From Acidobacteriota bacterium (GTDB lineage: Bacteria > Acidobacteriota > Terriglobia > Terriglobales > Acidobacteriaceae), in assembly GCA_003010405.1 (NCBI GenBank), contig PJLO01000010.1, forward strand, positions 62,001 to 126,000: DNA of 64,000 nt. Reading direction: 5' to 3'. The position numbers and the translations under genes were made by a program. Shown one piece after another: positions 1 to 64,000 of this stretch (position 1 is the first letter of the stretch; every line of letters begins with the position of its first letter). The notes under the pieces were generated by a model. That model was not told where the DNA came from. It did no database searches and saw only the letters and a list, made by a program, of their open reading frames with translations.

Positions 1-2471
1 CCGTTATCATTTGCACCCCGGCAGATACAGTCCCGGGACTGCTCCGCGAATGTGTCGAACTCGGTATCCCTGGTGGCATCGTCATCTCTGCTGGATTCAA
101 GGAAACAGGCACATCCGGCGAACGGCTTGAAGCCGAGATCATGCAAACTATTCAGGGCAGGATGCGAATCATCGGCCCCAACTGTCTCGGGGTGATGAAC
201 CCGGTTCAGGGTCTCAATGCGACTTTTGCCAACTCCATAGCCCGCCCCGGCAACGTCGCGTTCATCAGTCAAAGTGGCGCTCTGTGTACGGCCGTCCTGG
301 ACTGGGCGATACGCGAGAACGTCGGCTTCAGCGGCTTCGTCTCAATCGGCTCCATGCTGGATGTCAATTGGGGCGATCTCATCGACTACTTCGGAAATGA
401 TCCGGGCACCCATGCCATTGTCATTTACATGGAGTCCGTTGGTGACGCGAGCTCGTTTCTCTCTGCTGCCCGCGAAGTCTCGCTAACAAAGCCCATCATC
501 GTCATCAAGGCCGGACGCACTGCCGCTGCGGCCAAGGCCGCCGCCTCTCATACGGGCTCGCTTACCGGTTCCGATGCTGTTCTGGAAGCTGCCTTCCGCC
601 GTGTCGGAGTGCTCCGCGTAAACCGCATTGCGGAAGTTTTTTTCATGACCGAAGTGCTCTCAAAGCAGCCGCGGCCCAAGGGAAAGCGCCTCTGCATCGT
701 GACCAATGCGGGAGGCCCGGGCGTTCTCGCTACGGATGCACTTATTCAGGGAGGAGGCGAGCTTGCAGAGATTTCGCAGGAGAGCATAAACGCCTTCAAT
801 GCGATACTTCCCGCCGCATGGAGCCACGGCAATCCGGTTGACATTCTGGGTGACGCGGAACCGGAACGCTACGCCAAATCCCTCGATATTGCCGCCAAAG
901 ACCCGAACATCGACGGCATGCTGGTCATCATGACACCCCAGGGCATGACCAATCCCACCCAGATCGCCGAACAGCTTAAGCCCTACGCTCACGGACTCGG
1001 AAAGCCTGTGCTTGCCAGTTGGATGGGGGGCGAGTCTGTCACTCACGGTGCAGACATTCTCAATCAGGCGGGAATACCCATTTTCAATTATCCCGATACG
1101 GCCGTTCAGGCTTTCAACTACATGTGGCGCTACGCCTACAATCTTCGCGGCCTTTACGAGACCCCTTCACTCAGCTCCACGTCACTCCGTCCCGATCATG
1201 ATGGCGCCTCGGAAATTCTCTCCACCGTGCGCAACAGCGGCCGCACTATTCTGACCGAGTACGAATCGAAGAAACTGCTCGAGTCCTACGGCATTCCCAG
1301 CATCCCTACCAGGATAGCCGAGACCGAAGATGCTGCCATCGAGTCCGCAAACAGTATCGGTTATCCTGTCGTCCTCAAACTCCACTCGTTTACGATCACA
1401 CACAAAACAGATGTTGGCGGAGTCATCCTCAATCTTCCCGATGCCGCCAGTGTGCGGCGCGCCTTCGCGCAAATCCGCGGCAGCGTTGAGGCCGCAGCGG
1501 GTCCGGGGCATTTCCAGGGGGTCACCGTCCAGCCGTTCGCCAAGCAAGAAGGCTACGAACTTATCCTCGGCTCCTCGATCGATCCGCAATTCGGCCCCGT
1601 GCTTCTTTTCGGTACCGGAGGCCAGCTTGTAGAAGTCTTCGAGGACCGCTCCCTGGCCCTGCCGCCACTCAATACCACACTGGCCCGCCGCATGATGGAA
1701 CAGACCCGCATATACAAAGCTCTGAAAGGCATCCGTGGCCGCAAGTCAGTGGACCTGACCGCACTGGAAGAACTGATGGTCCGCTTCAGCGATCTCGTAA
1801 TCGAGCATCCGGTGATCAAGGAAATCGACATTAATCCCGTTCTCGCTTCACCCGAAAGGCTTCTTGCGCTCGATGCACGCGTCGTTGTTCACGATCAGAG
1901 CGTGTCCGACGATCAGATGCCACGCTCCGCCATCCGTCCGTACCCGTCCCGGTATGTCTCCGACTGGACAATGAAGAATGGCGAGCAGGTCACGATTCGT
2001 CCCATCCGTCCTGAAGACGAACCGATGATGATCGAGTTTCATAAGAAGCTCAGTGAGCGCTCCGTCTACCTGCGTTATTTCCAGCCATTGAAATTAACGC
2101 AGAGAACCGCGCACGAGCGTCTCACGCGCATCTGCTTCATCGACTATGACCGCGAAACGGCCCTGGTAGTGGAGCGCCGAAAACCCGATGGCACGAACGA
2201 AATCATCGCAGTGGGCCGCCTCAGCAAGATCCATGGACGCGCTGAGGCCGAAATGGCCGCACTGGTGCAAGATGAATTCCAGGGCAAGGGCCTCGGCGTC
2301 GAACTTTACACCCGCCTCATCCGTGTGGCCCGCGACCAGCGCTTGAAGAAGGTTCACTCCGACATGATGGGCGAAAACAGGGAGATGCAGCACCTGTGCA
2401 AGAAGCTGGGTTTCCACCTCAGCACACCCGATTTGGAAGACAATCTGGTCCTTGCGGAACTCGAATTGTGA
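1..2471 (+). CDS. ADP-forming acyl-CoA synthetase fused to a GNAT acetyltransferase (5' partial)
   Basis: The reading frame is open from base 3 to the stop at 2471 (822 residues visible), so the N-terminus lies outside the window. From N to C terminus I see the end of a CoA-binding domain, a succinyl-CoA-ligase-like alpha region with the loop [10 protein letters not shown], an ATP-grasp beta region beginning near [17 protein letters not shown] with KLHS and HKTDVGGV, and a C-terminal GNAT domain of about 170 residues with the acetyl-CoA loop [10 protein letters not shown]. This order is that of the Pat/PatZ protein lysine acetyltransferase family, where the synthetase half often acts as a sensor and the GNAT half acetylates enzymes such as acetyl-CoA synthetase. 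Family members are usually near 900 residues, so about 80 are missing here. Whether the synthetase half is still active cannot be read from the visible part. The next gene starts about 100 bases downstream on the same strand. Confidence 0.9.
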
Positions 2472-2572
2472 TCGCGCTCTGACTTCGGTTTTTCTCGAAA
2501 TCGTGTGTTCAACCCGAATCGGGTTCAGGGGAAGCTCGTGCGGAATTCAGCAACTCTCTTATCTAACTCTGA

Positions 2573-4765
2573 ATGCTGGCGTTATCCTTGTTACCGGTTA
2601 GCCTCGTGAAACTTCCTCGTGTCTTACTCATCGTGATGCTTTTCCTGGCGCCCTCGCTGCGAGCGCAGCCCGTACCCGCGCATCGCGCCCGCGTAGCGCT
2701 TGCCCTTTCCGGCGGCGGAAGTCTCGGCCTCGCCCACCTTGGAGTTCTGCAATATTTTGACGAGCACCATATTCCGGTCGACGCCATCGCCGGAACCAGC
2801 ATGGGCGGCATCATTGGAGGTCTCTACGCTACCGGGCACAGCCCTGCTGAGATAGAGGCCTCATTTGAGCAGGCGAGTTGGGACAGACTGCTGCGCATTC
2901 AACCGCGCTATGAAAACCTGCCTATCCAGGCGCGGCAGGATCGCGCGAAATATCCCGGAGAATACGCCCTGCGCCTTGGTCATAACCTCTCGCTGCCTTC
3001 CGGGCTCAGCACGGCCGAGCCTCTCGACCTTTTCCTCTCCCGGCAGGTGCTTGCTTACTCGAACGTGGAGGACTTCGCACAGCTTCCAATACCTTTCCGT
3101 TGCGTCGCGACACGACTGGAGACCGGCGAGATGTTTGTCCTTCGCCGGGGCAATCTTGCCCGCGCTCTTCGCGCCACCATGTCAGTTCCCGGAATATTTA
3201 CTCCTGTCGAATGGAATGGCTACGTTCTTGTGGATGGCGGGCTCGTAAATAATCTCCCGACCGATGTCGCCCGTGATATGGGGGCCGACGTAGTTATCGC
3301 CGTACACTTCAACACCCCCGTTCCGCCCACACGCGCGCTTCAGTCTCTGCCAAACGTGCTGACCCAGGCCATTTCCGTTGCCGTATCCGTCACCGAACGC
3401 GAGAACCTGCGCACCGCCGATCTCGTGCTGGCCCCATCGCTTACCGGCATCGGAGGAATCGATTACAAGCACGCCCGCGAACTCATCGAGCGCGGCTACC
3501 AGGCCGCCCAACAGAAGGAGCGCTTTCTCGCCACACTCGCTCTTAGCAACTCCGAGTGGGCCGCCTATCAAGCCGAGCGCCGCAGCCGCATGAAGCAGGC
3601 TCCCACGCAGGCCAACCGCGTGATCGTGCAGTCCGCCGATCCCTCGTTGACCCGCAACGCACAGGCCGAACTCAACCGCCTCCAGGCCCCGTTGTCTCTC
3701 GCGCAGATCGAGCACGAGCTCTCCACTCTGGTCATCTCTTCTGCCCTGCCCGGAGCCTTTTATCGCCTCTCGCCAGCGAAGCCCGACACCCTGGTTGCGG
3801 AGGTCGAGCAGCGCTCCGGCAGTCAGCTCTTTATACGACCTGCGCTGGAGTTTGCGGTTGCCAACGGCGAGCCTACACGCGGGTCACTTCGCGGATTCGT
3901 TACATACTTACCAAAGGGCGCTTTTCAGGCCCCTTATCGTGTACAGTTTTCCATCGGCTACAGTCCTATGCTTGCAGCCGAATATGAACGGCCCTTCAGC
4001 GGTACTCCGTGGTTCTGGTCTCCGTCGCTCCACATCCAGCGCCAGAACAGCTCAACTTACAACGGCACCGAGAACCTCACTCATTGGCAGGACACTTACT
4101 CCGGCTCCCTCGATTTAGGCTATGGCCGGGGTCAACGTCTTCGCCTTCGCGCCGGGATAGAAGCAGGATATGAGAAGGTCTCCAGTCAACAGCTCCTGGG
4201 CGCGCTCCCTGTCAGCAACGGAGCCTTTGTCGCCCCCCGCTTCAAGGCCGATTGGAATACTCTCGATAACGCATCTTTGCCCACTCACGGCACGTTATTC
4301 ACGGCATCCGTTGCGGGGCGCTATCGCAGCTCTGAATCCGGCACCGTACCTCTCGCACAGGCCTCGCTCGCCCATCACTTCCCTGCTCTGTCCGGCACCA
4401 TCACGGCTTCGCTCAATGCGGGTTCCAGCTTTGGCGTGCCAGTTAACTATTTCGATCTCTTTCCCCTTGGCGGCCCCGCCGACCTCCGTGCTTTCCGGTA
4501 TCAGCAGTTCCATGCCTCGTCCTATGCTTATGGAGCGCTCGCCTATCGCAAGCCTTTTGGTCATTTCAAGCTCTTCGGCCAGCGTCCGCAGTTCGGGGCT
4601 TGGTACGACGTAGCCGGACTCACGCAGCCCCTTCAATCGTGGCAAAGCGTGCAGAGCGGCTCGGTCGGCGTGTTGCTCAATTCCCCGCTCGGTGTTATCA
4701 CCCTGGGCATTGGACGCACTAATGACGACCAGACTCGTGCCTGGATAAACATTGGCCGTCCCTGA
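2573..4765 (+). CDS. Patatin-like phospholipase with outer-membrane beta-barrel (type Vd, PlpD-like)
   Basis: This is a 730-residue protein with a hydrophobic N-terminus resembling a signal peptide that ends near SLRAQP. The patatin domain (about residues 40-330) has the oxyanion loop GGGSLG at 47-52, the nucleophile motif GTSMG with Ser 76, and the catalytic DGG near residue 221, so the Ser-Asp dyad is intact. A short POTRA-like stretch and a C-terminal Omp85-type barrel follow; the last residues are typical of barrel strands. The layout matches the PlpD autotransporter family, in which the barrel carries a lipase to the cell surface. The start is uncertain: the ATG at 2573 has no clear ribosome binding site, and an in-frame GTG at 2606 would also leave a signal peptide. 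A strong terminator follows the gene. Confidence 0.88.
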   Translation: MLALSLLPVSLVKLPRVLLIVMLFLAPSLRAQPVPAHRARVALALSGGGSLGLAHLGVLQYFDEHHIPVDAIAGTSMGGIIGGLYATGHSPAEIEASFEQASWDRLLRIQPRYENLPIQARQDRAKYPGEYALRLGHNLSLPSGLSTAEPLDLFLSRQVLAYSNVEDFAQLPIPFRCVATRLETGEMFVLRRGNLARALRATMSVPGIFTPVEWNGYVLVDGGLVNNLPTDVARDMGADVVIAVHFNTPVPPTRALQSLPNVLTQAISVAVSVTERENLRTADLVLAPSLTGIGGIDYKHARELIERGYQAAQQKERFLATLALSNSEWAAYQAERRSRMKQAPTQANRVIVQSADPSLTRNAQAELNRLQAPLSLAQIEHELSTLVISSALPGAFYRLSPAKPDTLVAEVEQRSGSQLFIRPALEFAVANGEPTRGSLRGFVTYLPKGAFQAPYRVQFSIGYSPMLAAEYERPFSGTPWFWSPSLHIQRQNSSTYNGTENLTHWQDTYSGSLDLGYGRGQRLRLRAGIEAGYEKVSSQQLLGALPVSNGAFVAPRFKADWNTLDNASLPTHGTLFTASVAGRYRSSESGTVPLAQASLAHHFPALSGTITASLNAGSSFGVPVNYFDLFPLGGPADLRAFRYQQFHASSYAYGALAYRKPFGHFKLFGQRPQFGAWYDVAGLTQPLQSWQSVQSGSVGVLLNSPLGVITLGIGRTNDDQTRAWINIGRP

Positions 4766-4804
4766 GCCGCGCAGTGACGAGCTCGCTTTTGTATTTAGAA
4801 ATTG

Positions 4805-4849
4805 AAAACTCTCCCGAGCATCGCGAATCGTTGTGCTCGGGAGAGTTTT
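4805..4849 (+). terminator. Intrinsic terminator after the patatin gene
   Basis: A perfect 16-bp inverted repeat (4805-4820 with 4834-4849), including the core CTCCCGAGCA / TGCTCGGGAG, closes on a 13-base loop. The stem begins with AAAA and ends with TTTT, so it can work on both strands. It lies 40 bases after the patatin stop and also downstream of the minus-strand small gene at 4955-5119. Confidence 0.85.
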
Positions 4850-4954
4850 AAGAATTATTTCGCCAATGCTGCAAATTGCGCGGTGTGAACGGGAACATTG
4901 CTCACCCGGCTGGATGCAAAACGTTTCCCAATACGACGGGTTCGCGAATCCGGC

Positions 4955-5119
4955 CTAGTGTTTCTTGCCGGAGGCTTTTGCCTGTCGCATGGCTTTCTGT
5001 GCGTCGCCCTTATGCTCGCGGTTGTGGCGTTGTACTGCCTTCGCAATTTCCTCGGGGGTAAGCGTACTGTGATGCTCCGAATGAAGCACGTCGCTTGGTA
5101 TCTTTCGATCCTTTTCCAT
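4955..5119 (-). CDS. Small basic hypothetical protein (54 aa)
   Basis: The start at 5119 is chosen because AGGAGG lies exactly 5 bases upstream (5125-5130). The longer frame starting at 5152 would bury that site inside the gene. The protein is hydrophilic and Lys/His-rich, with the stretch TLTPEEIAKAVQRHNREHKG in the middle and a basic tail. There is no signal peptide or membrane segment. I do not recognise the family. It sits alone between the patatin gene and the VanZ-like gene and shares the bidirectional terminator at 4805-4849. The strong ribosome binding site is the main support that it is translated. Confidence 0.6.
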   Translation of the reverse strand: MEKDRKIPSDVLHSEHHSTLTPEEIAKAVQRHNREHKGDAQKAMRQAKASGKKH

Positions 5120-5269
5120 TCGACCCTCCTCGTAAGGCTTCTGTGGAGCCATTCAAACAGATGCCGCTGAACCTAATTCAGTGGCTTTAAGCCGGGGAAG
5201 GGCAAAAATTTTCGGGAGTTGGTCGGCATACCGCGGATGTTTGGATTCGTGTTTCAGACAGGAAATGGG

Positions 5270-5797
5270 CTAATGCACAATGCTTTTTTCCTCCGATTTG
5301 TGGCAGATCCACGCAGCTTTTGCCCCTATCAAAGCCACCACAACCAAACCAGCGCTCGTATCCAGGGCTACATCCCACCAGTTTCCAGTGCGACTCGGAA
5401 GACTCATCTGGTGCAGCTCGTCGGAGGCCGCTACGAGGAATGTGCAAAGTACCGCCAGTCCGGCCCATTCTATCCGCCACCACATATGCAGCACATGTAT
5501 GCGGCCTCTCAATGGCCGGCCGTAGTCATGTTGCAGCCAGTAGGTCCCCCGCAGCAGAACCAGCCAGCAGAAGCACAGCGTTCCGTAACCCACCATGTGC
5601 CCCGCCTTGCGCAATACCAGGTTCAGAGTGTCCAGTTGAGCATCCCCGAGATGCACTCCAGCCCATAGCAGCAATGTCCGCAGACGCTCGCCGGTATGGG
5701 CGCTGGACATCCTGTCCGTTGATTCCAGAAAGATCAGCGCAAGCATGACCAGCACGGGAAGCCAGTAGTGCCAGAACAGTTCTCGTGCGTGCTTCAA
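5270..5797 (-). CDS. VanZ-like family membrane protein
   Basis: This 175-residue protein has four predicted membrane segments. Family hallmarks are the N-terminal WLPVLVMLALIF segment, RKAGHMVGYGTLCF in the middle, and the signature SDELHQMSLPSRTGNWWDVALDTSAG (in two parts) near the C-terminus. VanZ-like proteins are small integral membrane proteins. The founding member raises teicoplanin resistance, but most homologues have no known role, so no resistance function is claimed. It lies downstream of guaB on the same strand, with a hairpin between them, and is probably transcribed separately or by read-through. Confidence 0.8.
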   Translation of the reverse strand: MKHARELFWHYWLPVLVMLALIFLESTDRMSSAHTGERLRTLLLWAGVHLGDAQLDTLNLVLRKAGHMVGYGTLCFCWLVLLRGTYWLQHDYGRPLRGRIHVLHMWWRIEWAGLAVLCTFLVAASDELHQMSLPSRTGNWWDVALDTSAGLVVVALIGAKAAWICHKSEEKSIVH

Positions 5798-5860
5798 TAG
5801 TCTTCGCTCATTTCTTCTCTTGGATCTGCTCCGCCACTCACCCTGTTCTGATGCTGAGCA

Positions 5861-5892
5861 AATCGAACAGGAGCGGGCGCTCCTGTTCGATT
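5861..5892 (-). terminator. Hairpin downstream of guaB
   Basis: A 14-bp perfect inverted repeat, AATCGAACAGGAGC with GCTCCTGTTCGATT and a 4-base GGGC loop, begins 16 bases after the guaB stop. There is no clear U-tract, so termination strength is uncertain. It separates guaB from the VanZ-like gene. Confidence 0.6.
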
Positions 5893-5907
5893 CTGCTTTC
5901 AGTAGTT

Positions 5908-7440
<1,533 letters not shown>

Positions 7441-7496
7441 TCATACAGCATTGTATGAATTCCGCCCTTACTCTTGCAAACCAAACAATGTATTGT
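7441..7496 (-). promoter_or_regulatory. guaB promoter candidate with overlapping palindromes
   Basis: Read on the minus strand, TTGCAA (7474-7479) and TACAAT (7450-7455) are separated by 18 bases and fit a sigma-70 promoter. The inverted repeat TCATAC-N6-GTATGA (7441-7458) overlaps the -10 element, and ACAAT-GT-ATTGT (7485-7496) lies just upstream of the -35. The first palindrome could be an operator, but no regulator is identified. Confidence 0.45.
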
Positions 7497-7566
7497 ATTC
7501 GGAGTGACACGCAGGTTCCGAAGTGTCGCCAGCATTCCTGCCCTCATTCACGACACTTGCCGGGGT

Positions 7567-7594
7567 GCAGCCTTTAGTCACGACTAAAGGCTGC
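7567..7594. terminator. Perfect 12-bp hairpin downstream of the surface-protein gene
   Basis: GCAGCCTTTAGT (7567-7578) pairs with ACTAAAGGCTGC (7583-7594) across a CACG loop. It lies 33 bases after the stop of the minus-strand gene at 7627-8634. There is no U-tract on either strand, so it may be a transcript-end stabilising hairpin or a dispersed palindrome rather than a true terminator. Confidence 0.5.
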
Positions 7595-7626
7595 GTGTTG
7601 CTTCGCTTGTCGTGCGACCGTTGCGA

Positions 7627-8634
7627 CTACTTTGGCTTTTTGCTGCTGGACGAAATCCTGCGGAAGATAAACTCCTGGGCAAGACTGCTGACTGCGCGTA
7701 CGGCAGTGTTGACAGCAAAACTTGAGAATACCAGCCCTGCGCCGCGGTTTGAATCCGGATAGTAAAGGTTCGAAAGGGAAGCTGAAGCCAAGTCGCCACC
7801 CAGACTAGAGTAATTCGGCTGCCATCGTCCATTATCTCCCTTACAAAAAAACGGGTGGCCAACCGCATACCAGAAGCGAGACTTTGTGGTACCAGTACCC
7901 TTATAGAAATAACGCGGATCCTGATGCAAAATCGTTGGCAGAACGGCACCGGCGATCAGGATCTGAGAAACGCTGTCGGCTTCAATAGCCCCCCATCTCT
8001 GGCCGAACCCCTTTGCGCCTTGAACGTAATTGGGCCTGTCAGACGCCTGATTGAGGCCAGCCATCACCGTTGTTGCGGCGAGGGTAACAGGATCCATGGC
8101 AACCTTCATTGCAAGTCTGAACTTCAGCTTCGGCGTGAGCGGCGCGGCATTGGGTTCATAGACAGCGTAAAAATTCGGAAAGAACCCTAAAATTCGCTGT
8201 GTTTCCGCTACCTTTACCTGCTGGGTGGCAATTTCCTCAGCTGAGTAAGTCACGTCGATTGCCGTTTTTGTCTCGGCCACTCGAAGTTTGCTGCCGGTTA
8301 TGATTTGAACCTGGCTGGGCCGAAGAACAATTTCCGGGGAAGTCCAGTCTGCAAATCCTTTGGCGCTGACCGTGATATGGTAGGGTACACTCGGCTTCAA
8401 ATCGCCAAAGTTGTAAAACCCCATGTCGTTTGTCACTATCGTGCGGCGGTCGCCCGGACCAGGGCCTTCGAGGACAACGGCAGCACCGGGAACGACCGCG
8501 TCATTTGCGTCGGTTACAGTTCCGATAATGCTTCCTGTCTGAGGTTGGGGGGCATCGACCTGCGCCAGCAGGGGCAACACGAGAGCGAACGAAATAAAGG
8601 CAAAGATCAGCAGCCGGATACGCACGGTTTTCAA
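7627..8634 (-). CDS. Exported carboxypeptidase-regulatory-like domain protein
   Basis: This 335-residue protein starts with a signal peptide (basic MKTVRIR, hydrophobic core, cleavage near LLAQ). Residues about 35-120 form a carboxypeptidase regulatory-like beta-sandwich, with GSIIGTVTDANDAVVPGA and the NDMGFYNFGDL turn typical of that fold. The rest has no recognised domain; it is rich in aromatic and glycine residues and includes HQDPRYFYKGTGTTKSRFWY. Such proteins are abundant in Acidobacteriota, often with a TonB-dependent barrel, but this one is too short to contain one. An outer-membrane or periplasmic location is inferred; function is unknown. Confidence 0.75.
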   Translation of the reverse strand: MKTVRIRLLIFAFISFALVLPLLAQVDAPQPQTGSIIGTVTDANDAVVPGAAVVLEGPGPGDRRTIVTNDMGFYNFGDLKPSVPYHITVSAKGFADWTSPEIVLRPSQVQIITGSKLRVAETKTAIDVTYSAEEIATQQVKVAETQRILGFFPNFYAVYEPNAAPLTPKLKFRLAMKVAMDPVTLAATTVMAGLNQASDRPNYVQGAKGFGQRWGAIEADSVSQILIAGAVLPTILHQDPRYFYKGTGTTKSRFWYAVGHPFFCKGDNGRWQPNYSSLGGDLASASLSNLYYPDSNRGAGLVFSSFAVNTAVRAVSSLAQEFIFRRISSSSKKPK

Positions 8635-8808
8635 AAATACTCCGTCACGCCAGGATCAACCGGCGTCAAAAAATTCTTTTCACTGTATGCTATCATCGAT
8701 TGTGGCGTGTCAGGCCGGCCTTGATTTTAGCACATTGAAGATTTCAGCTGACAGGGGAAGCTTTCTTCTCTTCCAAGTGTCGCCGGTAACTGGGCGAGTG
8801 TGTCTTGG

Positions 8809-8837
8809 TTGTATTCCCTAAGGACCGGCGCTATACT
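8809..8837 (+). promoter_or_regulatory. Candidate promoter of the rimP-nusA-infB operon
   Basis: TTGTAT (8809-8814) and TATACT (8832-8837) are spaced by 17 bases. Transcription from here would give rimP a leader of about 200 bases. The rest of the 8635-9045 gap holds no coding frame or RNA gene that I could recognise. Confidence 0.4.
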
Positions 8838-9045
8838 TGCTGATGCCAGCTGCGGTACTGTTTCCATCCGTGCCTAGGGTTGAACCCGGATGAGAGCAGC
8901 GGGGGTTCAGTGCGATCCGCCTTCTGATTCGTCCCTTGTCCATTTGCGTTTTTGGCGAAGGCAGGCAACCGTCAGGCCTGAGAAGGGGAGTTACGACTGT
9001 TACCGGCATCGGCCTTATGGTGCCTTGGAGTTCGGATTCTTAAAA

Positions 9046-9540
9046 ATGGCATTTGCGCTCGATAAAGTCCGTGAGATCTCAGAAAGGGTCGCTCAGTCCA
9101 ATGGGCTCGTCCTGTGGGACCTTGAGATGAAGGGGAGCGGCGCGAGCAGGACTCTGCGCATTTTTATTGATAAACCTGAGGGAATCAGCCACGAGGATTG
9201 TTCCACTTACAGCCGTGAGGTTGCTACCATTTTCGACGTCGAAGACGCGGTCCCCGGCGGTGCTTACGTACTGGAGATTTCTTCTCCGGGGCTTGACCGC
9301 AAACTTTTCAAGCCAGAGCACTTCGAGCAGTTCACCGGCAGTCTCGTCAAGTTCAGCACGCGCGACCTGGTCAACGGCAACCGCCATTTCGAAGGCCGTC
9401 TCGTCAGCTTTTCCGATGGCCAACTTACGGTCGATCTCGACCAGGCAACCAGTCGTAAAAAGGCAAAGACTCAGGGAACCGGTGTTATTGTCGTAAGCTT
9501 CTCGAACGTTGAGAAGGCCAGCCTGGTACCCGAGTTCTAG
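9046..9540 (+). CDS. rimP: Ribosome maturation factor RimP
   Basis: This 164-residue protein is needed for maturation of the 30S subunit. The start ATG at 9046 gives MAFALDKVREISERV, the normal start for the family; the upstream in-frame ATG at 8890 would add 52 unrelated residues. The N-terminal domain carries GLVLWDLEMKG and the segment LRIFIDKPEGISHEDC. The motif YVLEISSPGLDRKLF is diagnostic of RimP, and an SH3-like C-terminal domain follows. It is the first gene of a rimP-nusA-infB cluster, an order conserved in many bacteria. No good ribosome binding site lies before the ATG. Confidence 0.95.
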   Translation: MAFALDKVREISERVAQSNGLVLWDLEMKGSGASRTLRIFIDKPEGISHEDCSTYSREVATIFDVEDAVPGGAYVLEISSPGLDRKLFKPEHFEQFTGSLVKFSTRDLVNGNRHFEGRLVSFSDGQLTVDLDQATSRKKAKTQGTGVIVVSFSNVEKASLVPEF

Positions 9541-9598
9541 TTTTCGCAAGTTTAGTTCTGCGCGGCTTTTGTGCCGCATGCAACATCCAATCATGCTA

Positions 9599-9649
9599 AT
9601 TCGGGAACGATTCCCGAATAGAGAAGATTTCAATCGGGGCTTGGCCCCG
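9599..9649 (+). promoter_or_regulatory. Tandem hairpins between rimP and nusA
   Basis: ATTCGGGAA (9599-9607) pairs with TTCCCGAAT (9611-9619) over a 3-base loop. CGGGGC (9635-9640) then pairs with GCCCCG (9644-9649). The second stem ends 16 bases before the nusA ATG. Neither is followed by a U-tract, so they could modulate translation or processing rather than terminate. Confidence 0.4.
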
Positions 9650-9665
9650 TAAGGTGGCAAGGAAT

Positions 9666-11198
9666 ATGGCAAGCGAACTGTATAACGTGATCGACGCATT
9701 GAGCCGAGAGAAAGGAATTAACCCGGACATCGTCGTTTCGGCCATTGAGGACGCCATTGTCGTCGCCACGCGCAAGTTCTACAAGACGCAGGAAATTCTG
9801 CGCGCCGCCCTGGATCGTGAAACAGGAGCGATTCATGCTTACTCCGTCAAGGAAATCCTCCCCAGCGAGGATGACATCGAGGACCCGCAGATTCAGATCT
9901 CGCTCGAAGAGGCGCTCAAGATCAGTGAAGACGCCGTAGTAGGCGGTGAGCTGCTGCAGGAAAAGTCCATTGAAGGACTCGGACGCATTGCCGCTCAACT
10001 TGCGAAGCAGGTCATCTTTCAAAAGGTGCGTGAAGCCGAGCGCGATACCGTTTTCAATGAGTATCATAACCGCGTCAACGAGGTTGTGAACGCCACCGTT
10101 AAGCGCATCGAGGGACCGGATTATATCTTCGACCTTGGCAAAACCGAGGCTCGTATGCCTCGGAAGGAGCAGTCCAAGCTTGAATCCTTTGCCGTCGGTG
10201 AGCGGGTCCGGGTCGTCATCATTCGCGTTGAGAAGGCCACAAAGGGCCCCGGTGTTATCGTCTCCCGCGCCGCTCCGGAACTCGTTTCCAACCTCTTTCA
10301 AACCGAGGTGCCAGAGATTTACGACAACACTGTGGTCATCCGCGCAATTGCCCGCGAAGCTGGCGAACGAACCAAGATTGCCGTTATGTCGTGTGACAAG
10401 GATGTGGATGCCGTCGGCGCATGCGTGGGCATGAAAGGCATGCGCGTGCAGTCCATCATTCGTGAGCTACGCGGCGAAAAGATCGATATTATTGCGTACC
10501 ACGAAGACCCCGTAACCTTTGCGGAAAAAGCTCTGCAGCCGGCCAAGGTCTCCCGCGTCTCCATCGTGGATAGCCGCGAAAAGCATCTCGAAGTCATCGT
10601 AGACGACACGCAACTGTCGCTTGCAATTGGCAAGAAGGGCCAGAACGTCCGACTTGCCGCAAAACTCCTCGGCTGGAAGATCGATATCAAGAGCGAAGAG
10701 GAGAAGCGTCAGGAAGTAGAGCAGCAGATGAATTCGCTGGTTGGCAACTCTGCGACTTCCCTGGAGAACATTGCTGCCGCAGTCGGTGATCCGGTTTTGG
10801 AAAAACTGACTGCAGCGGGTATCAGCAGCGTGGAATCGCTTGCCGATATGACTCCCGAAGAGCTTGAGGCTATTCCGGGTATCGGACCGGAAACGGTCGA
10901 AAAGATTTCTGTCGCAGTCAATAATTATTTCTCGACGTTGGATTCGGCCCCGGAGGTTACCTCTGCCGATCCGGTCGAAGTTGAGTATCCTTCTGATTCG
11001 TTGCTGACCACCGAGCCCGACCTAGCCCCGGAAGAGGCTCCGTCGGAAGAGCAACCGGAACAGCAGATCGAAATTAAACAGGATTGCGGTTCCGCTGTCG
11101 ATAGCGAAACCGAAAAAGCAACACCCACGGATGAAGACGAAATCGACACACTGGGTGAGCACCCGGACGAGCAATTTATCGACCCGGGCAACAAGTAA
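9666..11198 (+). CDS. nusA: Transcription termination/antitermination factor NusA
   Basis: This is about 510 residues from the ATG at 9666 (MASELYNVIDALSREKG). A GTG 12 bases upstream is an alternative, and neither has a well-spaced ribosome binding site. In order: an N-terminal RNA polymerase-binding domain; an S1 domain beginning near RIEGPDYIFDLG; two KH domains with VGACVGMKGMRVQ and LAIGKKGQNVRLAAKL; and a helix-hairpin-helix segment with PEELEAIPGIGPETVEKI. A strongly acidic tail of about 85 residues follows. NusA binds RNA polymerase and modulates pausing, termination and antitermination. It is co-oriented with rimP and infB. Confidence 0.96.
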   Translation: MASELYNVIDALSREKGINPDIVVSAIEDAIVVATRKFYKTQEILRAALDRETGAIHAYSVKEILPSEDDIEDPQIQISLEEALKISEDAVVGGELLQEKSIEGLGRIAAQLAKQVIFQKVREAERDTVFNEYHNRVNEVVNATVKRIEGPDYIFDLGKTEARMPRKEQSKLESFAVGERVRVVIIRVEKATKGPGVIVSRAAPELVSNLFQTEVPEIYDNTVVIRAIAREAGERTKIAVMSCDKDVDAVGACVGMKGMRVQSIIRELRGEKIDIIAYHEDPVTFAEKALQPAKVSRVSIVDSREKHLEVIVDDTQLSLAIGKKGQNVRLAAKLLGWKIDIKSEEEKRQEVEQQMNSLVGNSATSLENIAAAVGDPVLEKLTAAGISSVESLADMTPEELEAIPGIGPETVEKISVAVNNYFSTLDSAPEVTSADPVEVEYPSDSLLTTEPDLAPEEAPSEEQPEQQIEIKQDCGSAVDSETEKATPTDEDEIDTLGEHPDEQFIDPGNK

Positions 11199-11413
11199 CG
11201 CGCGCGGACGTGTCCTCACCGATATGTCCGCACGCACAAGATTTTTGTTCCGAAAGCCGGTTTCTGGGCCGCCTCGGCGAATGCCCAGGGCAAACACAGC
11301 CTGGAGAGGTCTTCACAACGAAAGCTTCTCCAGTAGAGAAGCACCGCGCTGATGCGCAACCGTACCGATCAAAGTAGGTGGAAACGGTTCGGACATAAGG
11401 ATATGAACGGCGG

Positions 11414-14400
11414 ATGAAGATTCGAATTAACGATTTGGCTCGAGAGCTGGAAGTTAAAAGTAAACAGATCCTCGACGTGCTCATCAAAGTTGGCGTCACG
11501 GAGAAGAAGACCCACTCCAGCTCCGTCGAGCCCGAGGAAGCCGAGAAAGTACGCAACTATTTCCGCGAGATAAGCGGATCGCCTGCTCGTTATCGCAGTG
11601 GCAGCGAAGAGTTCCGTCCCAGGATCGACCTTTCTAAAATATCCAAGCCCGGCGATGCGATGAAGGCCATCCTCGCGCGCAAGGAATCATCAGCCGAGAC
11701 AGCCAAAACCGCACGTCCAAACGTGACTCTGCCGCCCACGCAGCCCAAGGTTATTGTCAATAAGCCTGCAGATCCCCGGCCCGCCCCTCCTGTTGTTCCA
11801 GAGCGGGTTCCACGGCTCGTTACACCGGAATCTGTTGCCCAGCGGTCGCAGGTGGCTCGTGTCGAGCCGCCGAAGCCTCCTATGGCCACCGCGCCCATAG
11901 TTAAAGCGGAACAGCCCACAGGGCCAGCGACCTCCGCACAGTCTGCCGAGCCACCAGTGGCCGCCGCGCCGGCTAATGTCACGCCGTCGGCTCCGCCAAC
12001 TGAAGCTCCGGTTGGGCCCACTCCTGCTACTGAGGCACCTACCCCGGTCGCGACTCCGGAAACGGCTCCAGTTGAAACTGCATCCACTCCGGCTGCGCCG
12101 GTTGTTCCGGCCGCCCAAGGCGAGTCTGCTCCCGGCTCTGCCGTTACGCCGCATTCACCCGCTGCGCAAGGCAAGCAAGCTGCCCGCAAACAGCCGCAAA
12201 CCGGCTCTGCCCGCCCGCCGCTCCCCGGACAGCCACCTGCCCCGGCCCGCCGCATGATTGTGCCGCAGACGGGCCCGCGCCCTGTTTACACTGCGCCACC
12301 GCCGCCGCCACCTCGCCCAACTCCGCCACCTTCGGCGCTGGGCAATCGCACGGGTTTACCTGTGCGTGGCCAGCCCATATTCCAGCGTCCGCGGCCCGGA
12401 CAGTCATTCTCTGGCCCCTCCGGCGCTCCCGGCTCACGTCCTCCGTTTACTGGAGAGCGTCGTCCCATGCACCCCACCCGCAGCACGCCTACACCAGGTG
12501 GACGGCCCCCCATGGGTGGTCGCCCTGGTATGGGACCGCGTCCCGGTGGGCCACCTCGTCCGGGAGGTCTGCTAGGCGCGGCCGCTGGTGCTCCTCCCCC
12601 GGGAGCCGCACCCAGACCGGGTGCCCGTACAGGTGCGCCTGCGCGCCGCCCCGGCCAGCGTTATCAGGGCCCACGCGGTAAGCAGGAAGGGCCGATGAAA
12701 GGGTTTACGCCGCCGCCCCGGCTTTCGCTCAGCAATGAGCCGATGCCGATCACGCGCACGATCACAATTTCTGAAGGCGTGAGCGTAAAAGACCTTGCCG
12801 AAAAACTTGAAATTCGCGCCAAAGATCTGATTGCACGGTTGCTGGCTCGTGGTGTTTTTGCCACCATCAACCAGACGCTGAGCGAGGATCTTGCCCGAGA
12901 CATGGCCCGCCACTTCGGAGCCGAGAGCTCGGTCATCAGCTTTGAGGATCAGATTCAGCAGGATTACGACGCTCAGGCCATCGAACAGGATAACGAAGCG
13001 GTCTTCAATACCGTCACACGACCACCCGTAGTCACCATCATGGGTCACGTCGATCACGGCAAGACCAGCCTTCTCGATGCCATTCGCTCCACCAGTGTGG
13101 CCGAAGGCGAAGCAGGCGGCATCACGCAGCACATCGGCGCCTATAAGGTGAAGATCACCGATTCCAACTCGCCTGCCTTTGGGCGCGAGATCGTCTTCCT
13201 TGATACCCCGGGTCACGAGGCCTTCACTCGTATGCGTGCCCGCGGCGCCAAGGTCACGGATATCGTTATTCTCGTTGTTGCCGCCGATGACGGCGTAATG
13301 CCTCAAACGCTAGAGGCCATCGATCACGCCAAAGCCGCCAAGGTTCCGCTAATCGTTGCCGTAAATAAAATCGACAAGCCCGATGCGATGCCTGACCGGG
13401 TGAAGAAACAGCTTGCCGACCGCGGACTCCTCCCTGAGGACTGGGGTGGCGATACCATTTACGTCGACGTTTCGGCCAAGAAGCACACGAATCTCAACCA
13501 GCTTCTGGAAATGATCTGCCTCGTGGCGGACATGAAGGAGCTCAAAGCGACGCCTGAACGCCTGGCCACCGGTACCGTCCTGGAGGCCAAACTCGATCGT
13601 GGACGCGGTCCCGTTGCCACCGTCCTGATCGATAACGGAACCCTGCGTGCCGGGGAAAATTTTGTGGTCGGAAACATCTTCGGCAAGGTCCGCGCCATGT
13701 TCGATGATCGCGGACGCAACCTCGATGAAGCTGGCCCGTCCACTCCGGTGGAGATTCTTGGTCTCGAAGGTCTGCCACAAGCTGGCGATCAGTTCGTTGT
13801 TGTGGCCGAGCGCGAAAAGGCCCGCGAAATCGCCGATTATCGAGAAGCCAAAGCCCGCGAAGCCATTCTCGCGAAGACAACGCGCGTTTCGCTTGAAGGC
13901 CTCGCCCGTCAGATCAAGAACGAAGGCAGCAAGCAGCTCGACATCATCCTCAAGGGCGATGTCCAGGGCTCGGTCGAAGTCATTAACGATCTGCTCACGA
14001 AGCTCTCCAACGAACAGGTGCGAATCAAGGTGCTGCGTTACTCAGTCGGCGCTATCACGGAAAGCGACGTGCTCCTCGCCGCAGCCTCAAACGCGATCAT
14101 CATCGGCTTCAACGTCCGTCCAGAACGCAAAGCGCAAGAGATGGCCGAACAGGAGAAGGTTGATATCCGTCTCCACTCCATCATCTACGAGCTTCAGGAC
14201 GAGATAAGGAAGGCCATGACCGGCCTCCTCGAGCCAACCATCAAGGAAACCTACATGGGACGCGCCGAAGTACGCGATACCTTCCGCATACCGAAGGTCG
14301 GCACCATTGCCGGTTGCCAGGTTGTCGATGGCATTGTTAAACGCGACTCTGAAGTCCGACTGCTTCGCGACAATGTTGTTGTCTTTACGGGCAAAGTCTC

Positions 14401-14545
14401 TTCACTGAAGCGCTTCAAAGACGACGCCAGCGAGGTCCGCAATGGCATGGAGTGCGGTATCGGAATTCACAACTATAACGATGTGAAGACGGGCGATGTT
14501 ATCGAGGCATTCGTCACCGAAAAGGTAGCGACCCAGTTGGTCTAG
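11414..14545 (+). CDS. infB: Translation initiation factor IF-2
   Basis: This 1043-residue protein is long for IF-2 because of a very Pro/Ala/Arg/Gly-rich linker (about residues 85-435). An IF2-N domain ([20 protein letters not shown]) opens the protein, and a second N-type domain lies just before the G domain. The GTPase motifs are GHVDHGKT near residue 545, [12 protein letters not shown] and SAKK. Domains II, III and IV follow, ending [13 protein letters not shown]-2 places initiator tRNA on the 30S subunit and promotes subunit joining. The 215-base gap after nusA contains no ylxR gene, which often lies there. A strong terminator follows. Confidence 0.97.
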
Positions 14546-14553
14546 CTGTTCAC

Positions 14554-14600
14554 GTTCCGATGGAGCCAACACTCCATCGGAACTCTGTTTTTGTTTTTTG
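14554..14600 (+). terminator. Intrinsic terminator of the rimP-nusA-infB operon
   Basis: GTTCCGATGGAG (14554-14565) pairs perfectly with CTCCATCGGAAC (14572-14583) and is followed by a T-rich run to about 14600. This is a textbook rho-independent terminator 9 bases after infB. Confidence 0.93.
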
Positions 14601-14794
14601 TCTTCCTTGTTTCACTACGCAGAGAGCCTTCTATCGCTCTCAATGACAATTCCGGCAGCGTGAAAAAATCCAGCATTTTTTTCGATCTCCACTCTGATTG
14701 GTGTACTATTCCATGCGCTGATCCAGCGACTCTGGATTCTGCATGGCATTTCAAAACAGATAGGCGCTCTCGATTTTGCGAAGTGAAAAGATCT

Positions 14795-14853
14795 TTCGGC
14801 AAAGCGGGAATACAACTCGCGAAACCGTTCCGTTCCGTTGAATCTTTGCCGAA
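14795..14853 (+). repeat. Long-range inverted repeat in the leader of the barrel gene
   Basis: TTCGGCAAAG (14795-14804) is the exact reverse complement of CTTTGCCGAA (14844-14853), with 39 bases between. It lies 84 bases before the outer-membrane protein start and could fold in its leader. The remainder of the 14601-14936 gap shows nothing else I can name. Confidence 0.35.
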
Positions 14854-14936
14854 ATCTAAAAATAGCTAAATTTCGATCAAGAACAGAGATCCGGCTCTGG
14901 ACAGAGAGTCCTGATCGGGAACTTTGGAGCTGAAAG

Positions 14937-15614
14937 ATGAAGAGACTTTTCGGAGTAGCTCTAATCTTTTTCTTTGCTGTCGGCGCCTTCGGGCAACAAA
15001 ACTATGTCGGGCGTTACGACGTTTTCGGTGGTTTCAGCTATTTGGAGTCGCCCAAACTGGACTTGCAACAAGCGGGATTTAACACTCAGATTGGCGTCAA
15101 TCTCAGACGCTGGTTGGCCTTCGGCTTCGATTACAGTATTCAGAGCGGTGACACCATACTGGTGCCGGGAGAGCTCAAACCCAGGTATCAGGCATTACTG
15201 CCGACAATCCCCGGCTACAAGTTGTATGTGCCTTTTGATGCGACCACTCAGACGTTTGCCCTTGGGCCTCAGTTGGAGTATCGTCACTTCAAGAAATTTA
15301 CCCTTTTTGTGCATCCCTCAATCGGTGTCATCCATGAAAGCATCACACTCAAGCCCCATGATGCAATCACTACTGGAATTGTGAATGCTCTGCTCACACG
15401 AGGGGTGCTGCATACAAAGAGCCCGGACGACACGACTTACTTCTATGGGTTCGGTGGCGGCATTGAATACAACGCCAGTAAGCACCTTCACATTCGCGCC
15501 GACGCTGAGTTTGTGCATGTATTCTTGTACAGCGATCTGCTGAAAGATTCTCGCAACAGTATCCGTTTTTCAATTGGTCCCACCTTCAATTTTGGCAGGA
15601 ACGTACGTAAATAA
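14937..15614 (+). CDS. Outer-membrane beta-barrel family protein
   Basis: This 225-residue protein has a clear signal peptide (MKRLFGVALIFFFAVGAFG, cleavage before QQN). The mature part shows alternating polar and hydrophobic strands, the pattern RYDVFGGFSYLESP, and a C-terminal strand IRFSIGPTFNFG typical of OmpA/Opa-like barrels. It probably forms an 8-stranded barrel in the outer membrane; the ligand or role is unknown. The ATG at 14937 follows a GGAGCTGAAAG stretch that gives a usable ribosome binding site. It stands alone between the infB terminator and ylxP. Confidence 0.75.
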   Translation: MKRLFGVALIFFFAVGAFGQQNYVGRYDVFGGFSYLESPKLDLQQAGFNTQIGVNLRRWLAFGFDYSIQSGDTILVPGELKPRYQALLPTIPGYKLYVPFDATTQTFALGPQLEYRHFKKFTLFVHPSIGVIHESITLKPHDAITTGIVNALLTRGVLHTKSPDDTTYFYGFGGGIEYNASKHLHIRADAEFVHVFLYSDLLKDSRNSIRFSIGPTFNFGRNVRK

Positions 15615-15770
15615 CTTTTTCCTCTGCAAGGCGCTGGGCTTCGTTGCGAACGAAGCCTTCTCAGCCTGAACTGTTGGAGGCGCCTCAAGGATGAGTGATT
15701 TTCGAACCGCAGTGTTGCTCTTGCTTTTACCTTTGCGGTTGGCTTTATTTCGCTATATTTGATTGCTGTT

Positions 15771-16064
15771 ATGCCCATTGCCCACCTTACGCTCGAACTT
15801 CGCATTGAAGGCGCACACTCGCTCAAGGATCGCCGCCAGGTCCTTCGCAGCATCAAGGACCGCCTCCGCTCCAGTTTCAATGTTTCCGTAGCCGAGATTG
15901 ACCCGACAGATCTCTGGCAATCGGCTACACTTGGCATTGTAGCCATATCATCCTCGCGCCATTACCTCGATGGCCTGATGAAGCAGGTGGAAGCGACAGC
16001 GGCTCGCACAGCCAACAACCAGGGCGCTGACATCACAGACAGCTTTCTGCACTTCCTCGATTAG
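15771..16064 (+). CDS. ylxP: DUF503 family protein YlxP
   Basis: This 97-residue protein contains the family hallmarks EGAHSLKDRRQVLRSIKDRL, NVSVAEIDPTDLWQSATLG and a short C-terminal helix. DUF503/YlxP genes commonly sit between infB and rbfA in bacteria, as here, suggesting a role in ribosome maturation or translation, but the biochemical activity is not established. The start is placed at the ATG at 15771 rather than the in-frame TTG at 15759. TATATT at 15754-15759 lies only 11 bases upstream, so the transcript leader may be very short. Confidence 0.88.
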   Translation: MPIAHLTLELRIEGAHSLKDRRQVLRSIKDRLRSSFNVSVAEIDPTDLWQSATLGIVAISSSRHYLDGLMKQVEATAARTANNQGADITDSFLHFLD

Positions 16065-16165
16065 GCGGAGATTTTCGCTTCTCACACGTCTGCTGTGGTA
16101 AATTGAATAGTTTATTTGGGGTTAGGTTTAGATCCACGCCCTCTCGAAATACAGGAGTATTGTTC

Positions 16166-16540
16166 TTGGAAAACCGCAGTGCACAGCATCACAAGGAACG
16201 TCTGACCGAAGCAATCAAGGAAGAACTGGTTACCATTATTGCCGGTGAGCTTTCCGATCCGCGTATCGGGCTCGTAACCATCAACGAAGTCTTAATGGCG
16301 CCAGGCGGGAAATCTGCTCGCATCTATGTCGCCGTCGAAGGCGATGAACGCGAACAGAAAGCTGCTGTCGCCGCGCTTAATGATGCAGTCGGGTACATCC
16401 GCCATCAACTCTCCGAAACGCTCAGTCTGCGAGTTGCACCCGATCTTCATTTCGTTCACGACAGCTCCGGAAAATACGGCGAGCGCATTGACGAACTTCT
16501 TGATCGGATCGAAAAGCAAAACAAAAAAATCAAGAAATGA
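16166..16540 (+). CDS. rbfA: 30S ribosome-binding factor RbfA
   Basis: This is 124 residues from a TTG at 16166, chosen because AGGAG at 16153-16157 is 8 bases upstream and the protein then begins LENRSAQHHKERLTEAIKEE, the normal RbfA start. An upstream ATG at 16103 would add 21 unrelated residues. The KH-like fold has IIAGELSDPRIGLVTINEV and the conserved end FVHDSSGKYGERIDELL. RbfA binds the 30S subunit and helps process the 5' end of 16S rRNA, especially in the cold. Its stop overlaps the next gene's start by four bases (ATGA). Confidence 0.95.
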   Translation: MENRSAQHHKERLTEAIKEELVTIIAGELSDPRIGLVTINEVLMAPGGKSARIYVAVEGDEREQKAAVAALNDAVGYIRHQLSETLSLRVAPDLHFVHDSSGKYGERIDELLDRIEKQNKKIKK

Positions 16541-17514
16541 ACACTCTTGCCGAGGTACTGAATGCAATGCGGTCTCGCCAGCGCTGGGTCATTACATCCC
16601 ATGCCGGTCCCGATGGCGATGCTGTGGGCAGCGTTCTCGCCTGTGTTCATATACTTCGCGCCATGGGTAAGCAAGCCGACGGATTTCTTAGCGACGGCGT
16701 GCCTTTCATCTACAGGGGGCTTCCCGGAGCGGCCGAAATTCGTGTCGGCCCCGTCGATGGCTCGCGCTACGATGGCGTGGTCATCCTGGAATGTGATTGT
16801 CTGGAGCGCGCCGGCCTGAAGGGCATCGAAAAGCTATTCTCTGTCAACATCGACCACCATGACACCTTCTTGGAGTATGCAGACGTCAATTACGTGGTCT
16901 CTTCTGCCGCAGCAGCCGCTGAGCTTGTCTACAACCTCGCGCAGGCTGCTGGGGTCGTCATCACTCCGGACATTGCCACCTGCCTTTACACCGCGGTACT
17001 TACCGACACCGGATCGTTCTGCTATTCCACTACCAGCGCACAGACCTTCGCTTTTGCTCATGACATGGTGCAGGCCGGAGCCGATCCGGTAACTGTTGCG
17101 CAGCAGGTTTATTTTTCCAATCCTGCCTCGAAAATGCGTCTCTTAGGCCGGGCTCTCGCAAACCTGGAGCATGAAGGGGCCATTTCCTGGATGCATGTTT
17201 CCGAAGCAGACATGCGCTCCACTGGCGCCACCGAGCAGGATTGCGAGGGTCTCGCCAACTGGGCCATAGGAATTGAGGGTATCGAGGCGGCTGCTTTTTT
17301 TCGTGAAATCTCCGGCTCACGTTATCGCGTAAGCCTTCGCAGTAAGGGCCGCGTCGACGTGGCGCGCATTGCTGAAATTTTCGGCGGAGGCGGCCACAAA
17401 TGCGCGAGCGGCCTTACCATCTCCGGTCCGTTTGAACTCGCCCGTGACCGCGTGCTCATCGCTCTCCGTCATGCCTTAGAGCTAAGCGAATTTAAAGAAA
17501 GCGCAGGCGCTTGA
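16537..17514 (+). CDS. nrnA: DHH-family phosphoesterase, NrnA-like oligoribonuclease/pAp phosphatase
   Basis: This 325-residue protein has DHH motifs SHAGPDGDAVGS, NIDHHDTF and LTDTGSFCYSTTS that bind the catalytic metals. A DHHA1 domain with GGGGHKCASGLTI binds the substrate end. Proteins with this layout degrade short RNAs and dephosphorylate 3'-phosphoadenosine 5'-phosphate. The start codon overlaps the rbfA stop, so the two are translationally coupled; the rbfA-nrnA pairing is common in Gram-positive bacteria and acidobacteria. truB, frequently next in this cluster, is absent here. Confidence 0.92.
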   Translation: MNTLAEVLNAMRSRQRWVITSHAGPDGDAVGSVLACVHILRAMGKQADGFLSDGVPFIYRGLPGAAEIRVGPVDGSRYDGVVILECDCLERAGLKGIEKLFSVNIDHHDTFLEYADVNYVVSSAAAAAELVYNLAQAAGVVITPDIATCLYTAVLTDTGSFCYSTTSAQTFAFAHDMVQAGADPVTVAQQVYFSNPASKMRLLGRALANLEHEGAISWMHVSEADMRSTGATEQDCEGLANWAIGIEGIEAAAFFREISGSRYRVSLRSKGRVDVARIAEIFGGGGHKCASGLTISGPFELARDRVLIALRHALELSEFKESAGA

Positions 17515-17678
17515 GGCAATTTTCCCGGCATTTACCTAAATTTCAACTCTCCTGAGATCTCAATCGAAGAGCAGTCTACAGACAGAAATGCAGACTGCGA
17601 ATAATATAGGTGCGAGCGATTTCCGTTCGTATTCGGCCAACGGACACTCACTATTCTGCTAACGAGAAAGTGAAGAGT

Positions 17679-18455
17679 ATGGGGACGATTCTGAGCACGA
17701 TAGCCGAACAAGTCGGAACAATCACCCTGAAGAATGGCAAGGTCAATCCGCTCAGCAAAGCCTTGATCGATGAGATCCAACTGGAGTTGGAACACATGAA
17801 GTCCCGCTCTGTTCGTGTCGTAGTCCTGCGCGCAGAGAAGGGAGTGAAGGTATTTTCCGCTGGGCACGATGTAACAGAACTACCAACCAACGGCCGTGAT
17901 CCGCTGACTTACAATGACCCGCTGCGTCAACTGATACGCGCCATCGAAAAATATCCTGTCCCGATCATCGCAATGATCGAAGGCTCTGTTTGGGGCGGTG
18001 CATGTGAACTGGTGATGTGCTGTGATCTAATCGTCGCGGCCGAGGATTCGACATTCGCAATCACACCGGCCAAGCTGGGTGTTCCTTACGACATCTACGG
18101 CATGCTCAACTTCATTAAGGTGCTCGACATACATCTGCTGAAGGAAATGCTTTTTGGCGCACAGCCTGTGACGGCACAGCGCCTGGCCGAGTGTGGCGTT
18201 GTGAATCGAATAGCCACGCGTGATCAGCTGGAAACAGCCACAATGAATCTCGCGCAACAGATCAAGCGAACCTCACCGCTGGTGCAATGTATTTTGAAGG
18301 AGGAGCTTCGGGTGCTGTCCAGCGCGTCACCTTTGAATCCTGAGGCATACGAAAGAATTCAGTCGCTTCGCCGTGAGGTTTACGACAGCAGCGATTATCA
18401 GGAAGGGATCAGAGCCTTTAAGGAAAAGCGCGATCCGGAGTTTCAGGGCAAGTAG
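17679..18455 (+). CDS. scpB: Methylmalonyl-CoA decarboxylase (crotonase family)
   Basis: This is 258 residues from the ATG at 17679. Much of the sequence resembles E. coli ScpB as I recall it: KVFSAGHDVTELP, GRDPLTYNDPLRQLIRAIEK, MIEGSVWGGACELVMCCDLI and VYDSSDYQEGIRAFKEKRDP all have close counterparts there. ScpB decarboxylates (R)-methylmalonyl-CoA to propionyl-CoA. The crotonase oxyanion-hole glycines and the conserved His of SAGHD are present. No methylmalonyl-CoA mutase or CoA transferase is nearby, so its pathway context is not visible. An upstream in-frame ATG at 17610 would add 23 residues with no family match. Confidence 0.87.
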   Translation: MGTILSTIAEQVGTITLKNGKVNPLSKALIDEIQLELEHMKSRSVRVVVLRAEKGVKVFSAGHDVTELPTNGRDPLTYNDPLRQLIRAIEKYPVPIIAMIEGSVWGGACELVMCCDLIVAAEDSTFAITPAKLGVPYDIYGMLNFIKVLDIHLLKEMLFGAQPVTAQRLAECGVVNRIATRDQLETATMNLAQQIKRTSPLVQCILKEELRVLSSASPLNPEAYERIQSLRREVYDSSDYQEGIRAFKEKRDPEFQGK

Positions 18456-18509
18456 ATTCATCTCTGCTTCTGATAAGGTGTGGCTCAACTTTCATCATCG
18501 GAGGGCATC

Positions 18510-19106
18510 ATGAGAGTTCTTCTAATCGGTGCAACCGGAACCATCGGAAGTGCGATTGCGGCTGCTCTTCCCCCTCGCTGCGAGGTCATTCCGGTTTCTC
18601 ACAGCGTGGGCGACCTACGCGTTGATCTGGCTGATCCCGGCTCAATACACGAGATGTATCGAAAAACGGGAAGTGTCGACGCGGTCATCAGCGCGGCAGG
18701 CATTGCCAAGTTTGCGCCTCTCAGCTATCTCACGGATGAAGACTTCAAAATCAGCATTTTGAACAAGCTGATGGGACAAGTGAATCTTGTGCGTTTCGGT
18801 TTCGACCACGTGACGAACGGTGGATCGTTCACGCTGACCAGCGGAATTCTGGGTCGGAGACCGATGGTGGGCAGTGCTGCAATTTCACTTGTGAACGCCG
18901 GACTTGAAGGATTCGCGCGTGCGGCTGCCCTGGAAGCGCCGCGGAATATTCGCGTAAATGTCGTCAGTCCGGGTTGGGTAACAGAGACTCTGGCCGGTCT
19001 GGGAATGGACACGGAGGAGGGTATTCCGGCTGAAGTTGTCGCGAGTGCCTATATCCAAGCCGTCCAGGGTTCCGGAACTGGCAGCGTGATCGATGCTGCT
19101 CAGTGA
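18510..19106 (+). CDS. Short-chain dehydrogenase-like protein lacking the YxxxK motif
   Basis: This is 198 residues from the ATG at 18510, which has GGAGGG 4 bases upstream. The Rossmann motif is GATGTIGSAIA, and VISAAG and SFTLTSGIL match SDR strands 4 and 5. Where classical SDRs have YxxxK, the sequence reads SAAISLVNAGLEGFARAAAL, so both the catalytic Tyr and the Lys are replaced. A subfamily of short SDRs shares this feature, so it is probably not a sequencing error. The substrate and even catalytic ability are unknown. It lies 55 bases after scpB and may share its transcript; a hairpin follows. Confidence 0.8.
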   Translation: MRVLLIGATGTIGSAIAAALPPRCEVIPVSHSVGDLRVDLADPGSIHEMYRKTGSVDAVISAAGIAKFAPLSYLTDEDFKISILNKLMGQVNLVRFGFDHVTNGGSFTLTSGILGRRPMVGSAAISLVNAGLEGFARAAALEAPRNIRVNVVSPGWVTETLAGLGMDTEEGIPAEVVASAYIQAVQGSGTGSVIDAAQ

Positions 19107-19142
19107 GGAATTCCCTAACTACGCTCAGCACACAAACCGTGA

Positions 19143-19173
19143 GGCCGGGTGCGGTCATTGACCACACCCGGCC
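19143..19173 (+). terminator. Hairpin after the SDR gene
   Basis: GGCCGGGTG (19143-19151) pairs with CACCCGGCC (19165-19173), and the inner GGTC/GACC extends the stem. There is no long U-tract. The rest of the gap to 19652 is A+T-rich around 19380-19510, contains CGGTAC/GTACCG and CGAATTAA/TTAATTCG short inverted repeats, and has no convincing gene. Confidence 0.6.
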
Positions 19174-19652
19174 CGGTATGAATTTCGAAAATATCTTGTG
19201 CCGTTTGATCCACGGCACCTAGGCTGAACATCCTCGGAAGGCTATTTTTGTCGTCGCTACGATACCCTCCTTCACCCAACCGGGTTTCGAAAAAAGTCCT
19301 CGTACCTCGACACTACTCTCAACCTTGCCTCGGTACGAGAGCGTACCGTGGAACACCTCTTGTAACGCTTTTTCAAGCCCATTGCAAGCAGAAAATTTGT
19401 CCCAAATTGCTAGTGACAGTAAACCAGAGCGAATTAATAAATCACGTACTTTAATTCGTGTTTTCAGAAAAAAAGCGGGTATTCTTATTTTTACCCAAAA
19501 TGGCACAGAGTTTGACTGCCGCCATTTTTATCACTGTACGGGAATCGATACTGGGATGTATGCTGACGGCCCAAGCAGTCAGAATGGCCCTAGAATTTTC
19601 GATTGCAGGGATGATAGTCGTTGCCGTTTGGGAAAACAAAGAGGAATCGCTT

Positions 19653-20117
19653 ATGCGGCAGAGGACAAAGATTCTGGTGGTTGATGACGAGCGTGCAGTT
19701 GCATCCACACTGGCCATAATTCTTGAACATGAAGGCTACGAAACCGCTACAACCTACAGCGGAGAAGAAGCCGTCGGGAGGGCCAGCACATTTCAGCCCG
19801 ATTTTCTACTAAGCGATATCGATATGGGAGAATTGAACGGCATTGATGCGGCCATAGAAATCCTCGAGTTTCTGCCACACTGCAAGGTGCTGTTCATCTC
19901 CGGTCACCCCGCTTGGCGAGAACTTCAAGCACAGGCAAAGGCACAAGGATTTGATTTTGAGGTTCTGAACAAACCGGTTCCTCCCTCTGAATTGTTGGAG
20001 AGAATATCCCAGGTTATTTCGTGCGATACAGCAGATCCGGAGCCTCGAACAGTTCGCAAACCCCCTGCCAGGGCTAGGTGCAACAAGCAAACCAAAGCAT
20101 CTTGCAGAACCAGCTGA
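19653..20117 (+). CDS. Receiver-domain response regulator (no output domain)
   Basis: This is 154 residues from the ATG at 19653, with GAGG 8 bases upstream; the frame is open further upstream but that part is not receiver-like. The acidic pair is D11-D12, the phosphoacceptor is Asp55 in LLSDIDM, Ser is at the switch position in LFISGH, and Lys is in LNKPVPP. A short Arg/Lys/Cys-containing tail follows the receiver fold. It would act by protein-protein contact in a phosphorelay. No histidine kinase is encoded in the window. It precedes the small exported protein by 46 bases. Confidence 0.87.
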   Translation: MRQRTKILVVDDERAVASTLAIILEHEGYETATTYSGEEAVGRASTFQPDFLLSDIDMGELNGIDAAIEILEFLPHCKVLFISGHPAWRELQAQAKAQGFDFEVLNKPVPPSELLERISQVISCDTADPEPRTVRKPPARARCNKQTKASCRTS

Positions 20118-20163
20118 GCGGAGTACAATTCGAAGCGATTCAGATCCGAAAAAGGAGGATCGT

Positions 20164-20394
20164 GTGAAGAAGGCTGCCGCTTGCGTTCTTTTTGTTCTTC
20201 TCGGTCTGGCATCCTCCCTGCCACTTTTTGCCGACACGCAGGCGTATTCCGAGCAACGAGAGGCGCAGCAGAAGAATGCGAACAAATACTGGAAAGAGAA
20301 TCTGAAAGCACAAAAGAAATCTCCGAAGAAGGTCCAAAAAGAGCAGACCAATAAGATCAAAAAAGCGCTGAAGAATCACCAGGCAGCTTTCTGA
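20164..20394 (+). CDS. Small exported Lys/Gln-rich protein (76 aa)
   Basis: The GTG start at 20164 has an excellent AAAGGAGG at 20151-20158. A signal peptide (MKKAAACVLFVLLGLASSLP, cleavage near LFADT) is followed by about 52 very hydrophilic residues rich in Lys, Gln and Asn, probably helical, with the repeated KK spacing of NLKAQKKSPKKVQKEQTNK. I do not recognise the family. A periplasmic, possibly polyanion-binding role can be guessed only from charge. It follows the receiver gene closely and may be co-transcribed with it. Confidence 0.65.
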   Translation: MKKAAACVLFVLLGLASSLPLFADTQAYSEQREAQQKNANKYWKENLKAQKKSPKKVQKEQTNKIKKALKNHQAAF

Positions 20395-20500
20395 CTCGCG
20401 CGATTCTTGCTGTGCTGAGTGCGATATCCCCGGATCGGAGCGGCGGAAACTGGGCCTGTGACTCGTATCACCTTCTCGGCTCTGTTAAGCTTTACCTCAA

Positions 20501-21562
20501 ATGTCCTCCCCGAATTCCATCTTCGTCCGAGCATGTAAGGGTCTTGCAACGGATTCAACTCCGGTTTGGTTTATGCGTCAGGCGGGCCGTTACATGGCCG
20601 AATACCGCGAGGTCCGGAAGCACCATTCGCTCATCGAGATCTGCAAGAAGCCTGCATTGGCCGCCGAAGTCACAGTCACTGCTGCCGAGGCTCTGGGAGT
20701 CGACGCTGCTATTATCTTTGCCGACCTGCTGCTTCCCCTGGAGGTCATGGGTCTGCCCTTCCACTTCTCACCCGGAGAAGGCCCAGTCATTGAGAGACCG
20801 ATACGCACGGCCGATGACATCAAAATCCTCACCACCGATGGTGCAGCCGAATTGATGTACGTCTCCGAGGCTGTTGCCGAGTGCGTCAAACACTGGGGCG
20901 ACAAGCTCCCAATGATCGGCTTCTGCGGAGCGCCCTTTACTCTTGCCAGCTACATGATCGAGGGCGCTGGTTCGCGCAACTACATCGAAGTCAAGAAATT
21001 TATGTACCGCCAGCCCGAAGCATGGGATGAATTGCTGCGCAAGATCAATGCAGTGCTCGCAGCCTACATTGGGGATCAGGTCAGGGCTGGGGCAGATGTT
21101 ATCCAGGTATTCGATAGCTGGGTCGGCTGCCTGAGTGTTGAGGACTATCGCAGGTACGTTCTGCCGCGCACGAAGGAGCTCATCTCTGCGCTGAAGAAAA
21201 ATGGAGTACCGATCATCTACTTCGGAACTGACAGCGCAACACTACTGCCCTCGATGAACGAAACAGGAGCCGATGTCATTGGTCTGGATTGGCGCATTCC
21301 ATTGGACGAGGGCTGGAAACTACTGAATAATCGGCCCGCCGTTCAGGGCAACCTCGATCCCGTCCTGCTCTTTGCGGAATGGGATGAGTTGAAACAGCGC
21401 GCCAGGAACGTTCTGGATCTTGCTGGCGACCGCCCAGGACACATCTTCAATCTCGGACATGGCATCCTGCCGCAGACACCGGTGGAGAACGTGAAAAGTC
21501 TCGTCAAGTTTGTTCAGGAGTATTCGGCACAGCGTCGCGCCATCGCCGCCGGGAGCCGATAA
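20501..21562 (+). CDS. hemE: Uroporphyrinogen decarboxylase
   Basis: This 353-residue protein is of normal length for HemE. It removes four carboxyl groups from uroporphyrinogen III to give coproporphyrinogen III. Motifs are PVWFMRQAGRYMAEYRE (substrate-binding Arg residues), the Asp-containing FADLLLPLEVMG, GFCGAPFTLASYMIEG and NLGHGILPQTPVENV near the end. It is the first gene of a hemE-hemH-hemY cluster, separated from hemH by 2 bases. Confidence 0.97.
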   Translation: MSSPNSIFVRACKGLATDSTPVWFMRQAGRYMAEYREVRKHHSLIEICKKPALAAEVTVTAAEALGVDAAIIFADLLLPLEVMGLPFHFSPGEGPVIERPIRTADDIKILTTDGAAELMYVSEAVAECVKHWGDKLPMIGFCGAPFTLASYMIEGAGSRNYIEVKKFMYRQPEAWDELLRKINAVLAAYIGDQVRAGADVIQVFDSWVGCLSVEDYRRYVLPRTKELISALKKNGVPIIYFGTDSATLLPSMNETGADVIGLDWRIPLDEGWKLLNNRPAVQGNLDPVLLFAEWDELKQRARNVLDLAGDRPGHIFNLGHGILPQTPVENVKSLVKFVQEYSAQRRAIAAGSR

Positions 21563-21564
21563 CC

Positions 21565-22485
21565 ATGACGAAGCCAGCCATCCTGCTGCTTGCACACGGA
21601 ACGCCGAATAGCATTGAGGACGTTCCGGAGTATCTGGCCAACGTGACCAGCGGGCGTACACTCTCTCCGGAGGTCGTCGAGGAAATCAAGCGGCGCTACT
21701 CGCTCATAGGCCGCTCCCCCCTCACGGAAATTACAATGCAGCAGGCCGCGCTTGTCTCCCGGGAACTTGGCTTGCCTGTATACGTCGGCATGCGCAACTG
21801 GAAGCCGTACATCTGCGATACTGTTTTACAGATGACGGCTGACGGCATCACCCACGCTGTCTGCATCTGTCTTGCGCCGCAGAACTCGCGCACCAGCGTT
21901 GGTCTGTATCGCCGCGCCGTTATCGGTGAAACGGGCAAAGCTCCCTTTACAGTCGATTTCGTTCCCGAGTGGCACGCCGAGCCTTTGCTCATCCGCGCCT
22001 TCTCGGAGAGGCTGCGTGATGGATGGTCAAGCGCCTGTCTTGAAGCCAATGCGCCCGTGCCCGTTCTCTTCACCGCGCATAGTGTACCGGTGCGAACCAT
22101 TGAAGCGGGTGATGACTACGAGCGACAGACGCGTGAAACCGCTGAGTTGGTCGCCGCCACGGTCCCGGAAGTTTCCGGACGGTGGCTCTTTGCCTTTCAG
22201 AGCCAGGGCATGAGCTGCGGAGAATGGCTGGGGCCAAGCGTTGAGAGCGTTATTGAAGAGCTTGCTGCCGCCGATCAGAAGTATCTTTTCGTTCAGCCAA
22301 TTGGCTTTGTATGCGATCACGTCGAGATTCTTTATGACGTCGATATCGCGTTCAAGAAGTGCGCCGCAGAACGCGGTATTACGCTCACGCGGGCCGAATC
22401 GCTCAACGATTCCGTGCTCTTTATTCGAGCCGTCGCGCAACTGGCGCGAACGCGCCTTGCAGCCTGGGCTCAATCGTCATCTTAG
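21565..22485 (+). CDS. hemH: Ferrochelatase
   Basis: This 306-residue protein begins with KPAILLLAHGTPNSIEDVPEYL, cut here as two adjoining stretches of the family N-terminus. The metal-binding histidine is in FTAHSVP, and the glutamate is in FVCDHVEILYDVDI. SQGMSCGEWLGP is another conserved family block. In Gram-negative bacteria this enzyme inserts iron into protoporphyrin IX; in coproporphyrin-dependent organisms the homologue acts on coproporphyrin III. The window does not say which, because no hemQ or hemN is present. It sits 2 bases after hemE, so the two are co-translated. Confidence 0.92.
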   Translation: MTKPAILLLAHGTPNSIEDVPEYLANVTSGRTLSPEVVEEIKRRYSLIGRSPLTEITMQQAALVSRELGLPVYVGMRNWKPYICDTVLQMTADGITHAVCICLAPQNSRTSVGLYRRAVIGETGKAPFTVDFVPEWHAEPLLIRAFSERLRDGWSSACLEANAPVPVLFTAHSVPVRTIEAGDDYERQTRETAELVAATVPEVSGRWLFAFQSQGMSCGEWLGPSVESVIEELAAADQKYLFVQPIGFVCDHVEILYDVDIAFKKCAAERGITLTRAESLNDSVLFIRAVAQLARTRLAAWAQSSS

Positions 22486-22526
22486 CGCAGCGATGAGTGG
22501 CAAATGCAGGGAAAACAGGCGGGTGG

Positions 22527-22555
22527 CCCACTCAAGCTTCAGTTGCTTGAGTGGG
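22527..22555. repeat. REP-like palindrome between hemH and hemY
   Basis: CCCACTCAAGC (22527-22537) pairs perfectly with GCTTGAGTGGG (22545-22555), with GGGTGG immediately upstream. The same CCCACTCAAGC core recurs beside the decayed RAYT transposase at 28569-28602, which suggests a dispersed REP family. Confidence 0.6.
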
Positions 22556-22595
22556 GTTGTTGAAAGACCATGGTTTGGGGATCGGGAGTTGCTTC

Positions 22596-24020
22596 ATGCG
22601 CATCGCAATTATCGGCGGCGGTATTTCTGGTCTCAGTGCCGCCTATTATCTCGAACAGGAGCGCGCTGCGGGCGCGCCTATCGAATACTCGCTTTTTGAA
22701 TCGAACTCCCGGCTCGGCGGCGTCATGTTCAGCGATAAGATTGGCGACTGCGTCGTGGAAGGCGGCCCCGACTCATTCCTCACTGAAAAGCCATGGGCTC
22801 ATCAACTCTGCGCCGAACTCGGCATCGCCGGCGATCTAATCGGCTCCAACGATTCGCAGCGCGTCACTTACATCCTGGTCAAGGGACGTTTGGTTCCACT
22901 GCCCGATGGCCTGATGTTCATGGTGCCAACCAAGCTCATTCCCACCGCTCTGACTTCCCTGTTCTCGTGGAAAACAAAGTTCAGAATGCTCGGCGAACTG
23001 ATGCATCCTCCAAGTTCCGCGGACATAGACGAAACCGTGGCGCAACTGGTCGAGCGCCATTTCGGAGCCGAGGTTGTTGATCGTCTTGCCAACCCCTTGC
23101 TCTCCGGCGTTTACGGCGGTGACGCCTCTTCGCTCAGCGTCCGCGCCGTGCTGCCCAGGTTTGTGGAGATGGAGGAGCACTACGGCTCGCTCTGCCGCGC
23201 CATGCTGGCCGCTCGCAAGAAGATTGCCGACATGCAGAAAGCAACAGGCAACGCGCCCAGGCCGCTGTTCAGCTCGCTCAAGGGTGGCATGCAACAGATG
23301 ATTGATGCCATTGTTGCGCACCTCAATCCGCAGAGTCTGCGCACATCAACCGAGGTCAGCCAGCTCACGCGCCGCAATAAAGACTGGGAGCTTATCACCC
23401 CGCGCGGCCCTGAACAGTTCGATGCAGTCATCTTCGCCACACCCGCGCGAATTGCGTCGAAGATGCTCGCTACTACTGACGCTCAGCTCTCCGGCGATCT
23501 CGGCAAGGTTGAGTACAGTTCTTCCGTCACCGTGACCCTTGGCTACCAGCGAGAGCAATTGAAATCCTGTCCGCCGGGATTCGGCTTCCTTGTGCCGCGC
23601 AGCGAAGGCAAGCGTATGCTCGCCGCGACATTCGTGCACACCAAGTTCCCTTTCCGCGCGCCTGACAGCAAGGCACTGGTGCGCTGCTTTCTCGGCGGCG
23701 CGAATGACCCGGATGCGCTCAAACTCAGCGACGAAGAGATCACGGCTATCGTGCGCAAGGAGCTCAGACAGATTACCGGGCTCGAAGCCGATCCGTGGTT
23801 CGTGAAGGTGTATCGATGGGACCGCGCCATGGCACAGTACACGCCAGGTCACCTGGAGCGCATTGAACGCATCGGAACGGCTTTAAAACAAATGAAGAAT
23901 CTCTCGATTGCCGGGAATTTTTATCGAGGCATCGGCGTGCCGGATTGCATCCGCACCGGCAAGGAAGCCGCCAAGCACATGGCCGCCCTGGCACGCGAGT
24001 CAGAGACCATCAAAGCATAG
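22596..24020 (+). CDS. hemY: Protoporphyrinogen (or coproporphyrinogen) oxidase, FAD-dependent
   Basis: This is 474 residues from the ATG at 22596, which has GGGAG 7 bases upstream; the in-frame ATG at 22551 lies inside the REP-like hairpin. The FAD-binding motif is IGGGISGLSAAYYLE, followed by SRLGGVM and EGGPDSFL. The C-terminal FAD contact GNFYRGIGVPDCIRTGKEAA is typical of the HemY/PPOX family. It performs the six-electron oxidation to the porphyrin before iron insertion (or the coproporphyrin equivalent). It is the third gene of the hem cluster, but a palindrome separates it from hemH. Confidence 0.93.
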   Translation: MRIAIIGGGISGLSAAYYLEQERAAGAPIEYSLFESNSRLGGVMFSDKIGDCVVEGGPDSFLTEKPWAHQLCAELGIAGDLIGSNDSQRVTYILVKGRLVPLPDGLMFMVPTKLIPTALTSLFSWKTKFRMLGELMHPPSSADIDETVAQLVERHFGAEVVDRLANPLLSGVYGGDASSLSVRAVLPRFVEMEEHYGSLCRAMLAARKKIADMQKATGNAPRPLFSSLKGGMQQMIDAIVAHLNPQSLRTSTEVSQLTRRNKDWELITPRGPEQFDAVIFATPARIASKMLATTDAQLSGDLGKVEYSSSVTVTLGYQREQLKSCPPGFGFLVPRSEGKRMLAATFVHTKFPFRAPDSKALVRCFLGGANDPDALKLSDEEITAIVRKELRQITGLEADPWFVKVYRWDRAMAQYTPGHLERIERIGTALKQMKNLSIAGNFYRGIGVPDCIRTGKEAAKHMAALARESETIKA

Positions 24021-24114
24021 CCGCGCAGACACAACCATCTTTCTTTCGGTCGCATGATTTCGCGTGTTCCCTGCTCTCGCATTCCGACCGCCTCGTGCGC
24101 TACCATCAAACGCG

Positions 24115-24942
24115 ATGTCCCGAATATTGATCGTCGAAGATGAACTCCATTTGGCGCAGGGCCTGCTGTTTAATTTTGAGGCCGAAGGCCACGAAGTATC
24201 AGCTGTCGAGAGCGGAGAAGCTGCTCTTGAAATCCTGATCGACCGCAACGAATTCTTTGACATCGTTGTGCTCGACGTCATGTTGCCGGGAATCGATGGC
24301 TTCGAGGTTTCAAACCGCCTCCGTGCAGTGCGCAACTACGTTCCCATTCTCATGCTGACTGCTCGTTCGCGCCCTGAAGACGTACTCAAAGGATTCGCAT
24401 CCGGCGCCGACGATTATCTGCCCAAGCCCTTTGAACTCAGCATTCTTATCGCCCGCGTACATGGACTCCTGCGCCGCACGGAGTGGCAGCGGGAAAAGCT
24501 CGCCCAGGATCGCCGATTTACGTCAGATCCTGATATTGCCAATCCCGGCACCGTCACTGCCGCGCAGCAGTACGACAAACTCGAGTCTGTTCAGGAAGCT
24601 ATCGCGAGCTCTATACCGCCGCCCGCACCCCACGATGTCTTCACCTTTGACGGACGCACCCTCGATTTCAGCACGCTGGAACTCACGACGCCTGCAGGAA
24701 AATTTCAGCTCACGTTGATGGAGTCCTCGCTGCTGCGTTACTTTATCGAGCACCGCAACCAGAATTTGAGCCGCAAACAAATTCTCGAAGATGTATGGGG
24801 ATTGCACGAGGATACCGACACTCGCGCAATCGATAACTTCATTGTGCGTTTGCGCCGCTATATCGAGGACTCGCCCGCAACTCCGAAGTACCTGATCACG
24901 GTTCGCGGAATCGGATATCGCTTTCTCCCCGAACACGATTAA
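24115..24942 (+). CDS. OmpR/PhoB-family response regulator transcription factor
   Basis: This is 275 residues from the ATG at 24115 (MSRILIVEDELHLAQGLL). Receiver residues are E8-D9, phosphoacceptor D54, T82 and K104. A linker of about 80 residues, longer than usual, leads to a winged-helix DNA-binding domain with QLTLMESSLLRYFIEHRNQN, LSRKQILEDVWG and the C-terminal hairpin ITVRGIGYRFLPE. No partner histidine kinase lies beside it, so it is an orphan in this window. It follows hemY by 94 bases on the same strand. Confidence 0.92.
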   Translation: MSRILIVEDELHLAQGLLFNFEAEGHEVSAVESGEAALEILIDRNEFFDIVVLDVMLPGIDGFEVSNRLRAVRNYVPILMLTARSRPEDVLKGFASGADDYLPKPFELSILIARVHGLLRRTEWQREKLAQDRRFTSDPDIANPGTVTAAQQYDKLESVQEAIASSIPPPAPHDVFTFDGRTLDFSTLELTTPAGKFQLTLMESSLLRYFIEHRNQNLSRKQILEDVWGLHEDTDTRAIDNFIVRLRRYIEDSPATPKYLITVRGIGYRFLPEHD

Positions 24943-24945
24943 ACG

Positions 24946-25920
24946 CTACCAGCCATCCCCCCAGCCCAGGCGCTTCAATCTGCGCCAGTCATCTTTTTTC
25001 GAACGGGTCACCGTGGTGTTTGCAATTTCACCTTCGCGGCATAGAGTGAGATGCGTGTATCCGCTGAAAATTTTCGGATGTCGCACGATGCGAGCATTTG
25101 GCGCCGACAGTTCCCTGCGTGAGAACGCGAGGTAGGAAAATTTTTCGTCTTCATGTCCGAGGGTCGCGTTTTTCAGGCGGCGGTGCTCGGTAGTGCGCTC
25201 AACGCGCGCTGCGAAGTGGCACCAGTCGTTGCTGCCGGACATGGGACAGGAGGGCGAGTTCGGACAGGGTGCCGCAATCGTTGCGCCTTCAGCCAGTAAA
25301 CGGGCGCGCAAGTCGAGAATGTTGGCAAAGCCCATCTTCGTACCCGGCTCAATTACGACCAGAAGTTTCCCTGTTCGCACCCAGGCTTTGGAAATGAAAT
25401 CGGCGCGCCGTGTTTCGCGAAGTTCGTTCAGCGCATAGGAGCAGATGACGAGATCCCATGTGCCTTCGGGAATGGCCGCTGTCAGATCACCCTGCAGCCA
25501 ATTGGTTTCGCGCAGCGCAGGGTTTTCAGCGCAGGCGCTGAGGCGGCGAGCTATTTCGATCAGACTGGGATCGCGCTCGAATGCAGTTACGCGTTCGAGC
25601 GAGGGAAACACCTGCAAAGCCGCCCAGAGGGCCGTTCCCGGGCCGCTGCCCAGATCGAGCACGGTGCGGAATTCACTGCCGCAAGCTTCACGCGCCCAGG
25701 TGAGCGCGGCGACTGTGGCGGCAAAAGTTGCGGGAAGGCGCACGGCAAGGTAGGCAGCGCGTTCGATGTCATTCGAAAGCGCAATATTTGAGAGCGCGCC
25801 GGATGCAGTGCCTTCACGATAGCACTCGGTCAGACGCGCCGAAGCTGCTCGAAGCCGGGCTCCGTCACAACCCTTCAATTCCTGCTCGATGGCCTTCCGC
25901 AATGCCGGTGGAAGTTGCAT
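24946..25920 (-). CDS. Rsm22-family small-subunit ribosome-associated methyltransferase-like protein
   Basis: This 324-residue protein has a SAM-dependent methyltransferase fold with VLDLGSGPGTALWAALQVFP and WDLVICSYALNEL. The family signature is the cysteine-containing block APCPNSPSCPMSGSNDWCHF followed by HRRLKNATLG and EDEKFSYLAF. These match bacterial Rsm22 proteins, relatives of mitochondrial METTL17, which binds an iron-sulfur cluster and the small ribosomal subunit. The clustered Cys residues fit such a cluster. Its start shares one base with the mltG stop (TGATG), so it is translationally coupled to mltG. The true rRNA target, if any, is unknown. Confidence 0.86.
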   Translation of the reverse strand: MQLPPALRKAIEQELKGCDGARLRAASARLTECYREGTASGALSNIALSNDIERAAYLAVRLPATFAATVAALTWAREACGSEFRTVLDLGSGPGTALWAALQVFPSLERVTAFERDPSLIEIARRLSACAENPALRETNWLQGDLTAAIPEGTWDLVICSYALNELRETRRADFISKAWVRTGKLLVVIEPGTKMGFANILDLRARLLAEGATIAAPCPNSPSCPMSGSNDWCHFAARVERTTEHRRLKNATLGHEDEKFSYLAFSRRELSAPNARIVRHPKIFSGYTHLTLCREGEIANTTVTRSKKDDWRRLKRLGWGDGW

Positions 25921-26897
25921 CAGCGGGCTTTCATCGCCTTGCGGTAGGCGACCACGTTGCGCTGGTGCTGCTCAAACCTAGCCGAGAAATGGTGGCGTCC
26001 GGAGCCATCACCGACTGCAACAAAGAACAGGTAATTGGTGTTTGCGGGTTTCATTGCGGCTCGCAACGAAGCAGCCCCAGGATTCGCGATTGGCCCCGGC
26101 GGAAGTCCGGCAAATTTGTAAGTGTTGTAAGGCGAGTCCGATTGCAGATCACCTTGATAGATGGTGCCGCGATAGTTGCCTTTGAGCATTGCCGCATAGA
26201 CCACCGTAGGATCGGCGGCGAGGGCCATGTTCTTTGCAAGCCGGTTTACGTAGACGCTCGCAACTTCAGGACGCTCATCGGGAGCAGCGGTTTCTTTCTC
26301 CACGATGGAGGCCAGAGTTACAAGGCGATGCGCATCATGTTGCAAGCCCAGTGTTTGCGCTTCTTTCTGGAAACGCCTGACCATGGCCGTCGCCATGTCC
26401 CGCATGGTCATGGTGCGGGTGAACTGATAAGTGTCCGGAAAGAGATAACCTTCGAGTGACTTCGCCTGCGGATCGACGTTGTGGATCAGCGCAGTTTCGT
26501 GAATCGCAACGGCCAGGAAGTCCTGCTTTTTTCCGAGGCCTGCGGCCTCAACGGCCGCTGCTATCTCAAACATGTTGAAGCCTTCGGGGACGACAACCGT
26601 GTGCACCACCACATCTCCGCGAGCGATGCGCTCGAAAATCTCAAGGCCGTTGGCGGCGCGTACGAAACGATATTCGCCAGCTTTGAGCTTCTTCTTCGGC
26701 ATGGCATAGTGCAGAAATTCAAATGCGAACTTGTTGCGGATAACACCGGCGCGCTCAAGCTCAGCGGCTATCAATCTGGAAGAAGATCCGGGCGGAAAAA
26801 GCAGAACCTGAGGCGCTTTAGGGGCAATCGGAATCGCCAGCGCCCAGGCAAGCCACAAAATTGCGACCAACAGGAGAATTGCGATAAAACGCACCAT
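25920..26897 (-). CDS. mltG: Endolytic murein transglycosylase MltG
   Basis: This 325-residue protein has one N-terminal membrane helix (IAILLLVAILWLAWALAI). A LysM-like region with AGEYRF follows, then the YceG/MltG catalytic domain, including VPEGFNMFEIA, SLEGYLFPDTYQF, the catalytic Glu in ASIVEKE, and the end block LPPGPIANPGAASLRAAMKP. MltG cuts nascent glycan strands and is thought to set their length at the inner membrane. It is the upstream partner of the rsm22-like gene. Confidence 0.95.
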   Translation of the reverse strand: MVRFIAILLLVAILWLAWALAIPIAPKAPQVLLFPPGSSSRLIAAELERAGVIRNKFAFEFLHYAMPKKKLKAGEYRFVRAANGLEIFERIARGDVVVHTVVVPEGFNMFEIAAAVEAAGLGKKQDFLAVAIHETALIHNVDPQAKSLEGYLFPDTYQFTRTMTMRDMATAMVRRFQKEAQTLGLQHDAHRLVTLASIVEKETAAPDERPEVASVYVNRLAKNMALAADPTVVYAAMLKGNYRGTIYQGDLQSDSPYNTYKFAGLPPGPIANPGAASLRAAMKPANTNYLFFVAVGDGSGRHHFSARFEQHQRNVVAYRKAMKAR

Positions 26898-26963
26898 ATT
26901 CTTCTAGTGTAGATGAGCCAGTTGCGATGACCAAAGCTTTGACGGGACTTCAGCAACGGCATC

Positions 26964-27125
26964 TTCACTCTATCAGGGGCGTGTGTTATATTGAGTACAT
27001 GCCAGAGTAACGGCAGCGATCTAACCAACGGCCCAATGGGTGACACCCTTCGACTTGTCGAGGGCCAGATCCCGGCGGGCCAACGGTATCCGAGGGCCGT
27101 CGCTGTTGCGACGGCCCTCAGGTTT
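26964..27125 (+). ncRNA. Candidate small RNA with its own promoter and terminator
   Basis: TTCACT (26964-26969) and TATATT (26987-26992), 17 bases apart, form a good sigma-70 promoter pointing rightward. The transcript would start near 26999 and end at the perfect GAGGGCCGTCGC / GCGACGGCCCTC hairpin (27092-27119) followed by AGGTTTT, giving roughly 125 bases. There is no open frame with a ribosome binding site in it. Between promoter and terminator, GGCCC and GGGCC blocks and GGGTG/CACCC and TCGA/TCGA pairs suggest further structure. It does not match SRP RNA, 6S RNA or tmRNA as far as I can judge. It could also be a leader without a downstream gene. Confidence 0.45.
27092..27119. terminator. 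Bidirectional terminator hairpin
   Basis: A 12-bp perfect stem (27092-27103 with 27108-27119) has a TGTT loop. On the plus strand it is followed by AGGTTTT. On the minus strand it begins inside the stop codon of the gene at 27118-27915, so it also serves that gene. Confidence 0.8.
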
Positions 27126-27915
27126 TGCGCTTGCGAGTCCCGACGTACTTCTCCTTGTTCTTGACGTCTGGAAGATAAACGCCAAATGCACGCCCAACTA
27201 GGTCCCGCTTCGCACGCTCTGACAGCTTATTAGGATACGCGGGCCGCTCCCTCGTTGTGAGGTGCTTGGGATCGAGTGTATCGATTAGCGCGTGAACGAT
27301 CACGCCGTACTGAAGAACGTGCTGTCGAGTCCGCCGGAAGCGGCAGTCCCGAAGGAGTTGCTCCAGCGGATCGATCCATGTTCTTAACTGCGGCGATGCT
27401 TCATACTGCTCCACGAACAACTTGAACTGCATGATATCGGTTCCGTCGCAAATGACCGATTCCCCTATGGCGCGCTGCCAGGCTCGATCTACAAGGCGTA
27501 CGCGGCGGGACTCCAGGCTTCGGAGGAAACACAGCAATATCTTTCCACTCTTGTTTCGAGCCAAATCAGCATGGAAGCTCTGTCTCCGTAGTATTTCAAG
27601 TCTTCCCCAAAACTGCGCAAAGAGGTAAATCGTGCTACACAGATTTACGGAGTCGGAACGATGTGTTATCGGACTCGGAAGTGCCCGGAACTCGCCGAAG
27701 TCCTCCTCTGCCAGAGATCGGAGCTTTCCCTGCAATTCATCAGCGGCCTTAAGGAGGGGGTCAAGTTGTGTATCGATGATCCGGCGAGCGGCAATCGAAG
27801 CCTCCCATTTCCTGCGTAACTCGGAGACGATGCTGCCCAGAAGGCGCTGAGCCAAAGGGACAGTCAACACTCCAGACAGGTAGGTCAGGATCCACAGCAA
27901 AGATGTATTTGGCAC
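27118..27915 (-). CDS. Hypothetical membrane-anchored protein
   Basis: This is 265 residues from a GTG at 27915 with no good ribosome binding site. The N-terminus has one likely membrane segment (LLWILTYLSGVLTVPLAQRL), and the rest is soluble, helical and basic (many Arg/Lys). I recognise no domain. It lies between a candidate small RNA and a decayed transposase, has lower G+C than its neighbours, and ends on a terminator. A horizontally acquired origin is possible. Homologues would be needed to assign a role. Confidence 0.55.
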   Translation of the reverse strand: MPNTSLLWILTYLSGVLTVPLAQRLLGSIVSELRRKWEASIAARRIIDTQLDPLLKAADELQGKLRSLAEEDFGEFRALPSPITHRSDSVNLCSTIYLFAQFWGRLEILRRQSFHADLARNKSGKILLCFLRSLESRRVRLVDRAWQRAIGESVICDGTDIMQFKLFVEQYEASPQLRTWIDPLEQLLRDCRFRRTRQHVLQYGVIVHALIDTLDPKHLTTRERPAYPNKLSERAKRDLVGRAFGVYLPDVKNKEKYVGTRKRKT

Positions 27916-28003
27916 GCATAGATACTAATTCAGAACGTGAAACTGCTAAACCGCTAACTTGGCTCGGCATTCACTGGGACGACTTGGGTCGTAATCATAA
28001 TCT

Positions 28004-28541
28004 TTATCGTGGACCATTGATGGCAGGATTCGCATTGGAAAGAGTTGGAAGTCGTTCACGCTTCCGAGCCGTCCACTGTGACTCGATTTCTGCTCGCTCT
28101 TCGCAGCCGGTTGCGCAGTAGCGAAAACTGTTCCATTCCCAATCCTCCGCACGCTTACACAATCCGCGCGTCGCCGGATTGCGATGAGTATAGCGACGTT
28201 CTCAACGAACTGCTCATAATCGCGGATATTGAGATCGTAGTACCGCTTCGCTAAAAGTCCTCCGCGCCAGCAATCGGGCGTCTTGACGCTCCCTGCTTCA
28301 GTGATTTCAGCGCGTCTGAAAGCGTGTCCTTATCAGGCTCGCTGAGCAACAAGTGCGCGTGTTCCGGCATGACCACATATCCGTTTACACGCAATTCGAA
28401 ATTGCGCCGCACGCGCTCCAGGGCAAACTCAAATGTCTGCCGAGCGGCGGAGGTGGTAAAAGATAGGCGGCGAGGACAGGTGGTGAACGTCACAAAATGA
28501 CTTTGTCTGGATTCGTGGAAGCGCTTCAGTCCCCAGGGCAC
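28004..28541 (-). pseudogene. REP-associated tyrosine transposase (RAYT), frameshifted
   Basis: The first 96 residues are intact and typical of RAYT proteins: MPWGLKRFHESRQSHFVTFT, then the HUH-like block GYVVMPEHAHLLLSEPDKDT. The frame then stops after AGAEDF near 28254. The downstream sequence continues the family in other frames: AKRYYDLNIRDYEQFVENV in one frame and, after a second shift near 28205, YTHRNPATRGL and KRAEDWEWNSFRYCATGCEE to a stop at 28004. Two frameshifts therefore break a gene that would otherwise be near full length. RAYTs are domesticated IS200-like transposases that mobilise REP palindromes; REP-like hairpins lie directly upstream. Confidence 0.82.
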
Positions 28542-28560
28542 GAGAGCAGCTTAGCTCTCC

Positions 28561-28640
28561 GAAACGCCCCACTCAAGCCAAAAGAGGGCTTGAATGGGCC
28601 ACCACGAGTAGTCCCTGAGATTGGGCATGGGTGGCGTTTC
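28561..28640. repeat. REP-like palindromic cluster (BIME-like) beside the RAYT pseudogene
   Basis: CCCACTCAAGCC (28569-28580) pairs with GGCTTGAATGGG (28587-28598, one G-T pair) and is followed by CCACC. The outer arms GAAACGCC (28561-28568) and GGCGTTTC (28633-28640) are exact reverse complements and enclose the whole unit, with TGGGCATGGGTGG inside the right arm. This nested layout, next to a RAYT gene, matches a bacterial interspersed mosaic element. Confidence 0.65.
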
Positions 28641-28686
28641 TTGTTCTGCCGATTTCGGAAAGGTATGCTGGAATCGGAGAGAATTT

Positions 28687-29193
28687 ATGGAATTTTTTGA
28701 GCTGTTAGAGGCACGACATTCGGTGCGGCGGTTTCGCGCGGAGCCGGTGCCGGAGAAATTGGTCACCAAGATTCTGGAAGCGGTGCGGACGGCACCGACG
28801 GCTGGAAATTTTCAGTCATACGAGATTTACGTTGTGAGCGGCGCGGAGCGCATGCAGGCCTTGGCGGCAGCTACATTTAACCACGAATGGGTCGCGCAGG
28901 CTCCAATGGCGCTGGTGGTATGCACTAATTCCGCACGCTGCGAGTACGACAACAAAGATTACTGGGCGCTTCAGGATGCGAGTATCGCGGCGACCCTGGC
29001 GCATCTGGCAATTGCGGATCTGGGATTAGCCAGCTGCTGGTTGGGAGCGTTCATTCCCGCAAAAATCGCCGGACTTCTCGCCGCAACAGAAGGGCACGTA
29101 CCCATGGCGGTAATGCCATTTGGCTACGCGAACGAAATTCCAGAACAAAGCACGCGGCGGACACTCGAAGAGTTTGTTCATCGGCGGGAGTAG
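28687..29193 (+). CDS. Nitroreductase family protein
   Basis: This is 168 residues from the ATG at 28687, with a GGAGAG ribosome binding site upstream. FMN-binding features are ARHSVRRFRAEPVP at the N-terminus, RTAPTAGNFQSYEIYVV, and IADLGLASCWLGAF with PMAVMPFGYANEIPEQSTRR at the end. Family members are flavin-dependent NAD(P)H oxidoreductases acting on nitro compounds, quinones or flavins; the substrate is unknown here. It is at the short end for the family but appears complete. A terminator follows within 20 bases, so it is probably monocistronic. Confidence 0.9.
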   Translation: MEFFELLEARHSVRRFRAEPVPEKLVTKILEAVRTAPTAGNFQSYEIYVVSGAERMQALAAATFNHEWVAQAPMALVVCTNSARCEYDNKDYWALQDASIAATLAHLAIADLGLASCWLGAFIPAKIAGLLAATEGHVPMAVMPFGYANEIPEQSTRRTLEEFVHRRE

Positions 29194-29208
29194 AGGGTTC
29201 AAAAAGCG

Positions 29209-29256
29209 AGCTTACCCCGCAGTCCTGAGCGCATTTCAGAACTGCCGGGGTAAGCT
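29209..29256 (+). terminator. Hairpin after the nitroreductase gene
   Basis: AGCTTACCCC (29209-29218) pairs with GGGGTAAGCT (29247-29256); CAGT/ACTG pairs extend the stem inside. GGGTTTCTC follows, a weak U-tract. Confidence 0.7.
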
Positions 29257-29375
29257 TTGGGTTTCTCGAAATCGCCGCGCAAAGCTGGGCAAATTACAAC
29301 AGATCGGCAGGAAAAGCCGTTTCCAACCTCTGAGGCACGATTGTTGAGATCCTGACGCCTAGCGGAAGTCTAATT

Positions 29376-30041
29376 TTATGCTCGTCTGGGCAGTTCGGCC
29401 TTGTAATGCTGAATGCGCTGGCGAATTTCATGCAGCTTGCTGACCTGCTCGGCCGCCAAGGGGTGCTCACACCCTATCTGCCTTACTACAAGCGCGATCC
29501 GTGCGAAGTGCTCGACGGTCTCCATATTCATGTAAGCTTGCGTCAGGTCGCGGCCATACGTTACGACGCCGTGGTTGGCCATGAGAATGGCATCGTGATC
29601 CGGTATAAAAGGCTCGAGCGCCTCTGAAAGTTCCGAGGTGCCGGGAGTTGCGTAGCTCGCCAAAGGGATGCTGCCGAGCGAGAGCAGAACTTCACTGACA
29701 AGCGCCTGATCTAAAGCGAGCCCACAGGCAGCAAAACCGGTGGCCGTGGGCGGATGCGCGTGCACGACGGCATTAATGTCCGGGCGCATGCGGTAAACCG
29801 TCATGTGCATGACGATTTCGCTGGTGACATCGCGGTAGCCGGAGATCTTACGCCCGTTCATGTCAACTACGACTAGATCGTCGGGGGCCATCATGCCTTT
29901 GCTGATGCAGGTCGGCGTGGTTAAAACCGAGTCTCCATTCAGACGGACCGAAATGTTACCGTCCGTGGCAGCGGTCAGCCCGCGCTCATGCAACAATTTG
30001 CCGAATCGTATGATTTCCATCCGGGATTCTTGATCATTCAT
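29376..30041 (-). CDS. Class II aldolase/adducin family protein
   Basis: This is 221 residues from the ATG at 30041 (MNDQESRMEIIRFGKLLHER). The frame is open 20 residues upstream, but that part is not family-like. GLTAATDGNISVRL and TTPTCISKGMM match the phosphate-binding region. Metal-binding His residues are in VVHAHPPTATGFAA, and the third in MANHGVVTYG. Members are zinc-dependent aldolases for L-fuculose-, L-rhamnulose- or related sugar phosphates, or epimerases; the substrate is not evident. No sugar kinase or isomerase is adjacent. Confidence 0.9.
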   Translation of the reverse strand: MNDQESRMEIIRFGKLLHERGLTAATDGNISVRLNGDSVLTTPTCISKGMMAPDDLVVVDMNGRKISGYRDVTSEIVMHMTVYRMRPDINAVVHAHPPTATGFAACGLALDQALVSEVLLSLGSIPLASYATPGTSELSEALEPFIPDHDAILMANHGVVTYGRDLTQAYMNMETVEHFARIALVVRQIGCEHPLAAEQVSKLHEIRQRIQHYKAELPRRA

Positions 30042-30139
30042 AGTCCAACCCACAAATTCCGCCCTATCCGCATAGTACCGTAGCCTCAGGGACTTGGCCA
30101 CAATTTTCTCAGAGGTTCGGCTAGACCTTCTTATCTCAA

Positions 30140-30152
30140 TATAATTGTTTTC
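30140..30152 (+). promoter_or_regulatory. TATAAT box immediately before the queA start
   Basis: A perfect TATAAT at 30140-30145 lies 7 bases before the GTG at 30153, which places the expected transcript start on or next to the start codon. The -35 match is weak. This suggests a leaderless or nearly leaderless mRNA. Confidence 0.45.
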
Positions 30153-31400
30153 GTGTTAGTTTCCGACTTTGACTTCCTATTACCCCCGGAGCTGATCGCG
30201 CAGCATCCGCCAGCGGAACGCGCGACCTCACGAATGTTGCATCTGAATGGCAGCGTCATAATAGACAGGTTTTTCAGTGAGTTTCCCCAACTTCTACGTC
30301 CATCCGACCTGGTGGTCTTTAACGACACGCGGGTTCTTCCGGCACGCCTGTTCGGGCATCGCAGCGGGAGCCGGGCGCAGAAGCTCAGCCCGGCAAATCC
30401 GGCCTCCAGAGACTTTCTGAAGGGACGGGTTGAGGTGCTGCTGACTCGGCGGCTACCGGGCTCTGAGCAGCTATGGGAGGCGCTGGTTCGTCCGGGAAGA
30501 AAGATCATGCCGGGGGAACGGCTGTACTTTGGTCCGGAAGGCGCTGATGCTCCGTCTTTGGAGGCCGAGGTGCTCACGCGGGGAGAGTTCGGTGAGCGAA
30601 CTCTGCGGTTCATGCCGGTCCCCGATTTTTTCGCGCGGCTGGAGTCGCTTGGGCATATTCCCCTGCCGCCCTACATAGATCGCGAGGACACGGACGAAGA
30701 TCGCAGACGCTACCAGACGGTTTTTGCGCGCGATCCGGGTTCGGTGGCCGCTCCTACGGCAGGCCTGCACTTTACCGAAGAGATTCTGGCGCAGATGAAG
30801 GAAAAGGGCGTGGAAACGGCTTCAGTCACGCTGCATGTGGGACTCGGAACCTTTGCGCCGATCCGGACCGACGTGGTGGAAGAACACAAGATTCACACCG
30901 AGTGGTACCAGATTTCAGAGAAAACTGCGGAACAGATTACGCGAGCCAAGCGCGAAGACCGGCGGGTAGTGGCCATCGGCACCACTACGGTGCGAACGCT
31001 GGAGTACGCCGCAGAGCGGTGTTTCGAGCAGGGGCAAAGGCAAGAGCAACAGCCCCGCGTTAGCCAGAAGATGGCTAACATGGGGCACCCGCTTGGGTAC
31101 ACGATTGGGGAAGATCCCCACATTCGCCAACAGAAGGCGAATGTGGGCCACCAGACTAGCTTGGGGCACCCACAGGACTTCATGACCGAGCAGAGCGGCG
31201 AGGCCGACATTTTCATCTACCCGGGATATCGATTCCGGGTGGTGGATGCGATGCTGACGAACTTCCATCTGCCCAAGAGCACGCTGCTGATGCTCGTGTC
31301 GGCCTTTGCCGGACGCGAGAACGTACTGTCGGCATACAACCATGCCGTACGCGAGCGGTACCGGTTTTTCAGCTATGGAGACTGTATGTTCATCGAGTAA
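30153..31400 (+). CDS. queA: S-adenosylmethionine:tRNA ribosyltransferase-isomerase, with in-frame REP-like insertion
   Basis: This is 415 residues from a GTG at 30153, about 50-70 longer than typical QueA. The enzyme moves the ribose of S-adenosylmethionine to preQ1 in tRNA to make epoxyqueuosine. Motifs include [68 protein letters not shown] and the C-terminal [20 protein letters not shown]. Between [12 protein letters not shown] and [14 protein letters not shown] lies an extra segment (about residues 295-345) encoded by REP-like palindromes at 31059-31090 and 31117-31152. The reading frame stays open and both flanks are conserved. Apart from the start, no other anomaly is seen. The next gene, polA, begins 59 bases later. 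Confidence 0.95.
31059..31170. repeat. REP-like palindromes inside queA
   Basis: Unit A: GTTAGCCA (31059-31066) pairs with TGGCTAAC (31072-31079), then ATGGGGCACCC. Unit B: CCCACATTCGCC (31117-31128) pairs perfectly with GGCGAATGTGGG (31136-31147), then CCACC. A third tail, TTGGGGCACCC, ends at 31170. Unit A recurs with 31 of 33 bases identical downstream of polA at 34318-34350. Confidence 0.75.
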
Positions 31401-31459
31401 GCTTGCTGGTTCTTGTGCTGTTTCAAGCCGGACCGGCTTGTATTTGTTAGCATCTGATT

Positions 31460-34276
31460 GTGCCTGTAAAGAAAAAATCCGCCGATTCCAAGCCCACAGC
31501 AGAACCTCGGGCTGCTGTTCTTCCTCCTCACGGCAAGGGACGTGTCTTCCTGATCGACGCATACTCCTTTGTTTTCCGCGCGTATCATGCCATGGCGCGT
31601 ATGCGTCCTATGTCCACGCGCACGGGGCTGCCGACAGCGGCGACCTTCGTGTTCGTCAACATGCTGAACAAGCTGCGCAAGGATTTTGCGCCCGAATACA
31701 TTGCCGCAGTTTTCGACATCGGGCCTAGTTTCCGCGAAGCTCATGCGCTGGCAATGCCTTCGACGATGAAGCGCGACAAGGAAACGGGCGAAATGGTGGA
31801 GGTGGCGTACGCGGGCTACAAGGCAAATCGGGCCGCGATGCCCGAAGACCTGCGGCAACAGATTCCCTATATTCATCGCGCGCTGGATGTGTACCGGATT
31901 CCGATTCTCGCGCGCGAGGGCTTTGAGGCCGACGACGTGATCGGCACACTGGCTCGCAAGGCAGCGCAGGCAGGATACGCGGTTTACGTGGTGAGCAGTG
32001 ACAAGGACATGCTGCAACTGGTGGACGGAAACATCTGCGTGCTGAACCCTCCCAAGGACAACCTGATCTGCGACAGCGCCAAGGTAGAAGAACTGCTCGG
32101 AGTGAAGCCGGAGCAGGTAATCGACCTTATGGCGCTGCGCGGCGACTCGGTGGACAATGTGCCGGGCGCGCCGGGGATCGGCGACAAGGGTTCAGTGGAG
32201 CTGATCCAGCAGTTTGGGACTCTGGACGCTCTGTTGTCACGGGCAGACGAAGTGCCAAGGAAGACCTATCGCGAATCGCTGCAACAGAATCGCGAGATGA
32301 TTCTGCTGAGCAAAGAGCTGGTCACGATCGACTGCAATGTCGACATTCCGTTCGAGCCTGAGGCAATGCGAGCGCAGGAACCGGACATTCCGGCCGCGCG
32401 GGAGCTGTTTACTGAACTGGAGTTCACGGCGCTGCAGAAAGAGTTTCTCGCGGCGGGAAACGCAGTTGGCGAGACAAAGTATGCGGAGCTAACGAAAGCG
32501 GCACTGGAAAAGCTGAGCAAAGCGAAGTCGATGGCCATAGCGCTGTCTGCGGCAGTGCTGCTGACCGAGGCCGAGGCGGCGGAGTCGGTCGAGCAGGAAT
32601 TGCCGGAACAGGGATCGCTGGCTTTGGGTGAGGCCGCCCAGGAGTCAAAAGCTCCACACTCCGGGAAGACAGGAGCCACGGTTTCAGCGCTGTGTGCAGA
32701 GCGGCAGCAGATTGCGTTTTCCATGACGGAGTCGGAGAGCTACACGGCAGAGCTTACGGGCGAGCACCGCGCGCGCATTGCGGAGCTGCTGGCGGACAGC
32801 GCGGTGATGAAGGCCGTGCACGATGCGAAGTCAACGCTACACGCGCTGAGCGATACGGGGCTGCCCCTGGCCGGGGTGGAGCACGACACGATGCTTTACT
32901 CGTATCTGCTGGACCCAACGTACAGCGCGCACACTCTGCCCGAGGTTGCACTGCGGCGACTGGGACTGAAGCTCAGCGGTTCGCTGGCCGAGGCAGCCGA
33001 CATGACGCTTCGGCTGGCCGGAAGTTTGCGCGCCGAGGTGGAAGCGGAAGAAGAGCTGGCGCGGTTGTATCGCGAGATCGACCTGCCGCTGACTTCTGTA
33101 CTGCACCGCATGGAACAGAACGGCGTACAGCTGGATTGCGATGTGCTGGCGGAGATGTCCGGAAAGATGGAGGGGGACATTCGGCGGCTGGAGCGCACGA
33201 TTCACGAGATGGCAGGGGTGGAGTTCAATGTGAATTCGCCGAAGCAGCTTGGAGACGTGCTGTTTAACCGGATGGCGCTGCCCAAACCGTTCAAGTACGG
33301 CAAGGGGAAGACGATTTCGACGGCGCAGGATGTGCTGGAAGGACTGGCCGGAGAGCATGAGATTGCGCGGTTGGTGCTGGAGTACAGGCAGCTTACAAAG
33401 CTCAAATCGACATATATCGATTCTCTACCAGCTCTCTGCCGCAATGGCCGCCTGCATACCAGCTTCAATCAGGCGGCGACCGCGACAGGACGACTGAGCT
33501 CTACGAATCCGAATTTGCAGAACATCCCGATCCGCACGGAACTTGGCAGAGGGATTCGTGCCGCGTTTGTTTCTGGGCCGGGACAATTGCTGATTGCGGC
33601 CGATTACTCGCAAATCGAGTTGCGGCTGCTGGCTCATTACTCGCAGGACCCGCTGCTGATGGAAGCCTACCGCACGGGACAGGACATTCACACGCTCACT
33701 GCGGCAAAGGTCTTTGGAATACCTCCGCTGCTCATTGATGCGGAGCATCGGCGCAGGGCAAAAGCGGTGAATTTCGGAATTGTTTATGGGCTGTCGCCAT
33801 TCGGTCTGGCGCAGCAGTTGGGGATCGAGCAGAAGGAAGCAAAGCGATTCATCGAAGCGTATTTCGAACGCTACTCGGGAGTGCGCGGATTCATTGACAG
33901 CACGCTGGAGCAGGCGCGCAAGGATGGTTTCGTGCGTAATCTGTTTGGGCGCAAACGTCCCATTCCTGATCTGCTGAGCAAGAATCCGAACCAGCGCGGA
34001 TTCGCCGAACGGACGGCGGTGAATACTCCGTTGCAAGGTACGGCCGCCGACCTGATCAAGATTGCCATGATACGTCTGGACCGCGAAATCAGCGAGCGCG
34101 GACTCAGTTCAAAGATGCTGCTGCAGGTGCATGACGAACTGGTGCTGGAAGTTCCGGAGCCGGAAGTGCAGACAATGAAGGCTCTGGTGAAAGAGTGCAT
34201 GGAAGGCGCACACGAGCTGAGCGTTCCGTTGGAAGTGGAGCTCAGTGTGGGGAAGAACTGGCGGGATATGGAGTGA
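31460..34276 (+). CDS. polA: DNA polymerase I
   Basis: This is 938 residues from a GTG at 31460. The 5'-3' nuclease domain (about residues 27-300) has FLIDAYSFVFRAYHAM, GFEADDVIGTLA, VSSDKDMLQLV and GAPGIGDKGS. The polymerase domain (about 530-938) has FNQAATATGRLSSTNPNLQN, ADYSQIELRLLAH, the finger helix RRRAKAVNFGIVYGLSPFG and the catalytic VHDELVLEV. The middle exonuclease-like domain lacks the metal-binding carboxylates: there is no DxE near residue 355, the NxxxD motif reads HDAKST, and the YxxxD motif is replaced by LAEAA. It therefore probably has no 3'-5' proofreading, as in several other bacterial Pol I enzymes. Pol I fills gaps and removes RNA primers. Confidence 0.96.
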   Translation: MPVKKKSADSKPTAEPRAAVLPPHGKGRVFLIDAYSFVFRAYHAMARMRPMSTRTGLPTAATFVFVNMLNKLRKDFAPEYIAAVFDIGPSFREAHALAMPSTMKRDKETGEMVEVAYAGYKANRAAMPEDLRQQIPYIHRALDVYRIPILAREGFEADDVIGTLARKAAQAGYAVYVVSSDKDMLQLVDGNICVLNPPKDNLICDSAKVEELLGVKPEQVIDLMALRGDSVDNVPGAPGIGDKGSVELIQQFGTLDALLSRADEVPRKTYRESLQQNREMILLSKELVTIDCNVDIPFEPEAMRAQEPDIPAARELFTELEFTALQKEFLAAGNAVGETKYAELTKAALEKLSKAKSMAIALSAAVLLTEAEAAESVEQELPEQGSLALGEAAQESKAPHSGKTGATVSALCAERQQIAFSMTESESYTAELTGEHRARIAELLADSAVMKAVHDAKSTLHALSDTGLPLAGVEHDTMLYSYLLDPTYSAHTLPEVALRRLGLKLSGSLAEAADMTLRLAGSLRAEVEAEEELARLYREIDLPLTSVLHRMEQNGVQLDCDVLAEMSGKMEGDIRRLERTIHEMAGVEFNVNSPKQLGDVLFNRMALPKPFKYGKGKTISTAQDVLEGLAGEHEIARLVLEYRQLTKLKSTYIDSLPALCRNGRLHTSFNQAATATGRLSSTNPNLQNIPIRTELGRGIRAAFVSGPGQLLIAADYSQIELRLLAHYSQDPLLMEAYRTGQDIHTLTAAKVFGIPPLLIDAEHRRRAKAVNFGIVYGLSPFGLAQQLGIEQKEAKRFIEAYFERYSGVRGFIDSTLEQARKDGFVRNLFGRKRPIPDLLSKNPNQRGFAERTAVNTPLQGTAADLIKIAMIRLDREISERGLSSKMLLQVHDELVLEVPEPEVQTMKALVKECMEGAHELSVPLEVELSVGKNWRDME

Positions 34277-34317
34277 GCCAGCAGGGCACCTGCAAAAACA
34301 AAATCAACTACACCCAC

Positions 34318-34350
34318 GTTAGCCCAAAGATGGCTAACATGGGGCACCCG
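34318..34350. repeat. REP-like palindrome downstream of polA
   Basis: GTTAGCC (34318-34324) pairs with GGCTAAC (34332-34338), followed by ATGGGGCACCCG and then a T-rich stretch. It is nearly identical to unit A inside queA and lies in the same orientation, 42 bases after the polA stop. It may also help end the polA transcript. Confidence 0.7.
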
Positions 34351-34374
34351 TTTACTTTCTTATAAGCTGCTTTA

Positions 34375-35745
34375 TTAAATTCCGATGGCGGCGTGCAAGG
34401 CACTTGCGACGGCGTCTACGTGTTTCCGCATGAGGGCTTCGCTTTCGGCTTCGATCATGACTCGGGCCAGTTTCTCGGTACCGGAGTAGCGAACCACCAC
34501 GCGGCCGTTGCCATTCAGTTCTTCTTCGGCCGCTTTTATTGCGGCAGCCACAGTGGGGAGATCGCGCATGGGGATCTTTTCACGCACTTTTACGTTGCGA
34601 ATGACCTGGGGGAAGACCTTGAGGTCGGAGGTCAGCTCGTGCAGGGATTTGCCGGAACGGGCTACGACTTCGAGCACGCGCAGGGCGGTCAGAAGGCCGT
34701 CTCCGGTGGTCGAGTCGCCGTCCATGAAGAGTATGTGGCCGGACTGTTCGCCTCCAAGAGTGGCCCCGGTTTTCATCATCTGTTCCAGGACATATTTGTC
34801 GCCTACGTCGGCGCGGAGCATTTGCAGGCCACTGGTGCGGAGAGCCTTTTCGAGCCCCATGTTGCTCATTGTGGTGGCGACCACGGTGTCCTGAGCGAGG
34901 ACGCCGCGTGATTTCATATCGCGTGCTGAAATGAGGAGAACGGCATCGCCGTTGACCACGTGGCCCTGGGCATCGGAGAAGAGCGCGCGGTCGGCATCGC
35001 CGTCGAGAGTGATGCCGAGGTCGAAATGGCCGGGACGGCGGCTCATTTCCGCCGCTACGTGCTCGGGATGAAGAGCTCCGCAGCCTTCATTGATGTTGCG
35101 GCCATCCGGCTCGGTGTGAAGGATTTCGGCGAAGACGCCGATGCGGGCAAAGAGTTCGGGAGCTATGGCGCTGGCGGCCCCATTCGCGCAGTCGATGAGG
35201 ACTCTGAGACCTGAGAGCTTCGCGGCTTCAACGCTGGAGGCGAGCCACGCTTCGTAGTCAGCGCGAAGATCCGCGTTACCGGGAAGAACGTCAGCCATCA
35301 GGCAGCCTTCTTCTTCATCATGAGCGAGCAGCTGATCGGCGTGTTCGAAGATTTCGACTTCGATTTCGTGCTCGATCTCGTCTGCCAGCTTCATGCCGTT
35401 GCTGCCGAAGAGCTTGATGCCGTTGTCCTGCCAGGGATTGTGCGAGGCGGAGATGACGACCCCGGCAGCGAAGCCATGAGTGCGCGTCAGGTAGGCCACG
35501 CCGGGAGTGGTGATTACCCCGGCGCTTTCAAAACCGCAACCGGCATGGCTGAGTCCGCGGGCCAGGGTTTCAGCGATCCAGGCGCTGGATTCGCGGGTGT
35601 CCTGCCCGAGTACGACCTTTGAACCTTCGTCAAAACGTTTGAGACGCGCGCCGAGGGCGCGCCCGATGGCATAAACCATTGCAGGGTCGAGTGGGTATTC
35701 GCTTGCGACACCACGAATTCCATCGGTTCCGAAAAGTCTTCTCAT
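34375..35745 (-). CDS. glmM: Phosphoglucosamine mutase
   Basis: This is 456 residues from the ATG at 35745 (MRRLFGTDGIRG); a TTG 8 codons upstream is the only longer choice. The enzyme converts glucosamine-6-phosphate to glucosamine-1-phosphate for UDP-GlcNAc, feeding peptidoglycan and lipopolysaccharide. The phosphorylated serine is in VVISASHNPWQDNGIKLFG (second Ser of SASHNP, residue 101). The metal loop is TLDGDADRALF, and the sugar-binding loop is GGEQSGHILF. It is the last gene of the cdaA-cdaR-glmM operon, a conserved order that couples c-di-AMP synthesis with cell-wall precursor supply. Confidence 0.97.
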   Translation of the reverse strand: MRRLFGTDGIRGVASEYPLDPAMVYAIGRALGARLKRFDEGSKVVLGQDTRESSAWIAETLARGLSHAGCGFESAGVITTPGVAYLTRTHGFAAGVVISASHNPWQDNGIKLFGSNGMKLADEIEHEIEVEIFEHADQLLAHDEEEGCLMADVLPGNADLRADYEAWLASSVEAAKLSGLRVLIDCANGAASAIAPELFARIGVFAEILHTEPDGRNINEGCGALHPEHVAAEMSRRPGHFDLGITLDGDADRALFSDAQGHVVNGDAVLLISARDMKSRGVLAQDTVVATTMSNMGLEKALRTSGLQMLRADVGDKYVLEQMMKTGATLGGEQSGHILFMDGDSTTGDGLLTALRVLEVVARSGKSLHELTSDLKVFPQVIRNVKVREKIPMRDLPTVAAAIKAAEEELNGNGRVVVRYSGTEKLARVMIEAESEALMRKHVDAVASALHAAIGI

Positions 35746-35771
35746 GGATTGGCCGTAAGAAAGCTGCAAAG

Positions 35772-36449
35772 CTATGGAACTCCAGCTTTTGAAGATGATT
35801 TTTGTGTTTTGACCATTACGTGAATTGGGCCGGTGTCGGAAAGATGCACGAGGGGATCGGGCGGAAAGGCTCTAGTCTCAAAACCGGCCGTTCCGGTGAC
35901 ACCGGTCACGTCTACAGTATCCGTTACAGCAGTCTCAATGGCGTTCACATGACGCGCCGGGCCGGTAATGGTAACCGTCGCAGGGTCGAGGGTTATCGAT
36001 TCGATCCGGTATCCAGCAGGCAACGTGCCTACGACACGCGCCTTAACCGGAACCTGGCGGGTGATACGCTGATCGAAGACCATGCGAAGGCGAGTGGGCG
36101 TGACCTGCACGACTTCGATATCGTGAGGAACCTGAATCTGACTGGTGGTCAGATCATAGGTATGTTCGCCGGGAGTCGCGTTTTGAAGGTCGATGACGGC
36201 ATGCACGCTATCGGGCGAGAGTTCGCGAACCAGGCGTGCGGGCCCGCGAAGGCGAACCTGCGCCTGCGGAATCACGTCTGAAGTGTAATCGAGCCCCTTC
36301 GGGGGCCGGGAGAATTCGACCGGAACGCGAACGGAAACCTCGGAAACGGGATCGTGTGCCACTCCATACCACATGAGAATGGCGATCAGGAGCGAGGCCA
36401 GTTTCAGCAGAGCATGATCGAAAATGAGATGACGGATGCGTGCGATCAC
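35772..36449 (-). CDS. cdaR: YbbR-like protein CdaR, regulator of the diadenylate cyclase
   Basis: This 225-residue protein has one N-terminal membrane helix (LLKLASLLIAILMWYGVAH) followed by about two YbbR repeats, with VPVEFSRPPKGLDY and VPVKARVVGTLPAGYRI as typical strands. In other bacteria the homologue sits outside the membrane and modulates CdaA. The start overlaps the cdaA stop by four bases, so the two are translationally coupled. glmM follows within 30 bases. Confidence 0.88.
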   Translation of the reverse strand: MIARIRHLIFDHALLKLASLLIAILMWYGVAHDPVSEVSVRVPVEFSRPPKGLDYTSDVIPQAQVRLRGPARLVRELSPDSVHAVIDLQNATPGEHTYDLTTSQIQVPHDIEVVQVTPTRLRMVFDQRITRQVPVKARVVGTLPAGYRIESITLDPATVTITGPARHVNAIETAVTDTVDVTGVTGTAGFETRAFPPDPLVHLSDTGPIHVMVKTQKSSSKAGVP

Positions 36450-37333
36450 GGCTGGTCTCCCCGTTCGTTGCCCTCTTGCGAGCGCAATACACTATCTTCG
36501 ACTTGGGCCCGCTGAGTATCGGCGGAACCGGCCGTGGAGTACGGGAGCGCGGACGGGGTCGCATAACGCATGAGCAATTCTCCGAGACGCTGGCGCAGGC
36601 GCTCCGGAGTGATATCACGTTCCACCTGACCTCCAACGGCAATGCTGATGCTTCCGCTTTCCTCCGAAACTATGACCGAGACGGCGTCAGTTTCCTCGGT
36701 AATGCCGATTCCGGCGCGATGCCGGGTACCGAGTTGCGTGGACAATAGCGGGTTCATGGAGAGAGGTAGGAAGCAGGCAGCAGCAGCAATGCGGTCCTTC
36801 TGCAGAATCACAGCACCGTCATGCAGCGGCGCACTGGGACGGAAGATTGTTGCCAGCAGTTCATACGAGAGCTGCGCATCGAGCGCGATTCCGCTCTCGA
36901 TGTAAGTACGCAAGCCAATCTCGCGTTCAACCACAATGAGCGCTCCGGTTTGGTCTTGCGAAAACGTGGTGGCCGCCATAACGATATCGTCGTAGGCATC
37001 GCTGGAACCACTCTGCGAGCCGCGGGTAAAGGTGAGGTTGCGGCCAAGCCGGGCCAGAGCCTGGCGGATTTCTGTCTGAAAGATAACGATGAGAGCAAAA
37101 ATGCCATAGGGCAAGATCGTGCCGACAAGCCAGTCTAGAGTACGCAGATTGCTGAGGTGAGCGATGTAGAAAGCGATAATCATCGCGCCCACGCCGGTGA
37201 GCATGGGCACAGCGCGAGTTCCCCTCACCAACAGCAGAAACTGGTAGATGAAAAACGAGACGAGCAGAATGTCCAGAACGGATCCGGAAGTCAGATGCGG
37301 TGAGTATCCAGATAAGTTCGTTAACGTCGGCAT
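36446..37333 (-). CDS. cdaA: Diadenylate cyclase CdaA
   Basis: This is 295 residues from the ATG at 37333, which has AAGGAG a few bases upstream; the longer frame to 37375 has no such site. Three membrane segments (about residues 18-85) precede the DAC catalytic domain, with the DGA motif at 172-174 and RHR at 204-206, the residues that bind ATP. It condenses two ATP to c-di-AMP, a messenger controlling osmolyte transport and cell-wall homeostasis. A hydrophilic tail of about 45 residues follows the catalytic domain. It heads the cdaA-cdaR-glmM operon. Confidence 0.95.
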   Translation of the reverse strand: MPTLTNLSGYSPHLTSGSVLDILLVSFFIYQFLLLVRGTRAVPMLTGVGAMIIAFYIAHLSNLRTLDWLVGTILPYGIFALIVIFQTEIRQALARLGRNLTFTRGSQSGSSDAYDDIVMAATTFSQDQTGALIVVEREIGLRTYIESGIALDAQLSYELLATIFRPSAPLHDGAVILQKDRIAAAACFLPLSMNPLLSTQLGTRHRAGIGITEETDAVSVIVSEESGSISIAVGGQVERDITPERLRQRLGELLMRYATPSALPYSTAGSADTQRAQVEDSVLRSQEGNERGDQP

Positions 37334-37442
37334 GGTCTCCTTCCGAAAAGGGCTATGGTCAGGGCGCGTCGCCACGCGTTGGATATGAAACTATTTTAAA
37401 GCAGCGCACCCGTCTTACTCATTATCAGCGCTTCGCTTTGCG

Positions 37443-38843
37443 TTACGAACGTCTTGCTTTACTCAGGGCTTCGACACGCGCCTTCAGCTCGCCTCGGGCC
37501 AAACGAGCTCGAATTGAATCTCCGGGCGCTAGCTGCGACGCGTCTTTTATGAGAACACCATTCGCGTCGAAGATTAGCGAATACCCCCTCTCTAATATTG
37601 CCACAGGAGAAAGCGCCGCCAACTTCCCGTAAGCCTGCTCAAGGCGGGAACGGTGACGGGTCAGGGTTCGCTGGGCAGCCGCGAAGAGGGTGTTAAGACA
37701 GGAGAGTAGTTCGCGCTCACGCATTTTGAGCTGCCGTCGCAAGTCCTGCTGGCGGAGCCGAGAAGCTGCCAGCTCGAAACGGCGCGCGGAGTCGCCAAGG
37801 CGTGCGCGCGTGAGACTCTCCAGGCGGTAATGGAGATCATCAACGCGCTGCTGGCGACGGGCAATGGCGTCCTCCATCCGGGCAAAAACACGATTTTTTT
37901 CGAGCGGCATCAGGCTCTGGCGGGCAGAAAGCAATTTGTACTCGATCGCGCGCCGAAGCCGTCCGCTCAGGGCGAAAACGCTCTCCTGCAGCTCTTGCTT
38001 CGAGCGGATTACGATTTCAGCAGCAGCTGAGGGCGTGGGAGCGCGGAGGTCCGCTACAAAATCACAGATGGTGAAATCGGTTTCATGGCCTACGGCCGAG
38101 ATGACAGGAATGCGGCTGGCAGCGATGGTGCGCGCCAGAGACTCACTGTTAAATGCCGCAAGGTCCTCGACGCTACCACCGCCACGCGCCACGATGATCA
38201 CATCAACAGCGGTTTCGCCCTCGCGATGGCGCTCGTTAAAATACCGGACCCCGGCGGAAACCTCGCCGACAGCGCTTTCTCCTTGTACCTGTGCAGGGTA
38301 GATCAGCACGTTGAGCGACTCGTGGCGGCGGCGCAGAACATTGAGGATGTCTTGTATGACAGCGCCTCGCGGCGAGGTAACGACTCCAATGCGTCGGGGG
38401 AGTGAGGGCAGAGCCTTCTTGCGCTCAGGGGCGAAGAGGCCTTCGGCGGCAAGTTTTTGCTTGAGCTGCTCGAATGCTACCTGCAAGGCCCCGGCACCCA
38501 TCGGTTCCATGTATTCGGCGAGCAACTGCACCTCGCCGCGAGCCTCGTACATGGTGACGCGGCCGCGAGCTGTTATCTGCATGCCGTTCTGCGGGCGGAA
38601 GCGGAGCAGGCGCGCCTGGGCGCGAAATATTACGACGCGCAGCTGGGAATCGCCGTCCTTGAGAGTGAAATAGAGGTGGCCGCTTTCGGCTGGGCGATAG
38701 TTGGAAATCTCGCCTAGGACCCACACGTCGGGAAAGCCATTCTCCAGATGGGTGCGGACCGTGGCCACCAGCTCGCGCACCCCATAGATATGGCGCGAAG
38801 GCGTTTCAGCCGTGAACTCGAAAGAAAACTGAGAATCGTCCAC
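37443..38843 (-). CDS. xseA: Exodeoxyribonuclease VII large subunit
   Basis: This is 466 residues from a GTG at 38843. The N-terminal OB fold has VWVLGEISNYRPAESGHLYF and LKDGDSQLRVVIFRAQA. The catalytic core contains IGVVTSPRGAVIQDILNVL, VIIVARGGGSVEDLAAFNSE and SAVGHETDFTICDFVADLRA. A long coiled-coil region and a C-terminal beta segment LERGYSLIFDANGVLIKDAS complete it. With XseB it degrades single-stranded DNA into oligonucleotides. The small subunit gene xseB is not next to it or elsewhere in the window. It lies 109 bases upstream of cdaA on the same strand. Confidence 0.95.
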   Translation of the reverse strand: MDDSQFSFEFTAETPSRHIYGVRELVATVRTHLENGFPDVWVLGEISNYRPAESGHLYFTLKDGDSQLRVVIFRAQARLLRFRPQNGMQITARGRVTMYEARGEVQLLAEYMEPMGAGALQVAFEQLKQKLAAEGLFAPERKKALPSLPRRIGVVTSPRGAVIQDILNVLRRRHESLNVLIYPAQVQGESAVGEVSAGVRYFNERHREGETAVDVIIVARGGGSVEDLAAFNSESLARTIAASRIPVISAVGHETDFTICDFVADLRAPTPSAAAEIVIRSKQELQESVFALSGRLRRAIEYKLLSARQSLMPLEKNRVFARMEDAIARRQQRVDDLHYRLESLTRARLGDSARRFELAASRLRQQDLRRQLKMRERELLSCLNTLFAAAQRTLTRHRSRLEQAYGKLAALSPVAILERGYSLIFDANGVLIKDASQLAPGDSIRARLARGELKARVEALSKARRS

Positions 38844-38908
38844 GCAGAAAGTTTAGCAGGCACTAAAAGAGAATGCAGGCCCGGCTGTTCAGCTCCGGCT
38901 ATGCAGGC

Positions 38909-39139
38909 CTACCGTCGAAAATTGCGCAGAAGCCACATAACCAGCGAAAACAAGATGCTCAGGATAATAGAAGTCGCCAGGGGAAAATAAAACTGGGTGT
39001 TGCCGCTGCGGCTTCGCCATTGAATGTCTCCGGGAAGGCGTCCAAAGGGAAGACCGAAACGCCCGGCAACAAGTATCACGACACCCAAGGCCACCAGGAT
39101 GAACCCCAGACCTATAATGGTTTTTCCCAACTCTGCCAT
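38909..39139 (-). CDS. DUF2905 family small membrane protein
   Basis: This is 76 residues from the ATG at 39139. Two membrane helices flank the motif GRLPGDIQWRSRSGNTQFYF, which is the family signature (typically RLPGDI followed by a Phe/Tyr-containing strand at the second helix). The function of DUF2905 proteins is unknown. The frame extends 12 residues upstream without family similarity. It lies 65 bases upstream of xseA on the same strand. Confidence 0.85.
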   Translation of the reverse strand: MAELGKTIIGLGFILVALGVVILVAGRFGLPFGRLPGDIQWRSRSGNTQFYFPLATSIILSILFSLVMWLLRNFRR

Positions 39140-39390
39140 GGGGTGATTGTAACAAGAGAAGAAACGGTCGCTCATCTAAGGTCCGCGCCATTGCCGCCCT
39201 TGAGTAAATTTTCGACGAAATGGAATCTGCGCGAAAGGTACCACGTTGACATATTTCTGCATCCAAGCTCGGGATTGTCGAAGAAGCTTGTGCGGGGCGC
39301 ACCAAACTTCATTGAAGCGGCAGAAAAGTAACCTGATGCCGATTCGAGCGAGTTCCTGCAAGTTTATTATTGGGAGAGGTCGATTTTAGA

Positions 39391-40116
39391 ATGAACTTTT
39401 TTGTTCGCACTGTAATCGCGTTGTCCTTCGTTTTGGTTATCCCGCATTCGTTTGCGGCAGATTCGGCATCAGTTGCGACAGACCGAGCAATAACAGCGGG
39501 AATGACCGTTGAAGAAATTGTGGGCCGACTCGAGAAGAACAACGAGCAACGCGCCGCCGCGCTACACGGGTTTGATGGAAAACGCTCTTACACGCTCAAA
39601 TACCATGGATTTCCCTCGGAGCGGGAAGCAGCACTCGATGTCATCGCCCATTACCAGGCGCCGGAAAGTAAGAGCTTCGACATAGTATCCGAAAGCGGCT
39701 CGAAGACGATTCAGAAGAAAGTGTTCTCAAAGCTATTGGAAAGCGAGCGTGAGGCCGCGCACCCCGCAAATCAGCGCGAGACTGCACTCACTGCCGAGAA
39801 TTACAAATTTACGCTGCTGGGCTCGCGGCCAAGTATTTATGGCGGGTGCTATCGGCTTGGAGTGCAACCACGGCGCGATAACAAGTTCCTGTATCGCGGA
39901 GAGATTTGCGTGAATGCCGCGGATTTTGCGGTGGAGAGTATTGACGCCGAGCCCGCTAAGAACCCCTCGTTCTGGATCAAGCATACCCGTATCGAGCATC
40001 GGTACCAAAAAATCGGACAATTCTGGCTCCCGGCCTCAAACCAGACCGTTACCAATGTTCGGCTGGGCGGCTCGGCGATACTGAACATTCTCTACTCGGA
40101 ATACCAATTGCACTGA
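39391..40116 (+). CDS. Exported LolA/LppX-fold-like protein of unknown function
   Basis: This is 241 residues from the ATG at 39391, with a signal peptide (MNFFVRTVIALSFVLVIPHS, cleavage near FAADS). The region GMTVEEIVGRLEKNNEQRAA followed by beta strands, with HTRIEHRYQKIGQFWLPASN near the end, resembles periplasmic outer-membrane-lipoprotein-sorting-like proteins, but this is fold-level resemblance only. A GGGAGAGG stretch lies 11 bases before the start, and an in-frame TTG at 39370 is an alternative. A strong terminator follows. Confidence 0.6.
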   Translation: MNFFVRTVIALSFVLVIPHSFAADSASVATDRAITAGMTVEEIVGRLEKNNEQRAAALHGFDGKRSYTLKYHGFPSEREAALDVIAHYQAPESKSFDIVSESGSKTIQKKVFSKLLESEREAAHPANQRETALTAENYKFTLLGSRPSIYGGCYRLGVQPRRDNKFLYRGEICVNAADFAVESIDAEPAKNPSFWIKHTRIEHRYQKIGQFWLPASNQTVTNVRLGGSAILNILYSEYQLH

Positions 40117-40139
40117 TCTCACCTCCATTTGACAAAGGA

Positions 40140-40175
40140 AATGGCCGGAGCAACTCGCTCCGGCCATTCTTTTTC
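40140..40175. terminator. Intrinsic terminator between convergent genes
   Basis: AATGGCCGGAGC (40140-40151) pairs perfectly with GCTCCGGCCATT (40157-40168), followed by CTTTTTC. It serves the gene ending at 40116 and, on the other strand, the gene ending at 40185. Confidence 0.92.
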
Positions 40176-40184
40176 ATTGAGCTT

Positions 40185-40829
40185 TTAGAAGTGATAAACA
40201 ATCTGGACTGAAGGCTCTGGCACGTGCCTTTTCACACCGCTTCCAAAATTGTTATAGTCCGTTTTATCCATCAGCCCAAAATCAGGACTTGCGAGCACCA
40301 AGCCGCGGTATTGAAGACGGAGGGCCCAATTGGCGTTGAAGTTCAGATCGGTTCCAAAACCGTAGGCAAAGGTAGGCTTCGACTGCGATGACGGATTATC
40401 GGCGGTCGAGAAATCGTTAGTCGGCGAAAAATGTACCACGCCACCGCCGATCATGAAATACGGTTTCACGCGCTCACGCGCAGGAAGACGGATTATATAC
40501 GATGCGATTATCTCGGCATTGTTCGTCTGGACATGGTTGGTGGCGGTGGTGAAACCATCGAAAAAAACTTCAGTATTACGATTCCAGGTTACAGCAATGC
40601 CGACAGCGCTATGGCGGCCAAAGTCATAACGTAAATCGCCGATATAACCCACCGCATTTGTACCCTTCTGCACCGTTGAGTTCTCTGGCGCCGAAGGATT
40701 CCTGTTAAAGCTTGCCGCCGGGAAGACTCCTTCGATGCCTGCACCAATCGAAAAATTAGACTTTGCGCCCTGTGCATGCGCCAGGCTGCCAAAAAACAGT
40801 ATGGTAGCGATAATCAGTTTGAGTTTCAA
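40185..40829 (-). CDS. Outer-membrane beta-barrel protein
   Basis: This is 214 residues from a TTG at 40829, supported by AGGAG 5 bases upstream. A signal peptide (MKLKLIIATILFFGSLAHAQ) is followed by alternating strands: SNFSIGAGIEGVFPAASF, YIGDLRYDFGRHSAVGIAVT, and the C-terminal strand VQIVYHF ending in Phe, the usual barrel C-terminus. It resembles OmpA/OmpX-like 8-stranded barrels. Function is unknown. It lies 12 bases after the large lipoprotein gene and is probably co-transcribed with it. Confidence 0.78.
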   Translation of the reverse strand: MKLKLIIATILFFGSLAHAQGAKSNFSIGAGIEGVFPAASFNRNPSAPENSTVQKGTNAVGYIGDLRYDFGRHSAVGIAVTWNRNTEVFFDGFTTATNHVQTNNAEIIASYIIRLPARERVKPYFMIGGGVVHFSPTNDFSTADNPSSQSKPTFAYGFGTDLNFNANWALRLQYRGLVLASPDFGLMDKTDYNNFGSGVKRHVPEPSVQIVYHF

Positions 40830-40841
40830 AAGTCTCTCCTT

Positions 40842-43103
40842 TTACTTAGGGACGACGGCGACGAAGCTGGGAACTAGTTGAACCGGAGCCGGGATAGTAA
40901 CTTGCCCCGTGGTCGAATCAGTCGCGGTGTCTTCCGTACCTGTTGACAGGTCGATGCGATGCAGTTGCGCGGTCTTTGCCGTGCTGTCATAGGTTCCGAA
41001 GAACAATTTGCTGGCATCGCTCAGTACACCACCACTGAGAGGTACAACCGTACTTAAAGTTGATAGCGTGAATTCCGAGTTAGTGTTCACGTCGTAACCG
41101 TGAATGCCCAGGTCCGGAGTAGCACAGGAGGAATTCACTCCAGTAACGAATTCGCGTTGCAGGGTCGGAGAAAAGCTAACCTGATTAGCAGTGCAATTCA
41201 GGGTTGACGCCACCTTGACCGGCGTGTTGACCGTCACAGTCGACAGGCAGACGTTTCCAACCGCCGGTGTAGCTCCGGCCTGTGCACTGGTGGTCACGGA
41301 ATAGTCGTACCAAGTGCTTCCAGACAGTCCGAGAACATGAGGCACGCCGTTCAAAGCTGTTGTGGAAAGGCTTACAGGCGCGCCCTCAAGCAACTGAGGA
41401 TTCTGGTCATCGCAGGTGGAGTACTTGACCAACTGGTCGCCGGTGGCAAAGTAAGATTGGCCGTCCGGCAGCCATGTCAACGCGCTCACGTGAGTGCTGG
41501 CGTTGGTGGCGATGGGCACAAAGGTATCTGCCTGGTACGAATACACGCCTGTATTCCCACCGATCCAAATGTTTGAACTGTCGGCAGCGAATGCGACGGC
41601 GGTTATACCGGGAATGGCATAGCGTATGGCGGCTTTGGTTCCGGTCGTATCGATCAGGAAAACGATGCCGTTTGCTATGTCGGAGATGAGTACATAGCGG
41701 CTGTCCGGCGAGACACCGAGCACTTTGCCGGTGATTACATCGTCGCTGATTCCGCCAGTGATCGGGTAGGTTCGAATCGACGACTGGTAGGAGGTCAGAT
41801 CCACCACAATGAGTCCGGTATCGCTGCCGACGTAGGCCTTGGCTCCATTCGGCGCAACTACTAGAGAGTTCGGCAGGTTGGCCAATTCGATCGGGTCATG
41901 CGAAATTGCCAGCGAAGTGCTGTCATAGACCAGCAGCTTATGAGCGGGAGTGACACCGTCGGTGAAGGTGGTGCCAGTGACCAGCACGGGACTACCGGCG
42001 GCGCCCTGCACTGTCATACCGATCACATTGCTGTAAATCGGATAACCGAAGCCAGCCGCTTTCCCTGTGGTCGCCCCAGCAGGCGAGGTGAAGTCGGATA
42101 CTGAGGGATTGCAGGTGGACGGCTCGCAGGCTGCCGTCACAGTAACGCGCCCGGCGTTGTTTGCCGTTACGGTCGAGACCAAAGGCAGGAGAGTGCTGAA
42201 ACTGCTCGTCAAAGGATTCGAGGTGATGAATTGAATCGGCGACGTGGTCAGGCTGTTGCCGTTGCTGTCGACCAAAGTTGCAGAGAGGTATTTCTGATTA
42301 CCTATCTGCAAAGTGAGGTCGGCTGTAGAGTAGGGAGGAGTTGGCGGCGCGTTCGTGTATGCAGACGATTGCAGCAGGATCGAACTGGGCGGGCAGGTAG
42401 CAAATGCCAGAGGCACGCTCACAGTTCCGTTCAGCCTGGCGGTCAGGTTGGTCACGCCCGGATTGACCGCGACCACATTTCCGTACTGGCTGACAGTGGC
42501 TACATTGGTGTCGTCAACAGACCAGGTGTAGTCATTGTCATAGACGCAGCCAGCAACAACAGTCGTCGAGCAAGTGGGAATCGCGTTGCCGCTGCTATCG
42601 AAGGGCGACGCAACGTACTGCACCTGATTATTCTGCGAAATGCATTTGCGCGCTCCCCAGGCGGGAGCACTCAGGGAAATGCTTGCAACCCGCGGGTGGA
42701 CACTGACAAACGCCGTTCCGCTGACATTGTGCTTGGCATCATAGGCCGTGATCGTCACCAGCCCCGTGGGCAGCGTGCTTGCCGGCGTGCAATTCAGATA
42801 CTTGGAGTCCCAGACTCCGGCGCAAACTTCTCCTGAAGAAGAAACCGTCACATGGGGATCGGAGGCATAGAACTTAATAGTCGGCTGCGGAGAAACCGTT
42901 GTCGGGGTTCCATTCTCATGCGTCTTTTCCACCAGGGCCGTGACCGTGGCCCAGTCGCCGGAATTCAAAGTAAAGCGATCCGGCGACACCGAGACCAGGT
43001 ATTCGTCTTTTTCGGCGGGCTTAGTGCTACTGGTGATCGAACTGCCACAGCTGGCCAGCAATCCGGCAAGCCCGATGAGAACTAGAGTTAGCAACCGATT
43101 CAT
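40842..43103 (-). CDS. Large lipoprotein with Ig-like and beta-propeller regions
   Basis: This is 753 residues from the ATG at 43103 (a GTG two codons earlier is possible). It has a lipoprotein signal with lipobox LLASC. The N-terminal half has bacterial Ig-like (BIG2-type) repeats with phrases such as VSVSPDRFTLNSGDWATVTAL and TVSQYGNVVAVNPGVTNLTA. The second half contains propeller-like repeats (LVVAPNGAKAYVGSDTGLIV, VLGVSPDSRYVLISDIANGI). It is rich in Ser, Thr and Val and poor in charged residues, typical of a surface protein. It starts 6 bases after the stop of the neighbouring lipoprotein, so the pair forms an operon. Ligand unknown. Confidence 0.78.
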   Translation of the reverse strand: MNRLLTLVLIGLAGLLASCGSSITSSTKPAEKDEYLVSVSPDRFTLNSGDWATVTALVEKTHENGTPTTVSPQPTIKFYASDPHVTVSSSGEVCAGVWDSKYLNCTPASTLPTGLVTITAYDAKHNVSGTAFVSVHPRVASISLSAPAWGARKCISQNNQVQYVASPFDSSGNAIPTCSTTVVAGCVYDNDYTWSVDDTNVATVSQYGNVVAVNPGVTNLTARLNGTVSVPLAFATCPPSSILLQSSAYTNAPPTPPYSTADLTLQIGNQKYLSATLVDSNGNSLTTSPIQFITSNPLTSSFSTLLPLVSTVTANNAGRVTVTAACEPSTCNPSVSDFTSPAGATTGKAAGFGYPIYSNVIGMTVQGAAGSPVLVTGTTFTDGVTPAHKLLVYDSTSLAISHDPIELANLPNSLVVAPNGAKAYVGSDTGLIVVDLTSYQSSIRTYPITGGISDDVITGKVLGVSPDSRYVLISDIANGIVFLIDTTGTKAAIRYAIPGITAVAFAADSSNIWIGGNTGVYSYQADTFVPIATNASTHVSALTWLPDGQSYFATGDQLVKYSTCDDQNPQLLEGAPVSLSTTALNGVPHVLGLSGSTWYDYSVTTSAQAGATPAVGNVCLSTVTVNTPVKVASTLNCTANQVSFSPTLQREFVTGVNSSCATPDLGIHGYDVNTNSEFTLSTLSTVVPLSGGVLSDASKLFFGTYDSTAKTAQLHRIDLSTGTEDTATDSTTGQVTIPAPVQLVPSFVAVVPK

Positions 43104-43109
43104 GTGCAC

Positions 43110-44357
43110 CTATCGGGTCGTGATCCAAGTCGGATCGCTTGTTGCGCTTTCAGCGGAGACCGATGCAGGGCTCAGTGCCCTCAGCTTGCCGGTACTCTGG
43201 TTGATCCGGTACTGGAATATTTTCCCGGCGAACGTATCAAGCACGTACAAGGCATTGTTCTGCGGCGCTACGGCGGCAAACGACGGCGTGGTGCAACCGC
43301 TGCCGCAATCGAGAGGAGAAGCCGCGAAGGTCGAGGTACCGTCGGTTGTGCTGCCGAGAATCTCGCTCAGCCCACCTGGCGCCAAATAATTGCCAGTGGC
43401 CGTACTGCCTGAGCCTGTTCCTATTTTGAAGGTGGTTATATTGTGCGTGCCCTGGTTGATGACATAAAGATACCGATTGTCATTCGTAGTTACACCAGCA
43501 ACGGGATTGCTGGGCAGAGTGCTGCTGGTGGAACCATCCTGATTCGTCGTGATGGCGGGGTTTTCGTGGAATATCCCTGCCGCGTTTCCTTGACCTGCGA
43601 TCGGGGTCAAAGTGGCTCCATTCACGGTGAATGCGTAAATATTGGGGCCAAGAACAGGATCCGCTGCGGTGTGATCCAGCACATACATATAAGATCCGTT
43701 CACAGACAACACTAGGAAGCTGGGCAGGACACCAACGGAAGTCACGGTCGTGGAAAGAAGGTTTCCGGCCGTGGTGCTGATGCCCCACGCCACAACGGCC
43801 TGCTGGCTGGTGCCAGAACCCGCAGGGTATTCGCCCGCAAGTCCATACACCGTGGAACCGCTCGGACTCATTACCAGTTGGGTAATCGCATAGCCGATCT
43901 GAACAGAGCTTCCCACCTGCGTCAGGATGCCGGTAGCCTGATCAATTGAAAAGATCGCGAGCTTCTTGATATCCGGTTGCGCAACGTAAACAAATTGACT
44001 GTTCGGAGAAATGACCAGCGAACTGGCCTTGCCAGTAACAGGATAGACATCGATTTTGGTCGCCAACTCGCCATTGCCGGAGCGGGTGTAGGCATAGAGG
44101 TTGGCGCCAGCGGCATCCAGAAAATAGGCCCATCTCCCGTTGGCAGAAAACTGAATGACTTTGGGTGCAGCCGGCGTGTTCTGCGGTGAAACGCTGGATA
44201 AGGTCAGGGTGCCGTCCGTGTTTATCTTATAAACGGTAAAACCTGTACCATTGGAATTACTGATGTAAGCCAGCGTTCCGGTGCTTGAAATTCCACCGCA
44301 GCCAACTGTGATTGCCAAAAGGCAAAGGGCGGCCATATAGCCGATCAAGCGCTTCAT
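43110..44357 (-). CDS. Beta-propeller lipoprotein, 6-phosphogluconolactonase-like fold
   Basis: This is 415 residues from the ATG at 44357, with GGGAG 6 bases upstream. The signal is MKRLIGYMAALCLLAITVGC with the lipobox cysteine at its end. The mature protein has seven-bladed-propeller repeats of the lactonase/YVTN type: LAYISNSNGTGFTVYKINTDG, KVIQFSANGRWAYFLDAAGA, LVISPNSQFVYVAQPDIKKL and YLYVINQGTHNITTFKIGTG (cut here to short blocks). No catalytic role is implied; such proteins are often surface scaffolds. It is the first gene of the operon with the large lipoprotein and the barrel. Confidence 0.78.
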   Translation of the reverse strand: MKRLIGYMAALCLLAITVGCGGISSTGTLAYISNSNGTGFTVYKINTDGTLTLSSVSPQNTPAAPKVIQFSANGRWAYFLDAAGANLYAYTRSGNGELATKIDVYPVTGKASSLVISPNSQFVYVAQPDIKKLAIFSIDQATGILTQVGSSVQIGYAITQLVMSPSGSTVYGLAGEYPAGSGTSQQAVVAWGISTTAGNLLSTTVTSVGVLPSFLVLSVNGSYMYVLDHTAADPVLGPNIYAFTVNGATLTPIAGQGNAAGIFHENPAITTNQDGSTSSTLPSNPVAGVTTNDNRYLYVINQGTHNITTFKIGTGSGSTATGNYLAPGGLSEILGSTTDGTSTFAASPLDCGSGCTTPSFAAVAPQNNALYVLDTFAGKIFQYRINQSTGKLRALSPASVSAESATSDPTWITTR

Positions 44358-44555
44358 GCAAGCTCCCGGGGCGAAAAGCTTGTTCCGCCCATTTCTCGAA
44401 ATCGATCCCAACCAATCATAATTCGGGCAGAGTACAATTTGCCCTAAAGTTATGCTAGAGGTCAGGGAAATCTTCCTATCTCGGATTGAGAGATTCTAAC
44501 CTACTCAGGATTTATTTGCCTCCGAGAAGATGGCACCGGGCGGCAGAGGAGCGGA

Positions 44556-45935
44556 TCAGTCGCGCAGCCACTCCTCTCGCAACAGGGTTTCAAAGCGGGT
44601 AGACCCTTTGATGAACGCCAGTTGGATGGCATCAGTGGGACCATTACGCTGCTTTGCAATGATGATTTTGGCTTTGCCTTCGAGTTCCGGATTGTTGCGG
44701 TCGTAGTACTCGGGGCGATAAAGGAACATTACGATATCGGCGTCCTGCTCGATGGAGCCGGATTCGCGCAAATCGCTCAATTTCGGTTCGGCATCCTTGC
44801 CGCCACGGGTTTCCGGGGCGCGGCTTAACTGAGACAGGGCAATGACGGGGACCTTCAGCTCTTTGGCGATGGCTTTTAAGCCCCGCGAGATGGCCGAAAC
44901 TTCCTGCGTACGGTTCTCGTAACGGCGTCCGCCAGGGGCAGTGGCCGACATTAGTTGCAGATAGTCCACCACGATGAGATCCAGACCATCTTTATCCATT
45001 GCCTTGCGACGGGCCTTGGCGCGCATTTCCGTGAGCGAGATGCCCGGCGTGTCATCGATGTAAATGGGTGCCTGAATCAGTTTATCGAGCGCGGTGCGGA
45101 GCTTGCCGATGTCTTCGCGGGCAAGAAAACCAGTGCGCATTTTGTGAGCATCCACGCGAGCCTGCGAACACAACATACGGTTCAGCAGGGCTTCCTTCGA
45201 CATTTCGAGCGAGAAAACGGCGACGCTTTTGCCTCCCAGGACGGCAGCGTTTTCCGCAATGTTGATGGCGAAGGCTGTTTTACCCATGGAGGGACGGGCG
45301 GCAATGATGATCAGGTCGGATTTCTGCAGACCGCTGGTCATGTCGTCCAGATCGGTATAGAAGGTTTCCAGCCCCGTGATGCGTCCACCGCGCTGGAAGA
45401 GCTTATCGAGATCGCCGCCAAAAGACTCCATGGCGATGGACTTGATGTCGGTAAGCTGCTGCCCGCTACGCTCTTCGGAGATGTTGAAGATGCTGGTTTC
45501 AGCAGCATCGACGACCTCGGCGGCGGTGGAGGTCTGTTCGAGGGCCTGGGCGATGACCCCATTGGCGGCATGAATGAGATTGCGCAGCATCGCCTTATCA
45601 CGCACGATGCGGACGTAGTGCTCAACGGAAGAACGGCGCGGCACGCCATCGGTCAGCGAAGCGAGATATCCGGCTCCACCAACGGCTTCGAGTTCCTTGT
45701 AACGCAGGAGTTCCTCGGTGAGGGTGACGAGATCTATGGGGCGGTTGCTCTCGGAGAGATCGGAAATGCGCTGGTAGATGCGGCGATGGGCGTCGAGAAA
45801 AAAGTGTTCCGGCTTCAGCGTCGAGAGGGCCTCATTCTGCAAGCTGTTATCAAGCAGAATTGCGCCCAGAATGGAGCGCTCGGCCTCAGGACTGGCAGGA
45901 AGACCGCGATCGAGACTGAAATCAGTAGCAGGCAT
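44556..45935 (-). CDS. dnaB: Replicative DNA helicase DnaB
   Basis: This 459-residue protein is of normal length. The N-terminal primase-binding domain begins at GLPASPEAERSILGAILLDN. The RecA-like core has Walker A ARPSMGKTAFAIN near residue 212, the Walker B block LDLIVVDYLQLM, and KELKVPVIALSQLSRAPETR with the ring-contact Arg residues. It unwinds DNA ahead of the replication fork. No rpsR, rplI or ssb genes, frequent neighbours of dnaB, are present. The start ATG is at 45935, with a weak ribosome binding site. Confidence 0.97.
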   Translation of the reverse strand: MPATDFSLDRGLPASPEAERSILGAILLDNSLQNEALSTLKPEHFFLDAHRRIYQRISDLSESNRPIDLVTLTEELLRYKELEAVGGAGYLASLTDGVPRRSSVEHYVRIVRDKAMLRNLIHAANGVIAQALEQTSTAAEVVDAAETSIFNISEERSGQQLTDIKSIAMESFGGDLDKLFQRGGRITGLETFYTDLDDMTSGLQKSDLIIIAARPSMGKTAFAINIAENAAVLGGKSVAVFSLEMSKEALLNRMLCSQARVDAHKMRTGFLAREDIGKLRTALDKLIQAPIYIDDTPGISLTEMRAKARRKAMDKDGLDLIVVDYLQLMSATAPGGRRYENRTQEVSAISRGLKAIAKELKVPVIALSQLSRAPETRGGKDAEPKLSDLRESGSIEQDADIVMFLYRPEYYDRNNPELEGKAKIIIAKQRNGPTDAIQLAFIKGSTRFETLLREEWLRD

Positions 45936-46008
45936 AGGGCCGGGATAAGGTCAAAATCACACCAAGAAGAACAAAAATGCGGAACTATCTTTCCATGCTA
46001 ACCAAATT

Positions 46009-46041
46009 AGGCCCGGGGAGGCCAGCCGCCTCTCCGGGCCT
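46009..46041. terminator. Strong hairpin in the dnaB-hpnI intergenic region
   Basis: AGGCCCGGGGAGG (46009-46021) pairs with CCTCTCCGGGCCT (46029-46041, one G-T pair) over a 7-base loop. TTT follows on the plus strand. No gene that needs a terminator is evident on either side, so it may belong to an unrecognised minus-strand transcript or to the dnaB leader. Confidence 0.5.
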
Positions 46042-46043
46042 TT

Positions 46044-46613
46044 GATGGTACGTAGATGCCGCGTGTGGTGACTCGCTCCCCGTCTTGCGGAAAGTGGAAG
46101 CCTGAGCGCCGAATGAACTCCACGGCTTCGTCGTTGCCGCAAGCTCATTTTCCGACTTCCCTTCCTTGTTGCCTAGGGAGCGATGCAGTATCGATCCGGC
46201 TTTCGGTTTCCACTGCTTTCGTCGGCTGCGATTTCTCACGCGCCGCGCCGATTGCATGATTGCGTTGCCGCACTCTGGACCACCGTACGCCATCAGGGTT
46301 CTGCATTGCTCGCGCCCGAGCCGGGAAGCACCACGCAGCAATGATACGCACCGTTGCGTTAACTGGAGAGTGCAACATGCGCGCAGAGAATAGAAACGGA
46401 AAAACGGTGGCCCCTGTGGGTATGTTGTGACAAACTTCTGAAAATTGTGAATCAACGTGCAAAAAACGTTACAACTAAGGCGAAGACTCGGGTTCGATTG
46501 CTCTGCGCAAAGTCGAAAAAAGGCACAGCGAAGCCTCAATTAGATAATCTTCGCCTTGAAGCTACAAGGGATGACGGAGCACGACTTCTTCCGATAAGCT
46601 CTATGCGTCCATC
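46044..46613. other. 570-base intergenic region with no confident gene
   Basis: No frame combines a start, a ribosome binding site and a recognisable product. On the minus strand, 46142-46008 has a short high-GC3 stretch reading CGNDEAVEFIRRSGFHFPQD and RVTTRGIYVPSKARRGGWPP before a stop, but it is preceded by a stop just upstream. This could be a decayed gene end or chance. A+T-rich DNA at 46430-46480 may hold promoters. Confidence 0.4.
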
Positions 46614-47780
46614 ATGCTGAAAACTATTTTTCTTGTTCCCGCATGTTTATTTGCGCTGCTGGCCCTGTGCGGGCTGGGATACCTGGCTCTGTCTTTATGG
46701 AGCGAAATGCGCTTCCTGGCGCGCAGACGAAAGGCGTGCCAGAACGAGGCAGGCAAATACACGCCTCCGGTCAGCATTCTAAAGCCGCTGCGCGGCAGCG
46801 ACCGGCAGATGTATGAGAGTTTTCGCTCGCACTGTCTTCAGGATTATCCGCAGTACGAGATCATCTTCGGCGTGAACGACGAGAGCGACGAAGCGGTGGC
46901 AGAAGTGGAACGCTTGCGGAGCGAGTTTCCCGCGCACGACATTCAACTCGTCGTTTGCCCCGAAGTTCTGGGAAGCAACCGCAAGGTCAGCAATCTCACA
47001 CAGATGATGCGTGTGGCGAAGTACGGCCACATTCTGATCAACGACAGCGACATTCGGGTTGAACGCGACTACCTGCGGCGAATCGTTGCACCGATGCAGA
47101 ACGCAAAAGTCGGAATGGTTACAACACTGTATCGGGCCGAGGCCGGATGCAGCATCGCTTCGCGCATCGAGGCCGTCACGATTGCAACCGATTTTGCGGG
47201 AGGCGTGCTGTGCGCCACGGAATTGGAAGGCGGGCTGCACTTTGGACTGGGCTCGACATTAGCCTTCCCGCGTGCGGCTGCCGAGGCAATCGGCGGACTT
47301 GAAACGCTGCTTGAGTATCTTGCCGACGATCACGAACTGGGGAAGATGATTTCCGATGCGGGATACGAGGTTGTGCTCTCCGACGTTGTGGTGGAAACCT
47401 TCTTGCCGGAGTACAATTTTGGCGCAATGTTCGAGCACCAGTTGCGCTGGGCGCGAACAGTGCGCGATCTGCGCAAGCGCGGCTACATTGGAGTTCTGCT
47501 GACCTTCGGACTACCGTGGGCGATGGCGTCAGCGATATGCGCTGGGTTCGCCAACTGGTCTCTGGCGCTGCTGGCAGCGGTTGCGCTGGCTCGCTTCGCC
47601 TCGGGCTGGCTGCTATGCGGTCCGATCCTGAACGACCGGCAGACATTGCGCGACCTCTGGCTGATTCCGGTGCGCGACATTGTCGGTGTTGCGATCTGGT
47701 TCGCCAGCTTTGGCGGGGACACGATCATGTGGCGCGGTGAAAAATTCCATCTGAAAGACGGCCGGTTGACGCGGGCCTGA
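46614..47780 (+). CDS. hpnI: Hopanoid glucosamine glycosyltransferase HpnI (GT21-like)
   Basis: This 388-residue protein has an N-terminal membrane helix and C-terminal membrane segments around a ceramide-glucosyltransferase-like GT domain. Motifs are PPVSILKPLRGSDRQMYESF, the Asp pairs in NDSDIRVERDYLRRIV and EYLADDHELGKMISDAGYEV, and the QLRWARTVR (QxxRW) acceptor motif. HpnI transfers N-acetylglucosamine to bacteriohopanetetrol, the step before deacetylation by HpnK. Neither hpnK nor hpnG/hpnH is in the window. GT21 members for other lipids are similar, so the substrate is a strong inference, not a proof. Confidence 0.86.
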   Translation: MLKTIFLVPACLFALLALCGLGYLALSLWSEMRFLARRRKACQNEAGKYTPPVSILKPLRGSDRQMYESFRSHCLQDYPQYEIIFGVNDESDEAVAEVERLRSEFPAHDIQLVVCPEVLGSNRKVSNLTQMMRVAKYGHILINDSDIRVERDYLRRIVAPMQNAKVGMVTTLYRAEAGCSIASRIEAVTIATDFAGGVLCATELEGGLHFGLGSTLAFPRAAAEAIGGLETLLEYLADDHELGKMISDAGYEVVLSDVVVETFLPEYNFGAMFEHQLRWARTVRDLRKRGYIGVLLTFGLPWAMASAICAGFANWSLALLAAVALARFASGWLLCGPILNDRQTLRDLWLIPVRDIVGVAIWFASFGGDTIMWRGEKFHLKDGRLTRA

Positions 47781-47958
47781 ATCGCAACCTGTACACCAAA
47801 GTGCCACGAGAAGACCTTTATCGAAGGTAATTGTGACCGACCTCACCGCTAAAGACAAAAATTACGTATGATAAAGAGAGCTAAATTGATCAAAACCGGA
47901 AGTGCCGCGCTGCTCACACGGGCATTCGCACGGCTCCGGGAAGAAGGGGACACCATCG

Positions 47959-48201
47959 ATGAGTCATGAGCGTCGTCAGTTTGTTATATCGATTCAAGCG
48001 CAACCCTTCCGCAAAAAAACGCGCTATTACTGGATCATTTGCCGCGAAAACAACCCCGACGAGCTAGTGTCGTGGGGCTTCGCTCCGACGCAGGAACTGG
48101 CCGAAATTGAATCCAGTAACGAGGTGAGGGATTTGATTTCCGGATTGACCCAGGGTGGAAGGGTTGACGGCACACGCTATTCAGCAATTCACCGCTGCTG
48201 A
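47959..48201 (+). CDS. Small hypothetical protein (80 aa)
   Basis: The ATG at 47959 has AAGGGGAC about 8 bases upstream; a longer frame to 47902 is possible. The protein is soluble and basic at the start (MSHERRQFVISIQAQPFRKK) with a compact middle, TRYYWIICRENNPDELVSWG, and ends RYSAIHRC. The alternating strand pattern resembles a small beta-alpha domain, but I do not recognise the family. The region between hpnI and this gene contains no other feature. Confidence 0.5.
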   Translation: MSHERRQFVISIQAQPFRKKTRYYWIICRENNPDELVSWGFAPTQELAEIESSNEVRDLISGLTQGGRVDGTRYSAIHRC

Positions 48202-48265
48202 GCGGCCAATGCGATCGTTAAGTCCGATTTACCCGATTTCCCGACCGGCACGCTTTTCAAATGTT

Positions 48266-49498
48266 CTACTCGACCTCGTGCCTGGCCGTGTAGCCGTCAC
48301 GCGTAAGCACCTGGTACTTCAGTTCCTTTCCCTTCTGATTTCTAATGATCAGCGGCTTGTCAGTTCCCGGCTGCACCAGCTCCACTTTCAACTTGCGGTA
48401 GGTGCCATCCCGTTTGGCGTTGGTTGGACGATAGGCTATTGTGTACTGGTTGCGCACGGCCGCTGCAATCTCGCGATAGTCTTCGGGTAATTCGGCCTCA
48501 AAACGCGGGCTGAACCAGCGTCCGCCGGTCATCCTGGCGAATGTGCTCATCTGGTTGTCGCCCTGCAGGAAATCCATATTGCGCAAACTCGCCGACATGC
48601 TCATTCGTGATTCCATGAATGTCCGCCACAGGAATCCGGTGCTGATCGTGTAGATCGTCACATTCTGCGTCGCTTTGATCTTCTTCAGAAGCTTGTCGTA
48701 GCTGATGCGGCTGAATGAATCAAGACCACTGCCGATCAGGATTACTTCTTTGCGACCCTCAACACGATCCAAGCGGTCCAGCGTGTCGTAAAGCGCGTCA
48801 TACATGTTCGTCTCGCTAAAACCTGGAATGCGCATCGTATCCAGCGCGCTGCGAACCGCTTCTTTATTTGAAGTGAAGTCCACCAGAATACTCGGCTTGA
48901 TATCGTACTGGACCAATGCGACATAATCGTTCTTCTGCATCTGGTCGGTAAACGCGTACGAAGCGCGCAAGGCGTCATACAGAAACTGTCTGCGACTGGC
49001 CTGAAACGCCGGAGTGGATGCGAACTCCACCAACAGCACCGCCGTAAAGCCCGCCTTCGTCAAGCCAAAGCTCTGGATGGGCTGAACAACATTGTCCTCA
49101 AGAACGCGGAAATATTGTTTTTCCAGTCCCGGAATAAACTGGCCATCTTTGGTCAGTACGAGCGCGTCGACCGTGACCAGAGGAACATCCACAGTGATTG
49201 CATAACTCGGCATCCCCTCCGTCGGCCTCGGAGCCGGAGGTGGAGCGGGTTTCTCCTGCGTATTCGTGCTTACCTTCGGGATAGCATACGGCCCGCTATC
49301 GATCTGCGGTCCACCGGCCTCGGGCGGAGCCTGTTGAATCTGTCCGTTCGATTTCTGCTGGTTGGTTATGTTATGCGCTGCTGGAGTCGACTGAGCGGAT
49401 AAAACTGCGGGCGCAAGCGCAATGCAGAAGCCCAATACTGGCACCCACCAGAGCGGATTACGGTGTACGGCTTCGGAATAGCTCTCTACTTCTGGCAT
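48266..49498 (-). CDS. VWFA-related secreted protein, acidobacterial type (TIGR03436-like)
   Basis: This 410-residue protein has a hydrophobic N-terminal segment (PLWWVPVLGFCIALAPAVLS) acting as a signal peptide or anchor, then a Pro/Gln-rich linker. The family opening ITVDVPLVTVDALVLTKDGQ precedes PGLEKQYFRVLEDNVVQPIQ. A von Willebrand A-like domain follows with TAVLLVEFAST in place of the usual DxSxS metal site, and VILIGSGLDSFSRISYDKLL. This protein type is greatly expanded in Acidobacteriota, and its function is unknown. The MIDAS metal site appears degenerate. It is convergent with the small gene at 47959-48201. Confidence 0.82.
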   Translation of the reverse strand: MPEVESYSEAVHRNPLWWVPVLGFCIALAPAVLSAQSTPAAHNITNQQKSNGQIQQAPPEAGGPQIDSGPYAIPKVSTNTQEKPAPPPAPRPTEGMPSYAITVDVPLVTVDALVLTKDGQFIPGLEKQYFRVLEDNVVQPIQSFGLTKAGFTAVLLVEFASTPAFQASRRQFLYDALRASYAFTDQMQKNDYVALVQYDIKPSILVDFTSNKEAVRSALDTMRIPGFSETNMYDALYDTLDRLDRVEGRKEVILIGSGLDSFSRISYDKLLKKIKATQNVTIYTISTGFLWRTFMESRMSMSASLRNMDFLQGDNQMSTFARMTGGRWFSPRFEAELPEDYREIAAAVRNQYTIAYRPTNAKRDGTYRKLKVELVQPGTDKPLIIRNQKGKELKYQVLTRDGYTARHEVE

Positions 49499-49689
49499 GG
49501 GATGTCACCGCGAGGACTCCGGCAGAGTCCTCGCTAGTATAGAAGCACACATTCAAAATTTTACTGACTAACCTTCCGCAAAAGCGCCCGGCCATTTTCC
49601 TCTGCTCAGTTCTGGTACACTTTCCCTCGCGCCGTCATGACAGAAAAGCTCGCAATCATCATATTCATCGTCCACATTGGAGCCGCAGA

Positions 49690-50268
49690 ATGAATGAACT
49701 GCGCGACATTGCGTGGCTCGTCTGCGGCGTCTATGCAACAATTCCTGCGTACTGGATGATGGTGCATCCGTTCGTGCGGCATTGGCGCTCGGCTCGCAAA
49801 CAGCGCACGATCATGGGCCCGCTCTGGATTCTGCTCTGGATTGCCGCCTTGGCTATCTCCTACCCTTTGAAAGATGTGCTGCTCTATCGCACATTGGGCG
49901 CCTGGGTTGCAGCGCCATTGCTCTGGACCATCACTGTCTTCACCTACGTCAGAGGGACACACGGGTTATCGGTTCCGTGCGTGCTCGGCATGCATGAGCT
50001 GGAGCCAGACCGGTATCCAAATGTGCTCGTCACCTCCGGAATCCACCGGATAGTGCGCCATCCCGTTTACCTCGGCCACATCTGCACCATGCTCGGCTTC
50101 GCCGTGGGCTCGGGAAGTGCCGCGTGCTTTGCGCTTTTCGCGTTCGGCATCGTAACCGGCGCAGTCATGATCGTTTTCGAAGAGCGCGAACTCCATGCCC
50201 GCTTCGGCTCTGCATGGGAAGAGTATTGCAAATGCACGCCTGCGATCATCCCGATACGGAAAAGCTGA
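49690..50268 (+). CDS. Isoprenylcysteine carboxyl methyltransferase (ICMT)-like membrane protein
   Basis: This 192-residue protein has about five membrane segments. The family motif is SGIHRIVRHPVYLGHICTML (the RHPxYxG SAM-binding block), followed by the C-terminal EERELHARFGSAWEEYCKCT. Bacterial members methylate a variety of small substrates or lipids, and the target is usually unknown. No substrate is suggested by the neighbours. The start ATG at 49690 has a GGAGCC stretch 7 bases upstream. Confidence 0.85.
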   Translation: MNELRDIAWLVCGVYATIPAYWMMVHPFVRHWRSARKQRTIMGPLWILLWIAALAISYPLKDVLLYRTLGAWVAAPLLWTITVFTYVRGTHGLSVPCVLGMHELEPDRYPNVLVTSGIHRIVRHPVYLGHICTMLGFAVGSGSAACFALFAFGIVTGAVMIVFEERELHARFGSAWEEYCKCTPAIIPIRKS

Positions 50269-50382
50269 AAGCAAACCTCAACCGCTTAGCTGGCGGCACA
50301 TCGCCATGTGTCCGCACTATCCAGTCTGGGGATGTCGCGACGGGAATCTCAGGTTCTGACTGCCCGCTCTTGAGCGTGCCTC

Positions 50383-50394
50383 TATAATTCTTGT
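50383..50394 (+). promoter_or_regulatory. TATAAT box directly before the lolC start
   Basis: Perfect TATAAT at 50383-50388 is followed by the ATG at 50395. A transcript starting 7 bases after the box would begin on the A of the start codon. The -35 region is not well conserved. A leaderless mRNA is the simplest reading. Confidence 0.5.
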
Positions 50395-51729
50395 ATGCGC
50401 TTTGAGCTTTTCATCGCGGCCCGCTATCTTCGCGCCAAGCGGCGTCAGGCGGTCATTGGGGTCATCACCGCGATTTCGATTATTGGAGTCGCTGCCGGAG
50501 TTGCATCGCTGATCATCGCGCTGGCAATCAATAATGGCTTCCGCCAGGACATGCAGCAACGTCTGCTTGGCTCCACTTCGCACGTCAATCTGATGCGTAT
50601 CGAAAACGATGGCATTCACGACTGGCCGGCGCTCCAGCAGCGCCTTGAAAAACTTCCCCATGTCACAGCGGCCGCCCCGGCGATTTATGAACAGGTTCTG
50701 ATTTCTCGTGGAGCCCGCGCCGGCGGTGCCATCTTGAAGGGCATCCTGCCCGCAGACGAGCGTCGCGTCACGGCGCTGCTCGACACGGTTCACGACGGCA
50801 CCGCGCAGCCGCTCGCGGAGGCTCAGGAGCGAGCACAGCGGTTGGCGGCTCAATCCGAAAATCAGTCTGAAAATCAGCCGGGCGCCCAGGATGCCGACTC
50901 CTCGTCTCCCCAGACAGCAGCGGACCGCAATGCCGCAATGCCGCCTATTGTGCTGGGAAAAGATCTCGCGCAGACCCTTGGAGCCACGGTTGGCTCCGTC
51001 GTGCTGGTTACAAGTCCACAGGGAGAGCTGACACCCTTCGGCATGGTGCCGCGCTACATGCGATTCAAGGTTGTGGGGATCTTTCAATCCGGCTTTTACG
51101 ACTACGACTCGACCTGGGCGCTCTGCGCATTGGGCGATTCTCAGCGACTGTTCAGCCTCGGCAACATCGCCAGCGTGCTTGAGTTCAAGGTGGACGACAT
51201 CTACAAAGCCTCGGCCATCGGCAGAGAAATCGAGGCGGCGGCAGGAAAAGGCTTCCAGACGACGAGCTGGATGGAGCAAAACCGCGCACTTTTCCGCGCC
51301 CTGCGGCTGGAGCGGGTGGTCACGTTCATCACCATCGGGCTGATCGTTTTTGTCGCGGCACTCAACATCCTTATTTCGCTCATCATGATGGTTATGGAGA
51401 AGACCCGCGACATCGCAGTACTGGTCTCGATGGGCGTGCGCCGCCAGCAGGTACGACGCATTTTCATGTGGCAGGGACTGCTGATCGGAGTCATCGGAAC
51501 GGCGCTCGGGCTAATAATCGGCTATACGATGGCCATTCTCGCTGGACATTATCATTGGATATCGCTTTCAGCCGAGGTCTATGCCATCGATTATGTTCCT
51601 TTTGCGCCGCGTGCTATTGACGGAGTCCTGGTTGCTGCTGTTTCCCTGGGCATCAGTTTCGTTGCCACGCTTTATCCGTCGCAGTCCGCTGCACGCGTAC
51701 TGCCAGCCGAGGCCCTCAGATACGAATAG
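50395..51729 (+). CDS. lolC: Lipoprotein-releasing ABC transporter permease (LolC/LolE family)
   Basis: This 444-residue protein begins with FELFIAARYLRAKRRQAVIG, then a first membrane helix (VIGVITAISIIGVAAGVASL). A large periplasmic MacB-PCD-like domain follows, then three C-terminal FtsX helices (VTFITIGLIVFVAALNILIS, LLIGVIGTALGLIIGYTMAI and a third near SLGISFVATLYP). This is the LolC/LolE layout; the protein extracts lipoproteins from the inner membrane with LolD. An unusual Gln/Asn/Ser-rich stretch (AAQSENQSENQPGAQDADSS) lies in the periplasmic part. The ATPase gene is 1.5 kb downstream. Confidence 0.88.
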   Translation: MRFELFIAARYLRAKRRQAVIGVITAISIIGVAAGVASLIIALAINNGFRQDMQQRLLGSTSHVNLMRIENDGIHDWPALQQRLEKLPHVTAAAPAIYEQVLISRGARAGGAILKGILPADERRVTALLDTVHDGTAQPLAEAQERAQRLAAQSENQSENQPGAQDADSSSPQTAADRNAAMPPIVLGKDLAQTLGATVGSVVLVTSPQGELTPFGMVPRYMRFKVVGIFQSGFYDYDSTWALCALGDSQRLFSLGNIASVLEFKVDDIYKASAIGREIEAAAGKGFQTTSWMEQNRALFRALRLERVVTFITIGLIVFVAALNILISLIMMVMEKTRDIAVLVSMGVRRQQVRRIFMWQGLLIGVIGTALGLIIGYTMAILAGHYHWISLSAEVYAIDYVPFAPRAIDGVLVAAVSLGISFVATLYPSQSAARVLPAEALRYE

Positions 51730-51791
51730 TTAGAAACGAAACGACTTTTTAGTTTCCCGATTTTCGGTCGGAAGATGACGAGGAGAAAGAC

Positions 51792-53027
51792 ATGCGTTGC
51801 CAACTGATTTGCGTTTTTCTATTACTGACGATCGTACCCGCGTTACGGGCTGACGAAGCTTGCTGGGAGGCAAAAGCGGGCAAGAGCGCAGAGAAAGCGC
51901 AGACCATCCAGGCGGCACTGCTGGCAGTCGGTATCGAAGATATGAGTACGACCGTACCAAAATCGGCACGACCCAAGATTTTGGCTTTTAAAGAAGCCTT
52001 GGTGGCAACGGCGGACGCGGCAATGCAGTGCGAGACAAAGAATGCAGTAGACGCCAGGGCGCTGGAGAGCGGTCTGGCGAGACTACTGTTCGCCAACCGG
52101 CAGGACGCACTCGAAGAGCGAGTGACCCACCATCCGTCACTGGACTCGCAAGCTATAACGATCTCTGATCACATCTATGGGGGGCGCCTCCGAATTTCCG
52201 TCGAGCGATCATCAAACACGCCGAACCTGCTCACGATCGAGGCCAGCTTTCGAATCGAGTGTGGGGAAGATTCCCTGTTATTGGTTTACGAATGGAGCGG
52301 GGGCGCGTGGCATCGGGTAATACGTTGGCAAAGCCCTGAATATAAGGAGATTTCGGGCGCATTCGGAGATTTTTTTCAATACGCGCTCATACCAAATGCC
52401 GGTTCCGAGGGGCATTGGGCGGTGGCAGTGGCTCATGGCACCCCATGGTGCAGCTCGCGCATAAGCAACTTCCAAATTGACGTGATCCGGCCTGAAGGCG
52501 CGGGACAGCGGGCTATCTTTAATTATGAAAGCGATTACTCGCGCATGGACGTAAACCCGGTGCTGAAGCGGACCAGCGACGGTAAAGGATTTGAGCTGCG
52601 ACTGCAGAGAAACTCTTCGGACGCCAATCTGGTCACATACGCAGGCATCTTTCGCTACCAGGTAAATCGTGACAGCGTGCAGCGGGTCCAACCGATTGCG
52701 ACAAACGGACGAGGATTTGTGGAGGAATGGCTTGCGGCATCCTGGGACGAAGCCGGGCAGTGGTGTGCCCCCGCCGCACTGGAAGCTCTCAAGCAGGAGC
52801 ACGCAAAGATGGACCAGCAGATGCAATCGGAGCACCCTCCTGCGATCCGCTACATGGCCGTGCGGGGCTGCTCAGACGACGCGAAGCACTTCCAGGTAGA
52901 ACTTCAGAAGAATCCTGGCGATCCAATGTATTTTCAGCTTCAACAGGGCGAAAACTCGTTCACGATGGTTTCTGCTTCCAAGAATCCCGATCAGCGCTGT
53001 AACGGGATTAACATTATGAAGAAATAA
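51792..53027 (+). CDS. Exported protein of unknown function between lolC and lolD
   Basis: This 411-residue protein has a signal peptide (MRCQLICVFLLLTIVPALRA) and a GAGGAG ribosome binding site before the ATG at 51792. The mature part begins with a helical segment (KSAEKAQTIQAALLAVGIED), and most of the rest looks beta-rich (LRISVERSSNTPNLLTIEAS, LLLVYEWSGGAWHRVIRWQS). Six or more cysteines suggest disulfides in the periplasm. I recognise no domain. Its position between the Lol permease and ATPase genes on one strand could mean a role in lipoprotein export, but could be coincidental. Confidence 0.6.
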   Translation: MRCQLICVFLLLTIVPALRADEACWEAKAGKSAEKAQTIQAALLAVGIEDMSTTVPKSARPKILAFKEALVATADAAMQCETKNAVDARALESGLARLLFANRQDALEERVTHHPSLDSQAITISDHIYGGRLRISVERSSNTPNLLTIEASFRIECGEDSLLLVYEWSGGAWHRVIRWQSPEYKEISGAFGDFFQYALIPNAGSEGHWAVAVAHGTPWCSSRISNFQIDVIRPEGAGQRAIFNYESDYSRMDVNPVLKRTSDGKGFELRLQRNSSDANLVTYAGIFRYQVNRDSVQRVQPIATNGRGFVEEWLAASWDEAGQWCAPAALEALKQEHAKMDQQMQSEHPPAIRYMAVRGCSDDAKHFQVELQKNPGDPMYFQLQQGENSFTMVSASKNPDQRCNGINIMKK

Positions 53028-53198
53028 TGGCTGCCCCTGTTTGGTGCTGGAAGTTAAATTCCGGCGTCTCGGGGACAGCATAGAGAGCGACCGAATTAAG
53101 GTGTAAGATGCCGTCTAGAGTGGAGGCCACTGGGTGTTTTCGGGACTTTCCGCTTTGGCCGCCCAAATTTGCACCTGGGAGAGCGCACGCTGCATCAA

Positions 53199-53912
53199 AT
53201 GGATACGGAAGAGATTTTTAGAATTAAGGCTCTCCGCAAGGTCTATCGATCTGGAACCACGGACCTAGTGCTCTTTGACAACCTGTCTTTCCGGGTATGT
53301 GAAGGTGAAATGCTGGCGATTGTGGGCCAGAGTGGCGCTGGAAAGTCCACTTTGCTCCATATCCTGGGGGCGTTGGACAGTGCGACTGCGGGGGATGTGT
53401 TCTTCACTGGCATGCGTTTGAATGCGTTGTCGGAGCAAGATGCAGCCGAATTTCGAAACCGTCAGATCGGGTACGTTTGGCAGTTTCATTATTTACTTCC
53501 TGAATTCACCGCGCTCGAGAATGTGGCTATGCCGTTGTATTTGCGAGGTGAAGACCGCCGCAAGGCCGACGCCGTTGCTTCAAGATGGCTGGAGGAAGTC
53601 GGATTAGCCGATCGCGGGCAACATCGTTCGGGCGAGCTTTCCGGAGGTGAACAGCAGCGAATTTCGCTGGCAAGGGCTCTGATAACTGCTCCTCGCGTGT
53701 TACTAGCGGACGAGCCAACCGGGGATCTCGACAACCGCACGGCAGAATCGGTTTTCGGGTTGATTTCCAGGCTTCATGTCGAACATCGCCTCACGTCGAT
53801 AATTGTGACTCATAACCTTTCGTTTGCACGACGTTGTAGCCGAATACTTTCCTTGGAAGGCGGCATGATGAGGGAGGTTCTCCCCGAGTCTTTATTGCCT
53901 TCTCAGGGTTGA
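53199..53912 (+). CDS. lolD: Lipoprotein-releasing ABC transporter ATPase LolD
   Basis: This is 237 residues from the ATG at 53199; the frame is open to a TTG at 53169 and no start has a well-spaced ribosome binding site. Walker A is [11 protein letters not shown], the Q-loop region is [20 protein letters not shown], the signature is [15 protein letters not shown], Walker B is [12 protein letters not shown] and the switch is VTHNL. The Q-loop spacing and [12 protein letters not shown] are typical of the LolD/MacB branch. It should partner with the LolC/E permease upstream. A 170-base gap with no feature separates it from the unknown gene. Confidence 0.9.
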
Positions 53913-53945
53913 TTCTTTTAGCATCCTGGGCTTTTTGGTGGCATA

Positions 53946-53973
53946 TTGAGTGTAACGCGGTCGAGTGTAGAAT
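53946..53973 (+). promoter_or_regulatory. Candidate clpC promoter
   Basis: TTGAGT (53946-53951) and TAGAAT (53968-53973) are 16 bases apart. The leader to clpC would be about 225 bases and includes the inverted repeat CTTTCAC-N5-GTGAAAG at 54017-54035. No CIRCE element or CtsR-type direct repeat is seen. Confidence 0.4.
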
Positions 53974-54208
53974 TTTGAGCGACCAAACAGAGAGTTGAAT
54001 ACTCTAAACAGGTTCCCTTTCACGTGGAGTGAAAGACAGGGCGTATGATTTGATCCAGTTGGCTGCTGAGGTCAGCTGGCGAGGATCCGGATTCGGGTCC
54101 TTTCGGGGTCCTCGGAAAGGTGGTTTTTCCGATGGAGCCATGAGTGAAGCAGGGAGAATGCCTCCCGTCCTAGCTAAACGATCGGGCGGAGAGGCTGGGA
54201 GAAACGCA

Positions 54209-56668
54209 ATGTTCGAACGGTACACCGAAAAAGCAAGGCGCGTGATTTTCTTCGCACGCTATGAAGCCAGTCAGTTTGGCTCTCCGTTTATTGAGACGGA
54301 GCACCTTCTGCTAGGTCTTTTGCGCGAAGACAAGGCACTGACCAATCGCTTCCTTCGCCAGCATTCATCGGTGGACTCTATCAGAAAGCAGATTGAAGCC
54401 CAGACGACGGTACGCGAAAAGGTGTCTACAAGCGTGGATTTGCCTCTGAGCAATGAGTGCAAGCGGGTGTTGGCATACGCTTCCGAAGAGGCCGAGCGGC
54501 TCAGCCACAAGCACATTGGCACAGAGCATCTTCTGCTCGGGATTCTTCGAGAGGAAAAGTGCTTTGCCGCGGAGATTCTCGCCGAACGTGGACTCAAGCT
54601 CACAGTAATACGCGAGGAACTGCAGCGCACAACACCGGAAAAAGTCCCGCAGCAGCAGCAACAGCAGCGCGCCGGTAATCGTGAGTCTTCTCTTCTCTCG
54701 GAGTTCTCCCGCGACCTCACCCAAGCCGCGATGGAAAACCAGCTTGACCCGCTTGTCGGTCGTGAAGGCGAAGTGGACCGCACCATTCAGATTCTGTGCC
54801 GCCGCACCAAGAACAATCCGGTGCTGATCGGCGAGCCCGGCGTGGGCAAAACCGCCATTGTGGAAGGGTTGGCGCAACGCATTACGGACGGTGAAGTGCC
54901 TTCGTTCCTGGCCGATAAGCGTGTGCTTGCTCTGGATTTGTCCTTGATCGTTGCCGGTACAAAATATCGCGGTCAGTTCGAAGAACGGCTGAAAACGATC
55001 ATGAAGGAACTGATTGAGAACCAGAACGCCATTATTTTCATTGATGAGTTGCATACCCTGGTCGGGGCCGGATCGGCGGAGGGTTCGCTCGACGCGGCAA
55101 ACATTCTGAAACCCGCTCTCTCGCGTGGTGAAATCCAGTGCATCGGCGCGACCACGCCCGGAGAGTATCGTAAGTCGATCGAAAAAGACCGCTCGCTCGA
55201 GCGCCGTTTCCAGTCCGTCAAAGTGGCGCCGCCGAGTGAGGCAGATTCGGTCAAAATACTGATGGGCATCAAGGATCGTTACGAGAAGTTCCACGCGGTC
55301 AGCTACACCGACGAGGCCATCAACTTCGCGGTCTCTCACTCCAATCGCTATATTCCGGATCGCTTCCTGCCCGACAAGGCAATCGATCTGATCGACGAAG
55401 CAGGCGCGCGCGTGAAACTTCGTCAGTCCGCCCTGCCGGAAGAAATTAGCGAAGTCCAGAAGCGCATCAAGTTCATTGTTCACCGTATGGAAAGCGCCAT
55501 TGCGAATCATGAGTTCGAGAAGGCGCGTTTCTACTCGGACGAGGAGCGCAAAGAACGCGAAAATCTGCGCCAATTGAGAGAAAAGCACCATCTCGATGAT
55601 AGTGTCACGGGAATCGTGCAGCGCGAGGACATCGAAGAGGTGGTCTCTCGCTGGACCGGAGTTCCGGTGGCGTCCATTAAGGAAGAAGAGACACAGAAGT
55701 TACTGCGCATTGAAGAGGAACTGCATAAACGCGTGATCTCGCAGGACCCGGCCATCAGCGCCCTGGCCCGTGCGATCAGGCGCTCGCGCGCAGGCCTGAA
55801 GAGTCCATCGCGTCCGATCGGATCGTTCCTCTTCCTTGGGCCGACGGGCGTAGGTAAAACCGAAGCAGCGCGCACGCTTGCCCAGTTTATGTTTGGCAGC
55901 GAGAAGAGCCTCATTCGCTTCGACATGTCGGAGTATATGGAGAAACATTCGGTCAGCAAGCTGATTGGTTCGCCTCCGGGCTATGTCGGTTATGAAGAAG
56001 GCGGACAGCTGACCGAGCGCGTGAAGCGGGCGCCGTATTCTGTAGTGCTGCTGGATGAGATTGAGAAAGCGCACCCGGATGTGTTCAACATTCTGCTGCA
56101 GGTTTTTGAGGACGGACAGCTGACTGACGGCCTCGGAAACACGGTGGATTTCAAGAACGTCATCCTTATCATGACCTCGAACATCGGCGCGCGTCATATG
56201 ATCAAGCGCGAGGGTCTGGGCTTCTCTTCTGGTAACGAAGAGAAGATCAGCGATAAGGTTGAAGAGATGGTGCGGAGCGAGGTCAAGAGGACCTTCAATC
56301 CGGAGTTCCTCAACCGCGTCGACGAGATTGTGATCTTCAACGCGCTCACCGAACGCGACCTCAACCAGATTGTGGAGTTGATGGTGTCGCAAATGAACCA
56401 GAACCTGGCGCAGCGGTCGATCACAATCACCGTGACCGAAGAGGCACGCAAATGGATTCTGGGCAAAACGCTCACTGACCGCAGCTATGGAGCTCGTCCG
56501 CTGCGTCGCGCGCTCCAGAAGTACGTGGAAGATCCGCTTTCAGAAGCGCTGATTCAGGGCAGCATCAAATCCCGCCCCGCGTTTGTCGAGGTTTATCTCG
56601 ACAACAACCAGCTTTTCTATCGCGAAGTTGGCGAAGAAAAAACGGACGGAGCGCTCCTCTACAATTAA
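54209..56668 (+). CDS. clpC: ATP-dependent Clp protease ATP-binding subunit ClpC
   Basis: This is 819 residues from the ATG at 54209, which has GGAG 7 bases upstream and gives the standard start [20 protein letters not shown]. Two Clp-N repeats (about residues 5-150) are followed by a Gln-rich linker and the D1 AAA+ module with [16 protein letters not shown] middle segment carries a UVR-like motif ([20 protein letters not shown]), and the D2 module has [15 protein letters not shown] and the pore loop [13 protein letters not shown]. ClpC unfolds substrates for ClpP and disaggregates proteins. clpP is not in the window, nor are the mcsA/mcsB/ctsR genes often linked to clpC. Confidence 0.95.
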
Positions 56669-56684
56669 CGATTACAGGCACACG

Positions 56685-56720
56685 AAGCGCCGCCGGTCAC
56701 GGCGGCGCTTTTCTGTTTTT
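56685..56720 (+). terminator. Intrinsic terminator of clpC
   Basis: AAGCGCCGCCG (56685-56695) pairs with CGGCGGCGCTT (56700-56710) over a GTCA loop and is followed by TTCTGTTTTTTC. Confidence 0.93.
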
Positions 56721-56782
56721 TCTTGGCAGCCGCATCGCGCTGAAAATTGAAACCTGGCCTGCTGCTCTGTTATGTATAAGAC

Positions 56783-57040
56783 ATGCGACTCTACGTCTAT
56801 TCGGCGCCATGGTGTCCCGACTGCCGCGAAGCAAAACGCTTCCTTGACAAGAACTCTATCCCTTACCAGGAGATCAATATCGAGGCCACGCCTGGTGCTG
56901 CCGATGAGGTGATTCGCCAGACTGGCAAGCGCGCTATTCCGCAGTTTGTGATCGATGGCAAATGGGTGCAACCCTATCGCCCCGGTGAGGGATTTCTCTA
57001 CGACGAAATGAGCAGACTGCTTGGTGTCTCCGAAGACTGA
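56783..57040 (+). CDS. Glutaredoxin family protein
   Basis: This 85-residue protein has the thioredoxin-fold pattern LYVYSAPWCPDCREAKRFLD with a CPDC redox pair near the N-terminus, IPYQEINIEATPGAADEV, and the cis-Pro block KRAIPQFVIDGKWVQPY. It is of glutaredoxin length and likely reduces disulfides or glutathionylated proteins in the cytoplasm. TATAAG at 56775-56780 lies 2 bases before the ATG, so the exact transcript start is uncertain. The gap to purB (57041-57246) holds nothing further. Confidence 0.9.
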   Translation: MRLYVYSAPWCPDCREAKRFLDKNSIPYQEINIEATPGAADEVIRQTGKRAIPQFVIDGKWVQPYRPGEGFLYDEMSRLLGVSED

Positions 57041-57246
57041 GATACGCGCAGCCTTGCAAGCTCAGTGTGGCGCGTCTGGCCTTCTTTCCGCCGGAACCAA
57101 CCAGTGAACAAGTGAAGGAAACCTCTGTCAGGGCCGGGTTGATCCTGGCCTTATCCGTTTTACGAGCGGCAGTCTCCGACTCTCTGTGCGTACGTTGGTA
57201 CAATAAGGAATTCAGACCTCGCCAAGAGTATCGTAAGGAGTTCGCC

Positions 57247-58545
57247 TTGATTGCTCGTTATACCCGCCCCCAGATGGGCCAGATTTGGAGTGACGAAAAT
57301 AAATTTCGCGCGTGGCTGCAGGTGGAGGTTGCCGCCAGCGAAACACTAGCCGAAGCGGGCATCGTCCCCGAATCCGCAGCCCGTGAAATACGCATAAAAG
57401 GAGCGGATTTTGAAGTCGCGCGTATTCACCAGATCGAGGCCGAAGTTAAACATGACGTTATAGCCTTCACAACGGCCGTTGCGGAGAAGGTCGGTCCCGA
57501 GTCGCGATGGTTGCACTACGGGCTTACCTCGAACGATGTGGTGGACACCGCACAGGCACTGCTTGTGCAACAAGCCTCCGTTCTGCTGAGGGCCGACATC
57601 GAAAAATTTCTGGAGGTCCTGAAGCGTCGCGCTTTGGAGTTTCAGCACACACCGCAGATCGGACGCACCCACGGCGTTCACGCCGAACCCATCACCTTCG
57701 GTCTTAAAATCGCGAACTGGTTCAGCGAAATGCAGCGCAACCTCGAGCGCTTTGACATTGCCACCGAACAGATGCGGGTCGGCAAGCTCAGCGGTGCAGT
57801 CGGCAACGGTGCACATCTCGACCCGGAGTATGAGGAGTTAATCTGCAAGCGACTCGGCCTTGCTCCTGCTGCAGTTTCCTCGCAGGTTATACAACGGGAC
57901 CGCCACGCTTTCTATGTGGCCACGCTCGCTGTCATCGGCTGCACGCTGGACAAGATTGCAACGGAAATCCGCCACCTCCAGAAAACCGAAGTGCGCGAAG
58001 CCGAAGAGTTCTTCAGCGAAAAACAGAAGGGCTCATCCGCAATGCCCCACAAACGCAACCCCATCACCTGCGAGCAAATCTCCGGCCTGTCTCGGGTGAT
58101 TCGCAGCAACGTGCAAGCGGCGTTCGAAAATGTCGCCCTCTGGCACGAGCGCGACATCTCGCACTCATCTGTAGAGCGCGTCATCCTGCCGGATTCCACA
58201 ATTCTGCTGGACTATCTTCTTGCTCGAACCACCAACCTCGTGGATACCATGCTCGTTTATCCCGAGCGTATGCTTCGCAACTTGAACTCTACCGGAGGCC
58301 TGGTCTTCAGCGGCCAACTTTTGCTCGACCTGGTGGAAGCCGGAGTGCTTCGCGAAGACGCCTACCGCATCGTCCAGCGGAACGCCATGCAAGCATGGCG
58401 CGAAGAAAAGAACTTCCAAGAGCTCGTACGCGCTGATCCCGAGATCACTTCCCGCGTGAAGAAAGAAACTCTGGATCGTGCCTTCGACCTTAACCGCCAG
58501 CTTCGCAACGTAGATAAAATTTTCAATCGTGTTTTCCCGATGTAA
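57247..58545 (+). CDS. purB: Adenylosuccinate lyase
   Basis: This is 432 residues from a TTG at 57247, chosen because AAGGAG lies 6 bases upstream and the protein then begins LIARYTRPQMGQIW, the usual PurB start (about 430 residues in Bacillus). The frame is open 180 bases further upstream without family similarity. Conserved blocks are HDVIAFTTAVAEKVG, LTSNDVVDTAQALL, GRTHGVHAEPITFG and the signature loop KQKGSSAMPHKRNPITCEQI. It catalyses two steps, in IMP and AMP synthesis. It stands alone here; no other purine gene is adjacent. Confidence 0.95.
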   Translation: MIARYTRPQMGQIWSDENKFRAWLQVEVAASETLAEAGIVPESAAREIRIKGADFEVARIHQIEAEVKHDVIAFTTAVAEKVGPESRWLHYGLTSNDVVDTAQALLVQQASVLLRADIEKFLEVLKRRALEFQHTPQIGRTHGVHAEPITFGLKIANWFSEMQRNLERFDIATEQMRVGKLSGAVGNGAHLDPEYEELICKRLGLAPAAVSSQVIQRDRHAFYVATLAVIGCTLDKIATEIRHLQKTEVREAEEFFSEKQKGSSAMPHKRNPITCEQISGLSRVIRSNVQAAFENVALWHERDISHSSVERVILPDSTILLDYLLARTTNLVDTMLVYPERMLRNLNSTGGLVFSGQLLLDLVEAGVLREDAYRIVQRNAMQAWREEKNFQELVRADPEITSRVKKETLDRAFDLNRQLRNVDKIFNRVFPM

Positions 58546-58580
58546 GGTCTACCACCAAGGCGGCGAGCGGGGAACAGGCC

Positions 58581-58623
58581 CAGTCAGGGCGCTTTTCAAT
58601 TGATTTTGAGGCGCGCCCGACTG
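58581..58623 (+). terminator. Imperfect hairpin after purB
   Basis: CAGTCAGGGCGC (58581-58592) can pair with GCGCGCCCGACTG (58611-58623) with one bulge; the loop contains TTTTCAATTGATTTT. There is no downstream U-tract. Confidence 0.4.
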
Positions 58624-58696
58624 TGCATACTTCACTTTTGTAAGTACAAAAAACAACTGTGCAAAGCGGGATTAGGCTGTAACATAGTCAATCAGC

Positions 58697-60574
58697 ATGA
58701 CACCTATTCTTGACACGATTTGCTCTCCCGCCGACGTGAAGCGCTTAACAATTCCAGAGCTCACTCAGCTTGCTGGGGAGATTCGCGAGGAATTGATCAC
58801 GGCTCTTGCCGTTACCGGCGGCCATCTTGGCCCCAACCTCGGCGTGGTCGAGTTGACTATCGCCATGCATTACGTTTTCGATACGCCAAAGGACCACTTC
58901 CTCTTCGATGTGAGCCATCAGGCTTACGTCCACAAGTTGCTGACCGGCCGCCGCGACCGCTTCTCGACGATTCGTACTGCTGGCGGACTGAACGGCTTCA
59001 TGCTGCGCACGGAGAGCGAACACGACTGCTACGGCGCGGGTCACGCCGGTACCGCGCTTTCAGCAGCCCTGGGCATCGCCGCCGCTCGCGACAAACTAGG
59101 TGGCAAAGAACATGTTGTCGCTCTTGCCGGTGATGGCGCCTTCACTTGCGGCATCACCTTCGAGGCGCTCAACAACATTGCCTCGCATGCCAAGCGACTC
59201 ATAATCGTGCTGAATGACAACAAGTGGTCAATCGATAAGAACGTCGGAGCGATTGCCAACTACTTCAACAAGATCGTTACCACTCCGCAGTACCATCGTC
59301 TGTACGAACGCGCGGCCAAGCTGGTTGAAAAAGTCGGCGGCAAGTCCGCGGCACACGTGGCGCGCAAGGCCGAAGAGGCCGCCAAGAGCATGCTCTGGCC
59401 CTCGGTCATATTCGAGGAGTTCGGCCTGAAGTACTATGGGCCTACCGACGGGCACGATATAGCTTCACTGATCCGCACCTTCCAGTTCCTTAAGACGCTG
59501 GATCGCCCTGTAATTCTGCACGTAATAACCCAGAAGGGCCGCGGCTTTGAGCCAGCCGAGGAGAAGACGAAAAAGTTCCATGGCCTTGGCCCCTACAATC
59601 CAGAAACTGGTGAGACCAAGCCGCTCGGCCAGCGCACCTACTCGGAGGTTTTCGCCGACACGCTCGCAAAGCTTGCGAGCAGCAATGACCGCCTCGTAGC
59701 CATCACTGCGGCTATGCCCAACGGCACCGCGCTTGACCGCTTCCGCGTCGTGCATCCCGACAAGTATTACGATGTAGGCATCGCAGAGGAACACGCCGTC
59801 CTGTTTGCCGCCGGAATGGCCACCAAGGGCCTAAAACCATTTGTCGCAATTTACTCAACGTTTTTACAACGCAGCTTTGACCAGATTGTTCACGACGTAT
59901 GCCTGCAGAATCTGCCTGTTGTTTTCTGCATGGATCGCGGTGGACTGAGCGGGGACGATGGTCCCACGCACCATGGACTCTTCGATATCAGCTATCTGCG
60001 GGGAATTCCCAATATCGTCCACATGAACCCCAAAGACGAGGACGAACTCGCCGATATGCTGCACACGGCAACGCTGTATGACGGCCCCGTTGCGGTGCGT
60101 TATCCGCGAGGTATTGGGCCCGGTGTGGCAGTCAAAGAGCAGCCCATCCCCATCCCGATCGGCAAAGCCGAGTTGCTGGAAGATCCTGGCAACGCACGCG
60201 TCGCCATCTTCACACTCGGAGCCATGCTCCCTGTAGCCCGTGAGATTGCCGAAACACTCGCCTCCGAAGGGGTTTCCGCCGCAATCATCAATGCGCGCTT
60301 TGCCAAGCCGCTCGATAGCGAAATGATTGCGCATTATGCCCGCAGCGCTGACGTACTGCTGACACTGGAAGATCACGCACTAGCTGGAGGATTTGGCAGC
60401 GCTGTACTCGAAGAACTGAACAGCCAGGACCTCAGCACGCCAGTCTGCCGTATTGGTTGGCCTGACCAGTTCATTGAACATGGAAAACCCGAAGGACTGC
60501 GCGAGAAATATGGCCTGACTGCTGAAGCTGCTCTCGCCCACATCCGGCAGCACCTCGGTATCACGGTGGGATAA
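58697..60574 (+). CDS. dxs: 1-deoxy-D-xylulose-5-phosphate synthase
   Basis: This is a 625-residue protein. ThDP-binding elements are GGHLGPNLGVVELTIAMHYV, GDGAFTCGITFEALNNIASH and LNDNKWSIDKNVGAI. The transketolase pyrimidine domain has YDVGIAEEHAVLFAAGMA with the catalytic Glu, and DRGGLSGDDGPTHHGLFDIS. The block usually read as DVGHQAYPHKILTGR is DVSHQAYVHKLLTGR here, so a Gly is replaced by Ser in an otherwise invariant motif. It condenses pyruvate with glyceraldehyde 3-phosphate at the start of the MEP isoprenoid pathway, which also feeds hopanoids (see hpnI). A different thiamine-dependent transketolase-like role is less likely. Confidence 0.88.
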   Translation: MTPILDTICSPADVKRLTIPELTQLAGEIREELITALAVTGGHLGPNLGVVELTIAMHYVFDTPKDHFLFDVSHQAYVHKLLTGRRDRFSTIRTAGGLNGFMLRTESEHDCYGAGHAGTALSAALGIAAARDKLGGKEHVVALAGDGAFTCGITFEALNNIASHAKRLIIVLNDNKWSIDKNVGAIANYFNKIVTTPQYHRLYERAAKLVEKVGGKSAAHVARKAEEAAKSMLWPSVIFEEFGLKYYGPTDGHDIASLIRTFQFLKTLDRPVILHVITQKGRGFEPAEEKTKKFHGLGPYNPETGETKPLGQRTYSEVFADTLAKLASSNDRLVAITAAMPNGTALDRFRVVHPDKYYDVGIAEEHAVLFAAGMATKGLKPFVAIYSTFLQRSFDQIVHDVCLQNLPVVFCMDRGGLSGDDGPTHHGLFDISYLRGIPNIVHMNPKDEDELADMLHTATLYDGPVAVRYPRGIGPGVAVKEQPIPIPIGKAELLEDPGNARVAIFTLGAMLPVAREIAETLASEGVSAAIINARFAKPLDSEMIAHYARSADVLLTLEDHALAGGFGSAVLEELNSQDLSTPVCRIGWPDQFIEHGKPEGLREKYGLTAEAALAHIRQHLGITVG

Positions 60575-60595
60575 GAACAAAAAAAGAAATGTGCA

Positions 60596-60631
60596 CAGTG
60601 GGCCCATTCACGGGAGTGAGTGGGCCCGCTG
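60596..60631. terminator. Bidirectional terminator / REP-like palindrome between dxs and the M48 gene
   Basis: A 16-bp stem (60596-60611 with 60616-60631, two G-T pairs) has core GGGCCCATTCAC / GTGAGTGGGCCC and a GGGA loop. It lies between the convergent dxs and M48 peptidase genes. The GTGGGCCC termini resemble the REP-like units elsewhere in the window. Confidence 0.7.
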
Positions 60632-60640
60632 TCGTTAAAC

Positions 60641-62083
60641 TCAGTGAACGCGGAAGCTGCGCAGCATGGTTTGAAAGGTGCGCTTCATTTCGGCGTAGTC
60701 GCGTTCAGGAGTAGTGAAGATCAGGACAATGGTTGAGCCATCACCGCGGGGAATGGTCACGAGCCAATCGTGTTCACGCGCCTGGCTTCCAGCTTCAACA
60801 ATGGGGCTATTACCTATCAGATCGTAAGATGTTGCCTCTACGCCATTTACGCGGAGCCGATTGGGGCCGACAAGAATCTTCATGCCGGGATTTCCCTCTA
60901 CAATGCCCCCGGCGATCTCGGCAGAGGACACTCCACTTTTGACCGAATAGATGGAAAGCCCATACGCGATTGCTCCATTGGACGAAATCCCCGCAGGAGG
61001 AGCAACGATGATTTCATCGTTTTTATTCGAAAGACGCCAGTTAGCAGGATGATCGAAGGCGAGACCTCCCTGGTCGAAATGGTTCCAGGCGCCAGAGGGG
61101 CGAACCTGCGCGTAGCTCACGGTTTCAATCGAGCCAGAACCCGGATTGGGTTTCTCTCCCGGAGCGGCATCGGACAAATTCCAGGAGCCTTTGTGATTCG
61201 CAATTTCCTGCGCAGTGTAGGCCTTGGTCTCACCGGCAACGCGCTTCATTGCGACAAACTCCTGACTGTCTGAGCGCGGATAACTCTTCTGAGGAAATTT
61301 CTGAATTACGTTGCGGACGGCTTCTGCGCGATTGCCGGGATTGGGATGATCGCTGAGGAACTGAATACCTCCTCCATTCTGCTGCGCCAGCTTCTGGAAG
61401 AATTCGGCCATGGAGTAAGGGTTATAACCGGCATCGTACATGATCTGCGCGCCTAACAGATCAGCCTCATTTTCATCTGCGCGAGTGTACTTCATAGAGA
61501 TCGCTCCGGCACCGATCTGGATGGCTCCGGAAGCAAGAGTGCCGCCGATACCACTGCCGAGAACAGCTCCGGCAATCATGGAGCCTATGGCACCGATGGT
61601 CCGAGTGGTCTGCTGCTTCCTGGCGTCGCGAGCAGTGTGCTGCATGACAACGTGAGCGATTTCGTGAGCCATTACACCGGCAAGTTCACCTTCGTCGGCG
61701 GCCTGAATAGTTCCAAGATTGACGAAAATGGGACCGCCCGGAAGCGCAAAGGCGTTGATTTCTTTCTGTGCGATGACGCGAAATTCAAATGGCCATCGAG
61801 TGCCGGGAGCCTTGGCAGCGAGGCGCTCTCCCATGTGCTGCACGTAACGAGTGATCTGACTGGAAGCGGGGAGCACAGGCATCTGTTTGTAAACTTCCGC
61901 CGAGACCCGCTGACCAAGCTTGATCTGGTCTTCTTCGCTCATCCGAACGTCACCGAAATCCGGAACCACGCGCCCACTGGCATCCTGACGAATGTGCTGC
62001 GCTGCAAGAGGAGAAGGGACAGAAATGGTGGAAACGAGGACCAGAATCATCACTCTGATGAAGTTTGAATTACGGAGCTTCAT
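60641..62083 (-). CDS. M48 family metalloprotease with C-terminal PsbP-like region
   Basis: This is 480 residues from the ATG at 62083; the frame extends 21 residues further without signal-peptide character. The signal peptide (RVMILVLVSTISVPSPLAAQ) is followed by the BepA/LoiP-type peptidase domain: FALPGGPIFVNLGTIQAADE, the zinc motif HEIAH, the third ligand Glu in YTRADENEADLLGAQIMYDA, and SDHPNPGNRAEAV. The last about 170 residues (WNHFDQGGLAFDHPANWRLS to SFRVH) look like a PsbP/MOG1-type beta domain rather than the TPR repeats of BepA. It is probably a periplasmic quality-control protease for outer-membrane proteins; the specificity is unknown. Confidence 0.88.
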   Translation of the reverse strand: MKLRNSNFIRVMILVLVSTISVPSPLAAQHIRQDASGRVVPDFGDVRMSEEDQIKLGQRVSAEVYKQMPVLPASSQITRYVQHMGERLAAKAPGTRWPFEFRVIAQKEINAFALPGGPIFVNLGTIQAADEGELAGVMAHEIAHVVMQHTARDARKQQTTRTIGAIGSMIAGAVLGSGIGGTLASGAIQIGAGAISMKYTRADENEADLLGAQIMYDAGYNPYSMAEFFQKLAQQNGGGIQFLSDHPNPGNRAEAVRNVIQKFPQKSYPRSDSQEFVAMKRVAGETKAYTAQEIANHKGSWNLSDAAPGEKPNPGSGSIETVSYAQVRPSGAWNHFDQGGLAFDHPANWRLSNKNDEIIVAPPAGISSNGAIAYGLSIYSVKSGVSSAEIAGGIVEGNPGMKILVGPNRLRVNGVEATSYDLIGNSPIVEAGSQAREHDWLVTIPRGDGSTIVLIFTTPERDYAEMKRTFQTMLRSFRVH

Positions 62084-62206
62084 TTCGTTCACTCTTATTG
62101 TCCAGTCACAATATTTTAGAAGATGAAGCAAGGAATGATAACGCAAAACAGCGGCAAGGAAACCGCCCCCTTGTGCTTAAGTCAACCGTGCGTGAACAAT
62201 CTAGTT

Positions 62207-63367
62207 CTATTTGTGATCGATCAGCGGACCGCCGGAAGCAGCAGCATCGCGTCCGACATGGCGGCCCGCCTTGGCGGCGCCCTGAGACGCGAACTCAGGA
62301 CCGTATTTCTCAAGCAGCACCGGAACCAACGCACCCTCGGCTTCCTTGACGAAAGTCATAATGCCTTCCTCGTTGAGGTCGATGCGGATATAGTCCCCCA
62401 GCTTGACCTGCGCGGTTGCCACCAAGTTTGCCAACGGAAACACGAGGTTTTTCTCGATGGCGCGCTTGAGGTGGCGGGCGCCGTACTTGAAATCCGTCCC
62501 CTCTCTCAGCAGGAGCGCCTTAACGCGGGGAGTACAACTGAAGACAAACTGATTATTTCCGGTGGCGTGCAATATGCGCTGCTGAACCAGTCCAAGTTCA
62601 ATCTCCAGAATCTTCTCAAGATGCTCAGGACGCAAGGTCTTGAATACTACAATCTTGTCAAGACGATTCATGAACTCTGGAGAGAATTTCCGGCGAGCCG
62701 CTTCAATGGCGGCATTGCTCATCTTCTTGTCAATCTTGCTGTCGATCTTTCCGTTGGGCCTGGCAAAACCCATCGTTCCATTCAGCACCTCATTCATCTC
62801 TCCAGCCCCAAGGTTGGAGGTAAGAAAGATGAGACACCGGGACAGATCAACACGCCGGTTGTCGCCCAGGGTCAGAGTCGCTTTATCGAGGATTCCGAGC
62901 AGGAGTTGCCACAGTGCGTCGCTGGCTTTCTCGATTTCATCAAAGAGCACCAACGAAAGCTTGAAACGGTCGGTGTGCCACTGATTCAGCGCTTCCTGGG
63001 TAAGCAAGGGGTGGGTCTCGCGGTGACCGAGATATCCCGGGGGAGAGCCGATAAGCTTGGCGATTTCGTGGGAGTGCTGGAATTCGGCACAATCAATCTT
63101 GACGACAGCACGAGGATCGCCGAAGAGCGCTTCAGCGACCGCTTCCACAACCCGGGTTTTGCCCGAGCCGGTTGGCCCTAAAAAGAGAAGATTACCAACC
63201 GGACGTCCGGGAGCATTCAGTCCCGCCGAGAACATCTGGAAGATTTCAGTAACTTTCTCGATCGCATCCTCCTGCCCCACAATCTTGCGCCGGATTGCAC
63301 TGTCAAAATCCTGCGCATCGCTCGAGCGGCGGGACGGGTCAAGAGACACATTCAAGCCGATTTTCAT
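62207..63367 (-). CDS. Stand-alone Clp/Hsp100 D2-like AAA+ ATPase
   Basis: This 386-residue protein is a single AAA+ module of the ClpA/ClpB/ClpC second-ring type. VGQEDAIEKVTEIFQMF opens the fold; Walker A is GPTGSGKT (residues 64-71). The pore loop is GSPPGYLGHRE, Walker B is LVLFDEIEKAS, sensor 1 is FLTSNLGAGEM, and the sensor-2 region is GARHLKRAIEKNLVFPLANL. There is no Clp-N domain, no D1 ring, no zinc-binding domain and no IGF-type ClpP loop that I can see. It may be a disaggregase or a dedicated remodelling ATPase without a protease partner. It lies 123 bases upstream of the M48 gene on the same strand. Confidence 0.83.
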   Translation of the reverse strand: MKIGLNVSLDPSRRSSDAQDFDSAIRRKIVGQEDAIEKVTEIFQMFSAGLNAPGRPVGNLLFLGPTGSGKTRVVEAVAEALFGDPRAVVKIDCAEFQHSHEIAKLIGSPPGYLGHRETHPLLTQEALNQWHTDRFKLSLVLFDEIEKASDALWQLLLGILDKATLTLGDNRRVDLSRCLIFLTSNLGAGEMNEVLNGTMGFARPNGKIDSKIDKKMSNAAIEAARRKFSPEFMNRLDKIVVFKTLRPEHLEKILEIELGLVQQRILHATGNNQFVFSCTPRVKALLLREGTDFKYGARHLKRAIEKNLVFPLANLVATAQVKLGDYIRIDLNEEGIMTFVKEAEGALVPVLLEKYGPEFASQGAAKAGRHVGRDAAASGGPLIDHK

Positions 63368-63842
63368 ATTTCTGACCCTGTTGGCCTTCCGGGACCATCC
63401 TCCACCTCAGGAGGCACATTGTGAGATTTAGGAAAGAGGGGCAACGTTGTATCACCTTGACAGCCCCGTCTGTATTTAAATCTAGCCTGCACCCCATCCC
63501 TCCACGTCACGTTAGATGCAGGCGAACGCAAAAGGTATCGATGTGCAAATCGCACAGTAGGGTGCTTGTGCAAACTTAGTTTTTCGTTATAAAAACCGCT
63601 ACCCAGGCAACTCCAGGTGCAGTGCAGCGATCTGCGCGAACCACTCGCGACATTTCTGAAGAGTGCGATGAGTGCTGCTAACCGCCAAGAACCTATGGCC
63701 CCACATCCGGTTCGGAGGTCATGATCCCAGGATCGGAGACCTGGGATGTCGGCACCACGATTACAAACATTCGCAGATCTAAGCAGAGAGTCAGATTGTC
63801 CGTTTTGACCTGGATTTCGCGCTTATAATTGCTAGGTTTGCC
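63368..63842. other. 475-base intergenic region with a hairpin
   Basis: The only clear element is ATCCCAGG (63724-63731) paired with CCTGGGAT (63740-63747). Open frames here have no ribosome binding site or recognisable product. The region holds the divergent promoters of the AAA+ gene and of the gene starting at 63843. Confidence 0.5.
63824..63829 (+). promoter_or_regulatory. TATAAT box before the 2'-5' RNA ligase-like gene
   Basis: TATAAT at 63824-63829 lies 13 bases before the ATG at 63843, allowing a leader of about 7 bases. TTGACC at 63805-63810 is only 13 bases upstream of it and too close to be its -35. Confidence 0.4.
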
Positions 63843-64000
63843 ATGTCTACCGAATATGGTTGCGAGCAGTACGCGCTGGTTTCGTATGTAAGGAATGCGC
63901 TTGGAGAGTTCGTGGAGGACCTGCGCCGCGAAGTCCATCCAGCGCACGCGCACCTGCCGACGCATGTCACGGTATTGCCACCACGTCCATTGCAAGGAAC
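63843..64000 (+). CDS. 2'-5' RNA ligase superfamily protein (3' partial)
   Basis: The frame opens at the ATG at 63843 and runs off the window after 52 codons. The visible part reads STEYGCEQYALVSYVRNALG, then FVEDLRREVHP and HLPTHVTVLPPRPLQG. The block HLPTHVT is the first HxTx-like motif of the 2H phosphoesterase fold (LigT/ThpR group), which is the basis of the call. The second H-motif lies outside the window. Members act as cyclic phosphodiesterases or RNA ligases. Confidence 0.72.
   Translation, partial: MSTEYGCEQYALVSYVRNALGEFVEDLRREVHPAHAHLPTHVTVLPPRPLQG

Follow-up and report, generated by a model that had tools for sequence, protein, structure and literature searches.

The extra segment in the QueA protein of this Acidobacteriota bacterium very probably consists of short REP elements that were moved by the RAYT (TnpA_REP) HUH transposases of the same genome, and it would represent a near-neutral decoration of the enzyme.

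REP Units Inside queA

The queA gene lies in the window, by which we mean the whole stretch of 64,000 nucleotides that was analysed. It forms a single open frame of 415 codons with zero stops, and the Pfam domain PF02547 (Queuosine_synth) spans residues 3-414 (E 5e-128), that is, the whole protein. The frame runs intact beyond the insert to the normal C-terminus. The features of the gene, and one intergenic copy that is compared with it, are listed below.

30153-31400, plus strand: queA, S-adenosylmethionine:tRNA ribosyltransferase-isomerase, 415 aa, intact frame (ORF; PF02547; PDB relatives 1YY3, 1VKY and 1WDI)
31015-31196, plus strand: expanded QueA loop after ...RTLEYAA, ~49 residues more than in sister species G003, predicted disordered (loop comparison, structure prediction)
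31053-31089, plus strand: REP unit A, stem CGTTAGCC/GGCTAACA, in the QueA reading frame and apparently translated (blastn, inverted-repeat search, covariance model)
31116-31152, plus strand: REP unit B, stem ACATTCGCC/GGCGAATGT, likewise in the QueA reading frame (blastn, inverted-repeat search, covariance model)
31156-31171, plus strand: truncated third REP, tail CTAGCTTGGGGCACCC (tail comparison, motif frequency)
34312-34348, plus strand: intergenic REP A after polA, which matches QueA unit A at 31 of 33 bases (sequence comparison, covariance model)

The inverted repeat of unit A (31052-31066/31072-31086) is 15 nt long and 87% complementary, and that of unit B (31117-31128/31136-31147) is perfect at 12 of 12 positions; read on the minus strand, unit B starts with a canonical GTGG foot. 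The first-pass annotation had described two perfect palindromes, which is correct for unit B and not for unit A, and its coordinates (31059-31170) clipped the left edge of unit A by about 6 bases. It had further reported about 50 extra residues at the palindromes, a third partial tail, a recurrence of unit A after polA, and an in-frame insertion between two conserved QueA blocks. These were all recovered, the segment being two REP hairpins and a truncated third whose tail is 88% identical to that of unit A.

In the AlphaFold2 model, QueA has a mean pLDDT of 88.7, which falls to about 44-50 at residues 311-340, a segment predicted to be disordered and situated between a helix (277-299) and a strand (347-351). 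The insert corresponds to a position between residues 268 and 276 of Bacillus subtilis QueA (1YY3) and 272-278 of Thermotoga maritima QueA (1VKY), and QueA structures rank on top in Foldseek. The site is thus, according to the model, an indel-tolerant, predicted disordered loop, and the earlier view of a gain within an essential-type fold needs correction, since the predicted fold itself is not broken into.

In the 64 codons of queA 3' of the insert, this genome (G000) and G003 differ at 5, 1 and 24 sites on codon positions 1, 2 and 3, so the C-terminal block has been under protein-level selection, although this bias records mostly the history before the insertion. Together, the open frame and the codon-position bias after the insert suggest that the insert residues are present in the protein.

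A REP Family Across the Genome

With the 112 bases of the repeat segment as the query, blastn matched 16 further genomic places, the two best at E 6e-11 and 1e-9, and the motif TGGGGCACCC occurs 40 times versus 3 times for a reversed control; therefore, the QueA repeats exceed chance. A foot and tail, CCCAC...GTGGGSCACC, are common to the whole family, and the tail GGGSCACC is found on nearly all copies across six stem families, namely A (GTTAGCC), B (ATTCGCC), C (CTCAAGCC), D (ATCTGC), E (CTTAGCGCC or CTTAGCCGC) and F (GGTTAGCGCC). The stems differ by compensated changes: among 24 copies, 94.8% of the stem cells are paired, and 50 cells carry changes on both sides versus 13.6 in shuffles. On the tag strand, the foot of families B and C, which include QueA unit B, is mostly GGTGGCCCA (GTGG, of the GT[AG]G pattern), and that of families A, D, E and F, which include unit A, reads GGTGCCCCA (GTGC) and departs from this pattern. 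The elements are 37-45 nt long and present in many copies, within the 20-65 nt of short palindromic repeats.

A census was built from searches and from the stretches around the matches. At E ≤ 0.01, a covariance model (R2) found at least 83 copies in G000, 86 in G001, 93 in G002 and 16 in G003, each of these counts being a lower bound from up to 150 scored candidates per genome. The model was trained on copies that include both QueA units, whose own scores are thus not independent of it, and the independent evidence for these units is the blastn search. An earlier model (R1) gave 99 matches in G000 at E ≤ 0.1, and when codon score was used to place the matches on this list, about 10 of the 99 fell inside 7 recognisable genes; the REPs are therefore mostly intergenic. 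Open reading frames around REPs with a weak codon score (e.g., C52:145061, C32:213006 and C13:108723) were discounted, since they are unlikely to be genes.

RAYT Transposases and Their REPs

Three further features of the window belong to this system.

22522-22556, minus strand: weaker REP of the CTCAAGC family (covariance model)
28278-28502, minus strand: RAYT remnant L045, C-terminal part missing (PF01797; NF047646 at 53.5 bits, below the cut-off of 80; translation)
28567-28603, plus strand: CTCAAGCC-family REP adjoining the RAYT remnant (covariance model, sequence inspection)

The truncated RAYT and its REP lie ~2 kb upstream of queA. Seven Y1 transposase matches were found in the genome, and five of the proteins were scanned with NF047646, the NCBIfam model of REP-associated tyrosine transposases; all five match, four of them above the cut-off, and the fifth is the truncated remnant in the window. 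Six of the seven RAYT genes or remnants adjoin REPs of this family, and each RAYT type has its own stem type. L043 lies between B-type REPs (ATTCGCC/AATCGCC), L041 and, on one side only, the remnant L045 lie beside family C, L042 lies beside family D, and L039 and L044 lie beside family E (CTTAGC). The pairing of RAYT and REP is thus clear for families B, C, D and E, and matching stems that flank each RAYT are a hallmark of REP/RAYT systems (Nunvar 2010, PMC2817692; Quentin 2018, PMC6006769). None of these REPs was found around the seventh gene, L040.

None of the RAYTs found in this genome has family A REPs beside it; unit A would therefore need movement in trans or an enzyme that has since been lost. 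Two family A REPs on contig C96 (L233, G000:C96:97500-105000) stand between genes that by appearance are prophage-like (terminase, portal, capsid), and no RAYT was found between these two copies. L041 (G000:C52:175501-175827), the RAYT that adjoins the numerous CTCAAGCC REPs, is interrupted by an in-frame TAG immediately ahead of its HUH motif, so this family may today depend on an enzyme that acts in trans or may have stopped moving. Elsewhere on C52 (L234, G000:C52:62299-64448), a molybdopterin/alternative complex III-like gene has its frame ended by a REP-RAYT-REP unit; the remainder of this ActB-like gene was sought nearby and was not found.

The QueA Loop in Related Species

The four congeneric species form the tree ((G000,G003),(G001,G002)) with support of 88 and 97. 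Measured from TTTVRTLE to NFHLP, their loops have 93 residues in G000, 85 in G002, 65 in G001 and 44 in G003. The sister species G003 has a normal loop without the insert, and nearly all other Acidobacteriota compared likewise lack it. Among 103 QueA records with a recognisable loop, which include a few duplicates, the loop measures 41-50 residues in 94 and 41-60 in 97, and the records with more than 60 residues have expansions of their own. The relatives are ~80% identical, a distance at which insertion boundaries and target duplications are unreadable.

A single C-type REP (GAPFKPSVGLSGD) occupies the loop of G001, and two GTCTGCC-type hairpins (GAPCLPQLADVGD and DAPCLAPFVGERRGN) occupy that of G002, all in the orientation opposite to G000. 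Because stems and orientation differ, G000 and the G001/G002 branch probably acquired their REPs independently. The flank GGGGWQ is common to G001 and G002, and these two may therefore go back to one old insertion whose stem was later replaced.

REPs are also read through in two further QueA loops of other genera (L137, 2882-2926; L208, 454-488), and the same loop in another genus (L081) has a REP-like hairpin with a weak model score (E 0.11), a clear 10-bp palindrome and the foot GTGCCCCAC. In genera g62 and g52, the first QueA loop holds unrelated palindromic repeats, and in genus g29 simple expansions. The repeats in g62 (L189, L192, L193 and L195) are CCTGAGCTTGCCGAAGGG and AAGCAAAACCAGCTT, and the loop of G290 (L190) has two palindromes around GGCGAGGGCGCC within its frame. 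Since REPs, unrelated palindromes and simple expansions all occupy it, the loop has a general tolerance of insertions.

In-Frame REPs in Other Core Genes

At least six other core genes of G000 carry in-frame REPs, namely mnmG (two), pheT, gltX, mutS2, lipB (two) and an HhH-GPD glycosylase gene; five were identified by Pfam and mutS2 was named from its sequence. The mnmG site also holds a REP in G003 (GGPHPPALGECGD) and a degraded one in G002 (GAPCLPPVNEGD); at the pheT site, one is present in G002 (GGPFKPSVGLSGE) and absent in G001 and G003. These two sites could be old insertions that were inherited with losses. Further decorated genes, named from sequence only, are a prmC-like gene in G002 and LarC-like and glycosyltransferase-like genes in G003. 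At least four decorated genes are common to different species, versus ~0.016 expected by chance if about 3000 genes are assumed, and common ancestry may explain part of this overlap.

In a tally made by hand, the Gly/Pro-rich frame GGPxxPxxGxxG accounts for 12 of 19 elements and, with each gene site counted once, for 7 of 14. By gene site, this bias has a P of about 0.01-0.04, given 4 to 5 open frames, and is moderate evidence for a filter that would act at the protein level.

The first-pass annotation had regarded an in-frame gain of this kind as unusual, which the decorated core genes contradict within this group, and had taken REPs to be normally intergenic, which agrees with the census. 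The two comparisons that it proposed gave clear answers: in an alignment of relatives, the segment was absent or different REPs stood in its place, and a genome search for units A and B returned the many copies described above. The relatives do not all carry the segment with conserved residues and without palindromes, as an old loop would require. Its central proposal, that mobile REP-like palindromes create protein sequence, is supported, and translation of the insert is probable.

Proposed Origin and Alternative Explanations

In the origin that we propose, RAYT (TnpA_REP) HUH transposases would mobilise the short REP hairpins by single-strand cleavage and transfer, an activity for which an in vitro assay exists (PMC8266576). 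REPs would be inserted into queA and other genes, and most insertions would be lost; those retained would be in frame, stop-free and in surface loops that tolerate added residues. The loop concerned in QueA is flanked by a helix that ends near residue 299 and a strand that begins at 347. The insert would be transcribed and translated within QueA and is probably close to neutral.

A bolder version holds that REP/RAYT systems are a recurring source of coding sequence, that the QueA, MnmG and PheT loops are hotspots with a preferred frame, and that some decorations were kept because they alter the enzyme; we consider this doubtful. Still less probable is that the QueA decorations are adaptive or targeted, either because the RAYT/REP system prefers this loop or because the extra peptide alters activity and is selected. 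The recurrence of different REPs in the same loop in several lineages, the recurrence of the same genes and the frame bias would all suit it, but the unrelated palindromes and simple amino-acid expansions in that loop elsewhere fit tolerance, no peptide sequence is common across the two orientations, and the insert is missing from G003 and from most of the order.

An old QueA loop could have turned palindromic later, or the hairpins could serve the mRNA (pausing, stability) under RNA-level selection. The length of the loop varies across the order, with expansions that are not REPs (L016, L017 and L200), and the QueA hairpins as RNA are stable, at about -23 kcal/mol. However, both units match copies elsewhere in the genome, intergenic ones included, no Rfam family matched near queA, the loop of the sister species is normal, and stems and orientation vary among species, so that no RNA structure is conserved; this explanation is largely refuted already and retains very little probability. 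An assembly artefact or a pseudogene, with QueA broken in this organism, is hardly credible, since the assembly does consist of 98 contigs but three separate assemblies show a similar in-frame insert, the frame is intact to the C-terminus and queA is kept in 378 of 397 genomes of the order.

Insertion of REPs by the RAYTs of the same genome is thus our preferred reading, and the comparative evidence for QueA is unusually good, clear and repeated. Among the four congeneric species, the same loop is free of REPs in one, holds a single REP in another, two hairpins in reverse orientation in a third, and two forward REPs with a tail in the fourth, which amounts to a natural experiment; the presumed mobilising transposases reside in the same genome as the decorated QueA. 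The case shows how mobile hairpins add protein sequence and at which places proteins tolerate such additions, and such inserts are to be expected by gene finders and in structure predictions for Acidobacteriota.

Comparison With Known Systems

In-frame palindrome insertion is already known; a limited set of papers yielded none that links QueA with palindromic inserts. REPs of the GTAG and CGTC superfamilies occur within ORFs and are translated in frame in core genes, many of which encode DNA or tRNA enzymes (tRNA synthetases, TruB, UvrA), and in two Xanthomonas species recB has been hit by REPs at nearly the same position; the insertions lie in loops or linkers and were suggested to be neutral (Di Nocera et al., 2013, PMC3733652). 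For Acidobacteriota, the relevant portions of that paper mention only 'TIRYT' transposases with terminal inverted repeats and do not name the phylum for intragenic REPs. Our case resembles theirs in the in-frame REPs in core genes that include tRNA enzymes, and differs in that, from species to species, one QueA loop has taken up several REP families in either orientation.

Rickettsia palindromic elements (RPE; Ogata 2000), as summarised in PMC10969869, are about 150 bp long and occur in frame within otherwise unrelated protein genes, where the protein structure can accommodate them. The likeness is in-frame palindromes at structure-compatible sites (the predicted-disordered QueA loop, mnmG, pheT and others), whereas the elements described here are ~37 bp long, stand beside RAYTs and belong to Acidobacteriota, and thus are not RPE in size or family.

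With REP/RAYT systems (REPtrons, REPINs; PMC2817692; Bertels and Rainey, 2011, PMC3116915; PMC6006769), they have in common the palindrome, in families B and C mostly with a GTGG-type foot, a high copy number and matching RAYT flanks. They differ in the GTGC foot of families A, D, E and F instead of GT[AG]G, and in that they enter coding loops in addition to intergenic DNA. New here are the acidobacterial elements as a set and the finding that different REP families have settled repeatedly in the same loops.
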